DNA from: Modestobacter versicolor
Lineage (GTDB): Bacteria; Actinomycetota; Actinomycetes; Mycobacteriales; Geodermatophilaceae
Direction: 5' to 3'
DNA: 64,000 nucleotides
Assembly: GCF_014195485.1 (NCBI RefSeq)
Contig: NZ_JACIBU010000002.1
Coordinates: 310,001 to 374,000, forward strand
How positions within the stretch are numbered: position 1 is the first letter of the stretch; every line of letters begins with the position of its first letter. The translations under genes and the position numbers were made by a program. Below, in pieces: positions 1 through 64,000 of this stretch. The notes under the pieces are model-generated. The model was not told the DNA's origin. It saw only the letters and a program-made list of their open reading frames with translations, and searched no databases.

Positions 1-1
1 G

Positions 2-400
2 CGGCACCGGGCCCGGCCGGGCACCCGCCGGCGCCGGGCGCTGGACCGGGCGGAGCTGCTGCTGGACACCCGCGGCGGGGTCCTGCTGGTGACCGCGCGC
101 TACGTGCCGGGAGCCCGGACGGCGCTGACCCTCACCGCGGGCGCGGTCGGCTGGCCGCTGCGCCGGTTCACCCCCTTCGCCGCGCTGGCCGCGCTCACCT
201 GGGCCCTCTGGTCGGCGGTCATCGGCTACGTCGGCGGCATGGCGTTCGAGGAGGACCCGCTGCGCGGGCTGCTGCTCGGCCTCGGCCTGGCGCTGGCGCT
301 GGCCGGGCTGGGCGAGCTCGTCCGCGCGCTGGTGCACCGCCGCCGCGCGGCGCGCGCGCCGGAGCCGGAGCGGGCGCTGGCGGAGGCACCGGTCTGCTGA
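2..400 (+). CDS. DedA/SNARE-associated family membrane protein, C-terminal part (5' end outside window)
   Basis: The reading frame is open from the first bases of the window, so only the last 132 residues are visible. A GTG at 89 is an internal codon, not a convincing start, because homologous sequence continues upstream. The segment TARYVPGARTALTLTAGAVG matches the DedA signature that precedes the last membrane helices, and two hydrophobic helices follow, then an Arg/Glu-rich cytoplasmic tail. DedA proteins are polytopic inner-membrane proteins thought to flip or transport lipid carriers and support membrane energetics. The exact role here is unknown. Confidence 0.75.
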   Translation, partial: RHRARPGTRRRRALDRAELLLDTRGGVLLVTARYVPGARTALTLTAGAVGWPLRRFTPFAALAALTWALWSAVIGYVGGMAFEEDPLRGLLLGLGLALALAGLGELVRALVHRRRAARAPEPERALAEAPVC

Positions 401-432
401 CCCGTCCGGCGCGGACGGACCACACTGGGCCG

Positions 433-1212
433 GTGCCCGCGCCCGAGCCCGTCAGCCCGCTCTCCCCCCGCCCGGTCCGCCGCACGGTCTTCACCCAGGG
501 GTGGCGGGAGGCGACGTTCCTGCACTGGGCCGTCGACCCGGCGCTCGTCGCGCCGCTGCTGCCGGCCGGTGCCCGGCCCGACGAGCTGGACGGCGCCACC
601 TACGTCGGGCTGATCCCCTTCCGGATGCGCCGGATCGGCCTGCTCGGCGCCCCGGGGCTGCCCTACCTGGGGTCGTTCGCCGAGACCAACGTCCGGCTGT
701 ACTCGGTGGACGACGAGGGCCGGCGCGGCGTCGTCTTCCGGTCGCTGGAGGCCGACCGGCTGCTGCCGGTGCTCGCCGCCCGCTGGGTCGCCCACCTGCC
801 CTACCTGTGGTCCCGGATGCGGATCGAGCGGGACGGCGACCGGATCACCTACCGCGCGTCGCGGCGCTGGCCCGGCCCGCGCGGCGCGGGCGGCACGATC
901 ACCGTGCGGGTCGGCGAGCGGCTGGCCGAGCCCGGCCCGCTGCCGCTGTTCCTGACCAGCCGCTGGGGGCTGCACCAGACCGCCTTCGGGAAGCTCGCCT
1001 ACTGGCCCAACGAGCACCCCGAGTGGCCGCTGCACAGCGCCGAGCTGCTCGCCCTGGACGACGACCTGGTGGCGCACGCCGGGCTGCCCTCGGTCGGCGG
1101 TGCCCCGGACAGCGTGCTGTTCTCCCCCGGGGTCGACGTCCGGTTCGGCCCCCGGCTGGCGGCACCGGGCAGGATCGCGGGGACGACCGACGACGTGAGG
1201 AGCACGGACTGA
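433..1212 (+). CDS. DUF2071 (YqjF-like) family protein
   Basis: A 259-residue soluble protein beginning with GTG. The HWAVDPALVAPLLPAG segment near residue 33, then YVGLIPFRM and FAETNVRLYS, are characteristic of the DUF2071/YqjF family, a fold related to acetoacetate decarboxylase. No enzymatic activity is established for the family. It starts 32 bases after the DedA gene, and its TGA overlaps the ATG of the next gene by one base, so it is probably co-transcribed and translationally coupled with the oxidoreductase. Family assignment is good; function is unknown. Confidence 0.85.
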   Translation: MPAPEPVSPLSPRPVRRTVFTQGWREATFLHWAVDPALVAPLLPAGARPDELDGATYVGLIPFRMRRIGLLGAPGLPYLGSFAETNVRLYSVDDEGRRGVVFRSLEADRLLPVLAARWVAHLPYLWSRMRIERDGDRITYRASRRWPGPRGAGGTITVRVGERLAEPGPLPLFLTSRWGLHQTAFGKLAYWPNEHPEWPLHSAELLALDDDLVAHAGLPSVGGAPDSVLFSPGVDVRFGPRLAAPGRIAGTTDDVRSTD

Positions 1213-2237
1213 TGGAGCCCGTCCGGTTCGGCCTGGTGGGGTACGGCTTCGGTGGCCGGTACTTCCACGCCCCGCTGCTGGCCGCTGCGCCCGAGTGCGC
1301 GTTCGTGGGCGTGGTGACGACGTCGCCCGACCGCCGCGAGCTGCTCGGCCGGGAGCACCCCGGGGTCGCGGCCTTCGGGTCGCTGCAGGAGCTGGCCGCG
1401 GCCGGCGCCGAGGCGGTGGCGATCTCCACCCCGGCCGACACCCACACCCCGCTCACCGACCAGGCCCTGGACCTCGGCCTGGCGGTCGTCTGCGACAAGC
1501 CGTTCGCGCTGGACGCCCCGACCGCCCGGGCCAGCGTCGAGCGCGCCGAGCGGGCGGGCGTGCTGCTGTCGCCCTACCAGAACCGCCGCTGGGACTCCGA
1601 CTTCCTGACCGTGCGCTCGCTGGTCGACCGCGGCGAGCTGGGCACCGTCACCCGGTTCGAGTCGCGGTTCGAGCGGTTCACCCCCGACCCCGGCCCGGGG
1701 GCCTCCGGCGGCGGCACGCTGCTGGACTTCGGTGCGCACCTGGTCGACCAGGCGCTGGTGCTGCTCGGCCCGGTGGCGACCGTCTACGCCGAGTGGCGGG
1801 TCCGGGAGAGCGGCTTGGACGACGACGTCTTCGTCGCGCTGACCCACACCTCCGGCGCCCGGTCGCACCTGTCCGGCAGCTGGAGCGAGGGCGCGCCGGG
1901 CGACCGGTTCCGGGTGAGCGGCACGACCGGCAGCTACGTGGTCGGCGGCCCGATGGACGGGCAGGAGGCGGCGCTGGTCGCCGGCCAGACCCCAGCGACC
2001 CTGGGCGCGGGCTGGGGTGTCGAGCCGCCGGAGCGGTACGGCCGGGTGCAGCGCGGCGACGCGAGCGAGACGGTGCCGACCGTGCCCGGCGCCTGGTCGA
2101 CGTTCTACCCGGCGTTCGCCACCGCCGTCCGCGGCGCCGGCGCCGTCCCGGTCGACCCCTGGGACGCCGTCGCCAGCCTCACCGTGCTCGACGCCGCCCG
2201 GCGCAGCGCGACCGAGGGCGTCGTCGTCCGGCTGTAG
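1212..2237 (+). CDS. Gfo/Idh/MocA family NAD(P)-dependent oxidoreductase
   Basis: A 341-residue enzyme. The N-terminal Rossmann motif is GLVGYGFGG (residues 7-15). The conserved catalytic Lys sits in CDKP (94-97), and DFGAHLVDQ matches the GxHxxD catalytic segment of the C-terminal domain. Family members oxidise or reduce sugars, inositols or similar polyols with NAD(P); the substrate cannot be told from sequence. The ATG overlaps the stop of the DUF2071 gene (TGATG), which fixes the start. Confidence 0.9.
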   Translation: MEPVRFGLVGYGFGGRYFHAPLLAAAPECAFVGVVTTSPDRRELLGREHPGVAAFGSLQELAAAGAEAVAISTPADTHTPLTDQALDLGLAVVCDKPFALDAPTARASVERAERAGVLLSPYQNRRWDSDFLTVRSLVDRGELGTVTRFESRFERFTPDPGPGASGGGTLLDFGAHLVDQALVLLGPVATVYAEWRVRESGLDDDVFVALTHTSGARSHLSGSWSEGAPGDRFRVSGTTGSYVVGGPMDGQEAALVAGQTPATLGAGWGVEPPERYGRVQRGDASETVPTVPGAWSTFYPAFATAVRGAGAVPVDPWDAVASLTVLDAARRSATEGVVVRL

Positions 2238-2315
2238 CCGGGCCGGGACCGGCACCGCCGGTCGGGTCGCGTGTCGCGACCGGGCGGGCCAGCAGCTGCC
2301 GGACACTGTCCCCTC

Positions 2316-3083
2316 GTGGAGAGCCCGGAGTTCCTGCTCGACGGTTCACGCCGGGAGGGCCGGCTCGTCCTCTCCGTCTGCGCCCTGCTCGTGCTCACCG
2401 CGACCGCGATGGTCCTGCTGCGCCTCACGTTCGGCGCCGAGGGCGACGTCGACGTGGCAGCCGTCGTGCTCACCGCGGTCTCCGTCATGGCCACGGCCGT
2501 CGCGCTCTTCGTCGCCTACGTCTCGGCGGTCAACTCCCACCGGCAGGTCATCGCGTCGGCACGACGCGCCGAGCAGGACCGCCTGGACGCGGCCGCACCG
2601 CTGGTGTCGGTCACCGTCGACGACGTCCTCTCGACCCCCGCGGCCGGATCGGCGGCGGACGCCGAGCCGGGGACCGTCGACGTCCAGCTGCGCGCGACGG
2701 TGTGCCTGGAGAACCTCGGCGACCGGCCCGCGCTGGTCGGCCTCGCCTGCGGCCGGACCGGCGGTTCGCCGGACCGCGGGCTGTCCTGGCTCCCGGCCCG
2801 TGGCACCGGGGACGAGCACCTGCTCCGCCAGGAGGTCACCGGCCGGGTCCCCGTCGCCGACCTCCTGCCGCGGGTCCGCGACCGCGCCTGGGACGGCCAC
2901 CACGACTGGGCGGTCACCGTCCTGGTCCACGACGCCCACCGGACGGTGACCGACCGGCTCACCGCCACCTGCCGGGTGCGGCTCTTCGCCTACCGTGCCG
3001 GCGGATGGACGTGGCCGGACGCTGCCGCTCCGGTCGCCGACCGCTGGGCCCGCCTGCTCGACCGCCGGCCCTTCGACGGCTGA
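2316..3083 (+). CDS. Hypothetical protein with two N-terminal membrane helices
   Basis: About 255 residues from the GTG at 2316; the frame also allows GTG at 2271, but the later start removes a Pro/Gly-rich stretch with no protein character. Two hydrophobic segments (roughly residues 13-32 and 45-66) are joined by a short acidic loop. They are followed by a hydrophilic domain of about 170 residues without a recognised motif. I do not recognise the family. The C terminus faces the convergent mutase gene 7 bases away. It may be a small membrane-anchored sensor or accessory protein, but nothing in the sequence proves this. Confidence 0.65.
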   Translation: MESPEFLLDGSRREGRLVLSVCALLVLTATAMVLLRLTFGAEGDVDVAAVVLTAVSVMATAVALFVAYVSAVNSHRQVIASARRAEQDRLDAAAPLVSVTVDDVLSTPAAGSAADAEPGTVDVQLRATVCLENLGDRPALVGLACGRTGGSPDRGLSWLPARGTGDEHLLRQEVTGRVPVADLLPRVRDRAWDGHHDWAVTVLVHDAHRTVTDRLTATCRVRLFAYRAGGWTWPDAAAPVADRWARLLDRRPFDG

Positions 3084-3090
3084 TCGCCGT

Positions 3091-5100
3091 TCAGGCCGGC
3101 ACGGGTGCCGCGAGGCCGTTGGCCTCGCGGACCACCGCCACCACCTCGGCCATGATGTCGGTGATCCCGAAGTCCTTGGGCGTGAACACCCGAGCGACGC
3201 CGAGCTCGCGCAGCCGGCGCGCGTCGGCGTCCGGGACGATCCCGCCGACCACCACCGGGACGTCGTCCAGCCCGGCGGCGCGCAGGCCGTCGAGCACCGC
3301 GGGCACCACCTGCAGGTGCGAGCCGGAGAGCACCGACAGCCCGACGACGTGCACGTCCTCCTCGACGGCGGCCGACACGATCTGCGCGGGGGTCAGCCGG
3401 ATGCCCTGGTAGACGACCTCGAAGCCGGCGTCCCGGGCCCGGACGGCGATCTGCTCGGCGCCGTTGGAGTGCCCGTCCAGGCCCGGCTTGCCAACCAGGA
3501 AGCGCAGCCGCCCGCCCAGCTCGGCGGCGGTCGCGCGGACCATCTCCCGCACCTCGGTGAGGCTGCTGTCGCCCGCCCCCGCGCTGGCGGCGGCGACCCC
3601 GGTGGGTGCGCGGTACTCGCCGAACACCTCGCGCAGCACGCCGGCCCACTCCCCCGTCGTCACGCCGGCGCGGGCGCACCGCAGGGTCGCGGCCATCAGG
3701 TTCTCGTCCGTGCCGGCCGCGGCGCGCAGCGCGTCCAGCGCCTCCTGGACCGGACCGGGCGCCCGCTGGGCACGCCACTCCCGGACGGCCGCCTGCGCGG
3801 CGGCCTCCACGGCCGGGTCGACGGTCTGGATGGCGGTGTCCAGGTCGGCCAGCAGCGGGTTGGGCTCGGTGGTCCGGAACCGGTTGACCCCGACGACGAC
3901 GTCCTCGCCGCTCTCCATCCGGCGCCGGCGCTCGGCCAGCGAGGCGACCAGCTGCCCCTTCATGTAGCCGGACTCGACCGCGGTCACCGCGCCGCCCAGC
4001 TCCTGCACCCGGGCGATCTCGGCGCGCGCGCCCTCGACCAGCTCGGCGACCTTGCGCTCCACCACGACCGACCCGGTGAACAGGTCCTCGTACTCGAGCA
4101 GGTCGGTCTCGAAGGCGAGCACCTGCTGCAGCCGCAGCGACCACTGCTGGTCCCAGGGCCGGGGCAGCCCGAGCGCCTCGTTCCAGGCCGGCAGCTGCAC
4201 GGCCCGGGCGCGGGCGTCGCGGGACAGGGTGACCGCCAGCATCTCCAGCACGATCCGCTGGACGTTGTTCTCCGGCTGCGCCTCGGTGAGCCCGAGGGAG
4301 TTGACCTGCACGCCGTAGCGGAAGCGCCGCCGCTTCGCGTCCTGGACGCCGTACCGCTCCAGGGTCAGCTCGTCCCAGAGCTGGCCGAAGGCGCGCATCT
4401 TGCACATCTCCTCGACGAACCGGACCCCGGCGTTGACGAAGAAGCTGATCCGGGCGACGACGTCGCCGAACCGCTCCGGCGGCACCTGGCCGGAGTCGCG
4501 CACCGAGTCCAGGACGGCGATGGCCGTGCTCATCGCGTAGGCGATCTCCTGCACCGGCGTCGCCCCGGCCTCCTGCAGGTGGTAGCTGCAGATGTTGATC
4601 GGGTTCCACCGCGGCAGGGCGGTCACCGTGTAGGCGACCATGTCGGTGATCAGCCGCATGCTCTGCGCCGGCGGGAAGACGTAGGTCCCGCGGGACAGGT
4701 ACTCCTTGATGATGTCGTTCTGCGTCGTCCCGGCGAGCTGCGTGACGTCGTGCCCGTGCTCCTCGGCGACCGCCTGGTACAGCGCCAGCAGCCACATCGC
4801 CGGGGCGTTGATCGTCATCGACGTGTTCATCTCGTCGAGCGGGATGCCGTCGAAGAGCGCACGCATGTCACCGAGGTGGCTGACCGGCACCCCGACCTTG
4901 CCGACCTCACCGACGGCGAGCTCGTCGTCGGGGTCGTAACCGGTCTGGGTGGGCAGGTCGAAGGCGACCGACAGGCCGGTCTGCCCCTTCGCGAGGTTCC
5001 GGCGGTAGAGCGCGTTGGACTCCGCGGGCGAGGAGTGGCCGGCGTAGGTGCGCATGACCCAGGGGCGGTCGCGGTCCTTCGACGCTGAAGGGAACGGCAT
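3091..5100 (-). CDS. meaA: Ethylmalonyl-CoA mutase-like (MeaA-type) adenosylcobalamin-dependent acyl-CoA mutase
   Basis: 669 residues in one chain: substrate-binding TIM barrel (about 1-515) and a C-terminal B12 domain with the lower-ligand motif DGHSNG at 542-547 (DxHxxG, His544). The N-terminal run [13 protein letters not shown] and the segments [19 protein letters not shown] and [20 protein letters not shown] match the MeaA/Ecm branch rather than the two-subunit methylmalonyl-CoA mutase. Ecm interconverts ethylmalonyl-CoA and methylsuccinyl-CoA in acetate assimilation. The ATG lies 8 nt after a TACGCT -10 box. A cobalamin adenosyltransferase gene that could supply the cofactor lies at 6993. 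Confidence 0.85.
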
Positions 5101-5108
5101 GCCAGCGG

Positions 5109-5137
5109 AGCGTAGGGCGGTTACTCGTCAGTAGCAA
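5109..5137 (-). promoter_or_regulatory. Promoter of the mutase gene with an operator-like inverted repeat
   Basis: Reading on the minus strand, TTGCTA (5132-5137) and TACGCT (5109-5114) are spaced by 17 bases and the ATG follows 8 nt later, suggesting a leaderless transcript. The interval 5120-5138 reads GTTACT-cgtc-AGTAgcAAC on the plus strand, an imperfect inverted repeat overlapping the -35 box and spacer. A repressor bound there would block RNA polymerase. The regulator is unknown. Confidence 0.45.
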
Positions 5138-5214
5138 CGGGGGTCGCGCGCCGGTGGCACACTCGGTCGCAGGGGCACGGGCCGCTCGGCCGCCCCACCC
5201 GCGGGAGGTCAGCT

Positions 5215-5529
5215 GTGCCGATCGACGCCGGGAGCCTGCACTTCCTCGTGGGTCCTGCCATCGCCCTGATCGCCATCGCGCTGATCGGGCTCTTCCTGCG
5301 CTGGGCCTTCGCGTCGGAGTCCTCGGCCCCGCGCTCGCGCGAGGAGCTGCTCACCCCGGTGGCCACGCTCACCCGCAAGGAGTCGGCGCTGGCGCTGCGC
5401 GCGGTGCTCTCCGACGCCGGCATCCGCTCGACGATCCGGGAGCCGGCCGCGCACCGGGCCGACGTGCTGGTCTTCCCCGAGGACCTCGACCGCGCGCGGG
5501 CGCTGGCGCTCTCCTTCGGCGGCAAGTAG
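5215..5529 (+). CDS. Small membrane-anchored protein, DUF2007-like
   Basis: 104 residues from GTG. One membrane helix (about residues 12-31) is followed by a compact soluble domain: [19 protein letters not shown], then [13 protein letters not shown] and [17 protein letters not shown]. This layout resembles the DUF2007/putative signal-transducing domain fused to an anchor helix. An AGGTCAG sequence precedes the start. The gene ends 79 bases before the convergent murA, with a stem-loop element between them. Function unknown. Confidence 0.65.
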
Positions 5530-5590
5530 GAGGACCCTCCTGCCCCCCAGACCTCGCTCCGCTCGGCCCGGGCCCCTGCACGAGGGCGGA
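5530..5590 (+). repeat. Post-stop stem-loop repeat, copy A
   Basis: Begins directly after the TAG of the preceding gene. Arms CCCTCCTGC (5535-5543) and GCACGAGGG (5578-5586) pair with one mismatch around a C-rich core. The core (CCCCCCA..CTCGC..GGGCCCC) is shared with the copies at 7637, 19541 and 23408. It probably acts as a terminator for this gene and, from the other side, for murA. Confidence 0.55.
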
Positions 5591-5608
5591 ACAGCCGGTC
5601 GGAGGAGT

Positions 5609-6904
5609 TCAATCGGGCCGTTCGGTCCGCTCGATCTGCACGCCCACGCCCCGCAGCTGCTCGATGAAGTCCGGGTAGCCGCGGTCGACGTGCCGCACGT
5701 CCTGCACCTCGGTGACGCCGTCGGTGAGCAGGCCGGCGAGCACCAGCCCGGCCCCCGCGCGGATGTCGGTGGCCAGCACCGGAGCGCTGGACAGCCGCTC
5801 GCGCCCGCGCACCACCGCGTGGTGGCCGTCGATGCGCACGTCGGCGCCGAGCCGGACCAGCTCGTTGACGAACATGAACCGGCCCTCGAACACGTTCTCG
5901 GTGATCAGCGCGGTGCCGGTCGAGACGGCGGCCAGCGCGACCGCCATCGGCTGCAGGTCGGTGGGGAACCCGGGGAACGGCAGGGTGACGACGTCGACGC
6001 CCACCGGCCGCTCGGTCATCGCCACCCGGACGCCGTCGGGCAGCGGCTCGACCGTCGCACCGGCGGTGACCAGCTTCTGCAGCGGCACGGAGAGGTGCTC
6101 GGCGACCGCCCGCTCGATGACCAGGTCGCCGCGGGTCATCACCGCACCGATCGCCCAGGTGCCGGCGACGATGCGGTCGGGCACCGTCGTGTACGCCACC
6201 GGCCGCAGCTCCCGCACGCCCTCCACGGTGATCGTGGAGGTGCCGGCGCCCTCGATCACGGCGCCCATCGCGACCAGCATCCGGCACAGGTCGACGATCT
6301 CCGGCTCGCGCGCGGCGTTGTCGACGATGGTGGTGCCCTCGGCCAGCGCCGCGGCCATCACCAGGTTCTCGGTGGCGCCCACCGACGGGAAGTCCAGCCA
6401 GATCGAGGTGCCGACCAGCTTGGGGGCGGTCGCGATCAGGAAGCCGTGCTCGTTGACGACGGTCGCGCCGAGCCGCTCGAGCCCGGCGACGTGCATGTCC
6501 AGGCCGCGGGAGCCGATGGCGTCCCCGCCGGGCAGGGCGACCTTGGCGGTGCCCAGCCGGGCGACCAGCGGGCCGAGGACGCTGATCGAGGCGCGCATCC
6601 GGCGGACCAGGTCGTAGTCGGTCTCGCTGGAGGGCTGCTCCGGGACGTCGATCAGCACCCGGCCGCCGCCGCTCGGGCTGCCGCCGGGTTCGAGCGGGTA
6701 GCGCTCGAAGGTCACGCCGCAGCCCAGCCGGCGCAGCACCTCGCTCATGATCTCGACGTCGAGGATGTCGGGCACCTCGTCCAGCGTCGTCCGCCCCGGC
6801 GCGAGCAGGGCGGCCGCCATGAGCTTCAGCGCGCTGTTCTTGGCGCCCGTGACCCGGACGCGCCCGCGCAGCGGCGAGCCACCGGTCACCTCGAAGCAGT
6901 CCAC
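5609..6904 (-). CDS. murA: UDP-N-acetylglucosamine 1-carboxyvinyltransferase
   Basis: MurA transfers enolpyruvate from PEP to UDP-GlcNAc, the first committed step of peptidoglycan synthesis, in the cytoplasm. The start is the GTG at 6904, giving 431 residues; the frame extends further upstream, but the TAGGCT box 7 nt before this GTG marks a leaderless start. The Lys22-Asn23 pair and the tandem EPT-fold repeats are present. The residue equal to catalytic Cys115 of E. coli is Asp128 ([11 protein letters not shown]), as in mycobacteria, which predicts resistance to fosfomycin. DUF2550 and atpC lie upstream on the same strand, as in M. tuberculosis. Confidence 0.96.
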
Positions 6905-6911
6905 GGGACCC

Positions 6912-6986
6912 AGCCTAGTTGCGTGCCCGTCACCTGCCCTGCCGGCGGGCGAGCAGCGGAGCCGCACGCGCGCCGCCGCCTAGGCT
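6912..6986. promoter_or_regulatory. Divergent leaderless promoters of murA and the cobalamin adenosyltransferase
   Basis: Two TAGGCT boxes face away from each other: 6912-6917 on the minus strand, 7 nt before the murA GTG, and 6981-6986 on the plus strand, 6 nt before the ATG at 6993. Such close spacing is typical of leaderless transcripts in actinobacteria. About 60 bases between the two boxes must hold both -35 regions; no clear TTGACA is visible. Confidence 0.55.
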
Positions 6987-6992
6987 CGGAGC

Positions 6993-7610
6993 ATGACCGT
7001 CCGGCTGACCCGCATCTACACCCGCACCGGTGACGCCGGGCAGACCCACCTGGGCGACATGTCCCGGGTCGCGAAGACCGACCCGCGGCTGGTGGCCTAC
7101 GCCGACGTCGACGAGACCAACAGCTCCCTCGGCGTGGCCCTGGCGCTGGGCTCCCCCACCCCGGAGCTGACCGAGCTGCTGCGCAGCGTGCAGAACGACC
7201 TGTTCGACGTCGGCGCGGACCTGTCCACGCCGGTGGTCGAGGCGCCCGAGCACCCGCCGCTGCGGATCACCCCGGCCTACACCGAGCGGCTGGAGGCGGC
7301 CTGCGACGCCGCCAACGCCGAGCTGCCGGCGCTCACCTCGTTCGTGCTGCCCGGCGGCACCCCGCTGGCCGCGCTGCTGCACACCTCGCGGACCGTCGCC
7401 CGGCGCGCCGAGCGCAGCGTGTGGGCGCTGCTGGAGGTCGACGCGGAGCACACCAACGCGGAGACGGCGCGCTACCTGAACCGGCTGTCCGACCTGCTGT
7501 TCATCCTGGCCCGCGCGGCCAACCCGGACGGCGACGTCCTCTGGGAGCCCGGTGCGCACAGCGGCGTGCACGCCCAACGCCAGGCGAGGAACGCCCGCCA
7601 CACGGAGTGA
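6993..7610 (+). CDS. Cob(I)alamin adenosyltransferase, PduO/MMAB type
   Basis: 205 residues. It makes adenosylcobalamin from cob(I)alamin and ATP. The N-terminal ATP-binding motif TRTGDAGQTHLG (residues 10-21) and the helices RRAERSVWAL and YLNRLSDLLFILARAAN are the PduO-type hallmarks. Length is normal for the family. The ATG follows a TAGGCT box by 6 nt, so the mRNA is probably leaderless and no ribosome binding site is expected. A likely user of the cofactor is the mutase encoded 2 kb away. The product could also serve other B12 enzymes encoded elsewhere. Confidence 0.92.
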   Translation: MTVRLTRIYTRTGDAGQTHLGDMSRVAKTDPRLVAYADVDETNSSLGVALALGSPTPELTELLRSVQNDLFDVGADLSTPVVEAPEHPPLRITPAYTERLEAACDAANAELPALTSFVLPGGTPLAALLHTSRTVARRAERSVWALLEVDAEHTNAETARYLNRLSDLLFILARAANPDGDVLWEPGAHSGVHAQRQARNARHTE

Positions 7611-7636
7611 CCCGGCTCCACCGTCAGTCTGGAACG

Positions 7637-7678
7637 GGCTCCGTACAGGGCCCCGACGGGGGGCACGGGGGTCCTTCG
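7637..7678 (-). repeat. Post-stop stem-loop repeat, copy B
   Basis: Lies within 5-45 bases after the stop of the DUF2550 gene, in its orientation. Arms CTCCGTAC (7639-7646) and GCACGGGG (7663-7670) pair imperfectly around a shortened version of the C-rich core seen in copies A, C and D. Likely a terminator between the convergent genes. Confidence 0.45.
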
Positions 7679-7681
7679 ACT

Positions 7682-8086
7682 TCACCGATCGATCGGCGGG
7701 GCGGACTCGATCCAGGACAGGAACCCGGTGACCGCCGAGGACTCCATCGCCAGCTCCTGCTGACCGGCGTCGGTGCGCACGGTGAGGATCACGCTCTCGC
7801 AGGGCAGGGAGAGGTCCTCGGTGGTCGGGCCGCGCCGGGCCTCGACCTGGAACTGGGAGCGGATCAGCCGCCGGTTGGGGCGCACCGACAGCGACAGCGC
7901 GCGGTACCAGAGCAGGGTGTCGCCGGAGTACCAGGCCACACCCACGGCCCACCGCGGGGCTCCCGGCGGGCGCAGCCACATGGTCACCGCCCCGAGGCCG
8001 GAGAGCAGGAACCGCCGGCGGAGCAGGAAGGCCGCGACCAGGGCGACGAGCAGCAGTCCCAGCAGGACGAGGACGACCGTGGTCAC
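7682..8086 (-). CDS. DUF2550 domain-containing membrane protein
   Basis: 134 residues: one strong N-terminal membrane helix (about 3-22) followed by a soluble domain with TMWLRPPGAPRWAVGVAWY and LRLIR-type basic segments. This protein is found between atpC and murA across actinobacteria (Rv1312 in M. tuberculosis), and it has the same place here. The family resembles PH-like membrane-anchored domains; no biochemical role is established. Translation probably follows atpC on the same transcript (59-base gap). Confidence 0.85.
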   Translation of the reverse strand: MTTVVLVLLGLLLVALVAAFLLRRRFLLSGLGAVTMWLRPPGAPRWAVGVAWYSGDTLLWYRALSLSVRPNRRLIRSQFQVEARRGPTTEDLSLPCESVILTVRTDAGQQELAMESSAVTGFLSWIESAPPIDR

Positions 8087-8145
8087 CAGCGGGCGGTCAG
8101 CGCGGCGGGGACGGTGCGGGCCTCGGGCGTCTGCTCAGTCCGCGT

Positions 8146-8535
8146 TCAGGCGTCCTGGCCGACGGCGCGGAGCCGGGACTGCGCGCGACGGGCGGCGGCG
8201 AGGGCCTCCGGGTCGTCACCGTCGGACTCGGCGCGGCGCAGCGCCTCGCGGGCGCGCTCGGCGTCGATCTCGGTGGAGAGCTCGGCGGTCTCGGCGAGGA
8301 TCGACACCCCGCGCTCGGTGACCGACAGGAAGCCACCGTGGGCGGCCACGACCAGGTCCTCGCCGGAGTCGGTGCGGATCGTCACGACGCCACCGGGCGC
8401 GAGCTCACCGAGCAGCGGGGCGTGCCCGGGCAGGACACCGAGCTCACCCTCGGTCGTGCGGGCGATGACCATGCTGGCCTCACCGGACCAGATCATCCGC
8501 TCCACGGCCACGAGCTCGACCTGCAGGGTCGCCAC
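8146..8535 (-). CDS. atpC: F1Fo ATP synthase subunit epsilon
   Basis: 129 residues, GTG start with GAGGAG 7-8 nt upstream. The beta-sandwich part includes [22 protein letters not shown]-type sequence (residues 17 onward) and is followed by a C-terminal helical hairpin rich in Glu/Arg ([12 protein letters not shown]). Epsilon couples rotor gamma to the c-ring and can inhibit ATP hydrolysis. Unusually, it is separated from atpD by 635 bases that hold a strong hairpin and a short ORF, so it may depend on its own promoter or on readthrough. Confidence 0.95.
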
Positions 8536-8709
8536 GACACTCCTCGGGGTCCACCGGCCGGCCGGTCAGGCCGACGGTGCGGGGTCGCCGGGCGGACGTG
8601 CCCCGGCGACGGGGTCACCCCACTGTAGCGGCGCGCCCGGGGACGTTCCCCTGCAGCCCTGCCGACGGCCGGTGCCCGGCGTCCGCGCGCCGCGACCGGG
8701 GGGCGTCGA

Positions 8710-8943
8710 TCAGCGGCGGTAGACGACGGTCCAGCGACCGACCCGCAGCTGCGGGTGCCAGACCACCGAGGACGGCGCCCACTCGACGGTGTCGAACGGC
8801 TCGTCGTCGGTCTCGACGGGGGCGTACGGCGGCCAGCTCCACTCGAGAGCGTCGGCAGGCAGCTCGGGGCGCTCCAGGGTGGCGGACGGGCTCGCCGTCG
8901 CACCCCCGCGTCGCAGCACCGCTGCCAGGTCCAGCTTCTGCAC
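8710..8943 (-). CDS. Small hypothetical protein between atpD and atpC
   Basis: 77 residues from the GTG at 8943, with GGGAG 7 nt upstream. It is acidic and Trp-rich, including LEWSWPPYAPVETDDEPFD and a C-terminal WHPQLRVGRWTVVYRR. No family is recognised. The codons have strong G/C third positions, which fits a real gene. It occupies a place where actinobacterial atp operons normally have nothing. An 8-bp perfect inverted repeat sits 50-71 bases upstream of its start. It may be a lineage-specific partner of the ATP synthase or an unrelated insertion. Confidence 0.6.
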   Translation of the reverse strand: MQKLDLAAVLRRGGATASPSATLERPELPADALEWSWPPYAPVETDDEPFDTVEWAPSSVVWHPQLRVGRWTVVYRR

Positions 8944-8992
8944 CGTCGTACTCCCGCGCGTGGCGTCCGCCGCTCGGACGCGCTGACCAGAT

Positions 8993-9014
8993 GATCGACC
9001 CGGAGCGGTCGATC
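8993..9014. promoter_or_regulatory. Perfect inverted repeat upstream of the small atpD-atpC ORF
   Basis: GATCGACC-cggagc-GGTCGATC: two 8-bp arms with a 6-base spacer, a shape common for dimeric repressor operators. It lies between the atpD hairpin and the small ORF. It could equally form a weak RNA hairpin. Confidence 0.4.
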
Positions 9015-9118
9015 CTTGAGCGTTCATGCGCACGACCACCCGATCGGATGGCGGTCGCGCTGCCGCGCCCTGCTCAGGAGGGCCCGGCATCCTTCGGTGG
9101 TACACCCCACCTACGACA

Positions 9119-9150
9119 ACGGCCGGGCCCCCGCGAGGGGACCCGGCCGT
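9119..9150 (-). terminator. Hairpin 20 bases after the atpD stop
   Basis: Arms 9119-9132 and 9137-9150 form a 14-bp GC-rich stem with a 4-base loop; the one mismatch is a G-U pair in the minus-strand RNA. No long U-run follows, as is usual in actinobacteria. It should end or thin out transcription before the small ORF and atpC. Confidence 0.7.
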
Positions 9151-9170
9151 CGGCGACTGCGGAGGTGCTC

Positions 9171-10658
<1,488 letters not shown>

Positions 10659-10665
10659 TCAGTGT

Positions 10666-10698
10666 CCCCGGTGGCGGCGTGTCCCGCCGCCACCGGGG
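10666..10698 (-). terminator. Stem-loop in the atpG-atpD gap
   Basis: A perfect 13-bp stem, CCCCGGTGGCGGC (10666-10678) with GCCGCCACCGGGG (10686-10698), and a 7-base loop. It lies 20 bases after the atpG stop and 50 bases before the atpD start. Complete termination would be lethal for ATP synthase assembly, so partial termination, an mRNA processing site or 3'-end protection is more likely. Confidence 0.6.
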
Positions 10699-10718
10699 CG
10701 GTGCTCAGTCGTGCGTGC

Positions 10719-11696
10719 TCAGTCGTTGCTGCCTGCGGACACCAGCGCGTCGGCGCCGCCGACGATCTCGCTGATCTCCTGGGTGATCTCCGCCTGGCGG
10801 GCCTGGTTGGCCTGCCGGGACAGGTTCTTCGCCAGCTCCTCGGCGTTGTCGGACGCCGACTTCATCGCCCGCCGCCGCGAGGCCGACTCCGAGGCAGCCG
10901 CCTCGAGCATCGCCGCGTAGATGCGGGTGGTGACGTACTTCGGCAGCAGCGCGTCCAGCAGCGCCTCGGCCGACGGCTCGAACTCGTAGGAGGTGGGCAC
11001 CTCGCTGGTGCGCTGAGCCTCCCCGCCCCGCCCGGCCCCGTCCGCCTCGTCGCGGAACTCGTCGACCTCCTCGACGACCAGCGGGGCCATCCGCCGGGCG
11101 ACGGGCACCTGGGAGAGCAGCGAGCGGAACTCGGTGTAGACGATGTGCAGCTCGTCCACGCCGAGGATGCCGTCGGCACCCGCGCCGCCGTCCTCGTCGT
11201 CCTCACCGGCGGTGAAGGCGTCGATGAGCGTGCGGCCCACCGCCTGCGCGTCCTCGTAGCCGGGCTGCTCGGAGAAGCCGGTCCAGGAGTCGGCGAACTC
11301 GCGGTCACGGAACCGGTAATACGTCTCGCCCTTGCGGCCGACCACGTAGAGCACCGGCTCCTTGCCCTCGTTGCGCAGCAGGCCGAGGAGCTCCTCGGTG
11401 CGGCGCAGCACGTTGACGTTGTAGGAGCCCGCGAAGCCGCGGTCCGAGGTGATGATCAGGACCGCGGCCCGCTTGGCGTCGGGGCGCTCGGTGAGCAGCG
11501 GGTGGTCCAGGCTGGCCGAGCCGGCCAGCGCGGACAGCACCCGGGTGATCTCCCGGGCGTAGGGCTTGGAGGCCTCCACCCGGTTCTGGGCACGCACGAT
11601 GCGGGCACCGGCGATCAGCTCCTGGGCCGAGAAGATCTTCTTCGTCGACTGGGTGGAGCGGATCCGGCGCCGCAGCGCGCGGAGTGAGCCGGCCAC
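10719..11696 (-). CDS. atpG: F1Fo ATP synthase subunit gamma
   Basis: 325 residues from the GTG at 11696, one base after the atpA stop; the longer frame to 11735 overlaps atpA and adds residues foreign to the family. Central rotor shaft: N-terminal helix [18 protein letters not shown] and C-terminal helix [16 protein letters not shown]. Residues about 165-180 ([13 protein letters not shown]) form an acidic insertion. Mycobacterial gamma also carries an insertion, linked there to suppression of ATP hydrolysis; whether this one acts the same way is inference. Confidence 0.96.
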
Positions 11697-11697
11697 G

Positions 11698-13335
<1,638 letters not shown>

Positions 13336-13405
13336 GGCGTCGCGTCCTCTTCTGCTGGTGTGGAACTGGTGCGTGGGGTCGGGCGGGTGGCTGCTGGCGG
13401 TGCCG

Positions 13406-14236
13406 TCAGCCGGCCAGCCGCCGGCCGGCGGCCTCGAGCCGGTGGGCGATGCTGCCGTCGATGACCTCGTCGTCGACGCGGATCACCAGACCGCCGAGCA
13501 CCGACGGGTCGACCTGGACCTGCAGGCCCATGGTCCGCCCGTAGAGGCGCTCGAGCGTGGCGACCAGACGCTGCTCCTGCGTGGCGGTGAGCGGGACCGC
13601 GCTGACCACGTGGGCCACCGCCTGACCGCGCCGGCGGGCCGCCGCGGTGGACAGCCGCTCGATCTCGTTCTCCGCGCTGTGCACGTGCGAGCTGGTCAGC
13701 GAGTTCCGGACCAGCCGCTCGGTGACCGGGCTGACCTTGCCGGTCAGCAGCCGGTCGAGCAGCGCGGCCTTGCCCTCGCGCGGCGCCGACCGGTTGCCCA
13801 GGATCCGCGCGAGGTCGTCGTCGCCGGCCACGATGCGGCTGAACCGGAAGAGCTCGTCCTCGACGCTGTCGAGCTCACCGCGCGCGTCGGCGGCGTCGAG
13901 GGCTGCCTCGGTGGCCAGCGTCTCGGTCGCCTCGACCAGGTCCAGCGGCCGCGACCAGCGCTGCCGGGCCACCGCCTCGAGCACCTGCAGGGTGTTCTCG
14001 CCGACCTTGGCCGACAGCAGCCGGCGGACCAGCCCGGCACGGTCGTCGGGGCGGACCGAGGCGTCCGAGAGCGCCCGGCGCAGCGAGAGCGTGCCGTCGA
14101 GCACGTGCGCCACGGAGAACAGCTCGTCGGCCAGGGTCAGCAGCGCCTCGCCGCGGTTGCGGCTGCGGGCACCGGAGGTCTGCGCCTGGAGCGCTTCCCG
14201 CGATGCCTCCATCGCGGCCCGGCTGGAGGCGTGCAT
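13406..14236 (-). CDS. atpH: F1Fo ATP synthase subunit delta
   Basis: 276 residues, longer than the E. coli delta (177) because the N-terminal helical region is extended, as is usual in actinobacteria. The C-terminal core has [14 protein letters not shown] and a [21 protein letters not shown] segment near residue 245, the OSCP/delta signature. It forms the peripheral stalk cap on top of F1. The ATG overlaps the atpF stop by one base (TGATG), implying coupled translation. Confidence 0.95.
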
Positions 14237-14808
14237 CAGCGGACGTCCTGCGGGACGTACGCCGAGCTGCCACCGTCACCGGTGGTGGCGGTCATGCCGT
14301 CGAGGGAGTCGAGGAACCGGTCGACGGTGCCGCTGCGGCGCGCGTCGTCGGCCAGCGACTCACCGACCACGCGCCCGGCCAGGTCGACCGCGAGCGTGCC
14401 GATCTGGCCGCGCAGCTCGGTGACCACCTGCTGGCGCGAGGCGTTCAGCTGCTCCTCGCCACGGGCGACGATGCGGGCCGACTCCTCCTGCGCCTGGGCG
14501 CGGAGCTCCTCGATGATCTGCTGCCCCTCGGCGCGCGCGGCGTCACGGATCTGCGCCGCCTCGGTGCGCGCCTCGGCGAGCTGCGCGCGGTACTGCTCCA
14601 GGGCGGCCTTGGCCTCGGCCTGCATGGCCTCGGCTCGCTCGATGCCGCCCTCGATCGCCTCGCGGCGGGCCACGAACGTCTTCTCCATCTGCGGGAAGAC
14701 GAACTTGACCAGCACCGCCAGCAGGATCCCGAAGGTGATCAGACCGACGATGATCTCGGCGACGGGTGGCAGGAGCGGATTGGCGCTCTCCGCGGCCAGG
14801 ATGTCCAT
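14236..14808 (-). CDS. atpF: F1Fo ATP synthase subunit b
   Basis: 190 residues from the ATG at 14808; the frame runs up to 14910 but overlaps atpE there. A single membrane helix (about 17-37, [19 protein letters not shown]) is followed by a long charged coiled coil that forms the peripheral stalk. The Ala/Glu/Arg-rich heptads and length are typical. The TGA overlaps the atpH ATG. Confidence 0.95.
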
Positions 14809-14851
14809 GCTCTGCAGGCTCCCTGAAGTCAGTGGGAAGGGACCGGGCAGG

Positions 14852-15979
<1,128 letters not shown>

Positions 15980-15983
<4 letters not shown>

Positions 15984-16309
15984 CGTTGTCCCTTCTGCGT
16001 CCTGGGCTGACCGCGTCGGCCACCCGGGGTTGTCCCGTGTGCTGCCCTGCCGACCGGCGGCACGGGCGGGGCGTACTTGATCACGATGATGTAGATGGCC
16101 ACACCGAGGCCGAGGAGGACACCGACCAGGACGAGGAACCTCGTGCCCAGCCAGCGGTCGAGCGCCAACCCGGCGCCACCCCAGACGATGATCCCCGACA
16201 GCATCGTGCCGGTGATCCCCCAGCCGACGTCGGCCCCACTGGGCTGGTGGTCGGCGGAGTTCTCGGGTGACGGTCGGGTTCTCCCAGGTGCGGGAGTGTC
16301 CTCGGCCAT
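15980..16309 (-). CDS. atpI: AtpZ/AtpI-family ATP synthase-associated protein
   Basis: 109 residues from the ATG at 16309 (an in-frame GTG lies four codons earlier). Two membrane helices, about 34-52 and 57-77, include GAGLALDRWLGTRFLVLVG, the AtpZ/AtpI type. The family aids c-ring assembly or Mg/Ca transport in other bacteria. A GATAGT box overlaps the upstream GTG, about 10 nt before the ATG, so a promoter inside this gene start is possible. The C-terminal tail is basic and disordered. It is coupled to atpB by a four-base overlap. Confidence 0.8.
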
Positions 16310-16323
16310 CGGATCGGACACTA

Positions 16324-16833
16324 TCAGCCGCGTGTCGTGGGAGTTTCCGGGTCTTCCGCCGGGGGGTCGACGGACCCGTGGCCGCTCACCGGCGAGGGTT
16401 CCGGCGGCGCTGGCGGCGTGACGTAATAGAGCGGCTTCGTCCACACCCAGCGGGCCTGGACGACGCTCCAGAGCAGCGCCCCGACCACCACCGTCCAGCC
16501 CAGCACCCGGCGGTCCACCCAGCCGTCCTCGGGCAGCGCCTTGAGCACCGCGACGAGGACCAGCATCTTGACCAGGAACGTGCCGAGCGCGGCCGGCAGC
16601 GTGTAGCTGTCGTGCACCCGCCCGGCCCAGGTGACGACCAGCCCGGAGACGCCGAAGAAGCTGGTGACGACGGCCGCGCCCACGAGCACGCTGAGCCCGT
16701 CCGCCCAGCTCAGCAGCGCGCCCACCAGCACGACGGCGACCGCGGTGAGGGGCAGCGTGACCAGCAGCCCGACCCGCAGGAAGGCGAGGTCCCACGGGGC
16801 GTCGCTGGGCTGTCGCGCGGGTGGCGCGCTCAT
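16324..16833 (-). CDS. Hypothetical four-helix membrane protein upstream of atpI
   Basis: 169 residues from ATG. Four predicted membrane helices (about 20-42, 46-70, 80-100, 110-128) and a Pro-rich acidic tail. Position between wecA and atpB matches Rv1303 of M. tuberculosis, an AtpI-like protein, so both this gene and the next may belong to the AtpI group. The ATG overlaps the wecA stop by four bases (ATGA). Function unknown. Confidence 0.7.
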   Translation of the reverse strand: MSAPPARQPSDAPWDLAFLRVGLLVTLPLTAVAVVLVGALLSWADGLSVLVGAAVVTSFFGVSGLVVTWAGRVHDSYTLPAALGTFLVKMLVLVAVLKALPEDGWVDRRVLGWTVVVGALLWSVVQARWVWTKPLYYVTPPAPPEPSPVSGHGSVDPPAEDPETPTTRG

Positions 16834-18101
16834 CGCCGCACCCCCGCCGTCCGGCTGGTCGGCACCGGCCCCGGGGGCTGCGGGCCACCCACCGGCGCGG
16901 TCGGGCCACCCGGGCGGCCCCGGGTCACCCGGCTGGCCGGGTGCGCGGCCCGGCTGCGCTCCTTGAGCGCCGCCAGCTCGGCCTGCCGGGCCGCGATCGC
17001 GGCGCGGCGGGCCCGCGGGCTGAGCACGACCACGACACCGACGACCAGCAGGGCCCCGATGATGACCAGCACCTCCACCGTGCCCCCGGTGATCGACAGC
17101 GCGACCGCGCCGAAGCTCAGCAGCGCCGCCCAGAAGTACATGATCAGCACCGCCCGGCGGTGGGAGTGCCCGATCGACAGCAGCCGGTGGTGCAGGTGCA
17201 TCTTGTCCGGCGCGAACGGCGACTGCCCGCGCAGGCTGCGCCGGACGATCGCCATCACCAGGTCGATGAAGGGGATGAAGAGCACCGCGACCGGCACCAG
17301 CAGCGGCAGGGTCAGCGGCAGCAGGCTGGCCGCGGAGCCGAGGGTCTGCGAGTCGGTCTGCCCGGTGGCCGAGACCGCGGCCGCCGACAGCATCAGCCCG
17401 ACCAGCATCGAGCCCGAGTCGCCCATGAAGATCCGCGCCGGGCTGAAGTTGTGCGGCAGGAAGCCCAGGCACGCACCGGCCAGCACGGCGGTGATCAGCG
17501 CGGGGGCGCTGGCGACGTCGTCGTAGCCGACCAGCCCGAGGTGGTAGCTGTAGGCGAAGAAGGCCAGCGCGGCGATCGCTGACACCCCGGCCGCCAGCCC
17601 GTCGAGGCCGTCGATGAAGTTCAGCGCGTTCACGGTGAGGACGGTCAGCAGGATGGTCGCCGGCACCCCGACGTCCGAGCCCAGCGACAGCGTGCCGATG
17701 TCGGCGACCGGCAGGAACAGGAACGCCAGCTGGACGCCGAGCAGCACCATCACCCCGGCTGCCGCGATCTGCCCGGTGAGCTTGGTGAGCGCGTCGAGGC
17801 CGAACCGGTCGTCCAGGACGCCGAGCAGGCAGATCAGCCCACCGGCGACCAGCACCGCGATGGTCTGGGTGCTGAACTCGAAGCTCCGCTGCAGCGAGGG
17901 CAGCTGGGAGGCGACCAGCACCCCGGCCGCGACCCCGAGGTACATCGCCACGCCCCCGCCCCGGGGGGTGGGGATGACGTGCACGTCGCGGTCCCGGACC
18001 GCCGCCATCACCCGGAAGCGGACCGCCGCGACCCGCACCACCGGGGTGGCCAGGAACGTGACCATCGCGGCGGCGAGGAGGACGACGGCGTACTCGCGCA
18101 T
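16830..18101 (-). CDS. wecA: Undecaprenyl-phosphate N-acetylglucosaminyl-1-phosphate transferase (WecA/Rfe type)
   Basis: 423 residues, about ten membrane helices. It transfers GlcNAc-1-phosphate to a polyprenyl phosphate, starting a cell-envelope glycan (arabinogalactan linker in mycobacteria). Family motifs: PTPRGGGVAMY near residue 45, the Asp pair in LGVLDDRFG, the catalytic NALNFIDGLDGLAAG near 160, and PARIFMGDSGSM near 230. The C-terminal 60 residues form a basic cytoplasmic tail. Position next to the atp genes equals rfe in M. tuberculosis. Confidence 0.92.
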   Translation of the reverse strand: MREYAVVLLAAAMVTFLATPVVRVAAVRFRVMAAVRDRDVHVIPTPRGGGVAMYLGVAAGVLVASQLPSLQRSFEFSTQTIAVLVAGGLICLLGVLDDRFGLDALTKLTGQIAAAGVMVLLGVQLAFLFLPVADIGTLSLGSDVGVPATILLTVLTVNALNFIDGLDGLAAGVSAIAALAFFAYSYHLGLVGYDDVASAPALITAVLAGACLGFLPHNFSPARIFMGDSGSMLVGLMLSAAAVSATGQTDSQTLGSAASLLPLTLPLLVPVAVLFIPFIDLVMAIVRRSLRGQSPFAPDKMHLHHRLLSIGHSHRRAVLIMYFWAALLSFGAVALSITGGTVEVLVIIGALLVVGVVVVLSPRARRAAIAARQAELAALKERSRAAHPASRVTRGRPGGPTAPVGGPQPPGPVPTSRTAGVRR

Positions 18102-18105
18102 CGGG

Positions 18106-19413
18106 TCAGGCGGTGCGCGTCGGCTCGGGGTAGGCCGGATGGGCCCCGACCAGCTCGCGGACGCCGGCGGCGACCTCGGCCGTCCGGGAGCCGTCGGCGT
18201 CCCGGATGGCCGTCCCGATGAGCGAGGCGATCTCCTTCATGTCGGTCTCGACCATGCCCTGGGTGGTGACCGAGGGGCTGCCGACCCGGATGCCCGAGGC
18301 GACCGACGCCGGCTGCGGGTCGAAGGGGATGGCGTTCTTGTTCAGCACGATGCCGGCCGCGTCGCAGCGGGCCTCGGCGACCTTGCCGGTGACGAGCTCG
18401 CCGGCGGTGTCGGTGACCTCGCGCAGGTCCAGCAGCGCCAGGTGGGTGTCGGTGCCGCCGGCGACCGGCCGCAGCCCCTCGGCGGCCAGGCCCTCGGTGA
18501 GCGCCTGGGCGTTGGTGACCACCTGCCGGGCGTAGGCCTGGTACTCCGGCTGCAGGCACTCCTTGAGGTTCACCGCCTTGGCCGCGATGGCGTGCATGAG
18601 CGGGCCGCCCTGCATCATCGGGAAGGCCGACTTGTCGATCGCCTTGGCGTGCTCGGCCCGGCAGACGATGGCGCCGCCGCGCGGACCGCGCAGCACCTTG
18701 TGCGTGGTGAAGGTGACGACGTCGGCGTACGGGACCGGCGAGGGGATCGCCTTGCCGGCCACCAGGCCGATGAAGTGCGCCGCGTCGACCATGAAGATCG
18801 CGCCGACCTCGTCGGCGATCTCCCGGAAGGCGGCGAAGTCGATGAGCCGCGGGATCGCCGAGCCACCGGCGACGATGAGCTTGGGGCGGTGCTCGCGCGC
18901 CAGGTCGCGCACCTGGTCGTAGTCGATGTGCTCGGTGGCCGGGTCGACGCCGTACTGCACCGCGTTGAACCACTTGCCGGAGAAGGAGACCGCGGTGCCG
19001 TGGGTCAGGTGCCCGCCGTGCGGCAGCGCCATGCCCATCAGGGTGTCCCCGGGCTGGAGGAAGGCGCCGTAGGCGGCCAGGTTGGCGCTCGCGCCGGAGT
19101 GCGGCTGCAGGTTGGCGTGCTCGGCGCCGAACAGCTCCTTGGCCCGGGAGATGCCCAGCTCCTCGGCCCGGTCGACGACCTCGCAGCCGCCGTAGTAGCG
19201 GCGGCCCGGGTAGCCCTCGGCGTACTTGTTCGACAGCGTGCTGCCCAGCGCGGCCAGCACCGCGGGGCTGGTGAAGTTCTCGCTCGCGATCAGCTGCAGC
19301 CCGTTGCGGAGGCGGTCCAGCTCGTCGACGACCACGCCGGAGATCTCCGGGTCGAAGGCCGCCAGGGCGTCGAAGTCGGGCCCCCAGTAGGGGGTCGTGG
19401 CGGGGGTGCTCAT
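18106..19413 (-). CDS. glyA: Serine hydroxymethyltransferase
   Basis: 435 residues from the ATG at 19413, with CAGGAG upstream; the frame extends to 19506 but with no SHMT sequence. PLP enzyme converting serine plus tetrahydrofolate to glycine and methylene-tetrahydrofolate. The PLP lysine is in VVTFTTHKVLRGPRGG; SNKYAEGYPGRRYYGG, near residue 55, is also diagnostic. It sits between sua5 and wecA, separated from wecA by four bases. Confidence 0.97.
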   Translation of the reverse strand: MSTPATTPYWGPDFDALAAFDPEISGVVVDELDRLRNGLQLIASENFTSPAVLAALGSTLSNKYAEGYPGRRYYGGCEVVDRAEELGISRAKELFGAEHANLQPHSGASANLAAYGAFLQPGDTLMGMALPHGGHLTHGTAVSFSGKWFNAVQYGVDPATEHIDYDQVRDLAREHRPKLIVAGGSAIPRLIDFAAFREIADEVGAIFMVDAAHFIGLVAGKAIPSPVPYADVVTFTTHKVLRGPRGGAIVCRAEHAKAIDKSAFPMMQGGPLMHAIAAKAVNLKECLQPEYQAYARQVVTNAQALTEGLAAEGLRPVAGGTDTHLALLDLREVTDTAGELVTGKVAEARCDAAGIVLNKNAIPFDPQPASVASGIRVGSPSVTTQGMVETDMKEIASLIGTAIRDADGSRTAEVAAGVRELVGAHPAYPEPTRTA

Positions 19414-19540
19414 CGCGGGTGCACTCCTGCTGTTCGGTGCGGGCGCCCGCGAGCACCGGGGTGCGGGGCGCGCGGCTGTCGCACCACGGTATCCCTCCGG
19501 CAGCACGGTTCCCCGAAACGCACCGCGGCCAGGCGCCGTG

Positions 19541-19597
19541 GCCCCGCTGCAGGGGCCCGCCGCGAGCGTGCGAGTGGTGGGGGGCAGCGGGGTCCTT
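19541..19597 (-). repeat. Post-stop stem-loop repeat, copy C
   Basis: Directly follows the sua5 stop. Arms CCCCGCTGC (19542-19550) and GCAGCGGGG (19584-19592) are a perfect 9-bp match flanking the C-rich core shared with copies A, B and D. The arms differ in sequence from copy D while both stay paired, which supports an RNA stem. Confidence 0.6.
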
Positions 19598-19599
19598 CG

Positions 19600-20241
19600 T
19601 CAGTCGGTGATGCCGGGGACGACCTCGCGGAGCCGGTCGACGTCGATCGCACCGAACCGCAGCACCCGCGGGGTGGGGGCGGTGCAGTCGACGATCGTGC
19701 TCGCCGCCGAGCCGGTGCGCGGGCCGCCGTCGAGCACCACGGCGGCGTGCTCCCCCAGCTGGTACCCCGCCTCGGCCGCCGTGGTCGCCGCCGGGCGGCC
19801 GGAGCGGTTGGCGCTGGAGACGGCCAGCGGGCCGGTGCGCCGCAGCAGGTCGCGGGCGACGTCGTCGTCGGGCAGCCGGACGGCGACGGTCCCCTCGGCC
19901 TCCCCCAGGTCCCAGGCCAGCGAGGGCGCGTGCTCGACGACGAGGGTGAGACCACCGGGCCAGAACGCCTCGGCGAGCTGGTGGGCCACCGGCGGGATGG
20001 TGACCACCAGCCCGGCCAGCGTGGAGGCCTCGCCGATCAGCACCGGCACCGGCATGCTGCGGCCCCGGTTCTTGGCGGCCAGCAGGCTGGTGACGGCGGC
20101 GGGGGTGAACGCGTCGGCGGCCACTCCGTAGACGGTGTCGGTGGGCAGGAGGACCAGCTCACCGCGGGCGAGCGCGGAGGTCGCGGCGATGAGCCCGGCC
20201 TCGCGCTGGTCGGGGTCGCTGCAGTCGAAGACGTCGGCCAC
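19600..20241 (-). CDS. L-threonylcarbamoyladenylate synthase (Sua5/YciO/TsaC)
   Basis: 213 residues, GTG start with GGGGGAGA upstream. It makes threonylcarbamoyl-AMP for the t6A37 modification of ANN-decoding tRNAs. The KxR/SxN-type substrate pocket is visible: LLPTDTVYGVAADAF near residue 30, LAAKNRGRSMPVPVLIG, and SSANRSGRPAATTAAE. Its place downstream of prmC matches mycobacteria, but here a plus-strand lipoprotein gene intervenes. Confidence 0.93.
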   Translation of the reverse strand: MADVFDCSDPDQREAGLIAATSALARGELVLLPTDTVYGVAADAFTPAAVTSLLAAKNRGRSMPVPVLIGEASTLAGLVVTIPPVAHQLAEAFWPGGLTLVVEHAPSLAWDLGEAEGTVAVRLPDDDVARDLLRRTGPLAVSSANRSGRPAATTAAEAGYQLGEHAAVVLDGGPRTGSAASTIVDCTAPTPRVLRFGAIDVDRLREVVPGITD

Positions 20242-20262
20242 GGGTCCGGAGTCTCCCCCACC

Positions 20263-20268
20263 TAGGGT
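20263..20268 (+). promoter_or_regulatory. Leaderless promoter of the GH114-like lipoprotein gene
   Basis: TAGGGT lies 7 nt before the GTG at 20276. The same CCTAGG core read on the minus strand gives a TAGGTG box ahead of the divergent sua5, so the two -10 regions overlap and may compete. Confidence 0.45.
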
Positions 20269-20275
20269 CGGCGCC

Positions 20276-21073
20276 GTGCGGGGGTGGGGTGCAACGGCGG
20301 TGGCGGTGCTCCTCGTCGTGCTGCCCGGCTGCGCCGCCGACCCCGCCGCGCCGGCTGGTCCGGGCCTCGGGCCGCTGCCCGCCGGTGCGGTGGTCGACTA
20401 CCAGCTGGGCGGGGCGTACCCACCGGCCGACGGGGTCGCCGGGGTGGTCCGCGACCGCACGGACTCCCCCGCCGCGGACCTGTGGTCGGCCTGCTACGTC
20501 AACGCCTTCCAGACCCAGCCCGGTGCCCGGTGGCCCGAGGACCTGCTGCTGCACGACGCCTCCGGGGCGCGGGTGGAGGACCCGGACTGGCCGGGTGAGT
20601 TCCTGCTCGACGTCTCCACGGCGGAGCGGCGGGAGGCGGTGCTGGCCGTCGTCGGCCCCTGGTTCGACGGCTGCGCCGACGCCGGCTTCGACGCCGTCGA
20701 GCCGGACAACCTGGACAGCTGGACCCGGTCGGAGGGGCTGCTCACCGCCGACGACGCCGCCGCGACGGCGCGGCTGCTGGTGGCCCGGGCGCACGACGCG
20801 GGGCTCGACGTCGCGCAGAAGAACGCCCCGGAGCTGACCGGCGAGGACCTCGGCTTCGACTACGCGGTCGCGGAGGACTGCCAGCTGTTCGAGGAGTGCA
20901 CCGCCTACACCGACGCCTACGGCGGCGCGGTGCTCGAGGTGGAGTACACCGACGAGGGGTTCGAGGAGGCGTGCCGGCTGCGCGGGAGCACGGTGAGCGT
21001 GGTGCGGCGGGACCTCGGGGTGGCCCGGCCCGACGACCCGGGCTACGTCGCGGCCTGGTGCCCCGAGCGCTGA
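20276..21073 (+). CDS. Lipoprotein, endo-alpha-1,4-polygalactosaminidase family (GH114-like)
   Basis: 265 residues from the GTG at 20276, just after a TAGGGT box. The N terminus is a lipoprotein signal with lipobox LPGC (mature Cys about residue 20). The barrel shows CYVNAFQTQPGARW, GFDAVEPDNLDSW and YAVAEDCQLFEEC, all diagnostic of the TM1410/GH114 family. Members cleave alpha-1,4-linked galactosamine polymers, or are uncharacterised. The 3' end overlaps the convergent prmC by 31 bases. It interrupts the usual prmC-sua5 order. Confidence 0.8.
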   Translation: MRGWGATAVAVLLVVLPGCAADPAAPAGPGLGPLPAGAVVDYQLGGAYPPADGVAGVVRDRTDSPAADLWSACYVNAFQTQPGARWPEDLLLHDASGARVEDPDWPGEFLLDVSTAERREAVLAVVGPWFDGCADAGFDAVEPDNLDSWTRSEGLLTADDAAATARLLVARAHDAGLDVAQKNAPELTGEDLGFDYAVAEDCQLFEECTAYTDAYGGAVLEVEYTDEGFEEACRLRGSTVSVVRRDLGVARPDDPGYVAAWCPER

Positions 21074-21915
21074 GCCGTCGTGTAGCGCGGGCGGCCGGCC
21101 AGGTCGGGGTGGTCGGCGACGGCGGTCCAGCCGCCCGAGCCGCGCACCAGCACCGGCAGCGAGTCCCCCTGCTGGTCGGCGTGCTCGATGCCCAGCCACC
21201 CGCCGGGCCGCAGCAGCCGGGCGGCGGTGCCCAGCAGCCCCCGGACGACGTCCAGCCCGTCCGGGCCGCCCCACAGCGCCAGCGGCGGGTCGTGGTCGGC
21301 CACCTCGCGGGGCAGCCGGGCGCCGTCGGGCACGTAGGGCGGGTTGGAGACGACGACGTCGACGGTGCCGTCGAGCTCGCGCAGCAGCTGCGGGTCGGTC
21401 ATGTCGCCGGCGAGCACCTCGACCGGGGTGTCGCCGGCCGCCGCGCGCGCCGCGGCGTTGTGCCGGGTCCACTCGATGGCGCCGGCGTCCCGCTCGACCG
21501 CGAGCACCCGGGCACCCGGGTGCTCGGCGGCGACCGACAGGGCGATGGCCCCCGAGCCGGCGCCCAGGTCGACCACGGTCGGGGCGGCCAGCCCGGCGAT
21601 CCGCTCCAGCACCCAGCCGGCGATCTGCTCGGTCTCCGGCCGCGGCACGAAGACGCCCGGCCCCACGGCCAGCTCGACGTGCCGGAAGGGCGCGGTGCCG
21701 GTGAGGTGCTGCAGCGGCACCCGGGAGGCCCGCTGGTCGACCCAGGCGGCGAACCGGGCGGTCGGCTCCGGCGGGACGTCGTCGAGGGTGAGCAGCCGCC
21801 CCCGGGGCAGGCCGAGCACCGCGGCGAGCAGCAGCTCGGCGTCCACCCGCGGGGACTCGACGCCGGCGTCGGCGAGCCGCTGGGCGGCCTCGGCCAGCAG
21901 CGAGCGGGCGTTCAG
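21043..21915 (-). CDS. prmC: Peptide chain release factor N5-glutamine methyltransferase
   Basis: Methylates the Gln of the GGQ motif in release factors RF1/RF2 with S-adenosylmethionine. [15 protein letters not shown] holds the NPPY catalytic motif, and [15 protein letters not shown] is the SAM-binding loop. The first ATG/GTG in frame (GTG 21846) would cut off the helical N-terminal domain: [20 protein letters not shown] is family-like and lies upstream of it. The only initiator-like codon before that is CTG at 21915, overlapping the prfA TGA, so I place the start there (290 residues). prfA, which encodes the substrate, is immediately upstream. Confidence 0.9.
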
Positions 21916-22988
21916 GACCCGACCGCCAGCAGCTCGGCGGTGTGCGCCGCGGTGAGCGCGTCGAGCACCGGGTCCAGGTCGCCGTCCAGGACGGCGTCCA
22001 GGTTGTGCGCCTTGAAGCCGACCCGGTGGTCGGAGATCCGGTTCTCCGGGTAGTTGTAGGTGCGCACCCGCTCGCTGCGGTCGACCGTGCGCACCTGGCT
22101 GCGGCGCTGGTCGGAGGCGGTCGCGGCGGCCTCCTCGCGGGCGGCGGCCAGCAACCGGGAGCGGAGCACCCGCAGCGCGGACTCGCGGTTCTGCAGCTGG
22201 CTCTTCTCGTTCTGCGAGCTGACCACGATGCCGGTGGGCAGGTGGGTGATCCGGACGGCGGAGTCGGTGGTGTTCACGCTCTGCCCGCCGGGGCCGGAGG
22301 AGCGGAAGACGTCGATCCGCAGGTCGTTGGGGTCGACCTGCACGTCGACCTCCTCGGCCTCCGGCAGCACGAGCACGCCCGCCGCGGAGGTGTGGATCCG
22401 GCCCTGGGACTCCGTGGCCGGCACCCGCTGCACCCGGTGGACGCCGGCCTCGAACTTCAGCCGCGCGAAGATGCCCTCGTCGGTGCGGGACTTGATGGCC
22501 ACCGCGACGTCCTTGTAGCCACCCAGCTCGGCCTCGACGGCGTCCAGCACCTCGGTCGACCAGCCGCGCCGCTCGGCGTAGCGCAGGTACATCCGCAGCA
22601 GGTCACCGGCGAACAGCGCGGACTCCGCCCCGCCCTCCCCCGCCTTGATCTCGAGGATGACGTCCTTCTCGTCGTCGGGGTCCTTGGGCAGCAGCAGCTC
22701 GGTCAGCCGGGCGGTGAGCCCGGTGACGGTGGTCTCCAGCTGCTCGGCCTCGCGGGCGAACGAGGCGTCCTCGCCGGCCAGCTCGCGGGCGGTGCCCAGG
22801 TCGTCGCGGGCGGCGTCCAGCGCTCGCGCCGTCTCGACGACCGGCGCCAGCGCGGCGTACCGGCGGCCCAGCCGGCGGGCCCGGGCGGCGTCGGCGTGCA
22901 CCGCCGGGTCGGCGAGCTGGGCCTCCAGGTCGCGGTGTTCGGCGAGCAGGCCGGCGAGCCGGTCGCTGCCGGTCTCGGCGCTGCTCAC
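21912..22988 (-). CDS. prfA: Peptide chain release factor 1
   Basis: 358 residues. It recognises UAA/UAG and releases the finished peptide. The codon-recognition PxT motif is PAT ([14 protein letters not shown]), and the catalytic GGQ is in [18 protein letters not shown]. The PAT tripeptide separates it from RF2 (SPF). Coupled to prmC downstream. A strong rpmE terminator hairpin (23036-23080) lies between rpmE and this gene, so prfA may have its own promoter. Confidence 0.97.
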
Positions 22989-23035
22989 GGGACCTCCTCG
23001 GGTGGTCTCACGGTCGGGGCGGGTGCGGACATGAC

Positions 23036-23080
23036 GACGGCGCCCGCGCCGCCCCGGTGCAGGGCGGCGCGGGCGCCGTC
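23036..23080 (-). terminator. Strong hairpin after rpmE
   Basis: A perfect 19-bp stem: 23036-23054 pairs with 23062-23080 across a 7-base loop (cggtgca). It starts 7 bases after the rpmE stop. This is the longest perfect stem found in the window and should end most rpmE transcripts before prfA. Confidence 0.8.
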
Positions 23081-23087
23081 GGGAGTG

Positions 23088-23318
23088 CTACTTGTCGGCG
23101 GGAGCGCCGGCGTTGCGCTTGCCGAAGCGCTTCTCGAACCGGGCGACGCGGCCGCCGGTGTCGAGGATGCGCTGCTTGCCCGTGTAGAACGGGTGGCAGG
23201 CGGAGCAGGTCTCGACGGTCATCGTGCCGCCGGCCGCCGTGCTCTTGGTGGTGAACGTGTTACCGCAACCGCAGGTCACCTGGGTGACGTGGTAGTCCGG
23301 GTGGATGTCGGCCTTCAT
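23088..23318 (-). CDS. rpmE: 50S ribosomal protein bL31 (zinc-binding form)
   Basis: 76 residues. Cys16 and Cys18 (CGCGNTF) with Cys37 and Cys40 ([10 protein letters not shown]) form the zinc site, so this is the C+ form, not the zinc-free paralogue made under zinc starvation. The C-terminal [12 protein letters not shown] is typical. An AGAGAG Shine-Dalgarno precedes the ATG. Position between rho and prfA is conserved. Confidence 0.97.
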
Positions 23319-23407
23319 GCCGCTGCACCCTCTCTCTCTGGTCTCGTGGTCCGGTGGTTCGCACGCCGCCGGTGGAGGCGGCAGAGGCTCGATGGGCCAG
23401 TGTACGG

Positions 23408-23463
23408 GCTCCCTGCCGGGGCCCGCCGCGAGCCTGCGAGCGGTGGGGGGCAGGGAGGTCCTC
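23408..23463 (-). repeat. Post-stop stem-loop repeat, copy D
   Basis: Follows the rho stop by 2 bases. Arms CTCCCTGCC (23409-23417) and GGCAGGGAG (23449-23457) pair perfectly. The core closely matches copy C, with the arms changed on both sides. Probable rho-gene terminator. Confidence 0.6.
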
Positions 23464-23465
23464 CG

Positions 23466-25703
23466 TCAGTCCTTCTCGCCGACGCCCAGCGTCGTCTTCT
23501 GGACCTGCATCAGGAACTCGATGTTGTTGCGGGTCTTCCGCATCCGGTCGAGCAGCAGCTCCAGCGCCTGCTGGGGCTCCAGCGCCGACAGCACCCGGCG
23601 GAGCTTGATGACGATGGCCAGCTCGTCGGGCGAGAGGAGGATCTCCTCCTTGCGGGTGCTGGAGGCGTTCACGTCGACGGCGGGGAAGACCCGCTTGTCG
23701 GCGAGGCGCCGGTCCAGCTTCAGCTCCGCGTTACCGGTGCCCTTGAACTCCTCGAAGATGACCGTGTCCATCGTGGAGCCGGTCTCGACCAGCGCCGAGG
23801 CGATGATCGTCAGCGAGCCGCCGTTCTCGATGTTGCGGGCCGCACCGAGGAAGCGCTTGGGCGGGTACAGCGCCGTGGAGTCGACACCACCGGAGAGGAT
23901 GCGCCCGCTGGCGGGGGCCGCCAGGTTGTAGGCGCGGCCCAGCCGGGTGATCGAATCCAGCAGGACGACGACGTCGTGGCCCATCTCGACCAGGCGCTTG
24001 GCCCGCTCGATGGACAGCTCGGCGACCGTCGTGTGGTCGGCCGGCGGCCGGTCGAAGGTCGAGGCGATGACCTCGCCCTTCACCGAGCGCTGCATGTCGG
24101 TGACCTCCTCGGGCCGCTCGTCGACGAGCACGACCATGAGGTGGACCTCGGGGTTGTTCGTCGAGATCGCGTTGGCGATCGACTGCAGCACCATCGTCTT
24201 GCCGGCCTTCGGCGGGCTGACGATGAGCGCGCGCTGGCCCTTCCCGATGGGCATGACCAGGTCCATGATCCGTGTCGTCATCAGGTGCGACTCGGTCTCC
24301 AGCCGCAGGCGGTCCTGCGGGTAGAGCGGGGTCAGCTTGGTGAACTCCGGGCGGTTGCGCGCCTGCTCGGGGTCCAGCCCGTTGACCGAGTCCAGCCGCA
24401 CCAGCGCGTTGTACTTGTCCTTGCGCTCGCCCTCGCGGGGCTGGCGGACCGCACCGGTGATGGCGTCGCCGCGGCGCAGGCCGTAGCGGCGCACCTGCGA
24501 CAGCGAGACGTAGACGTCGTTCGGGCCGGTCAGGTAGCCGGAGGTGCGGACGAACGCGTAGCTGTCCAGCACGTCCAGGATGCCGGCGACCGGCAGCAGG
24601 ACGTCGTCCTCGCTGACCGTGGGCTCGGCCTGGTCGAAGCGCTCGCGGCCCCCGCCGGCGTTGCCGCCACGGCGGTTGCGGTCGCGGTAGCGCCGGCCAC
24701 GGCGGCCGCGGCCGCCGCCCTCGAAGTCGTCGTCGTCCTCGTCGCCGCGGGGCTCGTTGCGCTCCGCGCCGCGGGGCTCGTTCCGGGCGTCGCCGCGGGG
24801 CTCGTTCCGGGGCTCGTTGCGGGGCTCGTTGCGGTTGCCGCCCTCGGGACGGTTGCCGTCGCGGGCGCCCTCGGTGCGGTTGCGGCCGGAGCGGCCGGTG
24901 TCGCCGTCGGCCCGGTTGCGGCCGCCGCGCTCCTCGCCGTCGCGAGCCGTGCCCCCGTCGCGGGTCTCGGTGCGCTCGGCGTTGCGGGTCTCGGCCCGCT
25001 CGGCGTTGCGGCCGCCACCCTCACGCTCGGCGGTGCGGCCGCCGCTGTCGCGGGTCTCGACGCGCTCGGTGGTGCGGGCGCCGCCGTCGCGGTCGCGGTC
25101 GTCGCGGGGCGTGCGCTCACCGCGGTCACGGTTGCGGCTGCGCTGCGGGCGCTCGCCCTCGGTGCGCACCTCGGCGGGCGCGGCCTGGGTGGCGGTGGCC
25201 TCGGCCGAGGTGGCCGGGGTCTCGGCGCCCGCGGCGTCGGCGGTCGGCGCGCCGGCCGGACGGCTCGCGCCGCGGCGACGACGACCGGCCGGGGCGGCCG
25301 CGTCGGTGGGGGTCTCGACGGGGGTGTCGGCGGTGCTGGTGGCCGGCGGGGTGACCGGCGTGCCGTTGGCGCCACCGGAGACCGGGGCCTCCAGCGGGGC
25401 GGCGGTCGCGGCGGCGTCGGAGCGCGGCGCCGGGACGGTCGTGGTGGTCTCGGCGGGCGTGCCCGCGTCACCGGTGGCGCCCACCTGGCGCTCGGAGATG
25501 GCGGCGACGAGGTCGCTCTTGCGCATCTTCCCGGTGCCGGGGATGCCGAGTTCGCCGGCCAGGCGCTGCAGCTCGGGCAGCAGCATCCCGGACAGCCCGC
25601 TGCCACGGCGGCGGGAACGGGCGGCCGTCCCGGCGCCGGCAGCTGCCTCGTCGGACGGGGCGGCGTCGCGCGCGCCGTCGAGGAGGTCGGTGCTTTCGCT
25701 CAC
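23466..25703 (-). CDS. rho: Transcription termination factor Rho with long disordered insertion
   Basis: 745 residues, far longer than E. coli Rho (419). Residues about 37-75 are the Rho N-terminal helical domain (GMLLPELQRLAGELGIPGTG), residues about 75-340 are a low-complexity region rich in Ala/Thr/Pro and then Arg/Asn/Glu/Gly, and the remainder is the RNA-binding and ATPase core. Walker A is SPPKAGKT, and Walker B lies before VVVLLDSITRLGRAYN. The NEPR repeats at about residues 300-325 are tandem. Such insertions in actinobacterial Rho bind RNA and can support phase separation. Start GTG, with GGAAGG upstream and a leader of about 185 nt. Confidence 0.96.
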   Translation of the reverse strand: MSESTDLLDGARDAAPSDEAAAGAGTAARSRRRGSGLSGMLLPELQRLAGELGIPGTGKMRKSDLVAAISERQVGATGDAGTPAETTTTVPAPRSDAAATAAPLEAPVSGGANGTPVTPPATSTADTPVETPTDAAAPAGRRRRGASRPAGAPTADAAGAETPATSAEATATQAAPAEVRTEGERPQRSRNRDRGERTPRDDRDRDGGARTTERVETRDSGGRTAEREGGGRNAERAETRNAERTETRDGGTARDGEERGGRNRADGDTGRSGRNRTEGARDGNRPEGGNRNEPRNEPRNEPRGDARNEPRGAERNEPRGDEDDDDFEGGGRGRRGRRYRDRNRRGGNAGGGRERFDQAEPTVSEDDVLLPVAGILDVLDSYAFVRTSGYLTGPNDVYVSLSQVRRYGLRRGDAITGAVRQPREGERKDKYNALVRLDSVNGLDPEQARNRPEFTKLTPLYPQDRLRLETESHLMTTRIMDLVMPIGKGQRALIVSPPKAGKTMVLQSIANAISTNNPEVHLMVVLVDERPEEVTDMQRSVKGEVIASTFDRPPADHTTVAELSIERAKRLVEMGHDVVVLLDSITRLGRAYNLAAPASGRILSGGVDSTALYPPKRFLGAARNIENGGSLTIIASALVETGSTMDTVIFEEFKGTGNAELKLDRRLADKRVFPAVDVNASSTRKEEILLSPDELAIVIKLRRVLSALEPQQALELLLDRMRKTRNNIEFLMQVQKTTLGVGEKD

Positions 25704-25726
25704 GTACAGGTCCTTCCCTGCGGTGA

Positions 25727-25746
25727 CCTGCGCCTACCAGCGCAGG
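25727..25746 (-). promoter_or_regulatory. Hairpin in the rho leader just before the ribosome binding site
   Basis: CCTGCGC (25727-25733) pairs with GCGCAGG (25740-25746) across 6 bases, ending 23 nt before the GTG of rho. The segment is flanked by two direct copies of GGTCACC in the minus-strand RNA. It could modulate translation or Rho autoregulation. Confidence 0.35.
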
Positions 25747-25894
25747 AGGTGACCCGCTCCCGGACGGCGAGAGCCCTGACGTGGACCCGGCGCGTCGATC
25801 GGGAGGTGCGGTCTGTGGATGCGGGGCGGGTCGGCGGCGACGGATCGCGGCCGAGACCCCGCGTGGAGCAACGCCCGGAGGCGGCTACGTCGTC

Positions 25895-25900
25895 AGCCTA
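25895..25900 (-). promoter_or_regulatory. Likely rho promoter (-10 TAGGCT)
   Basis: On the minus strand TAGGCT stands about 190 bases upstream of the rho start, preceded 18 bases earlier by TTGTGG as a weak -35. This implies a long 5' leader, in keeping with the autoregulated leaders of rho genes in other bacteria. Confidence 0.4.
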
Positions 25901-25922
25901 GGCACGGGCTGACGTCGTCCAC

Positions 25923-25946
25923 AACACGATGCATCACGGTCGTGTT
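25923..25946 (-). terminator. Hairpin at the end of thrB
   Basis: AACACGA (25923-25929) and TCGTGTT (25940-25946) form a 7-bp stem that overlaps the thrB stop region (25934). It is the only structure between thrB and the rho promoter. Confidence 0.4.
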
Positions 25947-26917
25947 CCAGACGAGCCGAACGATACCGCATCGTGATCAGCGGCCAGCGGGGTGACGACC
26001 GCGCCGGTGTGGTCGACCCGCAGCGGCAGGCACTCCCAGCCCTCGGGGGTGAGGCCGCGGAGCTCCCGGACCTGGGCGGCCGAGGCCGGGTCGCCGACGT
26101 GCTCGTCGTGCCCGAGCACGGCCAGGGTCAGCACGCACGGACCCGCGCCGGAGACGACGGCGGCGTGCCCGTCGGCGCGCAGCGCGGCGAGCAGCGCCGC
26201 GCTCTCCGGCATCGCCGGGGCGCGCTGCGCCTGGTGCAGCCGGTCCTCGGTGCCCTCCAGCAGCAGCGCGGGGTCGCGGGTGAGCGCGTGCACCAGCAGC
26301 GCCGCACGACCGGCGGCGTGCGCGGCGTCGGCGTGCGGCACGGTGGCCGGCAGCAGCCCGCGCGCGACGTGGGTGGCCAGCGTCCCGCGCGGCACGAAGA
26401 GCACCGGTGCCACCCGGGGGTCGACCGCCAGCCGGGCGGCGCGGGCCCCGGCGTCGGTGGTCCAGGACAGCGTGGCCCCGCCGAGCAGGCAGGGCGCGAC
26501 GTTGTCCGGGTGGCCCTCGATCTCCGAGCACAGCCGCAGCACCGCCGCGTCGTCGACGCCGGCGACGTCCGGGCACAGCGCCCAGGCGGCGAGCACCCCG
26601 GCGGTCACCGCGGCGGCCGACGAGCCCATCCCCCGCCCCTGCGGGATCCCGTTGCGCGCGTCGAGCCGCAGCCCGGCCGGGGTCCAGCCCAGCTCGGCGC
26701 AGGCCGCCCGGAACGCCTGCACGACCAGGTGCGACTCGTCGGTGGGCAGCTCGCCGGCGCCGGCGCCGCTGACCGAGACCGCCAGGCCGCCGTCGGTGAC
26801 CGCGACGTCCAGGTCGTCCCAGCAGGACAGCGCGAGCCCCGCGGAGTCGAAGGCCGGACCGAGGTTCGCGCTGGTGGCCGGCACCCGGATGCGGACGGCG
26901 GGACCCGCGTTCGGCAC
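25934..26917 (-). CDS. thrB: Homoserine kinase
   Basis: 327 residues from the GTG at 26917, two bases after the thrC stop. GHMP kinase that phosphorylates homoserine with ATP. The ATP-binding motif is IPQGRGMGSSAAAV near residue 90; the N-terminal VRIRVPATSANLGPAFDS is diagnostic. A CTG that overlaps the thrC TGA is in frame two codons earlier, but the GTG suffices. It is the last gene of argS-lysA-hom-thrC-thrB. Confidence 0.96.
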   Translation of the reverse strand: MPNAGPAVRIRVPATSANLGPAFDSAGLALSCWDDLDVAVTDGGLAVSVSGAGAGELPTDESHLVVQAFRAACAELGWTPAGLRLDARNGIPQGRGMGSSAAAVTAGVLAAWALCPDVAGVDDAAVLRLCSEIEGHPDNVAPCLLGGATLSWTTDAGARAARLAVDPRVAPVLFVPRGTLATHVARGLLPATVPHADAAHAAGRAALLVHALTRDPALLLEGTEDRLHQAQRAPAMPESAALLAALRADGHAAVVSGAGPCVLTLAVLGHDEHVGDPASAAQVRELRGLTPEGWECLPLRVDHTGAVVTPLAADHDAVSFGSSGTRP

Positions 26918-26919
26918 CC

Positions 26920-28002
26920 TCAGAGCCCCAGCTGCGCCGCGGCGGCCGCCGAGTCGACCGGGATGGTGACCGGCGCCGGTGCGCCGGAGATGGCCCACTC
27001 CGGGTCCTTGAGGCCGTTGCCGGTGACGGTGCAGACGACCCGCTGGCCGCGCTCCAGGCCACCGGCCTCGGCGACCTGCAGCAGCCCGGCCACCGACGCC
27101 GCGGACGCCGGCTCGACGAAGACCGCCTCGGTGCGGGCCAGCAGCCGGTAGGCGGCCAGGATCGCCCGGTCGGTGACGGCGTCGATCCGGCCACCGGACT
27201 CGTCGCGGGCGGCCAGCGCCTTGGTCCAGGACGCCGGGTTGCCGATCCGGATGGCGGTGGCGATGGTCTCCGGCCGCTCGACGACCGCGCCGCGGACGAT
27301 CGGGGCGGCACCGGCGGCCTGGAAGCCCCACATCCGCGGGGTCCTGGTGGCCGGGCCGTCGGCGGCGTACTCGCGGTAGCCCTGCCAGTAGGCGGTGATG
27401 TTGCCGGCGTTGCCGACCGGCAGGCAGTGGACGTCGGGGGCGTCGCCGAGCACGTCGACGATCTCGAACGACGCGGTCTTCTGGCCCTCGATGCGGTACT
27501 GGTTGACGCTGTTGACCAGGCTCACCGGGTAGTCGATCGCGAGCTTGCTGGCCAGCGCCAGGCAGTCGTCGAAGTTGCCCTGCACCTGCAGCAGCGTGGC
27601 GCCGTGCACCAGCGCCTGGGCGAGCTTGCCGGTGGCGATCTTGCCCTGCGGCACCAGGACCGCGCAGGTGAGGCCGGCCCGGGCCGCGTAGGCGGCGGCG
27701 CTGGCACTGGTGTTGCCCGTCGACGCGCAGATGACCGCCTTGGCACCCTCCTCCAGGGCCTTGGTGATCGCCATCGTCATGCCGCGGTCCTTGAACGACC
27801 CGGTCGGGTTGGCGCCCTCGACCTTGAGCCAGACGTCGCAGCCGGTGCGGCGGGACAGCTCGGGCGCCGGCACCAGCGGGGTGGCGCCCTCCTGCAGCGT
27901 CACCACCGGCGTCGACGGGCTGACCGGCAGCCGGTGCCGGTAGGCCTCGATCAGCCCCGGCCAGTACGGCGAGACGGCGCCACGCAGGGTCGTGCCGGTC
28001 AT
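26920..28002 (-). CDS. thrC: Threonine synthase
   Basis: 360 residues. PLP enzyme converting O-phosphohomoserine to threonine. The PLP-binding Lys71 is in [12 protein letters not shown], and the phosphate-binding Gly loop is [14 protein letters not shown]. Length fits the short (plant/actinobacterial class) enzyme. Its ATG overlaps the hom stop by four bases (ATGA). Confidence 0.97.
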
Positions 28003-29297
28003 GAGAGCCCCTCGACTCGTAGGACGCTGGTGACGCCGCGGACAGCGGACATCTCCCGCAGCCGGGACACGGTGGCGGCCAGCGCCGAGTCCGGTGCCCG
28101 GTGGGTGACGATCACCAGCGTGGCGGCGTCGCCGTGCCCGTCCTGGCGGACGGTGGCGATGCTGACGCCGTGCGCGGCGAACTCCTGCGCGACGGTGGCC
28201 AGCACGCCCGGCACGTCGGCGACGTCGAGGCTCACGTGGTAGCGGGTGGGCGTGTCGGCCATCGGGCGGACGGTGAGCCCGGCGTAGCCGGTCGTCCCCG
28301 GCCCGGCCGCACCGGCCAGCCGGTTGCGGGCCACCGCGACCAGGTCGCCGAGGACGGCGCTGGCGGTCGGCTCCCCGCCGGCGCCGCGGCCGTAGAACAT
28401 CAGCTCGCCGGCGGCCTCGGCCTCGACGAAGACGGCGTTGAAGGCCCCGCCCACGGCGGCCAGCGGGTGGGTCGTCGGGATCATCGCCGGGTGCACCCGG
28501 ACGGCGACCCCGTCGTCGGCGCCGTCGGCCCCGGTGACCCGCTCGCAGATGGCCAGCAGCTTGACGGTGCAGCCGATCTCGGCGGCGCGGGCCACGTCGG
28601 TCGCGGAGACCGCGGAGATCCCCTCGCGGTGGACGTCGGCGGCGGTGACCGGCGAGTGGAAGGCCAGCGAGGCGAGGATGGCGGCCTTCGCGGCGGCGTC
28701 GAACCCGTCGACGTCGGCGGTGGGGTCGGCCTCGGCGTACCCGAGCTCGGTCGCCTCGGCCAGCGCCTCGCCGAAGCCGGCGCCGGTCTCGGCCATCCGG
28801 GACAGGATGTAGTTCGTCGTCCCGTTCACGATGCCGACGACCCGGCGCAGCTGGTCACCGGCGAGCGACTCGCGCAGCGGCCGCAGCAGCGGGATCGCCC
28901 CGGCCACCGCCGCCTCGTAGTACAGGTCGACCCCCGCCTCGCTCGCCGCGGCGTGCAGCGCGACGCCGTCGTCGGCCAGCAGCGCCTTGTTGGCGCTGAC
29001 CACCGACTTGCCGGCGCCGATCGCGGCCAGCAGCAGGCTGCGGGCCGGCTCGATGCCGCCGATCACCTCGACCACCAGGTCGACGTCGGGGCGGGTCACC
29101 AGCGCGTGCGCGTCGGTGGTGAGCAGGTCGGCGGGCACCTCGGGGTGCCGGTCGGGCCGGCGGACGGCGACACCGGCCACCTCGATCCGGCGGCCGACCC
29201 GGGCGGCCAGGTCGTCGGACTGCTCGGACAGCAGCCGCAGCACCGCCCCGCCGACCGTGCCGCAGCCGAGCAGGGCGACCTTCAGCGCATCACTCAT
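27999..29297 (-). CDS. hom: Homoserine dehydrogenase
   Basis: 432 residues from the ATG at 29297; the reading frame continues upstream inside lysA but without homology. NAD(P)-dependent reduction of aspartate semialdehyde to homoserine. The Rossmann motif is [11 protein letters not shown] (9-19); the catalytic region includes [14 protein letters not shown] and [16 protein letters not shown]. The C-terminal 85 residues form an ACT domain ([18 protein letters not shown]), expected to give threonine feedback inhibition. Overlaps lysA and thrC by four bases each. Confidence 0.97.
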
Positions 29298-30787
29298 GAC
29301 CGGGCTCCTGCGGCGTGCTCGGGTGCCGGCTGGTCGATCGCCGGGCTGGGGGCGGGCACGTCGGCGAGGACGGCGTCGAGGGCGAACACGTCGGACAGTG
29401 TCTGCCTCCGGACGATCTCGGTGGCCACGCCGTCCCGCACGGCGACCACCGGCGGCTTGAGCAGGTAGTTGTAGTTGCTCGCCATCGACCAGCAGTAGGC
29501 GCCGGTGGCGGCCACCGCCAGCAGGTCGCCGGGCTGCACGTCCGAGGGCAGCCACAGGTCGCGGACCAGCACGTCGCCGCTCTCGCAGTGCTTGCCGACC
29601 ACCCGGCACAGCGCGGGCGGGGCGTCGGAGCTGCGGTTGGCCAGCACGCAGGTGTAGCTGGCGTCGTACAGGGCGGTGCGGATGTTGTCGCTCATCCCGC
29701 CGTCGACCGACACGTAGTTGCGCACCAGCGGCGCGCCCGGGGAGCCGCCGGCGCCGAGCCGGACCGGCTTGATGGTGCCGATCTCGTACAGGGTGACCGT
29801 GCCCGGGCCGGCGATGGCGCGGCCGGGCTCGACCGCCAGCCGGGGCACCGGCAGCCCGAGCGCGGCGCACTCCGCGGCGACCACCGACCGCAGCCGGACG
29901 GCGACGTCCGCGGCACCGACCGGGTCGTCCTCGGCGAGGTAGGCGATGCCGAAGCCACCGCCCAGGTTCAGCTCGCCGAGCAGCTCGCCGGTGGCCTGGT
30001 GGACCTGGCCGAGCAGTCCGACGACCCGGTGCGCGGCGGCCTCGAACCCGGCGGTGTCGAAGATCTGCGACCCGATGTGGCTGTGCAGCCCGGCCAGGTG
30101 CAGCGCCGGCTCGCGGATGACCCGGACGGCGGCGGTCAGCGCGTCGCCGGTGGCCAGCGAGAAGCCGAACTTCTGGTCCTCGTGGGCGGTGGCGATGAAC
30201 TCGTGGGTGTGCGCCTCGATGCCGACGGTCGACCGGATGAGCACCGGCACCGGCGCTCCCCCGGAGGCCACCCGCGCCTCGGCCAGCGGCACCAGCCGCT
30301 CGATCTCGTCGAAGGAGTCCAGCACCACGTGGCCGATGCCGGCGTCGACGGCCAGCTGGAGCTCGACGAGGGACTTGTTGTTGCCGTGCAGCGCGATCCG
30401 CCCGGCCGGGAACCCGGCGGCCAGCGCCACCGCGAGCTCGTTGCCCGAGCAGGCGTCCAGGTGCAGCCCGTCCTCGGCGATCCAGCGGGCCACCTGGCCG
30501 CAGAGGAACGCCTTGGACGCGTAGTGCACGTCGGCGTCGGTGAAGGCGTCGGCGAAGTCCGCGGCCCGGCTGCGGAAGTCGGCCTCGTCCAGCACGAACA
30601 GCGGGGTGCCGTGCTCGCGGGCCAGCTCGGTCACCGGCCGGCCGGCCAGGTGCAGCTCGCCGTCGACCCGCCGCGCCGAGCGCGGCCAGACCTGCGGGTC
30701 GAGCGCGCCGAGGTCGGCGGGGGCCGGCCCGGCCGCCGGCGGCGGGGAGATGCCGGCGTGCAGCGGGCCCGCCGGGTGCGCCCTCAC
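29294..30787 (-). CDS. lysA: Diaminopimelate decarboxylase
   Basis: 497 residues, GTG start overlapping the argS stop (GTGA). PLP enzyme making lysine from meso-diaminopimelate. The PLP lysine is Lys92 in [10 protein letters not shown], the Gly-rich phosphate loop is [12 protein letters not shown], and the active-site Cys of the C-terminal domain is in HCESGDVL. The N-terminal 40 residues are Pro/Ala-rich and not conserved, so translation might begin later. Grouping lysA with hom-thrC-thrB is typical of actinobacteria. Confidence 0.96.
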
Positions 30788-32445
30788 ATCCGCTCCGGCG
30801 CGGACACGCCGAGCACGGCCAGGCCGTTGCGCAGCACCGTGGCGGTCGCGGCGCAGAGCCAGAGCCGGGGCGTCGTCACCGGGGTGACCTCCTCGTCGCC
30901 GCGCGGCAGCACCCGGCAGGAGTCGTAGAACCGGTGGTAGGTGCCGGCCAGCTCCTCCAGGTAGCGGGCCACCCGGTGCGGCGCGCGCAGCTCGGCCGCC
31001 GCGGCGACCACCCGCGGGAACTCACCGATCGCCCGCAGCAGGTCGCCCTCCCGCGGGTGCTCGAGCAGCGCGGTGTCGACGTCGGCGGCCTCGCCCAGCT
31101 GCAGCCCGAGGTCGGCGGCGCCGCGGAGCAGCGAGGAGATCCGGGCGTGCGCGTACTGGACGTAGAAGACCGGGTTGTCGTTGGTCTGCCGGCTCCACAG
31201 GTCGGCGTCGATGTCGATCTGCTGGTCGACCGACGCCCGGGCCAGCGCGTACCGGGCGGCGTCCTGCCCGACGGCGTCCACCAGGTCGGTGAGCAGCACG
31301 AAGTTGCCCTTGCGCTTGCTCATCCGGACCGGCTCACCGTTGCGCACCAGGTTGACCAGCTGGCCGATCAGGATCTCCAGGTTCGCCGCCGGGTCGTCCC
31401 CGAACGCCGCGACCAGGGCCTTGTAGCGACCCACGTAGCCGGAGTGGTCGGCGCCGAGCATGATCACGGCCCGGTCGAAGCCGCGCTGCCGCTTGTCCAG
31501 GTAGTAGGCGCAGTCGGCGGCGAAGTAGGTCGGCTCCCCGTCGGCCTTGACCAGCACCCGGTCCTTGTCGTCGCCGAACGTCGTCGTCCGGAGCCACACC
31601 GCACCGTCGGTCTCGAAGACGTGCCCCTGCTCGCGCAGCCGGGCCACCGCCTTCTCCAGCGCACCGGACGCGTGCAGCGTCCGCTCGGAGAAGAAGGTGT
31701 CGAAGTGGACGCCGAAGCCGTCGAGCGTGCTGCGGATGTCGGCGACCATCGCCGCGACACCCTCCTCGGCGAAGACCGGCACCTGCTGGTCCTCCGGCAG
31801 TTCGAGCAGACCGGGGTGCGCCTCGACGACCCGGGCGGCGACCGGCTCGACGTAGTCGCCCTGGTAGCCGTCCTCGGGCACCTCGCGGCCCAGCGCCACC
31901 GCCTGGAGGCTGCGACCGAACCGCTCGATCTGCGAGCCGGCGTCGTTGACGTAGTACTCCCGGCTGACCTCGGCACCGCTGGCCTCGAGCAGCCGGGCCA
32001 GCGCGTCGCCCACGGCGGCCCACCGGGTCGACCCCAGGGTGACCGGCCCCGTCGGGTTGGCCGAGACGAACTCCAGGTTCAGCCGCTGCCCGGCGAGGGT
32101 GTCGGTGCGGCCGTAGGCATCCCCGGCGACGACCGCCCGGACGGCGAGCTGGCCCAGCGCGTCCTTGGCCAGGGTGATGTTCAGGAAGCCCGGGCCGGCG
32201 ACGTCGACCCGGGAGACGCCGTCGACGCCGCGCAGCTCGCCGGCCAGCGCCTCGGCGACCTCGCGGGGCGGCCGGCCGGCACCCTTGGCCAGCCGCAGGG
32301 CCACGTTGGTGGCGTAGTCGCCGTGCTCGGGGTTCTTCGGGCGCTCGATGACGACCTCGTCGGGGACGGCGCCGGCGAGCACGCCGCGCTCCACGGCGGC
32401 CGCGACCGCGGACCGGACGACGTCACTGAGCTGCTCGGGTGTCAC
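30784..32445 (-). CDS. argS: Arginyl-tRNA synthetase with altered HIGH motif
   Basis: 553 residues from the GTG at 32445; the frame extends to 32556 without ArgS sequence. Class I synthetase charging tRNA-Arg. The N-terminal Add1 domain, [17 protein letters not shown], and the anticodon-binding DALR domain at the C terminus are intact. The KMSKS loop reads [10 protein letters not shown]. The HIGH signature, usually HIGH or HIGG, is TLGS at 136-139 ([13 protein letters not shown]). The rest of the active site is well conserved, so the gene is presumably functional. First gene of the five-gene amino-acid operon. Confidence 0.95.
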
Positions 32446-32651
32446 CGCACGAGCGTACTGAGCGGTGCAGCTGTGATCTCCGCCTCGTCTGCACGCCCCG
32501 GCCGTCCCGCCTGCCCCACCCGGGCCGGGGGGCCGGGTCAAGGCCCTGGTCCGCACAGGAGCCCGACCTACACTCGCTGCCGCCGGCCAGGTGGACCGGC
32601 CCGGTCCCGGGACGTCGAGTCCCCGGCCCGGCAGCGCAGCGAGGAGCGGTA

Positions 32652-33506
32652 GTGGCCAAGGACCCCAAGCCCGAGAACGGCCGCGCGTCAGGCGGCACGT
32701 CCCGTGGGGGTACCGGCTCCAGCCGGGCGTCCGGGCAGCGCCCCTCGGGGCAGCGCGGTGGCGCCCAGGCCGGCAAGGGCCGCACCCGCCCGCCGGTGAA
32801 CGTGGTCACCCAGCAGCGGCCCTGGGGGCTCATCGCCGCCGCGGTCGCGGTCGTCGTCTTCGCCGCCGCCGTCATCACCTACGCCGTGGTCCAGGTCAAC
32901 GAGGCGAACGCGGACAAGGTCACCTCGGCCGACCAGATCGCCGGGCTGCAGAGCTACGAGTACGAGGGCGGCCTGCACGTCACCACGTCCGTCGACTACA
33001 CCGAGAGCCCGCCGGTGGGCGGCGAGCACGACAACGAGTGGGCCGACTGCACCGGCACCGTCTACGACGTCGACATCCGGCACGAGAACGCGGTGCACAG
33101 CCTCGAGCACGGCGCCGTCTGGATCACCTACGACCCCGACGCGGTCAGCGACGACGACCTGGGCACCCTCGAGGACCTGGTCGACGGCCGCTCGGGCCTG
33201 ATGCTCTCCCCCTACGCCGGGCAGTCCGCGCCGATCAGCCTGCAGTCGTGGGGCCACCAGGTCACCGTCGACTCCGCGTCGGACGTGCGGGTGCAGCAGT
33301 TCGCCGACTTCATGGCCTTCAACGCCGACTTCACCCCCGAGCTCGGGGCGACCTGCGAGAACCCGGCGTTCATCACCGACCCGCTGGTCGTCGGCGACGT
33401 CACCCGGGCCGGCACCGGCGCCGCCACCGCGACCGACGCCCCGGTGGCCTCCGACGCCCCCGCCAGCTCCGCCCCGGCCGGCGAGAGCGGCACCACCACC
33501 CCGTGA
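32652..33506 (+). CDS. DUF3105 domain-containing membrane-anchored protein
   Basis: 284 residues, GTG preceded by GAGGAG. A basic, Gly/Ser-rich cytoplasmic tail of about 55 residues, one membrane helix (about 58-79) and an extracytoplasmic DUF3105 domain. The domain holds [18 protein letters not shown] and the conserved [15 protein letters not shown]; a second Cys is in GATCENPAF. The tail is Ala/Thr/Pro-rich. Its stop overlaps the start of the DUF305 gene (GTGA). The two families often neighbour each other in actinobacteria; the function is not established. Confidence 0.88.
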
Positions 33507-34222
33507 CCACCGCCGCCCCGACGACCGGCTCCCCGACCGAGGCCGCCCCGGCCCCGGCCGGGCGGCCGCGGCGCTGGGTCACCGGCCTGCTGGTCACCGT
33601 CATCGCGCTCGGCCTGCTGGCCGCCGGCGGCGGGCTGGCCGTCGCGCTGGGGCTCGGGCGCACCGAGACCCCCGCAGCGGACTCGGTCGACGCGGGCTTC
33701 GCCCGGGACATGTCCCGGCATCACCTGCAGGCGGTCGAGATGGCCAACCTCGCGCTGACCCAGAGCTCGGACGACGAGGTGCGCCGGCTCGCCTTCGACA
33801 TCTCCGCCACCCAGACCAACCAGGTCGGGCGGATGCAGGGCTGGCTGACGCTCTGGGGCCTGCCGCTGACCAGCGGCGAGGTCATGGCCTGGATGGCCGA
33901 CGACGCGATGGCCGGGCACGACATGTCGCACATGGCCGACGCCCCGGCGGCCGGTGGCGCCGTGATGCCCGGGATGGCCACCGAGGCCGAGCTGACCGAC
34001 CTGCGGTCGCTGACCGGCACGCCGTTCGACGTGCTGTTCCTGCAGCTGATGATCCGGCACCACCAGGGCGGCCTGGAGATGGCGCAGTACGGCGAGGAGC
34101 ACGCCGCCGAGGCGGCCGTGCGCGGTCTGGCCGGCGCCATCGTGGCGTCGCAGAGCGCGGAGACCACGTTCATGGAGTCGCTGCTGCAGGCCCGGGGCGG
34201 GACCCCGCTGCCGGCACCCTGA
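33503..34222 (+). CDS. DUF305 family membrane-anchored protein with Met/His-rich loop
   Basis: 239 residues; GTG inside the GTGA overlap. One N-terminal membrane helix (about 26-49), then a four-helix DUF305 domain made of two related halves: ARDMSRHHLQAVEMANLAL and LFLQLMIRHHQGGLEMAQY. The HH pairs and Met residues resemble a metal site. Between the halves lies a Met/His-rich stretch (AGHDMSHMAD and VMPGMA) that could bind copper. DUF305 proteins are linked to copper or metal handling in several reports; a role with the DUF3105 partner at the outer face of the membrane is inference. Confidence 0.87.
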   Translation: MTTAAPTTGSPTEAAPAPAGRPRRWVTGLLVTVIALGLLAAGGGLAVALGLGRTETPAADSVDAGFARDMSRHHLQAVEMANLALTQSSDDEVRRLAFDISATQTNQVGRMQGWLTLWGLPLTSGEVMAWMADDAMAGHDMSHMADAPAAGGAVMPGMATEAELTDLRSLTGTPFDVLFLQLMIRHHQGGLEMAQYGEEHAAEAAVRGLAGAIVASQSAETTFMESLLQARGGTPLPAP

Positions 34223-34253
34223 GGCCCCCTCCGACGGCCCGGCGTCGGTGCGG

Positions 34254-34259
34254 TAACGT
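34254..34259 (+). promoter_or_regulatory. Possible promoter of the tRNA-Arg gene
   Basis: TAACGT lies 55 bases before the 5' end of the tRNA, which leaves room for a short leader removed by RNase P. No clear -35 is visible. Confidence 0.35.
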
Positions 34260-34313
34260 GCTCTCCCGGCGCCAGGAAGTCCGGCGCCGCGACACGCACC
34301 ACCGCGATGACGA

Positions 34314-34385
34314 GCCCCCGTAGCTCAGGGGATAGAGCACTGCCCTCCGGAGGCAGGGGCGCAGGTTCGAATCCTGCCGGGGGCA
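34314..34385 (+). tRNA. tRNA-Arg, anticodon CCG
   Basis: A 72-base cloverleaf: acceptor stem GCCCCCG (34314-34320) pairs with CGGGGGC (34378-34384), discriminator A. The D arm is GCTC..GAGC, the anticodon arm CTGCC-CTCCGGA-GGCAG with CCG at positions 34-36, and the T arm CAGG-TTCGAAT-CCTG. CCA is not encoded. It reads CGG codons, which are frequent in this GC-rich genome. Confidence 0.96.
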
Positions 34386-34412
34386 CACCAGCCCAGGCTC
34401 ACACCGCACACA

Positions 34413-34443
34413 CCGCCCGCCCGGCCCCAGGCCCGGCGGGCGG
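34413..34443. terminator. Hairpin between tRNA-Arg and the convergent ABC-F gene
   Basis: CCGCCCGCC (34413-34421) pairs with GGCGGGCGG (34435-34443), a 9-bp GC stem with a 13-base loop that can pair further. It can serve both converging transcripts. Confidence 0.55.
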
Positions 34444-34461
34444 CGTCGTCCCGGGGGTCGC

Positions 34462-36099
<1,638 letters not shown>

Positions 36100-36145
36100 C
36101 CGACCATGGTGCCGACCGCGTCCGCCGCCGGGCGAGCGGGTTCCC

Positions 36146-37168
36146 TCAGCCGGTGGCCGGGCCGTGGCCGGCGTCCCAGTCGCCCTCGTCCCACTCCTGC
36201 TCCTCCCAGTCGTCGGCGAGCACGTCGTCGGCGATCTCGTCGAGCAGCTCCTCGAGGGCCGCGACCCCGGGGACGGCGTCCTCGGCGGTGTCCCGCCGGC
36301 GGACCAGCCACGGCTGCAGGTGGTCGTACCCGCGCACCGACACCCGGCGCAGCGGGCGCACCCGGTAGCCCGGCACCCCGCGCAGCCGCCGGGCCAGCTG
36401 CTGGTCGACCAGCACCGTCGAGGGCCGGGCCACCGAGGTCAGCCGACTGGCCAGGTTGACCACCGGGGAGTAGACGTCGCCGAGCCGGGTGAGCACCGTG
36501 CCGTAGGCGGCGCCGACCCGCAGCGGCGGGCGGTCGGCGGCGCTCCACTCCTCGGGCAGCCGCAGCCCGATCTCCACCGCGTCCACCGGCTCCGGGCAGG
36601 TGAACAGCACGCCGTCGCCCACGGTCTTGACCACCCGGCCGCGGTACCGGGCGATGACGTCGGCGGCCAGGCCCTCGAAGTCCTCGACCATCGCGCCCAG
36701 CTCCCGGCCGCCCATGCCGCGGGTGCGGGAGGTGTAGCCCACGAGGTCGGCGAACCCGACGGCCAGCTCGCGCCGGTCGACCGCGCCGGGGCCGTCCAGG
36801 AACAGCCGGCCGGCGTTGGCCGCCAGGTGCCGCCGCCAGACGTAGTCCTGCAGCTCGCGCATCAGCGGCAGCAGCTGCTCGGCGGAGGCGACGACGGCGG
36901 CGGCGGAGCCGGTTCCCGAGCCGTCGTCGTCCGCACCGCCGAGCACCGCGGCCAGCAGGTCGGTCTGCCAGTCGGCGAGCCGGGACAGCGACTGCCCCAT
37001 CGCCCGGGCGACCGAGGCCTCCTCGCCGGACGCCACGAAGCCGGAGTCGATCAGCGCCGACAGCCGGGACAGCGCGGTGACGTCGGCGTCGGTGAAGGCC
37101 GGGTCGTCGTCGGCGACGTCGGCGAACCCGAGCGCCCGCCACAGCCGGCGGGTGCGCTCCGCGGGCAC
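36146..37168 (-). CDS. Adenylate cyclase, class III, with N-terminal regulatory domain
   Basis: 340 residues from the GTG at 37168. The cyclase homology domain (about 130-300) has both metal-binding Asp residues (VGFADLVGYTSR and VVKTVGDGVLF), the substrate Lys in VVKT and the transition-state Asn/Arg in SPVVNLASRL, so it should be active and make cAMP. The N-terminal helical domain resembles the pH-sensing domain of M. tuberculosis Rv1264. Family-like sequence (RYTRAQVAELAGVPAERTRRL) continues upstream of this GTG for about 40 codons, with only CTG codons available as starts, back to the usp stop in the same frame. Confidence 0.88.
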   Translation of the reverse strand: MPAERTRRLWRALGFADVADDDPAFTDADVTALSRLSALIDSGFVASGEEASVARAMGQSLSRLADWQTDLLAAVLGGADDDGSGTGSAAAVVASAEQLLPLMRELQDYVWRRHLAANAGRLFLDGPGAVDRRELAVGFADLVGYTSRTRGMGGRELGAMVEDFEGLAADVIARYRGRVVKTVGDGVLFTCPEPVDAVEIGLRLPEEWSAADRPPLRVGAAYGTVLTRLGDVYSPVVNLASRLTSVARPSTVLVDQQLARRLRGVPGYRVRPLRRVSVRGYDHLQPWLVRRRDTAEDAVPGVAALEELLDEIADDVLADDWEEQEWDEGDWDAGHGPATG

Positions 37169-37294
37169 CCCGGCCAGCTCGGCGACCTGCGCCCGGGTGT
37201 AGCGGCGGGGCCCGTCGAGCAGCAGCCGCTCGAGGGCCTCGCGGGGGTCGGTGCCGCCCGGGTCGGGGGGCCCGGGCTCGGACGGCGGCAGCGG

Positions 37295-37753
37295 TCAGCC
37301 CGTGGTGTGCACGACGAGCACGTCGCACGCCGAGCGGCGGGTGGCGTCGGCCGGCACCGAGCCCAGCAGCCGGCCCTTGATGCTGGTGAGCCCGCGGTTG
37401 CCGACCACCAGCAGGTCGGCGTCCTCCCGGCGGACGACGTCCAGCAGGGCCTCGACCGGCGAGCCGACGACGGCGACGGTGCGCACGGGGCCGGCCCCGG
37501 CTGCGGTCGCCCGCTCGCCGGCGACGCGCACCGTCTCCTCGGCCGGTGACGAGCCCACCACCTGGTAGGCCTCCTCCCCCAGCACGTCCTGGGCCCGCTG
37601 CAGCTCCCGGTCGTCGGCCTCGGTGGGCAGGTAGGCGCAGGCGATGACCAGCGTGGCGCCGCAGGCGCCGGCGAGGGCACCGGCCCGGGCCACGGCGCGC
37701 AGCGAGGACTCCGAGCCGTCGGTACCGACGACCACCGTGCGGTAGGCGCTCAC
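37295..37753 (-). CDS. Universal stress protein (UspA family, ATP-binding type)
   Basis: 152 residues from the GTG at 37753, 8 nt after a TAGGTT box (aaccta, 37762-37767), hence probably leaderless. N-terminal VVVGTDGSESSLRAV, and the C-terminal VVGNRGLTSIKGRLLGSV is the G2xG9xG(S/T) ATP-binding motif. Such proteins bind ATP and respond to hypoxia or starvation; several interact with cAMP signalling in mycobacteria. Its TGA lies in the same frame as the cyclase that follows, which makes readthrough conceivable. Confidence 0.92.
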   Translation of the reverse strand: MSAYRTVVVGTDGSESSLRAVARAGALAGACGATLVIACAYLPTEADDRELQRAQDVLGEEAYQVVGSSPAEETVRVAGERATAAGAGPVRTVAVVGSPVEALLDVVRREDADLLVVGNRGLTSIKGRLLGSVPADATRRSACDVLVVHTTG

Positions 37754-37864
37754 GGGGCCGGAACCTACCGGGGAGTAGCCCCGCACGGTGTGCCGGGGGT
37801 CACTGGTCCGGGCGCGCCGACGGCCGAACGTGCTGGCCGCAGAGGGGGTCGGTGCGCTTGGATC

Positions 37865-38878
37865 ATGCCGACGCCGGGCCTGCCGGCGGATGCGAAGGAG
37901 GACGAGATCAGCAGCGGCACTCGGTCCGCCCTCGACCCCGTCCGGGTCGACGTCAGCGGCCTCACCAAGACCTTCGGCAGCGTCCGCGCGGTCGACGACC
38001 TCAGCTTCACCGTCGAGCCGGGGCAGGTGACCGGGTTCCTCGGTCCCAACGGCGCCGGCAAGACCACGACGCTCCGGATGGCCCTTGGGCTCATCACCCC
38101 CGACCGCGGGACGGCGACCTTCAACGGCGCCCCCTACACCTCCCTCCCCGAGCCGACCCGGCGGGTGGGCGCGGTGCTGGAGACCGCGTTCCACCCGGCC
38201 CGCAGCGGCCGCAACCACCTGCGCGTCTACTGCCGGACGGCGGGCCTGCCGCTCTCCCGGGCCGACGAGGTGCTCGACCAGGTCGGACTCGGCCCGGCCG
38301 GCGCGCGCAAGGCCGGCGGCTACTCCCTGGGCATGCGCCAGCGGCTCGGTCTCGCCACCGCCCTGCTCGGCGACCCGGGCGTGCTGGTGCTCGACGAGCC
38401 GGCCAACGGCCTGGACCCCGAGGGCATCCAGTGGCTGCGCGGCTTCCTCCGCCACCTGGCGCACGAGGAGGGCCGCACGGTGCTGGTCTCCAGCCACCTG
38501 CTGGCCGAGGTCGAGCAGACCGCCGACCGGGTGGTCATCGTCGGCGCCGGCCGGCTGGTCCGGCAGGGCTCGCTGGACGAGCTCCGCTCGGGCAGCGCCG
38601 GCAGCGTGCTGGTGCGCAGCCCGCAGGCGGCCGCGCTGGCCGAGCTGCTGCGCACCCCCACCTCGACCGTCACCGGCACCGACGGGCACGCCGACGGGCT
38701 GACCGTCACCGGGCTGCCGGTCGAGGAGGTCGGCCGCCGCGCCTTCGCCGGCGGCATCGAGCTGCACGAGCTGCGGGCGCACACCAGCGGCCTGGAAGAG
38801 GTGTACTTCCGGCTCACCGCCGGCCAGGAGCAGTACGCCGCCGGGGCCCCCGGCACGACCGGACGAGGAGCCTCCTGA
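37865..38878 (+). CDS. ABC transporter ATP-binding protein
   Basis: 337 residues from the ATG at 37865; the frame opens earlier at 37790, but the extra residues look non-coding. Walker A GPNGAGKT, signature YSLGMRQRLGLA, Walker B VLVLDEPANGLDPEG, and the H-loop in VLVSSHLLAEVEQ. The C-terminal extension (about 240-337) is typical of DrrA/CcmA-like exporters. The stop overlaps the permease ATG by one base. The pair probably exports a lipid, drug or peptide; the substrate is unknown. Confidence 0.92.
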   Translation: MPTPGLPADAKEDEISSGTRSALDPVRVDVSGLTKTFGSVRAVDDLSFTVEPGQVTGFLGPNGAGKTTTLRMALGLITPDRGTATFNGAPYTSLPEPTRRVGAVLETAFHPARSGRNHLRVYCRTAGLPLSRADEVLDQVGLGPAGARKAGGYSLGMRQRLGLATALLGDPGVLVLDEPANGLDPEGIQWLRGFLRHLAHEEGRTVLVSSHLLAEVEQTADRVVIVGAGRLVRQGSLDELRSGSAGSVLVRSPQAAALAELLRTPTSTVTGTDGHADGLTVTGLPVEEVGRRAFAGGIELHELRAHTSGLEEVYFRLTAGQEQYAAGAPGTTGRGAS

Positions 38879-39645
38879 TGGGTGCCGTCATCGGCCGGCT
38901 GGTCCGGGCAGAGTGGACCAAGCTGCTGACCACCCGGGTGTGGATCGGCCTGCTGCTGGGGTCCTGCGTGCTCGTCGGCGGGTTCGCGACCCTGTTCACC
39001 GCGTTCGCCGGCAACGACGACAGCGGGATCTCCCCCGTCGGCACCGCCGACTACGAGCAGCTGGCGCTGGCCGTCTCGGCCAACGCCACGATCCTGTTCA
39101 TCGTGCTGGGCATCATCGGCACCACCCAGGAGTACCGGCACCGCACCGCGACGCCGACGTTCCTGGCCAGCCCGCACCGCGGGCGGGTGGTGATCGCCAA
39201 GCTGGTGGCCTACGCGCTGGCCGCGATCCCGATGGCGCTGGTCGTCATCGCCGTCGACGTGCTGGTGGTCTCGGTGTACGCCGGGGCCAAGGGCGCGGCC
39301 CCCTCGCTCGAGGGCGACAACCTGCGCGTGCTCGGCGGCGCCTGGGCCGCGCTGGTCATCTACACGGTGATCGGTGTCGGGGTGGGCGCGCTGCTGCGCA
39401 ACCAGGTCGGCGCGATCGTCGGCGTGCTGGTCTACCTGTTCGTCGTCGAGGGGATCATCTCGAGCATCCCGGCGACCCAGGGGGCCTACAAGTGGCTGCC
39501 CGGCGGCGCCCTGGAGGCCATGACGGCCACCTTCAACCAGACCGACCTGCTCAGCGCGTGGCAGGGCGGCCTGGTGCTGCTCGGGTACGGGCTGCTGGCC
39601 GCCGTGCTGGGCACCGTGCTGGCCGTCCGGCGCGACGTCGTCTGA
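38878..39645 (+). CDS. ABC transporter permease (ABC-2 type)
   Basis: 255 residues, six membrane helices. N-terminal RLVRAEWTKLLTTRVW is the usual amphipathic start of ABC-2 permeases partnered with CcmA-type ATPases, and IIGTTQEYRHRTATPTFLA is conserved in the actinobacterial group. Works with the ATPase encoded just upstream (TGATG overlap). A 12-bp terminator hairpin follows 5 bases after the stop. Confidence 0.9.
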   Translation: MGAVIGRLVRAEWTKLLTTRVWIGLLLGSCVLVGGFATLFTAFAGNDDSGISPVGTADYEQLALAVSANATILFIVLGIIGTTQEYRHRTATPTFLASPHRGRVVIAKLVAYALAAIPMALVVIAVDVLVVSVYAGAKGAAPSLEGDNLRVLGGAWAALVIYTVIGVGVGALLRNQVGAIVGVLVYLFVVEGIISSIPATQGAYKWLPGGALEAMTATFNQTDLLSAWQGGLVLLGYGLLAAVLGTVLAVRRDVV

Positions 39646-39650
39646 GGCGC

Positions 39651-39679
39651 GGCCGGTCGGGGCACCACCCCGACCGGCC
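39651..39679 (+). terminator. Terminator of the ABC transporter operon
   Basis: GGCCGGTCGGGG (39651-39662) pairs perfectly with CCCCGACCGGCC (39668-39679) across a 5-base loop. Confidence 0.75.
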
Positions 39680-39807
39680 CGCCCCCGGCACCCCGCCAGG
39701 ACGACACGCTGGGCCGGTTCCCGGCCCCGGCGGGCGCTGCGGGGTGAGGTGAGCCGGGACACGTGCGCCACCTCATAGAGCGCCGTGTCGGGCCAGGCGT
39801 CCCGGCG

Positions 39808-39813
39808 TAGAGT
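39808..39813 (+). promoter_or_regulatory. Likely promoter of the 2-oxoglutarate enzyme gene (-10 TAGAGT)
   Basis: TAGAGT lies 48 bases before the GTG at 39862. Unlike most genes in the window, this transcript would carry a leader of about 40 nt; GAAGAAGG within it is a possible ribosome binding site. Confidence 0.4.
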
Positions 39814-39861
39814 CGAGAACCGGTCCAACGACGTCCACCGACGAAGAAGGCACTCGCCAAC

Positions 39862-42800
39862 GTGTCAAGCGTGAGCTCATCCCAGCCCTCCCCCGCCCAC
39901 ACCGCCAACCCGGTGGCGGGCTTCGGCACCAACGAGTGGCTGGTCGAGGAGATGTACCAGCAGTACCTGGCCGATCCACGCAGCGTGGACCAGGCCTGGC
40001 ACGACTTCTTCGCCGACTACCGCCCGGGCAGCCCGGTCGCCGACGGGCAGGACCGCGACGGCCAGCCCGCCGCGCAGGCCACCCCCGCCGCGGCGACCAC
40101 CCCCGCGGCGCCGACGCCGACCGTCGTCCCGACCGCCACCTCCTACGCCAGCCCGGCCCCGGACCGCGAGGTCGCCCCGCAGCCGGCCGCCTCGGCTCCC
40201 CGCCAGGAGCCGGCGCCCGCCAGCACCCCGGCCCCGGCCAGCGCCCCGGCCCCGGCCAGCACCCCCGCCTCCCGGGCCACCCCCGTCGACGCCCGATCGG
40301 AGGGCACCGTGGTCAACCGCGCGGCCGAGCGAGCCTCCCAGCAGGTCCCCGCCGCCCCCGCCAAGCCCGCCGCGCGCCCCGGCGCCGGCCGGCACGCCGC
40401 CGGTGAGGACGGCGCCGCCCCGGGCCCCAAGCGCACCCCGCTGCGCGGCGCGGCCGCCAGCGTCGTGAAGAACATGAACGCCTCGCTGACCGTCCCGACG
40501 GCCACCAGCGTGCGCGCGGTGCCGGCCAAGCTGCTGGTCGACAACCGCATCGTCATCAACAACCACCTGGCCCGCGCCCGCGGCGGCAAGGTGTCGTTCA
40601 CGCACCTGATCGGCTACGCGCTGGTCCGCGCGCTCGACGACTTCCCGAACATGAACAGCGCGTTCGCCGAGGTCGAGGGCAAGCCGACGCTGGTCTCCCC
40701 CGAGCACGTCAACTTCGGGCTGGCCATCGACCTGCCCAAGCCCGACGGCACCCGCTCGCTGGTCGTCGCCTCGATCAAGTCCGCCGAGGAGATGGACTTC
40801 GCCGCCTTCTGGGGCGCCTACGAGGACATCATCCGGCGGGCCCGCGCGGGCAAGCTGACGATGGACGACTTCACCGGCACGACGATCAGCCTCACCAACC
40901 CGGGCACCATCGGCACCAACCACTCGGTGCCGCGGTTGACCACCGGCCAGGGCACGATCGTCGGCGTCGGCGCGATGGACTACCCGGCCGAGTTCCAGGG
41001 GATGAGCCCCGAGGCGCTCGCCGAGATGGCCGTCTCGAAGATCATCACGCTGACCTCCACGTACGACCACCGGGTCATCCAGGGCGCGGAGTCCGGCGAC
41101 TTCCTGCGCCGGATGCACCAGCTGCTGCTGGGCGAGGACGGCTTCTACGACGACGTCTTCCGGTCCCTGCGGGTGCCCTACGAGCCGGTCCGCTGGGTGG
41201 CCGACAAGCGGGTCAGCCACGAGGGGCAGATCGACAAGGAAGCCCGGGTCATCGAGGTCATCGAGGCCTACCGGCGCAACGGCCACCTGATGGCCGACAC
41301 CGACCCGCTGGAGTTCAAGGTCCGCACCCACCCCGACCTGGACATCGTCCAGCACGGGCTCACGCTGTGGGACCTGGACCGACCCTTCCCGGTCGGCGGG
41401 TTCGCCGGCGAGAAGACGATGCCGCTGCGCGACATCCTCGGCGTGCTGCGCAACTCCTACTGCCGCACCGTCGGCATCGAGTACATGCACATCACCGACC
41501 CCGAGGAGCGCGTCTGGCTGCAGCAGCGCATCGAGGTCAAGCACGACCAGCCCTCCCGCGAGCAGCAGAAGCGGGTGCTCGGCCGGCTCAACGCCGCCGA
41601 GGCGTTCGAGACCTTCCTGCAGACCAAGTACGTGGGCCAGAAGCGCTTCAGCCTCGAGGGCGGCGAGTCGGTCATCCCGCTGCTGGACGAGGTGCTGCTC
41701 GCCTCCACCGAGTACGGCCTGGAGGAGGTCGCGATCGGCATGGCCCACCGCGGCCGGCTGAACGTGCTGGCCAACGTGCTGGGCAAGAGCTACTCGAAGA
41801 TCTTCGGTGAGTTCGAGGGCAACATCGACCCGGGCACCGTGCAGGGCTCCGGCGACGTGAAGTACCACCTCGGCGCCGAGGGCACCTTCGAGCACGACGG
41901 CCGGTCCATCGCCGTCTCGCTGGCCAGCAACCCCAGCCACCTGGAGACGGTCAACCCGGTGCTCGAGGGCATCGTGCGGGCCAAGCAGGACATGATCGAC
42001 AAGGGCGAGGGCGGGTTCACCGTGCTGCCCGTGCTGCTGCACGGCGACTCGGCCTTCGCCGGCCAGGGCGTCGTCCAGGAGACGCTGAACCTCTCCCAGC
42101 TGCGCGGCTACCGCACCGGCGGCACCGTGCACGTGGTCATCAACAACCAGGTCGGGTTCACCACCAGCCCGGCTGCGGCCCGCTCGAGCCTCTACTCGAC
42201 CGACGTCGCGCGGATGATCGGCGCCCCGGTCTTCCACGTGAACGGCGACGACCCCGAGGCCTGCGTCCGGGTGGCGAAGCTGGCGGTCGACTACCGGCAG
42301 GCGTTCAAGAAGGACGTCGTCATCGACCTGGTCTGCTACCGCCGCCGCGGGCACAACGAGGGCGACGACCCGTCGATGACCCAGCCGCTGATGTACGACA
42401 TCATCGACCGCAAGCGCTCGGTCCGGAAGCTGTACACCGAGGCGCTGGTCGGCCGCGGCGACATCACGCTGGCCGAGGCCGAGGAGGCGCTCAAGGACTA
42501 CCGCGGGCAGCTGGAGCGGGCCTTCTCCGAGACCCACGACGCCCGCGACTCCTCGACGCCCGAACCGGTCATGGACCCGCGCTCGCCGCAGCAGGCGACG
42601 GTCGACACCGCGATCAGCACCGAGGTGCTCAAGACCATCGGAGACGCGCACGTCTCGCTGCCGGTGGACTTCACCGTCCACCCGAAGCTGCAGAAGATGC
42701 TCGAGCGCCGGGCGGCGATGACCAGCGAGGGCGGCATCGACTGGTCGATGGGCGAGCTGCTGGCCTTCGGGTCGCTGCTGATGCAGGGCGTCCCGGTGCG

Positions 42801-43776
42801 GCTGGCCGGCCAGGACTCCCGTCGCGGCACCTTCGTCCAGCGGCACTCGGTGCTCATCGACCGGGAGACCGCCGCGGAGTACACGCCGCTGCAGAACCTG
42901 ACGCCGGACCAGGCGAAGTTCTTCGTCTACGACTCGCTGCTGTCGGAGTACGCCGCCCTCGGTTTCGAGTACGGCTACTCGGTCGCCAACCCCAAGGCCC
43001 TGGTGCTGTGGGAGGCGCAGTTCGGCGACTTCGTCGACGGCGCGCAGATGGTCATCGACGAGTTCATCAGCTCCGGCGAGGCGAAGTGGGGTCAGCGCTC
43101 CGGCGTCGTCCTGCTGCTGCCGCACGGCCTCGAGGGCCAGGGGCCGGACCACTCCAGCGGCCGCATCGAGCGCTTCCTGCAGCTGTCCGCCGAGAACAAC
43201 ATGACGGTGGCCAACTGCTCGACCCCGGCGAACTACTTCCACCTGCTGCGCCGCCAGGCGCTGTCGGACGTGCACCGCCCGCTGGTCGTCTTCACGCCCA
43301 AGTCGCTGCTGCGCGCCAAGGCCGCGGTCAGCCCGGTCGAGGACTTCACCGAGCAGCGGTTCCGGCCGGTCCTGCCCGACTCGGGTCTGGGCGGCAGGCA
43401 GCTGGACGCCGCCGCGGTGCGCCGGGTGCTGCTGTGCAGCGGCAAGATCAGCTACGAGCTGCTCGCGCAGCGGGAGAACACCGGCAACGCCGACACCGCG
43501 GTGCTGCGCGTCGAGCAGCTCTACCCGCTGCCGGCCGAGGAGATCGCCGAGGCGCTGGAGCGCTACCCGAACGCCTCGGACGTCGTCTGGGTGCAGGAGG
43601 AGCCGGCGAACATGGGCGCCGCCCAGTTCATGGCGGTCAACCTGCCCGAGCACCTGCCCGCCGGCCGCACCTTGCGCCGGGTCTCCCGCAAGGCGTCGGC
43701 GAGCCCGGCCGTCGGGTCGGCCAAGGTGCACGAGGTCGAGCAGCGCGAGCTGGTCGCGCGGGCCTTCGCCGACTGA
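39862..43776 (+). CDS. kgd: Multifunctional 2-oxoglutarate decarboxylase/dehydrogenase E1-E2 fusion
   Basis: 1304 residues. N-terminal E1-type helix segment [19 protein letters not shown], an Ala/Pro-rich linker (about 55-190), an E2-like succinyltransferase core with the catalytic DHR ([16 protein letters not shown], about residue 400), then the full thiamine-dependent E1 ([16 protein letters not shown] near 725). There is no lipoyl domain. This is the actinobacterial Kgd/OdhA enzyme, which works with AceF and Lpd in a mixed pyruvate/2-oxoglutarate complex in the TCA cycle and is regulated by the FHA protein GarA/OdhI. A DUF6104 gene follows 11 bases later. Confidence 0.97.
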
Positions 43777-43787
43777 CGGAGCCGGGC

Positions 43788-43973
43788 GTGTACTTCACCG
43801 ATCGCGGCATCGAGGAGCTGGCCGGCCGGCGGGGCGAGGAAGAGGTCACCCTCGCCTGGCTGGCCGACCAGCTGCAGGCCTTCGTCGACCAGCACCCGGA
43901 CTTCGAGGTGCCGGTCGAGCGGCTGGCCACCTGGCTGGCCCGCGGGGGCACGGACGACGTCGACGACGAGTAG
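43788..43973 (+). CDS. DUF6104 small protein downstream of kgd
   Basis: 61 residues from GTG, with CGGAG 8-9 nt upstream. Sequence VYFTDRGIEELAGRRGEEE and FEVPVERLATWLARG match the DUF6104 family of short acidic proteins. It is tightly linked to the 2-oxoglutarate enzyme gene (11-base gap), so co-expression is expected. Function unknown; an accessory or regulatory peptide for the enzyme is a guess. Confidence 0.8.
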   Translation: MYFTDRGIEELAGRRGEEEVTLAWLADQLQAFVDQHPDFEVPVERLATWLARGGTDDVDDE

Positions 43974-44022
43974 CGCCGCGCGCCTCCGGGGCTGCTGACC
44001 GGCGGACCCGCACCCTGGGGGC

Positions 44023-44727
44023 GTGCTCGGTCACTCGCATGCCCTCTCCGGTCTGGCCACCGGTGCCGCGACGCTGCCCTGGGCCCCCGTCTCGGGCACG
44101 GTCGCGCAGGTCGCCTGGGTCTCCGCGGTCGGCGGCTTCGCGATGCTGCCGGACCTCGACCAGCAGGGCTCGACCATCTCCCGGATGTGGGGGCCGTTCA
44201 CCGACCTCCCGTCCGGCGCGGTGAACGCGATCGCCCGGGGCCACCGCTGGGGCACCCACGACGCCGTCCTGGGTCCGCTGGTCTTCGGCCTGCTCGCCTA
44301 CGCCGCGGCCTGGAACCACTGGTCGAGCCTGCTGCTGCTGGCCCTGGCCATCGGGCTGGCGCTGCGGGCGCTGCACGTGGTCATCCCCGGGCGGGCCGAG
44401 AACACGATCATCGGCAACCTGGTGCTGTCCTGGGGCGGCGCCTGGCTGCTGCTCGCGCACAGCCCGAGCCCGGCCTGGCTGCCGCTGGCCGTCGTCGTCG
44501 GCGTGCTCACCCACATCGCCGGTGACGGGCTGACCAAGGAGGGCGTCCCGGTCCCGGTGTTCTGGCTGCTCCGCCGCAGCCGGATCGCCCCGGTCCACCT
44601 GCGCACCGGTGCCTTCGTCGAGCGGGTGGTGCTGGTGCCGCTGTTCGTGCTCGCCACCGTGGTGTTCCTGATGGCCAACACCGGCGCCCGCGAGCTGGTC
44701 GACCCCCTGCTGGCCCAGCTCGGGTGA
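44023..44727 (+). CDS. YdjM/DUF457-type membrane-bound metal-dependent hydrolase
   Basis: 234 residues from GTG, four to five membrane helices. N-terminal HSHALSGLATGA (His residues 4 and 6) and FAMLPDLDQQGSTISR, RGHRWGTHDAVLG and LTHIAGDGLTKEGV supply the His/Asp metal ligands of the YdjM/LexA-regulated family (DUF457). In E. coli ydjM is an SOS gene; no LexA box is visible here. Substrate unknown. Confidence 0.88.
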   Translation: MLGHSHALSGLATGAATLPWAPVSGTVAQVAWVSAVGGFAMLPDLDQQGSTISRMWGPFTDLPSGAVNAIARGHRWGTHDAVLGPLVFGLLAYAAAWNHWSSLLLLALAIGLALRALHVVIPGRAENTIIGNLVLSWGGAWLLLAHSPSPAWLPLAVVVGVLTHIAGDGLTKEGVPVPVFWLLRRSRIAPVHLRTGAFVERVVLVPLFVLATVVFLMANTGARELVDPLLAQLG

Positions 44728-44780
44728 GGTCGGCGCCGGGAAGGGGCTGACCACGGGTGCCGCCGTTCTACGGTGACCCG

Positions 44781-46049
44781 GTGAGCGACGACCTGGCGGC
44801 CGACTGGGCGCGCGCAGCGCGCGGCACCGGGCGGCTGGTCGTCCAGGTGCTGGTGCCCGGCGGGCGGCCCGGCCCGATGCCGTGGCACAGCCGGTCGAGG
44901 AGGGCCCGGCGACTGCTCGTCGCGGCGGTCGCTGCCTACGGCCTCGTCGTGGTGATCGCGGCCAGCGGGACCATGAACGACGACGGCCGGGCCAACGGTG
45001 GGGTGGCGTTCCTCTGGTGCCTGCCGATGGTGCTGGCCCTGGTGCTCACCCTGCGGCGCCCGCTGGACGGCTGGCGGCTGCTGAGCCTGTGGCTGCTGCT
45101 CACCCCCTACGTGCTCCAGGGCCCGGCGTTCGACGTGCCCGTCCTCGAGTTCTGGGAGTGGAGCCTGTGGGCGCCCGTGCTGGTCGCCGTCGGCTGGGCG
45201 GTCCCGCGCCGGACGGCGGTCGGCGTCGGGCTGGTGTCCGGGCTGCTGCTGGTGGTCCTGCGGTACGGGACTGCCTGGCCGACGAGCGACGACCTGCAGA
45301 CGTCGCTGCTCGTGGTGGCTGCGGTGCTGCTGATCGGGATGACCCTGGGTGCCCGCTGGGACGCCCGCCGCGCGCTGGCCGAGGAGCAGCTGCGCACGGA
45401 GACGGCGCTGGCGGCCCGCGGGGCGCTGGCCGAGCGGGCCCGGATCGCCCGGGAGATGCACGACGTCGTCGCCCACGAGCTGTCCGCCATCGCCGTCCGG
45501 GCCGAGACCGCGCCCTACCGGGTGCCCACGCTCCCGCCCGAGGCCCGCACCGAGCTCGCCGAGATGGCCGCCACCGCCCGGCGTGCGCTCACCGAGCTGC
45601 AGCAGCTGCTCGGCGTGCTGCGCGCCGAGGACCAGCAGGCCGACCGGGCGCCGCAGCCGGGCCTCACCCGGATCGCCGACCTGGTCACCGCCGCCCGGGA
45701 GGACGGCGTGGAGGTCACGGCCGACCTGGCCGAGCTGGACGTGCCCACCCCGCTCGGGCTCACCGCGTTCCGGATCGTGCAGCAGGCGCTGGCGAACGCC
45801 GTCCAGCACGCGCCCGGGGCGCCGGTCGATCTCGCGGTGCGCCAGGAGGGGGACCTGCTGGTCGTGTCGGTCACCAACGGCCCGGGCGCGCGCCCCGGCC
45901 GGACGGGCGCCGGCGTCGGCCTGCTGGGGATGCGGGAGCGCGCCGAGCTGCACGGCGGGACGCTCAGCGCCGGACCCACGGCGGACGGCGGTTTCGCGGT
46001 GCGGGCGGAGCTGCCGGTGACGGCGGACGTGGCCGGGAGGACGGCGTGA
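44781..46049 (+). CDS. Sensor histidine kinase, NarL/DesK type
   Basis: 422 residues from the GTG at 44781, 6 nt after TACGGT (44769-44774), so likely leaderless; an earlier GTG at 44757 is less likely. Five to six membrane helices (about 35-200) are followed by a HisKA_3 domain with the phosphorylated His in ARIAREMHDVVAHELS, then a HATPase with GVGLLGMRERAELHGG. The sensed signal is unknown. Its stop overlaps the response regulator start (GTGA). Confidence 0.93.
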   Translation: MSDDLAADWARAARGTGRLVVQVLVPGGRPGPMPWHSRSRRARRLLVAAVAAYGLVVVIAASGTMNDDGRANGGVAFLWCLPMVLALVLTLRRPLDGWRLLSLWLLLTPYVLQGPAFDVPVLEFWEWSLWAPVLVAVGWAVPRRTAVGVGLVSGLLLVVLRYGTAWPTSDDLQTSLLVVAAVLLIGMTLGARWDARRALAEEQLRTETALAARGALAERARIAREMHDVVAHELSAIAVRAETAPYRVPTLPPEARTELAEMAATARRALTELQQLLGVLRAEDQQADRAPQPGLTRIADLVTAAREDGVEVTADLAELDVPTPLGLTAFRIVQQALANAVQHAPGAPVDLAVRQEGDLLVVSVTNGPGARPGRTGAGVGLLGMRERAELHGGTLSAGPTADGGFAVRAELPVTADVAGRTA

Positions 46050-46735
46050 TCCGGGTGCTGCTGGTCGACGACCAGGAGATGGTCCGCGAGGGGTTCGCCG
46101 CGCTGCTGGCCGCCCAGCCGGACATGGAGGTGGTGGGCACCGCGGGCGACGGCGCCGCGGCGCTGCGCACCCACGCCGAGCTGGTCGCCGCCGGCCGGGC
46201 GCCCGACGTCGTGCTGATGGACGTGCGGATGCCGGTGCTCGACGGCCTGTCGGCGACCCGCTCGCTGCTGGCCGCCAGCAGCGGCGCGGGCCCCCGGGTG
46301 CTGGTGCTCACCACCTTCGACCTCGACGACCACGTCTACGACGCGCTGCGGGCCGGGGCCAGCGGCTTCCTGCTCAAGCACGCCCCGGCCGCGGACCTGC
46401 TGCACGCCGTCCGGGTGGTGGCGGCCGGCGACGCGCTGCTGGCGCCGGCGGTCACCCGGCGGCTGATCGCCGACTTCGTGGCGGCCCGGCCGGCGCCCGC
46501 CGCGCGCCCGGAGCGGCTGCAGGTGCTCACCGAGCGGGAGACCGAGGTGCTGGGCCTGGTCGCCCGCGGCCTGTCCAACACCGAGATCGCCGACCACCTG
46601 GTGCTCGCCGAGCAGACGGTGAAGACCCACGTCAGCCGGGTGCTCACCAAGCTCGGGCTGCGCGACCGAGCCCAGGCGGTGGTACTGGCGTACGAGACCG
46701 GGCTCGCCGTGCCCGGCGCACCGGCACCGGGGTAG
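46046..46735 (+). CDS. Response regulator, NarL/LuxR type
   Basis: 229 residues. Receiver domain with acidic DD at 8-9 and phospho-acceptor Asp59 (VVLMDVRMP), Thr in VLVLTTFDLDDHVY and Lys in GFLLKHAP. The C-terminal LuxR HTH begins at LTERETEVLGLVARGLSNTE and includes VKTHVSRVLTKLGL. Partner of the kinase encoded upstream; targets unknown, though the pair may control neighbouring membrane genes. Confidence 0.95.
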   Translation: MIRVLLVDDQEMVREGFAALLAAQPDMEVVGTAGDGAAALRTHAELVAAGRAPDVVLMDVRMPVLDGLSATRSLLAASSGAGPRVLVLTTFDLDDHVYDALRAGASGFLLKHAPAADLLHAVRVVAAGDALLAPAVTRRLIADFVAARPAPAARPERLQVLTERETEVLGLVARGLSNTEIADHLVLAEQTVKTHVSRVLTKLGLRDRAQAVVLAYETGLAVPGAPAPG

Positions 46736-46797
46736 CACGCCAGGACGGCTCCGCAGCGTGACGACCCGGGAGTGCGATCTGCCTAGCGTCGGGGGAC

Positions 46798-47637
46798 GTG
46801 AAGATCGCATCGTTCCTGCAGGTCAGCGCGGTGTCGGCGGTGCTGGTGGGGCTGCTCGCCCCACCGTCGGGCGCGGCCGTGCCGCCCCCGGTCACCCGGG
46901 ACCCGGAGTGCGCCGCGGCCCTCGTCGAGCGCCTCGGCGCGGTCGACGTGCTCGGCTGCGACCCCTCCGGGCGGGGCCGGGCGGTCCTGGCCCTGGGCGA
47001 CCTGGCCACCGCCGGTCACGTGGCCGTGCTGGTGCCCGGCTCGGACATCGACCTCGGCACGCTCGCCGATCCCGACGACCCGCAGCGCCGGCCGTTCGGC
47101 TGGGCCCGGTCGCTGGCCGACGCCGGCGGGGCCGACCTGGCCGTCGTCCTCTGGGTCGGCTACGAGACGCCGCGCGGGCTGGGCGTGGACGCCGCGACGG
47201 GCCGGCTGGCCCGTGCCGGGGCCGGAGCGCTGACCCGGTTCGTCGACGACCTGCGCGCGGAGCTCTCCCCCGGCACCCGGCTCACCGTCGTCGGGCACAG
47301 CTACGGCGCGGTGGTCACCGCGCTGGCCGCCGACGACCTGGCCGCCGACGACCTCGTGCTGCTGGGCTCCCCCGGTGCCCGGGCCGGGACGGTCGCCGAG
47401 CTGGGCACCACCGCCCGGGTCTGGGCGGCGCGCACCGACGGCGACTGGACGGCGTGGCTGCCCGCGGTGCGCCTCGGCGACGTCGGCCACGGCACCGACC
47501 CGACCAGCCCCGGGTTCGGCGCCCGGCCGCTGCCGACCGGTGGCACCAGCGGGCACGACGGCTACTTCCGGCCGGGGTCGGCGGCGCTCACCGGGCTGGT
47601 CGACGTCTGCCTCGACCGGCCGGAGGAGACCCGGTGA
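46798..47637 (+). CDS. Secreted alpha/beta hydrolase (DUF1023)
   Basis: 279 residues; GTG shortly after a TAGCGT box. A Sec signal peptide (about 1-27, ending GAA) is followed by the DUF1023 alpha/beta-hydrolase fold. The nucleophile Ser is in LTVVGHSYGAVVTAL near residue 165, and the His lies in GGTSGHDGYF near the C terminus. The substrate is unknown; relatives include secreted esterases of actinobacteria. The stop overlaps the acyltransferase start (GTGA), suggesting a common transcript. Confidence 0.87.
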   Translation: MKIASFLQVSAVSAVLVGLLAPPSGAAVPPPVTRDPECAAALVERLGAVDVLGCDPSGRGRAVLALGDLATAGHVAVLVPGSDIDLGTLADPDDPQRRPFGWARSLADAGGADLAVVLWVGYETPRGLGVDAATGRLARAGAGALTRFVDDLRAELSPGTRLTVVGHSYGAVVTALAADDLAADDLVLLGSPGARAGTVAELGTTARVWAARTDGDWTAWLPAVRLGDVGHGTDPTSPGFGARPLPTGGTSGHDGYFRPGSAALTGLVDVCLDRPEETR

Positions 47638-49838
47638 GCAGGGAACCGGGGATCGACGCCCTGCGGGTGGTCGCCACCGCCGGCGTGGTGCTGGGCCACT
47701 GGCTGGTCACCGCCCCCACCGCGGTGGACGGCGTCGTCCGGCTGGACAGCCCGCTGCGCACCATGCCGGCGCTCGCCCCGGCCAGCTGGCTGTTCCAGAC
47801 GCTCGGCCTGTTCTTCCTGGTCGCCGGGTTCGGCGCCGCCCGCAGCCAGGCGACCGCGCGGGACGCGGCGCCGCGGTGGTGGTGGCGGCGGGTGCGGGCG
47901 CTGGCCGGCCCGGTCGCCGCGCTGGCCGGCGGGGTGGCGGCGGTGGCCGTGGCGCTGTCGCTGCACGGGGCCGCGCAGAGCCTGGTGCGGGCGGTCGTCG
48001 TCCTGTCGCTGAGCCCGCTGTGGTTCCTCGGCGTGCACCTCGCCCTGCTGGCCGCCACCCCGCTCCTGCTGCGGCTGGACGACCGGCTGGGCACCTGGGC
48101 CGCCGCCGTCCCGGCCGTGCTGGCCGTCGCGGCCCCGCTCGGGAGCGGCGCGCTGGCGTCCACCGCGGTGCTCACCGGCTGGTGGGTGCCCTGGCAGCTC
48201 GGCATCGCGCTCGCCCGGCGCCCGCTGCCCCGGCCGGCGGCCGCCGCGCTGCTCGTCGGCGGTGCGCTCGGCGTCCTGCTGCTGGTGCGGCTGGGCGGCT
48301 TCCCGGCGACCGCGGTCGGCGTCCGCGGGGCGGCCGGGTCGAACCTCGACCCGCCGTCGGCGGCCACGGTCAGCCTGGCGCTGGCCCAGGCCGGGCTGGC
48401 GGCGCTGCTGCTGCCCCGGCTGGCCCGGCTCGGCCGGTGGCGGGTGGTCGGCCTGGCCGACCGCGCCGCCCTGCCGGTGTTCCTGCTGCACCTGCCGCTG
48501 CTGACCGCGCTGTGGCTGGTGACCGCCCCGGCCGGTCCGCTCCCGGGTCTGCACGACGTCCCGGCCGGCGGCGACTGGCTGCTGGCCCGCGTCGGCTGGC
48601 TGCTCGGGACCGCCGGGCTGCTGGCCGTGCTGGCCGCAGCCCGGGGGTCCCGGGCATCAGGAGCGGCAGACGCCTTCCCCCCGGGCGCAGGCGGCGACCG
48701 CCTCGGCGACGGCGGTGGCCACCCGGCGGTCCAGCGGGCTGGGCACGATGTGCCCGGGGCTCAGCTCGTCGCCCACCACGTCGGCGATGGCGGCCGCGGC
48801 GGCCAGCTTCATCCCCTCGGTGATGGTGTGCGCCCCGGCGTCGATCGCGCCGCGGAACACCCCGGGGAAGGCCAGCACGTTGTTGATCTGGTTGGGCAGG
48901 TCGCTGCGGCCGGTGGCGACGACGGCGGCGTACCGCGCGGCCATCGCCGGGTCGACCTCGGGCGTCGGGTTGGCCAGCGAGAAGACGATCGCCTCCTCGG
49001 CCATGCTGGCGATCGCGGCCTCCGGCACCGTCCCGCCGCTCAGCCCGATGTAGACGTCGGCGCCGGCGAGCGCGTCGACCATCGTCCCGGCCAGGCCGGC
49101 GGTGTTGGTGCTCTCCGCGGCCCACTGCTTGACGTCGGTCAGGCCCTCGCGGCCGGTGTGCAGCACCCCGCGGGAGTCGGCGACCGCGATGTCGCCCACC
49201 CCCGCCCCGAGCAGGATCTTGGTGCAGGCGATGCCGGCCGCACCGGCCCCGGCGACGACCACCCGCAGGTCGGCCAGCGTCCGGCCGGTGACCGTGGCGG
49301 CGTTGCGCAGCGCGGCGAGGACGACGATCGCCGTCCCGTGCTGGTCGTCGTGCATGACCGGGATGTCCAGCCGCTCCCGCAGCCGGGCCTCGATGTCGAA
49401 GCAGCGCGGGGCGCTGATGTCCTCGAGGTTGATGCCGCCGAAGGAGGGCGCGAGCGCCGCGACGACGTCGACGATCCGGTCGGCGTCGGTGGTGTCCAGC
49501 ACGATCGGGACGGCGTCCAGCCCGGCGAACTCGCTGAACAGGCAGGCCTTGCCCTCCATCACCGGCAGCGCGGCGGCCGGACCGATGTCGCCGAGGCCGA
49601 GCACCGCCGTCCCGTCGGAGACCACCGCCACCACCCGGGGTGCCCAGGTGAACCGGCGGGCGAGCTCGGGCTCGGCGGCGATCGCGCTGGACACCCGGGC
49701 GACGCCGGGGGTGTAGGTCAGCGCCAGGTCGGCGATCGAGTCGATCGAGCGGGTGGGGCGCACCGAGAGCTTGCCGCCCTCGTGCACGGCGAAGGCGGGG
49801 TCGTCGGCGAACCGGTCAGGAGTGCCACGCTGCACTGA
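47634..49838 (+). CDS. Acyltransferase family membrane protein; reading frame runs on through antisense malic enzyme
   Basis: The start GTG at 47634 overlaps the hydrolase stop. Residues 1 to about 335 are a plausible acyltransferase-3-type protein: [20 protein letters not shown] at the N terminus and about ten membrane helices, the last ending near 48645. No stop codon occurs there. The frame stays open, antisense to the whole malic enzyme gene, until TGA at 49836-49838 (734 codons). The extra 400 residues have no protein character. Either a stop has been lost, or a frameshift or sequencing error lies near 48640. Domain call is good; the true 3' end is uncertain. Confidence 0.6.
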
Positions 49839-49844
49839 GGTCAT
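48657..49844 (-). CDS. NAD(P)-dependent malic enzyme
   Basis: 395 residues from ATG, with TACCCT (agggta, 49854-49859) 9 nt upstream, probably leaderless. It oxidatively decarboxylates malate to pyruvate. N-terminal [13 protein letters not shown], substrate Lys region [36 protein letters not shown] and the Rossmann loop [17 protein letters not shown]. Length matches the short bacterial form without the PTA domain. Its 3' half and 5' end lie opposite the run-on acyltransferase frame. Confidence 0.95.
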
Positions 49845-49908
49845 GGCCCGGGGAGGGTAGAGCAGCCTCCGGGGCCGGTACCGGCCCGCAGGGTCGCAGT
49901 ACCGCAGG

Positions 49909-50271
49909 TCAGGGCGCGGCCGGCAGCCGGCCCGGCCGCGGCCAGAGCCGGCCGACCACCCGGCCCACGACGACGGCCGGGCCGAACGCCCGGCTGTCGT
50001 CGGCGACGACCGGGTTGTCGCCCTGCACCCAGTGCCCCCCGGGCACGGAGCGCACCACGCGCTTGACGACCAGCAGCTCCGGCCGGCTCGGGAACCGGGC
50101 CAGCACGACGTCGCCCGGTCGCACGCCGTCACCACCGGCGACCCGGCGGACGAGGAGCCGGTCGCCGTGCCGCACGGTCGGCGACATCGACGGCCCGGTG
50201 ACCCGCGCCAGCACCCAGCGGGTCGCCGAGGAGCCGGGGTCGCCGCCGCTGGACGTGTTCTCGCTGATCAC
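49909..50271 (-). CDS. sodX: Nickel-type superoxide dismutase maturation protease (S26 signal peptidase-like)
   Basis: About 120 residues from the GTG at 50271; the frame extends upstream into sodN but without family sequence. Ser28 (ARVTGPSMSPT) and Lys70 (ELLVVKRVVR) form the S26 Ser-Lys dyad, and VQGDNPVVADDSRAFG is the conserved box E. No membrane anchor is present. It is encoded divergently from sodN (51-base gap) and is expected to cut the SodN leader to expose His1, the nickel ligand. Confidence 0.9.
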   Translation of the reverse strand: MISENTSSGGDPGSSATRWVLARVTGPSMSPTVRHGDRLLVRRVAGGDGVRPGDVVLARFPSRPELLVVKRVVRSVPGGHWVQGDNPVVADDSRAFGPAVVVGRVVGRLWPRPGRLPAAP

Positions 50272-50277
50272 CGCGAG

Positions 50278-50283
50278 TAGGGT
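50278..50283 (+). promoter_or_regulatory. sodN promoter (-10 TAGGGT)
   Basis: TAGGGT lies 38 nt before the sodN ATG; CGGAGG, 6-7 nt before the ATG, is the ribosome binding site. The gap shared with sodX is 50 bases, so both promoters overlap; a nickel-responsive repressor site could fit there but none is recognised. Confidence 0.45.
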
Positions 50284-50321
50284 CGCAGACGAACGATCCC
50301 CACTGACCCGGAGGCACATCC

Positions 50322-50726
50322 ATGCGTCTGTTCCGCATGCTCTCCGCCGTGGAGGCCACCGCGCACTGCGACCTCCCCTGCGGCGTCTACGACCCCGCCC
50401 AGGCACGCATCGAGGCCGAGTCGGTCAAGGCCATCCAGGAGAAGTACCAGGGCAACGAGGACCCGGTCTTCCGCACCCGCGCCATCCTGATCAAGGAGGC
50501 CCGCGCCGACCTGGTCAAGCACCACCTGTGGGTGCTGTGGACCGACTACTTCAAGCCCCCGCACTTCGAGAAGTACCCGCAGCTGCACGAGCTGTTCAAC
50601 AAGGCCACCAAGCAGGCCGGCGCTGCCGGCGGCAAGGGCAGCATGGACCCCGCCGAGGGCCAGAAGCTGCTCGACTACATCGCCGAGATCGACAAGATCT
50701 TCTGGGAGACCAAGGCCGCAGCCTGA
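50322..50726 (+). CDS. sodN: Nickel-containing superoxide dismutase
   Basis: 134 residues. Pro-sequence of 14 residues (MRLFRMLSAVEATA), then the mature nickel hook HCDLPCGVYDP: His1, Cys2 and Cys6 bind nickel after cleavage by SodX. The remaining helices (KYQGNEDPVFRTRAI, VLWTDYFKPPHFEKYP) are typical. Destroys superoxide in the cytoplasm. Two strong hairpins follow the stop. Confidence 0.97.
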   Translation: MRLFRMLSAVEATAHCDLPCGVYDPAQARIEAESVKAIQEKYQGNEDPVFRTRAILIKEARADLVKHHLWVLWTDYFKPPHFEKYPQLHELFNKATKQAGAAGGKGSMDPAEGQKLLDYIAEIDKIFWETKAAA

Positions 50727-50731
50727 CGTAC

Positions 50732-50755
50732 GGCCCCGCCCTCCGCGGCGGGGCC
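50732..50755 (+). terminator. First terminator hairpin after sodN
   Basis: GGCCCCGCC (50732-50740) pairs with GGCGGGGCC (50747-50755), a 6-base loop; starts 5 bases after the stop. Confidence 0.7.
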
Positions 50756-50759
50756 CCAC

Positions 50760-50795
50760 CACTGCCGGGTCGCCCTCCAGGGCGGCCCGGCAGTG
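50760..50795 (+). terminator. Second terminator hairpin after sodN
   Basis: A 16-bp stem: 50760-50775 pairs with 50780-50795, loop TCCA, one T-G wobble. Together with the first hairpin it isolates the sodN transcript from the phosphatase gene. Confidence 0.75.
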
Positions 50796-50880
50796 TCGTG
50801 CCTGTCCCCCGGTCGCCAGGTGGCAGCGCGTGCCCGGCTCGAGCACCGCCCCGGCCCCGACCCCAGGAGACCCGCACCCC

Positions 50881-52113
50881 GTGAGCCCCCGCTTCGACCT
50901 GCGCTCCCTGCTCGAGCGCGTGGAGGCCGCCCCGCCGATCGACGCCGTCGCCGCGGTCGCCGACCAGCTCGCCGTCCTCACCGGCGCCAGCGAGGTCTCC
51001 TTCCTGATCGCCGACTTCAGCGGCCACGCGCTGGTCCGGCTCGGCCGGGCCACCCACGCCCCCGACGGCACCCGGACCGTCGGCCCCGAGGCCGCCGAGA
51101 CCCTGCCGCTGGAGGGCACCGCCTTCGCCCAGGTGCTGCGCACCCAGGTCGCCGACGTCTCGGTCACCGAGCGCGGCGTCTGCATGATCGTCCCGGTCAC
51201 CGACCGCGGGGACGCCATCGGCGTGCTGGAGCTGGTGCTGCCCGAGATGCCGGACGAGCAGGTCCAGGCCGACATCCGGGCCGCCGGCCACGCGCTGGCC
51301 TACGTCATCATCGCCAACCGCCGGCACACCGACCTGTTCGAGTGGGGCCAGCGGACGACGCCGTTCTCGCTCGCCGCGGAGATCCAGCGCCGGCTGCTGC
51401 CGAGCGCCTTCACCTGCGAAGCCGGCCAGTTCACCCTCGCCGGCTGGCTGGAGCCGGCCGCGACCGTCGGCGGCGACACCTTCGACTACGCGCTGGACCG
51501 CGACTCGCTGCAGGTCTCCATCTCCGACGCCGTCGGGCACGAGGTGGGTGCGGCGCTGCTGGCCACGCTGCTGGTCGGCAGCCTGCGCAACGAGCGCCGC
51601 CGCGGGCTGCCGCTGGCCGAGCAGCTGCACAACGCCGACGCCGCCCTCGCCGCGCACGCCGCACCCGGGCAGTTCGTCACCGGCCAGGTGATGCGGGTCG
51701 ACCTGCGCACCGGACGGGCCCAGATCGTCAACGCCGGGCACCCCCTGCCGCTGCGGCTGCGCGCGGGCCGGGTGGAGGAGGTCGACCTGCACATCGACCT
51801 GCCGTTCGGCGTGGAGCCGGAGCGGCCGTTCCGGCTGCAGGAGTTCCCCCTCCGGCCCGGCGACCGGGTGGTGTTCGTCACCGACGGCATGCAGGAGCGC
51901 AACGCCGCCGAGCTCGACGTCGCCGCGGCGCTGGCCGACAGCGCGGCGCTGCACCCCCGCGAGGTCGTGCACGCGCTGGGCACCGCGGTCATGCGCGCCA
52001 CCGGCGGGCAGCTGCGCGACGACGCCACCGTGGTCTGCCTGGACTGGTACGGCGGCCCGCCGCGGCCGCGGGCGAGCGACAGCGGAGCCGGCCGCGGGCT
52101 GGCCTCCCGCTGA
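50881..52113 (+). CDS. SpoIIE-type PP2C serine/threonine phosphatase with GAF-like domain
   Basis: 410 residues from the GTG at 50881, with AGGAG upstream; an in-frame start at 50830 adds a Pro-rich stretch. The N-terminal half (about 1-150) resembles a GAF/sensor domain, and the C-terminal half is PP2C SpoIIE: metal-binding Asp in VGGDTFDYALD, SISDAVGHEVGAALLA, VTDGMQERN and DDATVVCLDW. RsbU/SpoIIE phosphatases usually dephosphorylate anti-anti-sigma factors; no anti-sigma partner is adjacent. Confidence 0.9.
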   Translation: MSPRFDLRSLLERVEAAPPIDAVAAVADQLAVLTGASEVSFLIADFSGHALVRLGRATHAPDGTRTVGPEAAETLPLEGTAFAQVLRTQVADVSVTERGVCMIVPVTDRGDAIGVLELVLPEMPDEQVQADIRAAGHALAYVIIANRRHTDLFEWGQRTTPFSLAAEIQRRLLPSAFTCEAGQFTLAGWLEPAATVGGDTFDYALDRDSLQVSISDAVGHEVGAALLATLLVGSLRNERRRGLPLAEQLHNADAALAAHAAPGQFVTGQVMRVDLRTGRAQIVNAGHPLPLRLRAGRVEEVDLHIDLPFGVEPERPFRLQEFPLRPGDRVVFVTDGMQERNAAELDVAAALADSAALHPREVVHALGTAVMRATGGQLRDDATVVCLDWYGGPPRPRASDSGAGRGLASR

Positions 52114-52169
52114 CCGCCGCCCGGCTCCACCAGGGCACTCCGGGCGCGCCCCGGTAACCTCGGTCTGCG

Positions 52170-52835
52170 ATGCGCATCGACCGGGCCGGCTGGCCCTTCC
52201 TCGCCGTTCCGCTCGGCCCCGCGGCTGCCCTCACGGCCCTCGGCCGGGTGACCGGCCGCCGCTGGGCGCGCCTGGCGGCGTGGCCGTTCCTGGCGCTGTC
52301 CGCCTACATGGCGCTGTTCTTCCGCGACCCCGAGCGGCGGTGCGACGTCGTCCCGCCGGCCTCGGACGAGGTGCTCTCCCCCGCCGACGGCGTGGTGATG
52401 GTGGCCGGGGAACCGCAGCCCGGCGTGGCGCCCGAGGGCGACTGGCAGCAGGTGAGCGTGTTCCTGTCGGTGGTCGACGTGCACGTCAACCGCGCCCCCT
52501 ACCGCGGGCGGATCAGCGAGTACAGCTACCAGCCGGGCAGCTTCCTGGCCGCCTACCGCAAGGAGAGCGCGCACCGGAACGAGCGCAGCGAGCTGTGGGT
52601 GCGCGACGGCGACCGGACCGTGGTGTTCCGGCAGATCGTCGGCGTGCTGGCCCGGCGGATCGTCACCCGGGTCGGGGTGGGCGCCCAGGTGGCCACCGGG
52701 GAGCGGATCGGGCTGATGAAGTTCGGCTCCCGGATGGACGTCTTCGTGCCCCGCGAGTGCACCGTCACCGTCGCGCAGGGCCAGCGGGTGCGGGGCGGCG
52801 AGACCGTCATCGCCCGCTGGTCCGCGCCGCGCTGA
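52170..52835 (+). CDS. psd: Phosphatidylserine decarboxylase proenzyme (short form)
   Basis: 221 residues; ATG 9 nt after TAACCT. Two N-terminal membrane helices, FLSVVDVHVNRAPYRG (catalytic His), and the self-cleavage site in GLMKFGSRMDVF, where Ser becomes the pyruvoyl group. Makes phosphatidylethanolamine from phosphatidylserine. pssA follows after 11 bases, so both PE-synthesis steps share an operon. Confidence 0.95.
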   Translation: MRIDRAGWPFLAVPLGPAAALTALGRVTGRRWARLAAWPFLALSAYMALFFRDPERRCDVVPPASDEVLSPADGVVMVAGEPQPGVAPEGDWQQVSVFLSVVDVHVNRAPYRGRISEYSYQPGSFLAAYRKESAHRNERSELWVRDGDRTVVFRQIVGVLARRIVTRVGVGAQVATGERIGLMKFGSRMDVFVPRECTVTVAQGQRVRGGETVIARWSAPR

Positions 52836-52846
52836 GGGGTCGGCCG

Positions 52847-53644
52847 ATGCCGGGCAGGCGCACGACCACCGTGGAGTTCGTCCGGGGCTCGGTCCGCGGC
52901 GGACGGCGGCGGGCACGCTCGTGGCTGCCCAGCCTCTTCACCCTGGCCAACATGATGTGCGGGTTCGGCGCGGTGCTGGTCGCCTTCCGCGGCGAGTACC
53001 GGCTGGCCTGCCTGCTCATCGCGCTGTCCGTCGTCTTCGACATCGCCGACGGCGCGGTCGCCCGGCTGGTGGGTGCGGTCTCCCCGTTCGGCCTGCAGTT
53101 CGACTCGCTCGCCGACCTGGTCTCCTTCGGCCTGGCGCCGTCCCTGCTGGTCTTCGCGCTGTTCTCCGACGGCCGCGACGAGCTCGACGCGCTGGGCTGG
53201 ATCGCCTGCTTCCTGTGGGTGGCGTGCGCCGCGATCCGGCTGGCCCGGTTCAACACCACCATCGACCCGACGGCGGACAAGCGGTACTTCACCGGCCTGC
53301 CCAGCCCGGGGGCCGCCGGGGTGGTGCTGGCCAGCGTCTTCGCCTTCGCCGACCAGATGCAGGGCCGCGACCGGCTGTGGATGCTGCTGGTCGTCGTCGT
53401 CCCCGGCCTGCTGATGGTCAGCAACGTCCGCTACCGCTCGTTCCGCTCGCTGGTCAGCCCCAAGAGCGGGAAGCCCTATGGTCTGGTCGGCACGGTGCTG
53501 CTGGTCGTCGTCGGCCTGGTCGTCGTGCCGACGGTGACCTGCCTGGTGGTGGCCTACAGCTACCTGGTGTCACCGCTGGTCCTGCCGGTGCTCACGCCGC
53601 TGGGCCGCCTGGTCCCGGCGCGGGTGAAGGAGGTGCTGTCCTGA
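52847..53644 (+). CDS. pssA: CDP-diacylglycerol-serine O-phosphatidyltransferase
   Basis: 265 residues, six to eight membrane helices. The CDP-alcohol phosphotransferase signature DGx2ARx8Gx3Dx3D is present: FDIADGAVARLVGAVSPFG followed by LQFDSLADLVSF. It makes phosphatidylserine, the substrate of the Psd encoded upstream. A perfect AAGGAGGTG Shine-Dalgarno for the next gene lies inside its 3' end. Confidence 0.95.
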   Translation: MPGRRTTTVEFVRGSVRGGRRRARSWLPSLFTLANMMCGFGAVLVAFRGEYRLACLLIALSVVFDIADGAVARLVGAVSPFGLQFDSLADLVSFGLAPSLLVFALFSDGRDELDALGWIACFLWVACAAIRLARFNTTIDPTADKRYFTGLPSPGAAGVVLASVFAFADQMQGRDRLWMLLVVVVPGLLMVSNVRYRSFRSLVSPKSGKPYGLVGTVLLVVVGLVVVPTVTCLVVAYSYLVSPLVLPVLTPLGRLVPARVKEVLS

Positions 53645-54123
53645 CGGTGCGACGGGTGCGCCCGGACGACGTCCCGACCGTGCTGCGGCTGGTGCGCGAG
53701 CTGGCCGCCTACGAGGAGGCCGAGCACGAGGCGCTGATGACCGACGAGCAGCTGCGCACCGCGCTGTTCGGCGAGACCCCGGCGCTCTTCGGCCACGTCG
53801 CGGAGGACGCCGACGGCGAGGTCGCCGGCTTCGCGCTGTGGTTCCTCACCTTCTCCACGTGGCGCGGCACGCACGGCATCCACCTGGAGGACCTCTACGT
53901 CTCCCCCGGCCACCGCGGCACCGGGCTGGGGCGCGAGCTGCTGCGCACGCTGGCCCAGGAGTGCACCGACCGGGGCTTCGCCCGGCTGGAGTGGTCGGTG
54001 CTGGACTGGAACACCCCGTCGATCGACTTCTACAGAGCCGCCGGCGCCGTGCCGATGGACGGGTGGACGGTGTTCCGGCTGACCGACGACGCGCTCACCC
54101 GCTTCGCCGCCGCCCGGCGCTGA
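53641..54123 (+). CDS. GNAT family N-acetyltransferase, probable CTG start
   Basis: 160 residues if translation begins at CTG 53641 (MTVRRVRPDDVP). AGGAGG ends 7 nt before that CTG, whereas the first GTG (53647) would be 13 nt away, so I prefer the CTG, which overlaps the pssA TGA. The acetyl-CoA motif A is YVSPGHRGTGLGRELLRTLA; WSVLDWNTPSIDFYRAAGA is typical of the spermidine/diamine acetyltransferase-like group. The substrate is unknown. Confidence 0.85.
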   Translation: MTVRRVRPDDVPTVLRLVRELAAYEEAEHEALMTDEQLRTALFGETPALFGHVAEDADGEVAGFALWFLTFSTWRGTHGIHLEDLYVSPGHRGTGLGRELLRTLAQECTDRGFARLEWSVLDWNTPSIDFYRAAGAVPMDGWTVFRLTDDALTRFAAARR

Positions 54124-54158
54124 CCACCACCACCCCCCGACCCGAGGAGACCGACGGC

Positions 54159-54941
54159 GTGACCACCGAGCGCGGCGAGTCCCAGTGCTGGCTGACCGAC
54201 ATGGACGGCGTGCTGGTGCACGAGGGCCACGCCCTGCCCGGGGCGGCCGACTTCCTGGCCCGGCTGGTGGAGCGCGACCGCCGCTTCCTGGTGCTGACCA
54301 ACAACTCGATCTTCACCCCGCGCGACCTCGCCGCCCGGCTGTCCCGCAGCGGCCTGGAGGTGCCCGAGCAGGCGATCTGGACCTCGGCGCTGGCGACGGC
54401 GGACTTCCTCTCCTCGCAGCTGCCCGGCGGCTCGGCCTACGTCATCGGTGAGGCCGGGCTGACCACGGCGCTCTACGAGGCGGGCTACACGCTGACCGAC
54501 ACCGACCCGGACTACGTCGTCCTGGGCGAGACCCGCACCTACTCCTTCGAGGCGATCACCCGGGCGATCCGGCTGGTCGGCGCGGGTGCGCGGTTCATCG
54601 CCACCAACCCCGACGTCACCGGCCCCTCGCCGGAGGGCCCGCTGCCGGCCACCGGCTCGGTAGCCGCGATGATCACCAAGGCCACCGGCGCCGAGCCCTA
54701 CTTCGTCGGCAAGCCCAACCCGATGATGTTCCGCAGCGCGATGAACCGGATCGAGGCGCACTCGGAGTCGACCACGATGATCGGCGACCGGATGGACACC
54801 GACGTCGTCGCCGGCATCGAGGCGGGGCTGCAGACGATCCTGGTGCTCACCGGCTCGACCCGCGCCGAGGACGTCAGCCGCTTCCCGTTCCGGCCCAGCC
54901 GGGTGCTGCCCTCGATCGCCGAGGTCATCGACCTCATCTAG
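54159..54941 (+). CDS. HAD-IIA family sugar phosphatase (NagD-like)
   Basis: 260 residues from the GTG at 54159 with GAGGAG upstream. HAD motif I is LTDMDGVL (nucleophile Asp14), motif II FLVLTNNS, motif III Lys in YFVGKPNPMMF, and motif IV MIGDRMDTDVVAGIEAG. The IIA cap lies between motifs II and III. Relatives dephosphorylate UMP or sugar phosphates. A short GGAGGACCC sequence follows the stop, like the start of the post-stop repeats. Confidence 0.92.
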   Translation: MTTERGESQCWLTDMDGVLVHEGHALPGAADFLARLVERDRRFLVLTNNSIFTPRDLAARLSRSGLEVPEQAIWTSALATADFLSSQLPGGSAYVIGEAGLTTALYEAGYTLTDTDPDYVVLGETRTYSFEAITRAIRLVGAGARFIATNPDVTGPSPEGPLPATGSVAAMITKATGAEPYFVGKPNPMMFRSAMNRIEAHSESTTMIGDRMDTDVVAGIEAGLQTILVLTGSTRAEDVSRFPFRPSRVLPSIAEVIDLI

Positions 54942-54966
54942 GAGGACCCCCTCCAGGCTGCCGCGC

Positions 54967-55461
54967 TCAGCGCTCGAAGAACGCCAGCCGGGCCTCGGGG
55001 GTGGCCAGCAGGTAGAGCTCGAGCGCGACCGCCGCGAGCAGCGGCACCCCCAGCAGCGGCAGGTCGGCCTGGAAGGCCACCGAGTAGCCGACCACGCCGA
55101 GCAGCACCTGCAGCACGATCACCGGCCCGCGCACCCAGCCCGACACCCGCCACAGCCCCACGGCCGCCGCCGTCAGCAGCGCGGCGGCCAGGCCGACGTA
55201 GACCACCTCGGCGAGCGCCCGCCCCACGCTGTCCGGCGACCCGGTGAGGGTCAGGAACAGCAGCACCAGCGCGAGCCCGGCGAGCGCGGCCGCCTCCAGC
55301 GCGACCACCAGGGCGGCCCGCCGGACGGCGACCGGGGCCGCCTCCCGGGAGCGCTGCGGGCGCGGTGCCGCGGGCTGCGCCGCGCCGCCCAGCAGCCCCT
55401 CGGCACGCGGACGGCGGGGTGCGGGGACGTCGTCGCGGTTGCTCGGGACCTGGCCTGCCAC
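54967..55461 (-). CDS. Hypothetical four-helix membrane protein
   Basis: 164 residues from the GTG at 55461, 7 nt after a TAGATT box (leaderless). The first 45 residues are hydrophilic and Arg/Pro-rich, then four membrane helices follow (about 50-70, 82-102, 110-128, 132-152). No known motif. It is divergent from the lipid kinase gene (57-base gap) and convergent with the HAD gene. Family not recognised. Confidence 0.75.
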   Translation of the reverse strand: MAGQVPSNRDDVPAPRRPRAEGLLGGAAQPAAPRPQRSREAAPVAVRRAALVVALEAAALAGLALVLLFLTLTGSPDSVGRALAEVVYVGLAAALLTAAAVGLWRVSGWVRGPVIVLQVLLGVVGYSVAFQADLPLLGVPLLAAVALELYLLATPEARLAFFER

Positions 55462-55518
55462 GGCGCCGAATCTACGCCGGGGGCCGACGCCGGACCGGCG
55501 CTCGATATGTTGGGAGCC

Positions 55519-56469
55519 ATGCGTGCGCTGCTGGTGGCGAACCCGGCGGCGACCACGACCACCCGGAAGGTCCGCGACGTCCTCGTCCGGGCGCTGTCGA
55601 GCGAGCTGAAGGTCGAGGTCGCCGAGACCACCCACCGCGGCCACGCCCGCGAGCTCGCCGCCGGCGCGACCGACGACGGGGTCGACGTCGTGGTGACCCT
55701 CGGTGGTGACGGCACGGTCAACGAGGCCGCCAACGGGCTGCTGGCCCACGGACCGGGCGCGCACGTGCCCACCCTGGCCGTCGTGCCGGGCGGGTCGACC
55801 AACGTCTTCTCGCGCGCGCTGGGCCACTCGCGCGACCCGGTGGAGGCGACCGGGGAGATCCTCGACTCGATCCGGGCCGGCCGCACCCGGCTGGTGCCGC
55901 TGGGCACCGCCTCGGCGCAGACCGGCGACGACTGGACACCGCCCCGCTGGTTCGTCTTCGCCGCCGGCATGGGCTTCGACGCCGACGTCATCTCCCGGGT
56001 CGAGGCGCAGCGGGCGCGCGGCCGGCGGTCGACCGGCGGGCTCTACGTGCGGGCCGGCGTCAACGCCTTCGTGCTCGGCCGCGACCGGCGCCGCCCGCCG
56101 CTGACCCTCGAGCTGCCCGGCGAGCCGCCGGTCGACGGGCTCTTCCTGGCCCTGGTGTCCAACGTGAGCCCGTGGACCTACCTGGGCGCGCGGCCGATCC
56201 AGCCCAGCCCGGAGGCTTCGCTGGACACCGGGCTGGACGTCTTCGCGATGGGGCGGGTCGGGGTGGTGCGGATGCTGCACCACGTGCGGCAGACGATGGC
56301 CGCGCGCCCGGACGCCCGGGGCCGTGGCGTGCACCGCTGGCACGACCTGGCCGAGTTCACGCTGACCTCGACCCGACCGCAGGGGTGGCAGCTCGACGGT
56401 GACCACCTGGGCAGCGCGACCGGCCTGCGGGTGCGGTCGGTGCCCGACGCCCTGCGCGTCGTCGTCTGA
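55519..56469 (+). CDS. Diacylglycerol kinase-like lipid kinase
   Basis: 316 residues from the ATG at 55519, 7 nt after TATGTT (55506-55511). The DAGK catalytic domain has VVTLGGDGTVNEAANG (62-69 core) and VVPGGSTNVFSRALG; the C-terminal half is the beta-sandwich. Phosphorylates diacylglycerol or a related lipid. A homologue precedes whiB1 in M. tuberculosis (Rv3218). Its last codons and stop are the start of an 82-bp tandem repeat. Confidence 0.9.
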   Translation: MRALLVANPAATTTTRKVRDVLVRALSSELKVEVAETTHRGHARELAAGATDDGVDVVVTLGGDGTVNEAANGLLAHGPGAHVPTLAVVPGGSTNVFSRALGHSRDPVEATGEILDSIRAGRTRLVPLGTASAQTGDDWTPPRWFVFAAGMGFDADVISRVEAQRARGRRSTGGLYVRAGVNAFVLGRDRRRPPLTLELPGEPPVDGLFLALVSNVSPWTYLGARPIQPSPEASLDTGLDVFAMGRVGVVRMLHHVRQTMAARPDARGRGVHRWHDLAEFTLTSTRPQGWQLDGDHLGSATGLRVRSVPDALRVVV

Positions 56470-56704
56470 CGCGGTCGGGAGCATCGCAGCGAGCGCCAGC
56501 GAGCGAGGAGCGGACCGACGGCGGAAGACGACCGGTGTGGTCGTCGTCTGACGCGGTCGGGAGCATCGCAGCGAGCGCCAGCGAGCGAGGAGCGGACCGA
56601 CGGCGGAAGACGACCGGCGTGGTCATCGTCTGACGCGGTCGGGAGCATCGCAGCGAGCGAGGAGCGGACCGACGGCATAAGGCGACCGGTGTGGTCGTCG
56701 TCTG
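56461..56704. repeat. 82-bp tandem repeat starting in the dagK stop region
   Basis: Three units: 56461-56542 and 56543-56624 (82 bp each) and 56625-56696 (72 bp, lacking CCAGCGAGCG). A fourth copy of the first 8 bases is at 56697-56704. Each unit begins GTCGTCTGACGCGG (the third has A at the first base), so the dagK stop codon context is copied with it. Differences between units are few, which suggests recent duplication. Confidence 0.85.
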
Positions 56705-57013
56705 AGGGAGGACCCTCTCGGCGGACCACGCTCGAGGGGCCCTGGTCGGACGAGGAACGAGGACGTCCGCCTGGACGAGTGGCGAGGGTCCCACCGTCAT
56801 GGTGAGCTTGCTCTCACGTGGCACGGCGATCGCGCAGACCGCCTTGACACCCCCGGCCTTCGTGAAAGCATCACAAGCAAGCAACCTGCCGGTAACAAGG
56901 CGGGCGATCGCCGGTACACGTGCTGTTCACCAGCACGTCGACCTGCGGGGGCGGTCCACGGACCGGCGATCACAGCCGACCGCATCACAGACGAGAACGA
57001 GGAGTACACCGCC
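56705..57013 (+). promoter_or_regulatory. whiB upstream region with two symmetric elements
   Basis: About 310 bases without a gene. TTGACA at 56844-56849 is a good -35, but no clear -10 follows at 17-18 bases. A perfect 10-bp palindrome GGCGATCGCC is at 56903-56912, and a perfect inverted repeat ACGTGCTG-ttcac-CAGCACGT at 56918-56938. The long untranslated region suggests complex control of the WhiB1-like gene. Confidence 0.5.
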
Positions 57014-57265
57014 ATGGACTGGCGCCACCGCGCGCTCTGCCGGGACGAAGACCCGGAGCTCTTCTTCCCGATCGGGACGACGGGCCCGGCGGTCGTCCAG
57101 ATCGAGCAGGCCAAGGCTGTGTGCCGTCGCTGCCCGGTCATGCAGTCCTGCCTGGAGTGGGCACTCAGCTCCGGCCAGGACTCTGGCGTCTGGGGTGGCC
57201 TGTCCGAGGACGAGCGTCGGGCGCTCAAGCGCCGCACCGCCCGTACCCGGGTCCGCACCGCCTGA
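57014..57265 (+). CDS. whiB1: WhiB1-like iron-sulfur transcription factor (Wbl family)
   Basis: 83 residues. Cys9, Cys37, Cys40 and Cys46 bind a [4Fe-4S] cluster sensitive to nitric oxide; SGVWGGLSEDE is the Wbl turn, and the basic tail KRRTARTRVRT binds DNA. It is nearly the same length and pattern as M. tuberculosis WhiB1, an essential regulator that pairs with the principal sigma factor. Synteny with dagK and pdtaS supports the call. GGAG lies upstream. Confidence 0.96.
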   Translation: MDWRHRALCRDEDPELFFPIGTTGPAVVQIEQAKAVCRRCPVMQSCLEWALSSGQDSGVWGGLSEDERRALKRRTARTRVRTA

Positions 57266-57294
57266 TCGAGGACCCCGCAGCAGCGGGGGCCGTA

Positions 57295-57331
57295 CAGCGA
57301 GAGCCGTTCCCTACGGGAACGGCTCTCGCTG
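57295..57331. terminator. Bidirectional terminator between whiB1 and pdtaS
   Basis: A perfect 16-bp stem (57295-57310 with 57316-57331) and a 5-base loop; it ends 3 bases before the kinase stop, so it serves both converging genes. Confidence 0.8.
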
Positions 57332-57334
57332 CGT

Positions 57335-58816
57335 TCAGCGGCGGGGACGACCGGCGCCGGGGAGGAGGAGCACCGCCTCGGTGCCCGGCCCGCCGTTCGC
57401 CGGCCGGCCCATGTCCAGGCCGCCGTGCAGCTCGCTGGTCACCAGCGTGCGCACGATCTGCAGCCCCAGCCCGGTGCTCGCCGCCGGGTCGAAGTCGACC
57501 GGCAGGCCCTGGCCGTCGTCGCGCACCCGCACCACCAGGTCGTCGCCGTCCCGCTCGGCGCCCAGCACGATCGTCCCCGGCTCGCTGTCCGGGAAGGCGT
57601 GCATGGCGGCGTTCTGCAGCAGCTCGGTCACCGCCATCACCAGCGGGGTCGCCACCGCTGCGGGCAGCTCGCCGAAGGCGCCGCTGCGGGTGAACCGGGC
57701 CGGGCGGCCGACCGCGGTGACGTCACCGAGCATCGGCAGCACCTGGTCCAGGACGTCGTCCACGTCGACGACGTCCTCCCGGCTGCCGGCCAGCGTCTCG
57801 TGCACGACGGCGATCGACGCCACCCGGCGCACCGACTCCTCCAGCGCCGCCCGGGCCGCGGGCTCGGTCATCCGGCGGGCCTGCAGCCGCAGCAGCGCCG
57901 CGACGGTCTGCAGGTTGTTCTTCACCCGGTGGTGGATCTCCCGGATGGTGGCGTCCTTGGTCATCAGCGCGCGGTCCCGGCGGCGGACGTCGGTGACGTC
58001 GCGGACCAGCACCAGCGCGCCCTCCTCGCCGCCGGGGGCCTGCAGCGGCAGCGCGCGCACCAGCATCGTGGCGGCGTCGTTCTCCACGTCCATCGGCTCG
58101 GGGAACCGGCCGGCCACCGCGGCGTTGATGCTCGCCGCGACCGCCTCGCCCGGGACCAGGTCGGCGGAGACGCTGCGGGTGACCTCGGCCAGGTCGGAGC
58201 CGACCACGTCGCCGATCACGCCCATCCGGCGGTAGGCCGACAGCGCGTTGGGGCTGGCGTAGACGGCCCGCCCGGCGGCGTCCAGCCGTACCAGCCCGTC
58301 GCCGACCCGCGGGCTCATCTCGGCGTCCTCGAGCATCCGCGGCGGGAACGTGCCGGCGGCGACCATCAGCGACAGGTCGGCGGCGATGTCGAGGTAGGTC
58401 AGCTCCAGGGTCGACGGCGACCGGGTCGCCGCCAGGTTGGTGTCCTTGGCGAGGACCGCGACCACCACGCCGTCGTGCCGCACCGGGATCACCTCCCGGC
58501 GACGGGGGAACGCCCCGGACCAGTCCGGCTCCCCCTCGGTGATCGGCCGCTCCTCCTGGTGGGCCCGCACCAACGGCTCGGCGGCGACGCCGGTCGCCTC
58601 GGTGCCGATCAGGTCGTCGGGCTGGCTGGTGGGGGCGGTGAGCGGGCGCACCTGGGCCACGCACCACCAGGCACCGCTCTGCAGCGGCACCCACAGCGTG
58701 AGGTCGGCGAAGGAGAGATCCGCCAGCAGCTGCCAGTCGGCCACCAGGCGCCGCGCGTGGTCGACCTGGGACGGGCTGGCCGAGCCGCGGGTGAGACGTT
58801 CGGACAGGCTGCTCAT
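57335..58816 (-). CDS. pdtaS: Sensor histidine kinase, PdtaS type (HisKA_2/HWE-like)
   Basis: 493 residues from the ATG at 58816, 10 nt after a TAGGCT box (58827-58832). Soluble: N-terminal GAF-like domain (about 1-150), PAS domain (about 175-280), then the HisKA_2 motif EIHHRVKNNLQTVAALLRLQ and HATPase with GLGLQIVRTLV. In M. tuberculosis PdtaS is constitutively active, is inhibited by copper and nitric oxide, and signals to the RNA-binding regulator PdtaR. It is also next to whiB1 there. Confidence 0.93.
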   Translation of the reverse strand: MSSLSERLTRGSASPSQVDHARRLVADWQLLADLSFADLTLWVPLQSGAWWCVAQVRPLTAPTSQPDDLIGTEATGVAAEPLVRAHQEERPITEGEPDWSGAFPRRREVIPVRHDGVVVAVLAKDTNLAATRSPSTLELTYLDIAADLSLMVAAGTFPPRMLEDAEMSPRVGDGLVRLDAAGRAVYASPNALSAYRRMGVIGDVVGSDLAEVTRSVSADLVPGEAVAASINAAVAGRFPEPMDVENDAATMLVRALPLQAPGGEEGALVLVRDVTDVRRRDRALMTKDATIREIHHRVKNNLQTVAALLRLQARRMTEPAARAALEESVRRVASIAVVHETLAGSREDVVDVDDVLDQVLPMLGDVTAVGRPARFTRSGAFGELPAAVATPLVMAVTELLQNAAMHAFPDSEPGTIVLGAERDGDDLVVRVRDDGQGLPVDFDPAASTGLGLQIVRTLVTSELHGGLDMGRPANGGPGTEAVLLLPGAGRPRR

Positions 58817-58908
58817 GGTGACCGCGAGCCTAGTCAACGGACCTCGCCGCCCCCCGACCCTCGCGAGCTCGGGCCGGCCCCTGCGGCGAGGCCGACTAAC
58901 CTGCCGAC

Positions 58909-59403
58909 GTGCTGCACGCCGTCACGATCGACCGCGCGACCCCGGCGGACTTCGACCGGATCGCCGAGCTGACCGTCGGCGTCTACACCGACGAGGACCT
59001 CGTCTCCCCCGGCTACGTGCCCCAGCTGGCCGACGTGGCCGGCCGCGCGGACCGCGCCGAGCTGCTGGTCGCCCGGGACACCACCGGCCGGGTGGTGGGC
59101 AGCGTCGCCCTGGTGCTCGCCGGCGACTTCGGCGAGGTGACCCGCTCGGCGGACGAGGCCGCGTTCCGGATGCTCGCGGTCGACGGCGCGGCCCGCGGGC
59201 AGGGCGTCGGCGAGGCGCTGGTGCGCGAGTGCCTGGCCCGGGCGCGCGCCGCCGGCAAGCGGTGGATGGTGCTCTCCACCGGCACGCGGATGACCGCGGC
59301 GCACCGGCTCTACGAGCGGCTGGGCTTCACCCGGCTGCCGGAGCGGGACTGGACACCGGTGCCCGGCATCGACCTGCGGGTCTACGCCCTGGAGCTGGCC
59401 TGA
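58909..59403 (+). CDS. GNAT family N-acetyltransferase
   Basis: 164 residues from GTG, 6 nt after TAACCT (58897-58902). Motif A is FRMLAVDGAARGQGVGEALV, followed by HRLYERLGFTRLPERDW. No specific substrate. It is transcribed against its neighbours on both sides and is an extra relative to the M. tuberculosis order. Confidence 0.9.
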   Translation: MLHAVTIDRATPADFDRIAELTVGVYTDEDLVSPGYVPQLADVAGRADRAELLVARDTTGRVVGSVALVLAGDFGEVTRSADEAAFRMLAVDGAARGQGVGEALVRECLARARAAGKRWMVLSTGTRMTAAHRLYERLGFTRLPERDWTPVPGIDLRVYALELA

Positions 59404-59413
59404 CGGTCGGGTG

Positions 59414-59638
59414 TCAGGCGGGGACGACGGTGGCGATGAGGTCGCCCTCCTGGAGCACCTCGCCCTCCACCACGTGCAGCTCGCCCACGGTGCCGGCGCG
59501 CTCGGTGAGCACCGGGATCTCCATCTTCATCGACTCGAGGATCACCAGCGTGTCACCGGCGGCCACCTCGGTGCCGGGGGTCACCAGGACCTTCCACACG
59601 CTGGAGACCATCTCGGCGTGGATCTCCTCGACCGCCAC
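59414..59638 (-). CDS. Stand-alone biotinyl/lipoyl carrier protein (TB7.3-like)
   Basis: 74 residues, a single biotinyl domain. The modified Lys38 is in VILESMKMEIPV, the biotin-type EAMKM/ESMKM motif. Equivalent to TB7.3 (Rv3221c) of M. tuberculosis, which stands in the same place between pdtaS and the sigH locus and is of uncertain function. It is encoded 101 bases downstream of the biotin carboxylase-like gene on the same strand, so the two may work together. Confidence 0.93.
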   Translation of the reverse strand: MAVEEIHAEMVSSVWKVLVTPGTEVAAGDTLVILESMKMEIPVLTERAGTVGELHVVEGEVLQEGDLIATVVPA

Positions 59639-59739
59639 CGGCGCCTCCTGTCTTCCCGACCGACCCGCCGGGACCCGGCGGTCTGCTCATCCAAGCACGC
59701 GGACGCCGCCGCTCCGCAGCGCCGCGGGCGGCCGTGGTG

Positions 59740-60792
59740 TCACGAGCAGTCGGGGACCAGCGACCCGGCGATCCGGTGCAGCACGCTGCAGACCGCGCTG
59801 CCGTCGTGCGGCACGCCGGTCTCCGGCAGCCCGGTGAGCACGTCGGTGGCGGCGCTGGCCGCCCGGGCCGTGCTCGGGGCACCGGCGCTGACCGTGGCCA
59901 GCAGCGCGTCGTACCAGCCGTCCAGCCGGTCGCCGGGGTCGTAGCCGCTCACCGCGACCACCTCGGCGCCGAGCAGCGGCCGGCGACCGCTGCGGGCCGG
60001 CACGTCCGGCAGCCGCCCGGTCACCCGGCCCGCGGTGCCCGGCGGCAGCGTGGAGCGCAGCTGCACCGCGACGGCCGCGCGCGGGGTGCCCGGGGTCGCC
60101 GGCGGCTCCACCGGCTGCCCGGCGGCGCTGCGCAGGGTGAGCTCGACGGCGTCCACGCTGTGCGCGCGCTCCAGCACCGCCATGTCCAGCGAGAAGCCGG
60201 CCGAGACCTCGGCCAGCTCGCCGTCGGGGTCGATGCCCACGGTGACCAGCCCGCGCCAGCCCAGCTCGGGCAGCCGGCGGGCGGCGGCGGGCAGCGGGCC
60301 CAGGCCGGCCGGCGGCGTCCAGGACACCCGCGGGGTGCCGCCGGCGCGGTCGCGGATCACCGGCGTCACGTGGTGCAGGCCCTCGGCGGTCACCCAGGCC
60401 AGGAAGCCGCGCTCGCTGGCCGGCTCGACGCCGTCACCACCGAGGCGCTCCAGCACCTCCGCGTCCGGCCCCACCCACAGCAGCCCGGCCTCGGTCACCT
60501 CGGCCGCCAGCCGGGCGTTGCCGGCCAGCGCCGGCGGCACGGGCAGCACCGCGCTGACCCGGGTGCGGCGCGCGGCCTCCACGATCCGCCGGACGTCGAG
60601 GTAGGACTCGGTGGCCGCCGCGGGGCCGAGCAGCACCGACTCGTCGGCCATCCGGACGTGCCGGGCGTCCTGCTCGGTCTCCGAGCACACCGCCACCGAC
60701 TTGACCCCGAGCCGGGCGCACGCCCGGATCACCGCACAGGCCATCGGCCCACGTCCGGCCACCAGCACGCTCTCCACGGCCGCCTGGACCAC
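59740..60792 (-). CDS. Degenerate biotin carboxylase-like protein lacking the ATP-grasp core
   Basis: 350 residues, GTG start with GGGGGG upstream. Residues about 8-118 match the biotin carboxylase N domain (ESVLVAGRGPMACAVIRACA; VKSVAVCSETEQDARHVRMA; ADESVLLGP). Residues about 195-245 resemble the end of ATP-grasp, and 250-345 the BC C domain (DRLDGWYDALLATVSAG). Compared with AccC (about 449 residues), roughly 100 residues with the Gly-rich ATP loop are absent, ANRGEIA reads AGRGPMA, HPGYGFLSEN reads LPVPPALAGN, and the ENxRxQVEH catalytic segment reads AEVSAGFSLDMAV. It should be catalytically dead. Its neighbour encodes a free biotin carrier. Confidence 0.8.
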   Translation of the reverse strand: MVQAAVESVLVAGRGPMACAVIRACARLGVKSVAVCSETEQDARHVRMADESVLLGPAAATESYLDVRRIVEAARRTRVSAVLPVPPALAGNARLAAEVTEAGLLWVGPDAEVLERLGGDGVEPASERGFLAWVTAEGLHHVTPVIRDRAGGTPRVSWTPPAGLGPLPAAARRLPELGWRGLVTVGIDPDGELAEVSAGFSLDMAVLERAHSVDAVELTLRSAAGQPVEPPATPGTPRAAVAVQLRSTLPPGTAGRVTGRLPDVPARSGRRPLLGAEVVAVSGYDPGDRLDGWYDALLATVSAGAPSTARAASAATDVLTGLPETGVPHDGSAVCSVLHRIAGSLVPDCS

Positions 60793-61007
60793 GTCGTCCC
60801 CCCGTTCCGACTCACGCCGGTGTCGTGCCCCGCCACCCCGGACCGGTGCGTGTGGGCGTCCTGCACCACCGCACGTACCCGCTCCGGCCCGTGAGACGCT
60901 TGCGGGGTCAGCTTGGCCGGTCCGCGGGTGCTCCGCATCCTCCGCCGGTCCCCATCAGCAGCCGTGCCCGCAGGGCCCGGCACCCCGAGCACGAGAGGAG
61001 GGCAGCG

Positions 61008-61082
61008 ATGTCCAAGCGTGGACGCAAGCGGCGCGCCCGCAAGAAGAGCGGCGCCAACCACGGCAAGCGCCCCAACGCGTGA
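61008..61082 (+). CDS. 50S ribosomal protein bL37
   Basis: Only 24 residues: MSKRGRKRRARKKSGANHGK then RPNA. Lys/Arg-rich throughout, with the conserved ANHGKRPNA end of actinobacterial bL37. AGGAGG lies 7 nt before the ATG. The gene is too short for routine callers and is often missed. It converges with rsrA, with an 11-bp hairpin between them. Confidence 0.9.
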   Translation: MSKRGRKRRARKKSGANHGKRPNA

Positions 61083-61088
61083 GCCAGG

Positions 61089-61119
61089 GCCCCGCCGCCG
61101 CCTCAGGAGGCGGCGGGGC
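61089..61119. terminator. Hairpin between bL37 and rsrA
   Basis: GCCCCGCCGCC (61089-61099) pairs with GGCGGCGGGGC (61109-61119), a 9-base loop. The stem overlaps the rsrA stop (61103-61105). Confidence 0.65.
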
Positions 61120-61459
61120 GCTCCACCGGGCTCTCGGTGGTGACGGTCTCGACGGTGGTCCGCTCCACCCACACCTGCGTGCCGTCCTCCTCGAACGAGA
61201 CGCTGGTCAGCTGGACCTTGATCCGCTCGCGCAGGCCGACCGGCGTGGGGTCACCGCCGCAGCGGCGCCGCACCAGGGCCTTGAACTCCTGCTCGATCCC
61301 GAACTGCCGCAGGCACGGCGAGCAGTCCTCGAGGTGCTCGGCGATGACCGCCCGCCGGGCGTCGTCGGTCTCGTGGTCGAGGAACTCGAACACGTGCGAG
61401 AGGACGTCGTCGCACGAGGTGATCTCGTCGTCGTGCAGCTCGTGAGCCTCGTTGCTCAT
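61103..61459 (-). CDS. rsrA: Zinc-binding anti-sigma factor (RsrA/RshA type)
   Basis: 118 residues. The HCC zinc motif is His42-x3-Cys46-x2-Cys49 (EHLEDCSPC), with Cys16 as fourth ligand: the spacing of S. coelicolor RsrA. It holds SigR/SigH inactive until disulfide stress removes zinc. Residues beyond 90 form a Thr/Glu-rich tail. The ATG overlaps the sigma stop by four bases (ATGA), giving balanced synthesis. Confidence 0.95.
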
Positions 61460-62295
61460 GAGTGCGCCTCCTCGGGGGCCCCGGCACGGACGAAGCCGCG
61501 CTCGCGGGCGTAGTCGGCCAGCAGCTTCTGCAGACCGCGGCGACCGCGGTGCAGGCGGGACATCACCGTGCCGATGGGCGTGCCCATGATCTCGGCGATC
61601 TCCTTGTAGGCGAACCCCTCCACGTCGGCGAGGTACACCGCGAGCCGGAAGTCCTCCGGCAGCTGCTGGAGGGCCTCCTTGATGTCGGAGTCCGGCAGGT
61701 GGTCCAGCGCCTCGATCTCCGCCGAGCGCAGCCCGCTGGAGGTGTGCTCCTCCGCGGCGTAGAGCTGCCAGTCCTGCACCTGCTCGGTGGGGTACTGCTG
61801 CGGCTGCCGCTGCTTCTTGCGGTAGCTGTTGATGTAGGTGTTCGTCAGGATCCGGTACAGCCAGGCCTTGAGGTTCGTGCCCTCGGCGAACTGGTGGAAC
61901 GCGGAGTAGGCCTTGACGAAGGTCTCCTGGACGAGGTCCTCGGCGTCGGCGGGGTTGCGGGTCATCCGCAGCGCCGCCGGGTACAGCTGGTCCAGGTAGG
62001 GCAGGGCGTCCCGCTCGAACCGGGCGTCGCGCTGGGCGCGGCTCTCGGCCTCGGCGGCGCGGCTGCCGTCGGCGCGCGCCTCCGGGGTCTCCTCGACCAC
62101 CGGCGCGGCGATCGCCTCGGCGGGGGTGTCGATCGTGGGCTCCTCGGGCACCGACCGTCCTCTCTGCGGCGCCCGGGAACGGGCCACCACGTCGGTCGAT
62201 CCTAGCCGGGTGCGGTCAGGTCGGCCGGGGGGACGGCGGGAGGGCGCGGAGCCGCGCGCGCTGCGCGCCGGGGCGCTCGGGACTGTGCTGCTCAC
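61456..62295 (-). CDS. sigH: ECF sigma factor SigH/SigR, with probable long isoform
   Basis: 279 residues from the GTG at 62295, or 231 from the GTG at 62151 (GAGAGGA upstream). Region 2 has [20 protein letters not shown] and region 4 [20 protein letters not shown]. It directs the thiol-oxidative stress response. The long start stands 6 nt after a SigH-type promoter, the short one follows a housekeeping -10 and its own ribosome binding site. The first 48 residues are basic and disordered, like the 55-residue extension of the unstable sigma-R' of S. coelicolor. Confidence 0.93.
62199..62204 (-). promoter_or_regulatory. Housekeeping-type sigH promoter (-10 TAGGAT)
   Basis: On the minus strand TAGGAT stands 47 nt before the internal GTG at 62151, which has GAGAGGA as ribosome binding site. 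Transcripts from here could make only the short sigma form. Confidence 0.5.
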
Positions 62296-62301
62296 GTACC
62301 G

Positions 62302-62331
62302 CTCAACCGCACCCCCCGGGGTCCTGTTCCC
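62302..62331 (-). promoter_or_regulatory. SigH-dependent autoregulatory promoter
   Basis: On the minus strand GGGAAC (62326-62331) and GTTGAG (62302-62307) are spaced by exactly 18 bases, matching the GGAAY-N18-GTT consensus of SigR/SigH promoters. The GTG at 62295 begins 6 nt after the -10 box, so the message is probably leaderless and encodes the long form. Confidence 0.75.
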
Positions 62332-62397
62332 CCGATCGGGGAAGCGGTGCGGGAACCCGTTCGGCGGCCGGCGGGACCTCTCCTAGGCTGCTGCGCC

Positions 62398-62874
62398 GTG
62401 GCGGCGACCCCTGCGGTGCGGACCCTGGACCAGGCGCGGGCGACCTACGCCCTGCACGAGTACGACCCGGCCGACGGCGGGGACGGGCACGGGTACGGCG
62501 AGGTCGCCGTCGCCGCGCTCGGGGCCGACCCGGCGCAGGTGTTCAAGACGCTGGTCACCCGGGTCGACGGGGCGCTCACCGTCGCCGTCGTCCCGGTGAG
62601 CGGTCAGCTGGACCTCAAGGCGCTGGCGGCCGCGGCGGGCGGGCGCAAGGCGGCGATGGCCGACCCGGCCGACGCGGAGCGCAGCAGCGGTTACGTGCGG
62701 GGCGGCATCAGCCCGCTCGGCCAGCGCAAGGTGCTGCCGACCGTGGTCGACGAGAGCGCGCTGGGCTTCGCGACGGTGATGGTCAGCGCCGGGCGGCGCG
62801 GCCTGCAGGTCGAGCTGGCACCGGCGGACCTGGTGCGGCTCACCCGGGCCCGGACAGCGCCGATCGCCCGCTGA
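62398..62874 (+). CDS. ybaK: Cys-tRNA(Pro)/Cys-tRNA(Cys) deacylase, YbaK/EbsC family
   Basis: 158 residues from the GTG at 62398, 8 nt after TAGGCT (62384-62389). Hydrolyses Cys mischarged on tRNA-Pro. Diagnostic segments are FKTLVTRVDGALTVAVVP (with the catalytic Lys), GGRKAAMADPADAERSSGY and GGISPLGQRKVLPTVVD. The length is normal. It is divergent from sigH and within reach of the SigH promoter region, though its own box looks like a housekeeping one. Confidence 0.95.
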   Translation: MAATPAVRTLDQARATYALHEYDPADGGDGHGYGEVAVAALGADPAQVFKTLVTRVDGALTVAVVPVSGQLDLKALAAAAGGRKAAMADPADAERSSGYVRGGISPLGQRKVLPTVVDESALGFATVMVSAGRRGLQVELAPADLVRLTRARTAPIAR

Positions 62875-62887
62875 GGGGTGACCGGCC

Positions 62888-64000
62888 TCAGCCGTAGGGG
62901 GTGAGCAGCTGGTCGACCGGGGCGAAGTCGTCGGTGAGGACGGCGGCGTCCCCGACGAAGGCGTCCAGCTCCGCGCCGCCGGCCACCTGCCAGGCCAGCC
63001 CCTGGTCGACCAGCGCCGCCTCGAGCTCGGCCACCGGCAGCGCCCGGTGCGAGGCGACGGCGACGACGTTCCCGCCGTCCTCCCCCGCCAGCACCGGCGC
63101 GCGGGCCAGCAGCAGCACCTCCGGGAACACCTCGCGGAGGGTGGCCAGCTCGGCGCGGACGAAGTCCAGCGGCGGGTGGTCGATCAGGTTCACCGCGTAG
63201 ACGCCGTCGTCGGTGAGCGCGTCGTCGACCAGGCGCAGCGCCTCGACGGTGGTGAGCTGCCAGGGCACCGACAGCCCGCCGAAGGCATCACCGACGACGA
63301 GGTCGCGGCGGCCGGCCGGCTCGTCCTGCAGCCCGACCCGGGCGTCACCGACCCGCACCTCCAGCTCCGCGGAGGTCTCCAGGCCCAGCTCGTCGGTGTC
63401 CAGCTCGACCACGCCCGGGTCGACCTCGAGCACCCGGCTGACCGTGCCCGGCCGCACCTCGGCCAGGTAGCGCGGCAGCGTGAGCCCACCGCCGCCCAGG
63501 TGCAGGGCCGACAGCGGCTCCCCGGCGGGGGCGAGCACGTCGGTGACCGAGGCGACCGCCCGGACGTACTCGAACTCCAGCCGGGTGGGGTCGGCCAGGT
63601 CGACGTAGGAGTGCCGCAGCGTGTCGAGCACCAGGACCCGGCCGGAGGCGCCGTCGGCCTCGACCCGGGCGCAGTGGTAGGCGGTCTCCCGCTCGCACGG
63701 CGTGGGAGCGACCGCGGCGAGCACCGGGGTGGCCAGGGCGAGCACGAGCAGGCCCACCGGCAGCCGGCCGGCCACACCCGGGGCCCGGCGACGCAGCAGG
63801 ACGCCCAGCACCAGGCCGGCCAGCACCACCACCAGGCCGGTGCCGACCAGGATCACGCTGCCCGGCAGCACCGCGACCAGCACGAAGCCGGTGGCGAAGG
63901 TGGCGACGATGCCGCCGAGCGTGCCGATGCCGGACAGCCGGCCGACCACCGACCCGGTCTCGGCCAGGCTGCCCAGCTGGAGCGCGACGACCATCGGCGG
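62888..64000 (-). CDS. Fused MFS-like/spermidine synthase-like protein, 5' end outside window
   Basis: The frame is open to the window edge, so the N terminus is missing. The visible part has three to four membrane helices (GIVATFATGFVLVAVLPGS and VGLLVLALATPVLAAVAP), then a class I methyltransferase-fold domain like spermidine synthase: LSALHLGGGGLTLPRYLAE, VLEVDPGVVEL, DLVVGDAFGG, VLTDDFAPVDQL. The usual substrate residues of true polyamine synthases are not evident, so the reaction is uncertain. Confidence 0.85.
   Translation of the reverse strand, partial: PPMVVALQLGSLAETGSVVGRLSGIGTLGGIVATFATGFVLVAVLPGSVILVGTGLVVVLAGLVLGVLLRRRAPGVAGRLPVGLLVLALATPVLAAVAPTPCERETAYHCARVEADGASGRVLVLDTLRHSYVDLADPTRLEFEYVRAVASVTDVLAPAGEPLSALHLGGGGLTLPRYLAEVRPGTVSRVLEVDPGVVELDTDELGLETSAELEVRVGDARVGLQDEPAGRRDLVVGDAFGGLSVPWQLTTVEALRLVDDALTDDGVYAVNLIDHPPLDFVRAELATLREVFPEVLLLARAPVLAGEDGGNVVAVASHRALPVAELEAALVDQGLAWQVAGGAELDAFVGDAAVLTDDFAPVDQLLTPYG

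What the first reader, a model, noticed from the sequence alone, without database searches (positions are those of the whole stretch)
59414..60792. Catalytically dead biotin carboxylase-like protein beside a free biotinyl carrier in the SigH locus
The 350-residue protein keeps the biotin carboxylase N and C domains but lacks the glycine-rich ATP loop and about 100 residues of the ATP-grasp core. The catalytic ENxRxQVEH segment is replaced. Downstream on the same strand is a lone 74-residue carrier with an intact ESMKM lysine. The TB7.3 carrier of M. tuberculosis, in the same position, has no known partner. A pseudo-carboxylase that binds or senses the biotinylated carrier, possibly as part of the redox stress response, would be a new use of this fold.
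Basis: partly seen in the sequence, partly recalled or inferred. Interest (0 to 1): 0.75.

Follow-up and report, generated by a model that had tools for sequence, protein, structure and literature searches.

The report
Conserved dead biotin carboxylase beside carrier
Beside a small biotin-carrying protein, soil actinobacteria keep a biotin carboxylase that has lost its engine yet is still guarded by selection, and related bacteria keep the working enzyme in the same place, which points to the lost partner of an orphan carrier also known from mycobacteria.

Summary
The 350-aa ORF (59740-60792, -) is a biotin carboxylase (BC) relative without the glycine-rich loop, the ATP-grasp core and nearly all catalytic residues; 101 bp downstream lies a 74-aa carrier with an intact ESMKM lysine. 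It is not a frameshift: 92 of 96 family genomes match it with no stops, and the other four carry a shorter degenerate BC at the same place. It is not decaying: median dN/dS is 0.22, against 0.19 in intact relatives, and 32 sites fixed in intact BCs are fixed to another residue here. AlphaFold and Foldseek give a BC fold. New: Streptosporangiaceae and other actinobacteria keep a full-length BC with an intact active site upstream of the same carrier (33 of 80 named loci), so TB7.3-type carriers look like the remaining half of a BC/carrier pair. Best reading: a neofunctionalised pseudoenzyme, probably still handling the carrier. Against that: two of 96 genomes keep it but lack the carrier. The redox link is only positional: no SigH-type site in 27 of 27 upstream regions. 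No function was tested.

The parts
59740..60792 (-). pseudo-biotin-carboxylase, 350 aa: BC N domain (res 6-118), shortened middle (119-192) in place of the ATP-grasp core, remnant of the ATP-grasp C-subdomain and BC C-terminal part (193-350)
59414..59638 (-). lone biotinyl carrier, 74 aa, NF004547 (TB7.3-type), ESMKM motif
59525..59527 (-). codon of the lysine (K38) expected to carry biotin
   Evidence: sequence
60169..60261 (-). residues 178-208, remodelled former active-site segment; E195 (=E288 of E. coli BC) kept, G186, G199 and D203 in place of E276, R292 and E296
60793..61007 (.). divergent intergenic region upstream of the pseudo-BC gene and of a 24-aa gene
60890..60920 (.). block conserved in most of 27 relatives (GCTGACC..CAAG..TCTCACG read on the - strand), possible promoter; not visible in L133
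61008..61082 (+). 24-aa basic protein (small ribosomal-protein-like; the name bL37 is recalled, not tested), between rsrA and the pseudo-BC gene on the other strand
61103..61459 (-). RsrA-type anti-sigma factor
   Evidence: TIGR03988 4.1e-26
61456..62295 (-). SigH/SigR-type sigma factor
   Evidence: TIGR02947 1.8e-108
58909..59403 (+). GNAT acetyltransferase, convergent with the carrier gene, part of the conserved neighbourhood
57335..58837 (-). PdtaS-like histidine kinase, part of the conserved neighbourhood
   Evidence: PF12282 2.5e-40

Best explanation
The gene is a pseudoenzyme descended from a stand-alone biotin carboxylase that once worked with the neighbouring carrier (inferred from the intact pair kept at the same place in other families). 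In the window's family, whose named members are Geodermatophilaceae, the ATP-grasp core was deleted and the active site rebuilt and fixed again (shown by comparison). ATP-driven carboxylation of biotin is therefore not expected (follows from known BC chemistry). The protein most likely still docks with the biotinylated carrier, or with the BC or CT that uses it, as a non-catalytic scaffold or gate that decides when and by which enzyme the carrier is charged (inferred). This resembles plant BADC proteins, carrier homologues without biotin that take part in assembly or regulation of acetyl-CoA carboxylase.
For: Homology and fold: N domain; AlphaFold2 pLDDT 87.1, pTM 0.89 with 33 rows; the 50 listed PDB matches are all biotin carboxylases or enzymes that contain one, best E 9.9e-27. 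A pseudo-only alignment of 7 rows gives most of the same elements at lower confidence (pLDDT 68.6, res 38-63 and 249-297 poor) and again only such enzymes in the 50 listed rows. Partner: 40 of 40 full-length BCs from carrier loci keep K116, K159, GGGG, H209, E211, Q233, K238, E276, E288, N290, R292, Q294, V295, E296, H297 and R338 (H236 in 36 of 40), and in 34 of 38 loci the aligned BC ends 27-126 nt before the aligned carrier. Constraint: 92 of 96 family genomes, 0 stops; median dN/dS 0.22 overall and 0.105 in the new middle segment, the lowest of the three parts, against 0.19 for intact Nonomuraea BCs; 121 invariant sites in 36 sequences, with the best conserved blocks at the former active site and in the C part; 32 sites fixed (97% or more) in both groups but to different residues, 37 fixed alike, 41 fixed sites deleted. 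Carrier: the lysine and SMKMEIPV in 139 of 139 carriers tallied, the E before it in 138; carriers beside the pseudo-BC share shifts (R7H, A12S, N13S, D60E in 34 of 34). Pair kept: carrier in 94 of 96 genomes.
Against: Two genomes, G381 and G175, keep the pseudo-BC but have no carrier beside it and none at E <= 1e-18 elsewhere (the best match in G175 is 1.1e-15), and their pseudo-BC shows no loss of conserved residues (0 and 2 unique departures). The carrier's changes belong to one clade, so they are one observation, not 34; the same letters occur in a few other carriers. Nothing here shows physical binding. 58 of the 139 carriers with a state stand near RsrA without a BC, so the carrier does not need a local partner. 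Six of the 32 re-fixed sites lie in the middle, where the alignment is unsure.
Confidence: 0.45

Rival explanations
1. The pseudo-BC has left the carrier behind: the rebuilt pocket binds a small ligand, or the protein pairs with another BC (such as AccA), and the carrier next door is only a shared ancestral neighbour.
For: Two genomes lost the carrier but kept a well conserved pseudo-BC. The former active site is among the best conserved blocks: mean share of the commonest residue 0.95 in res 199-213 and 0.93 in res 79-93. The own genome holds four other BCs and five CT domains.
Against: At least 91 of 96 genomes keep both genes, 92 with pseudo-BC and 94 with carrier, and they are adjacent in the family loci read except L205 and L206; the carrier next to the pseudo-BC shares clade-specific shifts.
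Confidence: 0.3
2. A slow evolutionary relic: BC activity became dispensable and the gene is being dismantled, with several stages still visible.
For: Degenerate forms of different length exist: 381 aa (L038), 352 (L035), 273-313 (L207-L210), about 282 (L094, start unsure), and many loci have no BC at all.
Against: 0 stops in 92 genomes, dN/dS 0.22, 32 re-fixed sites, 121 invariant sites.
Confidence: 0.1
3. A new enzyme: the rebuilt site has a different activity on biotin, carboxybiotin or another substrate, without ATP.
For: E195 (=E288) and R246 (=R338) are kept in 34 of 34 core sequences within a fixed new site.
Against: No catalytic precedent known to me; the R338 equivalent is Ala in L207-L210 and the E288 equivalent is not kept in L038 or L207-L210.
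Confidence: 0.1
4. A redox-linked sensor under SigH/RsrA.
For: Position downstream of rsrA and sigH in the family loci that reach that far.
Against: A divergent 24-aa gene lies between; no GGAA-N17..21-GTT site within 330 nt upstream in 27 of 27 loci.
Confidence: 0.05

Closest known systems
Biotin carboxylase AccC / BC domain of AccA (E. coli AccC; M. tuberculosis AccA3, 5mlk; M. smegmatis LCC, 9yx1)
   Same: N domain by sequence; overall fold in prediction (TMq 0.74-0.81 in the 50 listed rows)
   Different: no ATP-grasp B subdomain, no glycine-rich loop, catalytic residues gone except the E288 and R338 equivalents
TB7.3 (Rv3221c; 'putative' carrier in PMC3048393, passages read) / NF004547 biotin-lipoyl carrier
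   Same: window carrier is above the NF004547 cut-off, ESMKM intact; RsrA-carrier-PdtaS order in many families. That NF004547 includes TB7.3 and that Rv3221c lies beside rshA and pdtaS is recalled; no M. tuberculosis DNA was compared
   Different: here a pseudo-BC stands between RsrA and the carrier
B. subtilis BLAP (YngHB), passages of PMC4016012 read
   Same: lone small biotinylated carrier beside carboxylase genes; second-best NCBIfam match of the window carrier is NF006079 (its identity with BLAP is recalled)
   Different: there the neighbours are annotated as carboxylase subunits, proposed as methylcrotonyl-CoA carboxylase; here a CT gene lies near the carrier in only 1 of 131 loci scanned (L085)
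Plant BADC proteins, passages of PMC11926652 read
   Same: degenerate subunit homologue of a heteromeric acetyl-CoA carboxylase, kept as assembly factor (an inhibitor role is debated there)
   Different: BADC is a dead carrier, here the carrier is intact and the carboxylase is dead; analogy, not homology

Membership tests
Biotin carboxylase (active AccC) | N-terminal domain PF00289 | tested here: met
   1.4e-28
Biotin carboxylase (active AccC) | ATP-grasp domain with glycine-rich loop | tested here: not met
   no ATP-grasp family; glycine-loop columns empty in 34 of 34 core sequences; no ATP-grasp segment of an intact BC matches the window
Biotin carboxylase (active AccC) | catalytic residues K116, K159, H209, K238, E276, N290, R292, E296 | tested here: not met
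Biotin carboxylase (active AccC) | C-terminal domain PF02785 | tested here: inconclusive
   no Pfam hit in the window protein, own-genome search with PF02785 does not list it; fold and divergent relatives support it
Pseudoenzyme of biotin carboxylase | fold of the parent enzyme | tested here: met
   (predictions)
Pseudoenzyme of biotin carboxylase | catalytic residues missing in a gene kept by purifying selection | tested here: met
Pseudoenzyme of biotin carboxylase | non-catalytic function shown | not testable with these tools
   needs binding and deletion experiments
TB7.3-type carrier (NF004547) | profile score above cut-off | tested here: met
   109.6 bits against 75
TB7.3-type carrier (NF004547) | biotinylated lysine | not testable with these tools
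   motif present; modification needs an avidin blot or mass spectrometry
SigH/SigR regulon | GGAA-N17..21-GTT promoter upstream of the gene | tested here: not met
   0 of 27 upstream regions of 330 nt; consensus recalled, transcription from further upstream is not excluded
Plant BADC | carrier-like protein without the biotinyl lysine | tested here: not met
   the degenerate protein here is BC-like and the carrier keeps its lysine; analogy only

The most novel reading that the evidence does not exclude
A new class of pseudo-biotin-carboxylase: in several actinobacterial lineages the BC partner of the TB7.3-type carrier lost its ATP-grasp engine but kept, and re-fixed, the rest of its body, so that a carboxylating pair became a regulatory pair in which a dead carboxylase reads or gates the biotinylated carrier. 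Orphan TB7.3-type carriers elsewhere may work in the same non-carboxylating way.
Probability: 0.3. Interest if true: 0.78.

Novelty: new variant of a known kind. Interest (0 to 1): 0.56.

Why it matters
Dead homologues are known for many enzyme families. For biotin carboxylase I found none described in the searches made: 'biotin carboxylase' with 'pseudoenzyme' gave one paper, on a tubulin-ligase-like protein (listing), 'inactive biotin carboxylase' none, both in open-licence PubMed Central only. The comparison also gives the orphan TB7.3-type carrier a likely ancestral partner that can be cloned from Nonomuraea or Streptosporangium, which makes the question of what this carrier does testable in harmless organisms.

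Tried and rejected
Frameshift or assembly error: rejected, 92 of 96 genomes match with no stops. Pseudogene: rejected by dN/dS and re-fixed sites. Hidden ATP-grasp core elsewhere in the window: no tblastn match at 1e-3. A carboxyltransferase nearby that would name the substrate: the five CT proteins of the own genome (frames of 574, 540, 500, 525 and 582 aa) match only 1 of 131 relatives' loci, L085, and not the window (a first run had taken wrong frames for some of them and gave the same result); in L085, which is not a SigH locus, two genes with PF01039 (3.6e-40, 2.6e-63) follow the BC and carrier. Between RsrA and the BC of Nonomuraea jabiensis (L140) lie an NAD epimerase and two HD-domain proteins, and in one Frankiaceae MAG (L126) an enoyl-CoA hydratase sits between BC and carrier. 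SigH promoter: none. Number of origins of the degenerate forms: not resolved. The tree groups all of them, but they are long branches; holding L094 with the intact f10 BC L096 is not rejected (AU p 0.33), nor L038 outside the rest (p 0.37). dN/dS by Nei-Gojobori used 19 loci of the window's genus; pairs with pS outside 0.15-0.70 were dropped (166 of 171 pairs kept for the pseudo-BC). 'BC upstream' means within 4.5 kb on the same strand; loci cut by contig ends are counted as they stand. One search used E <= 1e-30 and so missed the four shorter forms, found by reading the loci. What I saw of papers with TB7.3 or Rv3221c (listings; passages) named no partner.

Full report
What is there. On the minus strand the window holds, in order of transcription, a SigH/SigR sigma factor (62295-61456), RsrA (61459-61103), a 350-aa ORF (60792-59740), a 74-aa carrier (59638-59414) and, beyond a convergent GNAT gene (58909-59403, +), a PdtaS-like kinase (58837-57335). 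A 24-aa basic protein gene (61008-61082, +) lies between rsrA and the 350-aa ORF on the other strand.

The 350-aa protein. Pfam finds only the BC N-terminal domain above its cut-off. Aligned with E. coli AccC (L191), 34 of 34 core sequences of the window's family have gaps at K116, GGGG163-166, H209 and K238 and other residues at E276, N290, R292, Q294, V295, E296 and H297; the equivalents of E288 and R338 are kept in 34 of 34 (two fragments, L033 and L034, are not counted).

Distribution. Of 96 near-complete genomes of the family, 92 have a match at E <= 1e-30 with no stop inside it; two of these matches are short and lie at contig ends (G406, G367), the other 89 besides the own genome are 69-89% identical. 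The remaining four (G029, G031, G404, G405) carry a shorter degenerate BC of 273-313 aa between RsrA and the carrier. The carrier is found in 94 of 96. In the two exceptions, G381 and G175, the pseudo-BC is intact while no carrier lies next to it. Named members with the pseudo-BC are Klenkia, Goekera, Trujillonella, Geodermatophilus and Blastococcus, so the window's family is taken to be Geodermatophilaceae; its genome itself is unnamed.

The lost partner. Reading the same locus elsewhere changed the picture. Of 80 named carrier loci, 33 have a full-length BC within 4.5 kb upstream on the same strand (29 of these with RsrA within 8 kb), 6 the pseudo-BC (all Geodermatophilaceae), 1 a BC cut by the contig end, and 40 no BC (37 of them with RsrA). 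Of 39 unnamed loci of the order, 5 have a full BC, 1 a degenerate one (L094) and 33 none, 12 of these 33 without RsrA in the stretch held. All 40 full-length BCs aligned keep the catalytic set listed above, with H236 replaced in four. In 34 of 38 loci the aligned BC ends 27-126 nt before the aligned carrier; the others are at 292, 1067, 2495 and 3778 nt. The simplest reading is that the carrier is one half of an old BC/carrier pair; many lineages lack the BC, the window's family kept a dead one. A CT gene near the carrier was found in 1 of 131 loci (L085), so the acceptor of the pair stays open.

Selection. In the window's genus median dN/dS is 0.22 for the pseudo-BC, 0.125 for the carrier, 0.165 for SigH, 0.164 for PdtaS, 0.28 for RsrA and 0.35 for the GNAT. 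Within the pseudo-BC the new middle segment (119-192) is the most constrained part (0.105), the N domain is at 0.18 and the C part at 0.30. Intact BCs of eight Nonomuraea loci give 0.19 (28 pairs). Comparing 19 pseudo and 39 intact sequences (97% or more alike within a group counts as fixed), 37 sites are fixed to the same residue, 32 are fixed to different residues and 41 fixed sites are deleted; six of the 32 lie in the middle, where the alignment is unsure. This pattern fits a protein that changed function and was then held, not decay.

Structure. AlphaFold2 with 33 rows (pseudo and intact) gives pLDDT 87.1 and pTM 0.89; with 7 pseudo-BC rows alone pLDDT 68.6 and pTM 0.73, with most of the same elements and poor stretches at 38-63 and 249-297. 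Foldseek shows only biotin carboxylases or enzymes that contain one in the 50 rows listed for each model. These are predictions.

The carrier. The lysine and SMKMEIPV are present in 139 of 139 carriers tallied, the preceding E in 138; 18 more with no state assigned were left out. The 34 carriers beside the pseudo-BC share R7H, A12S, N13S and D60E; the same letters occur in few of the other 105. This fits co-adaptation but is one clade.

Other degenerate forms. L038 (381 aa) still matches part of the ATP-grasp profile (PF02786 positions 93-208, 2.6e-17) but lacks the glycine-rich loop; L035, L207-L210 and L094 lack it too (no ATP-grasp family in the four of these that were scanned). The tree groups the degenerate forms, but long branches and two AU tests (p 0.33, 0.37) leave one or several origins open.

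Mechanism. Shown by comparison: homology, loss of the engine, constraint, linkage, and an intact enzyme in the same place elsewhere. Inferred: that the pair once carboxylated together and that the dead protein still handles the carrier as a scaffold or gate. Against it stand the two genomes without carrier. The redox role has no support beyond position.

Literature. Passages of PMC3048393 call TB7.3 a putative carrier; passages of PMC4016012 describe BLAP, a lone biotinylated carrier of B. subtilis; passages of PMC11926652 describe BADC, a carrier homologue without biotin that acts in assembly of plant acetyl-CoA carboxylase, an inhibitor role being debated. PMC4347857 has no occurrence of Rv3221. 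Searches for a dead biotin carboxylase, or for a BC together with sigR and rsrA, found nothing relevant in the library; a search for sigH, rshA and biotin listed 13 papers whose listing I saw, one of which (PMC11126594) I read in passages.

Verdict. Real, conserved, and more interesting than described: a neofunctionalised pseudo-biotin-carboxylase, and a likely ancestral partner of TB7.3-type carriers. Function is untested.

Noticed in passing
61008-61082 (+): A 24-aa basic protein gene, strongly conserved in the 27 loci aligned, lies between rsrA and the pseudo-BC gene on the opposite strand; by eye its reverse frame also appears in other families' loci.
   Followed up: partly
60890-60920: Block of about 30 bp conserved upstream of the pseudo-BC gene in most of 27 loci, shared with the divergent 24-aa gene; promoter type not identified.
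   Followed up: partly
58909-59403 (+): GNAT gene beside the carrier is kept in several families, in either orientation, and seems part of the old neighbourhood.
   Followed up: no
L085:3466-9999: In G139 (family f4) the BC and carrier lie beside two genes with a carboxyltransferase domain, away from SigH: the only such case in 131 loci, a hint that the pair can serve an acyl-CoA carboxylase.
   Followed up: partly
L126:8931-9704; L094; L097: An enoyl-CoA hydratase (L126, Pfam) and aminopeptidase-like genes (by eye) lie between BC and carrier, or before the carrier, in some lineages.
   Followed up: partly
L079, L081: A luciferase-like monooxygenase (by eye) stands between RsrA and carrier in two genomes of family f3.
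   Followed up: no
L149: A 3.9-kb contig titled Spirochaetaceae carries the actinobacterial BC-carrier-GNAT set; probably a mis-binned contig.
   Followed up: no
L205:4978-6455: The PdtaS gene of G381 matches in two overlapping frames, so that genome may hold sequence errors; no carrier fragment was found there all the same.
   Followed up: partly
genomes G036, G063, G071, G079 (family f3): These genomes hold two or more NF004547-type carriers above the cut-off.
   Followed up: no
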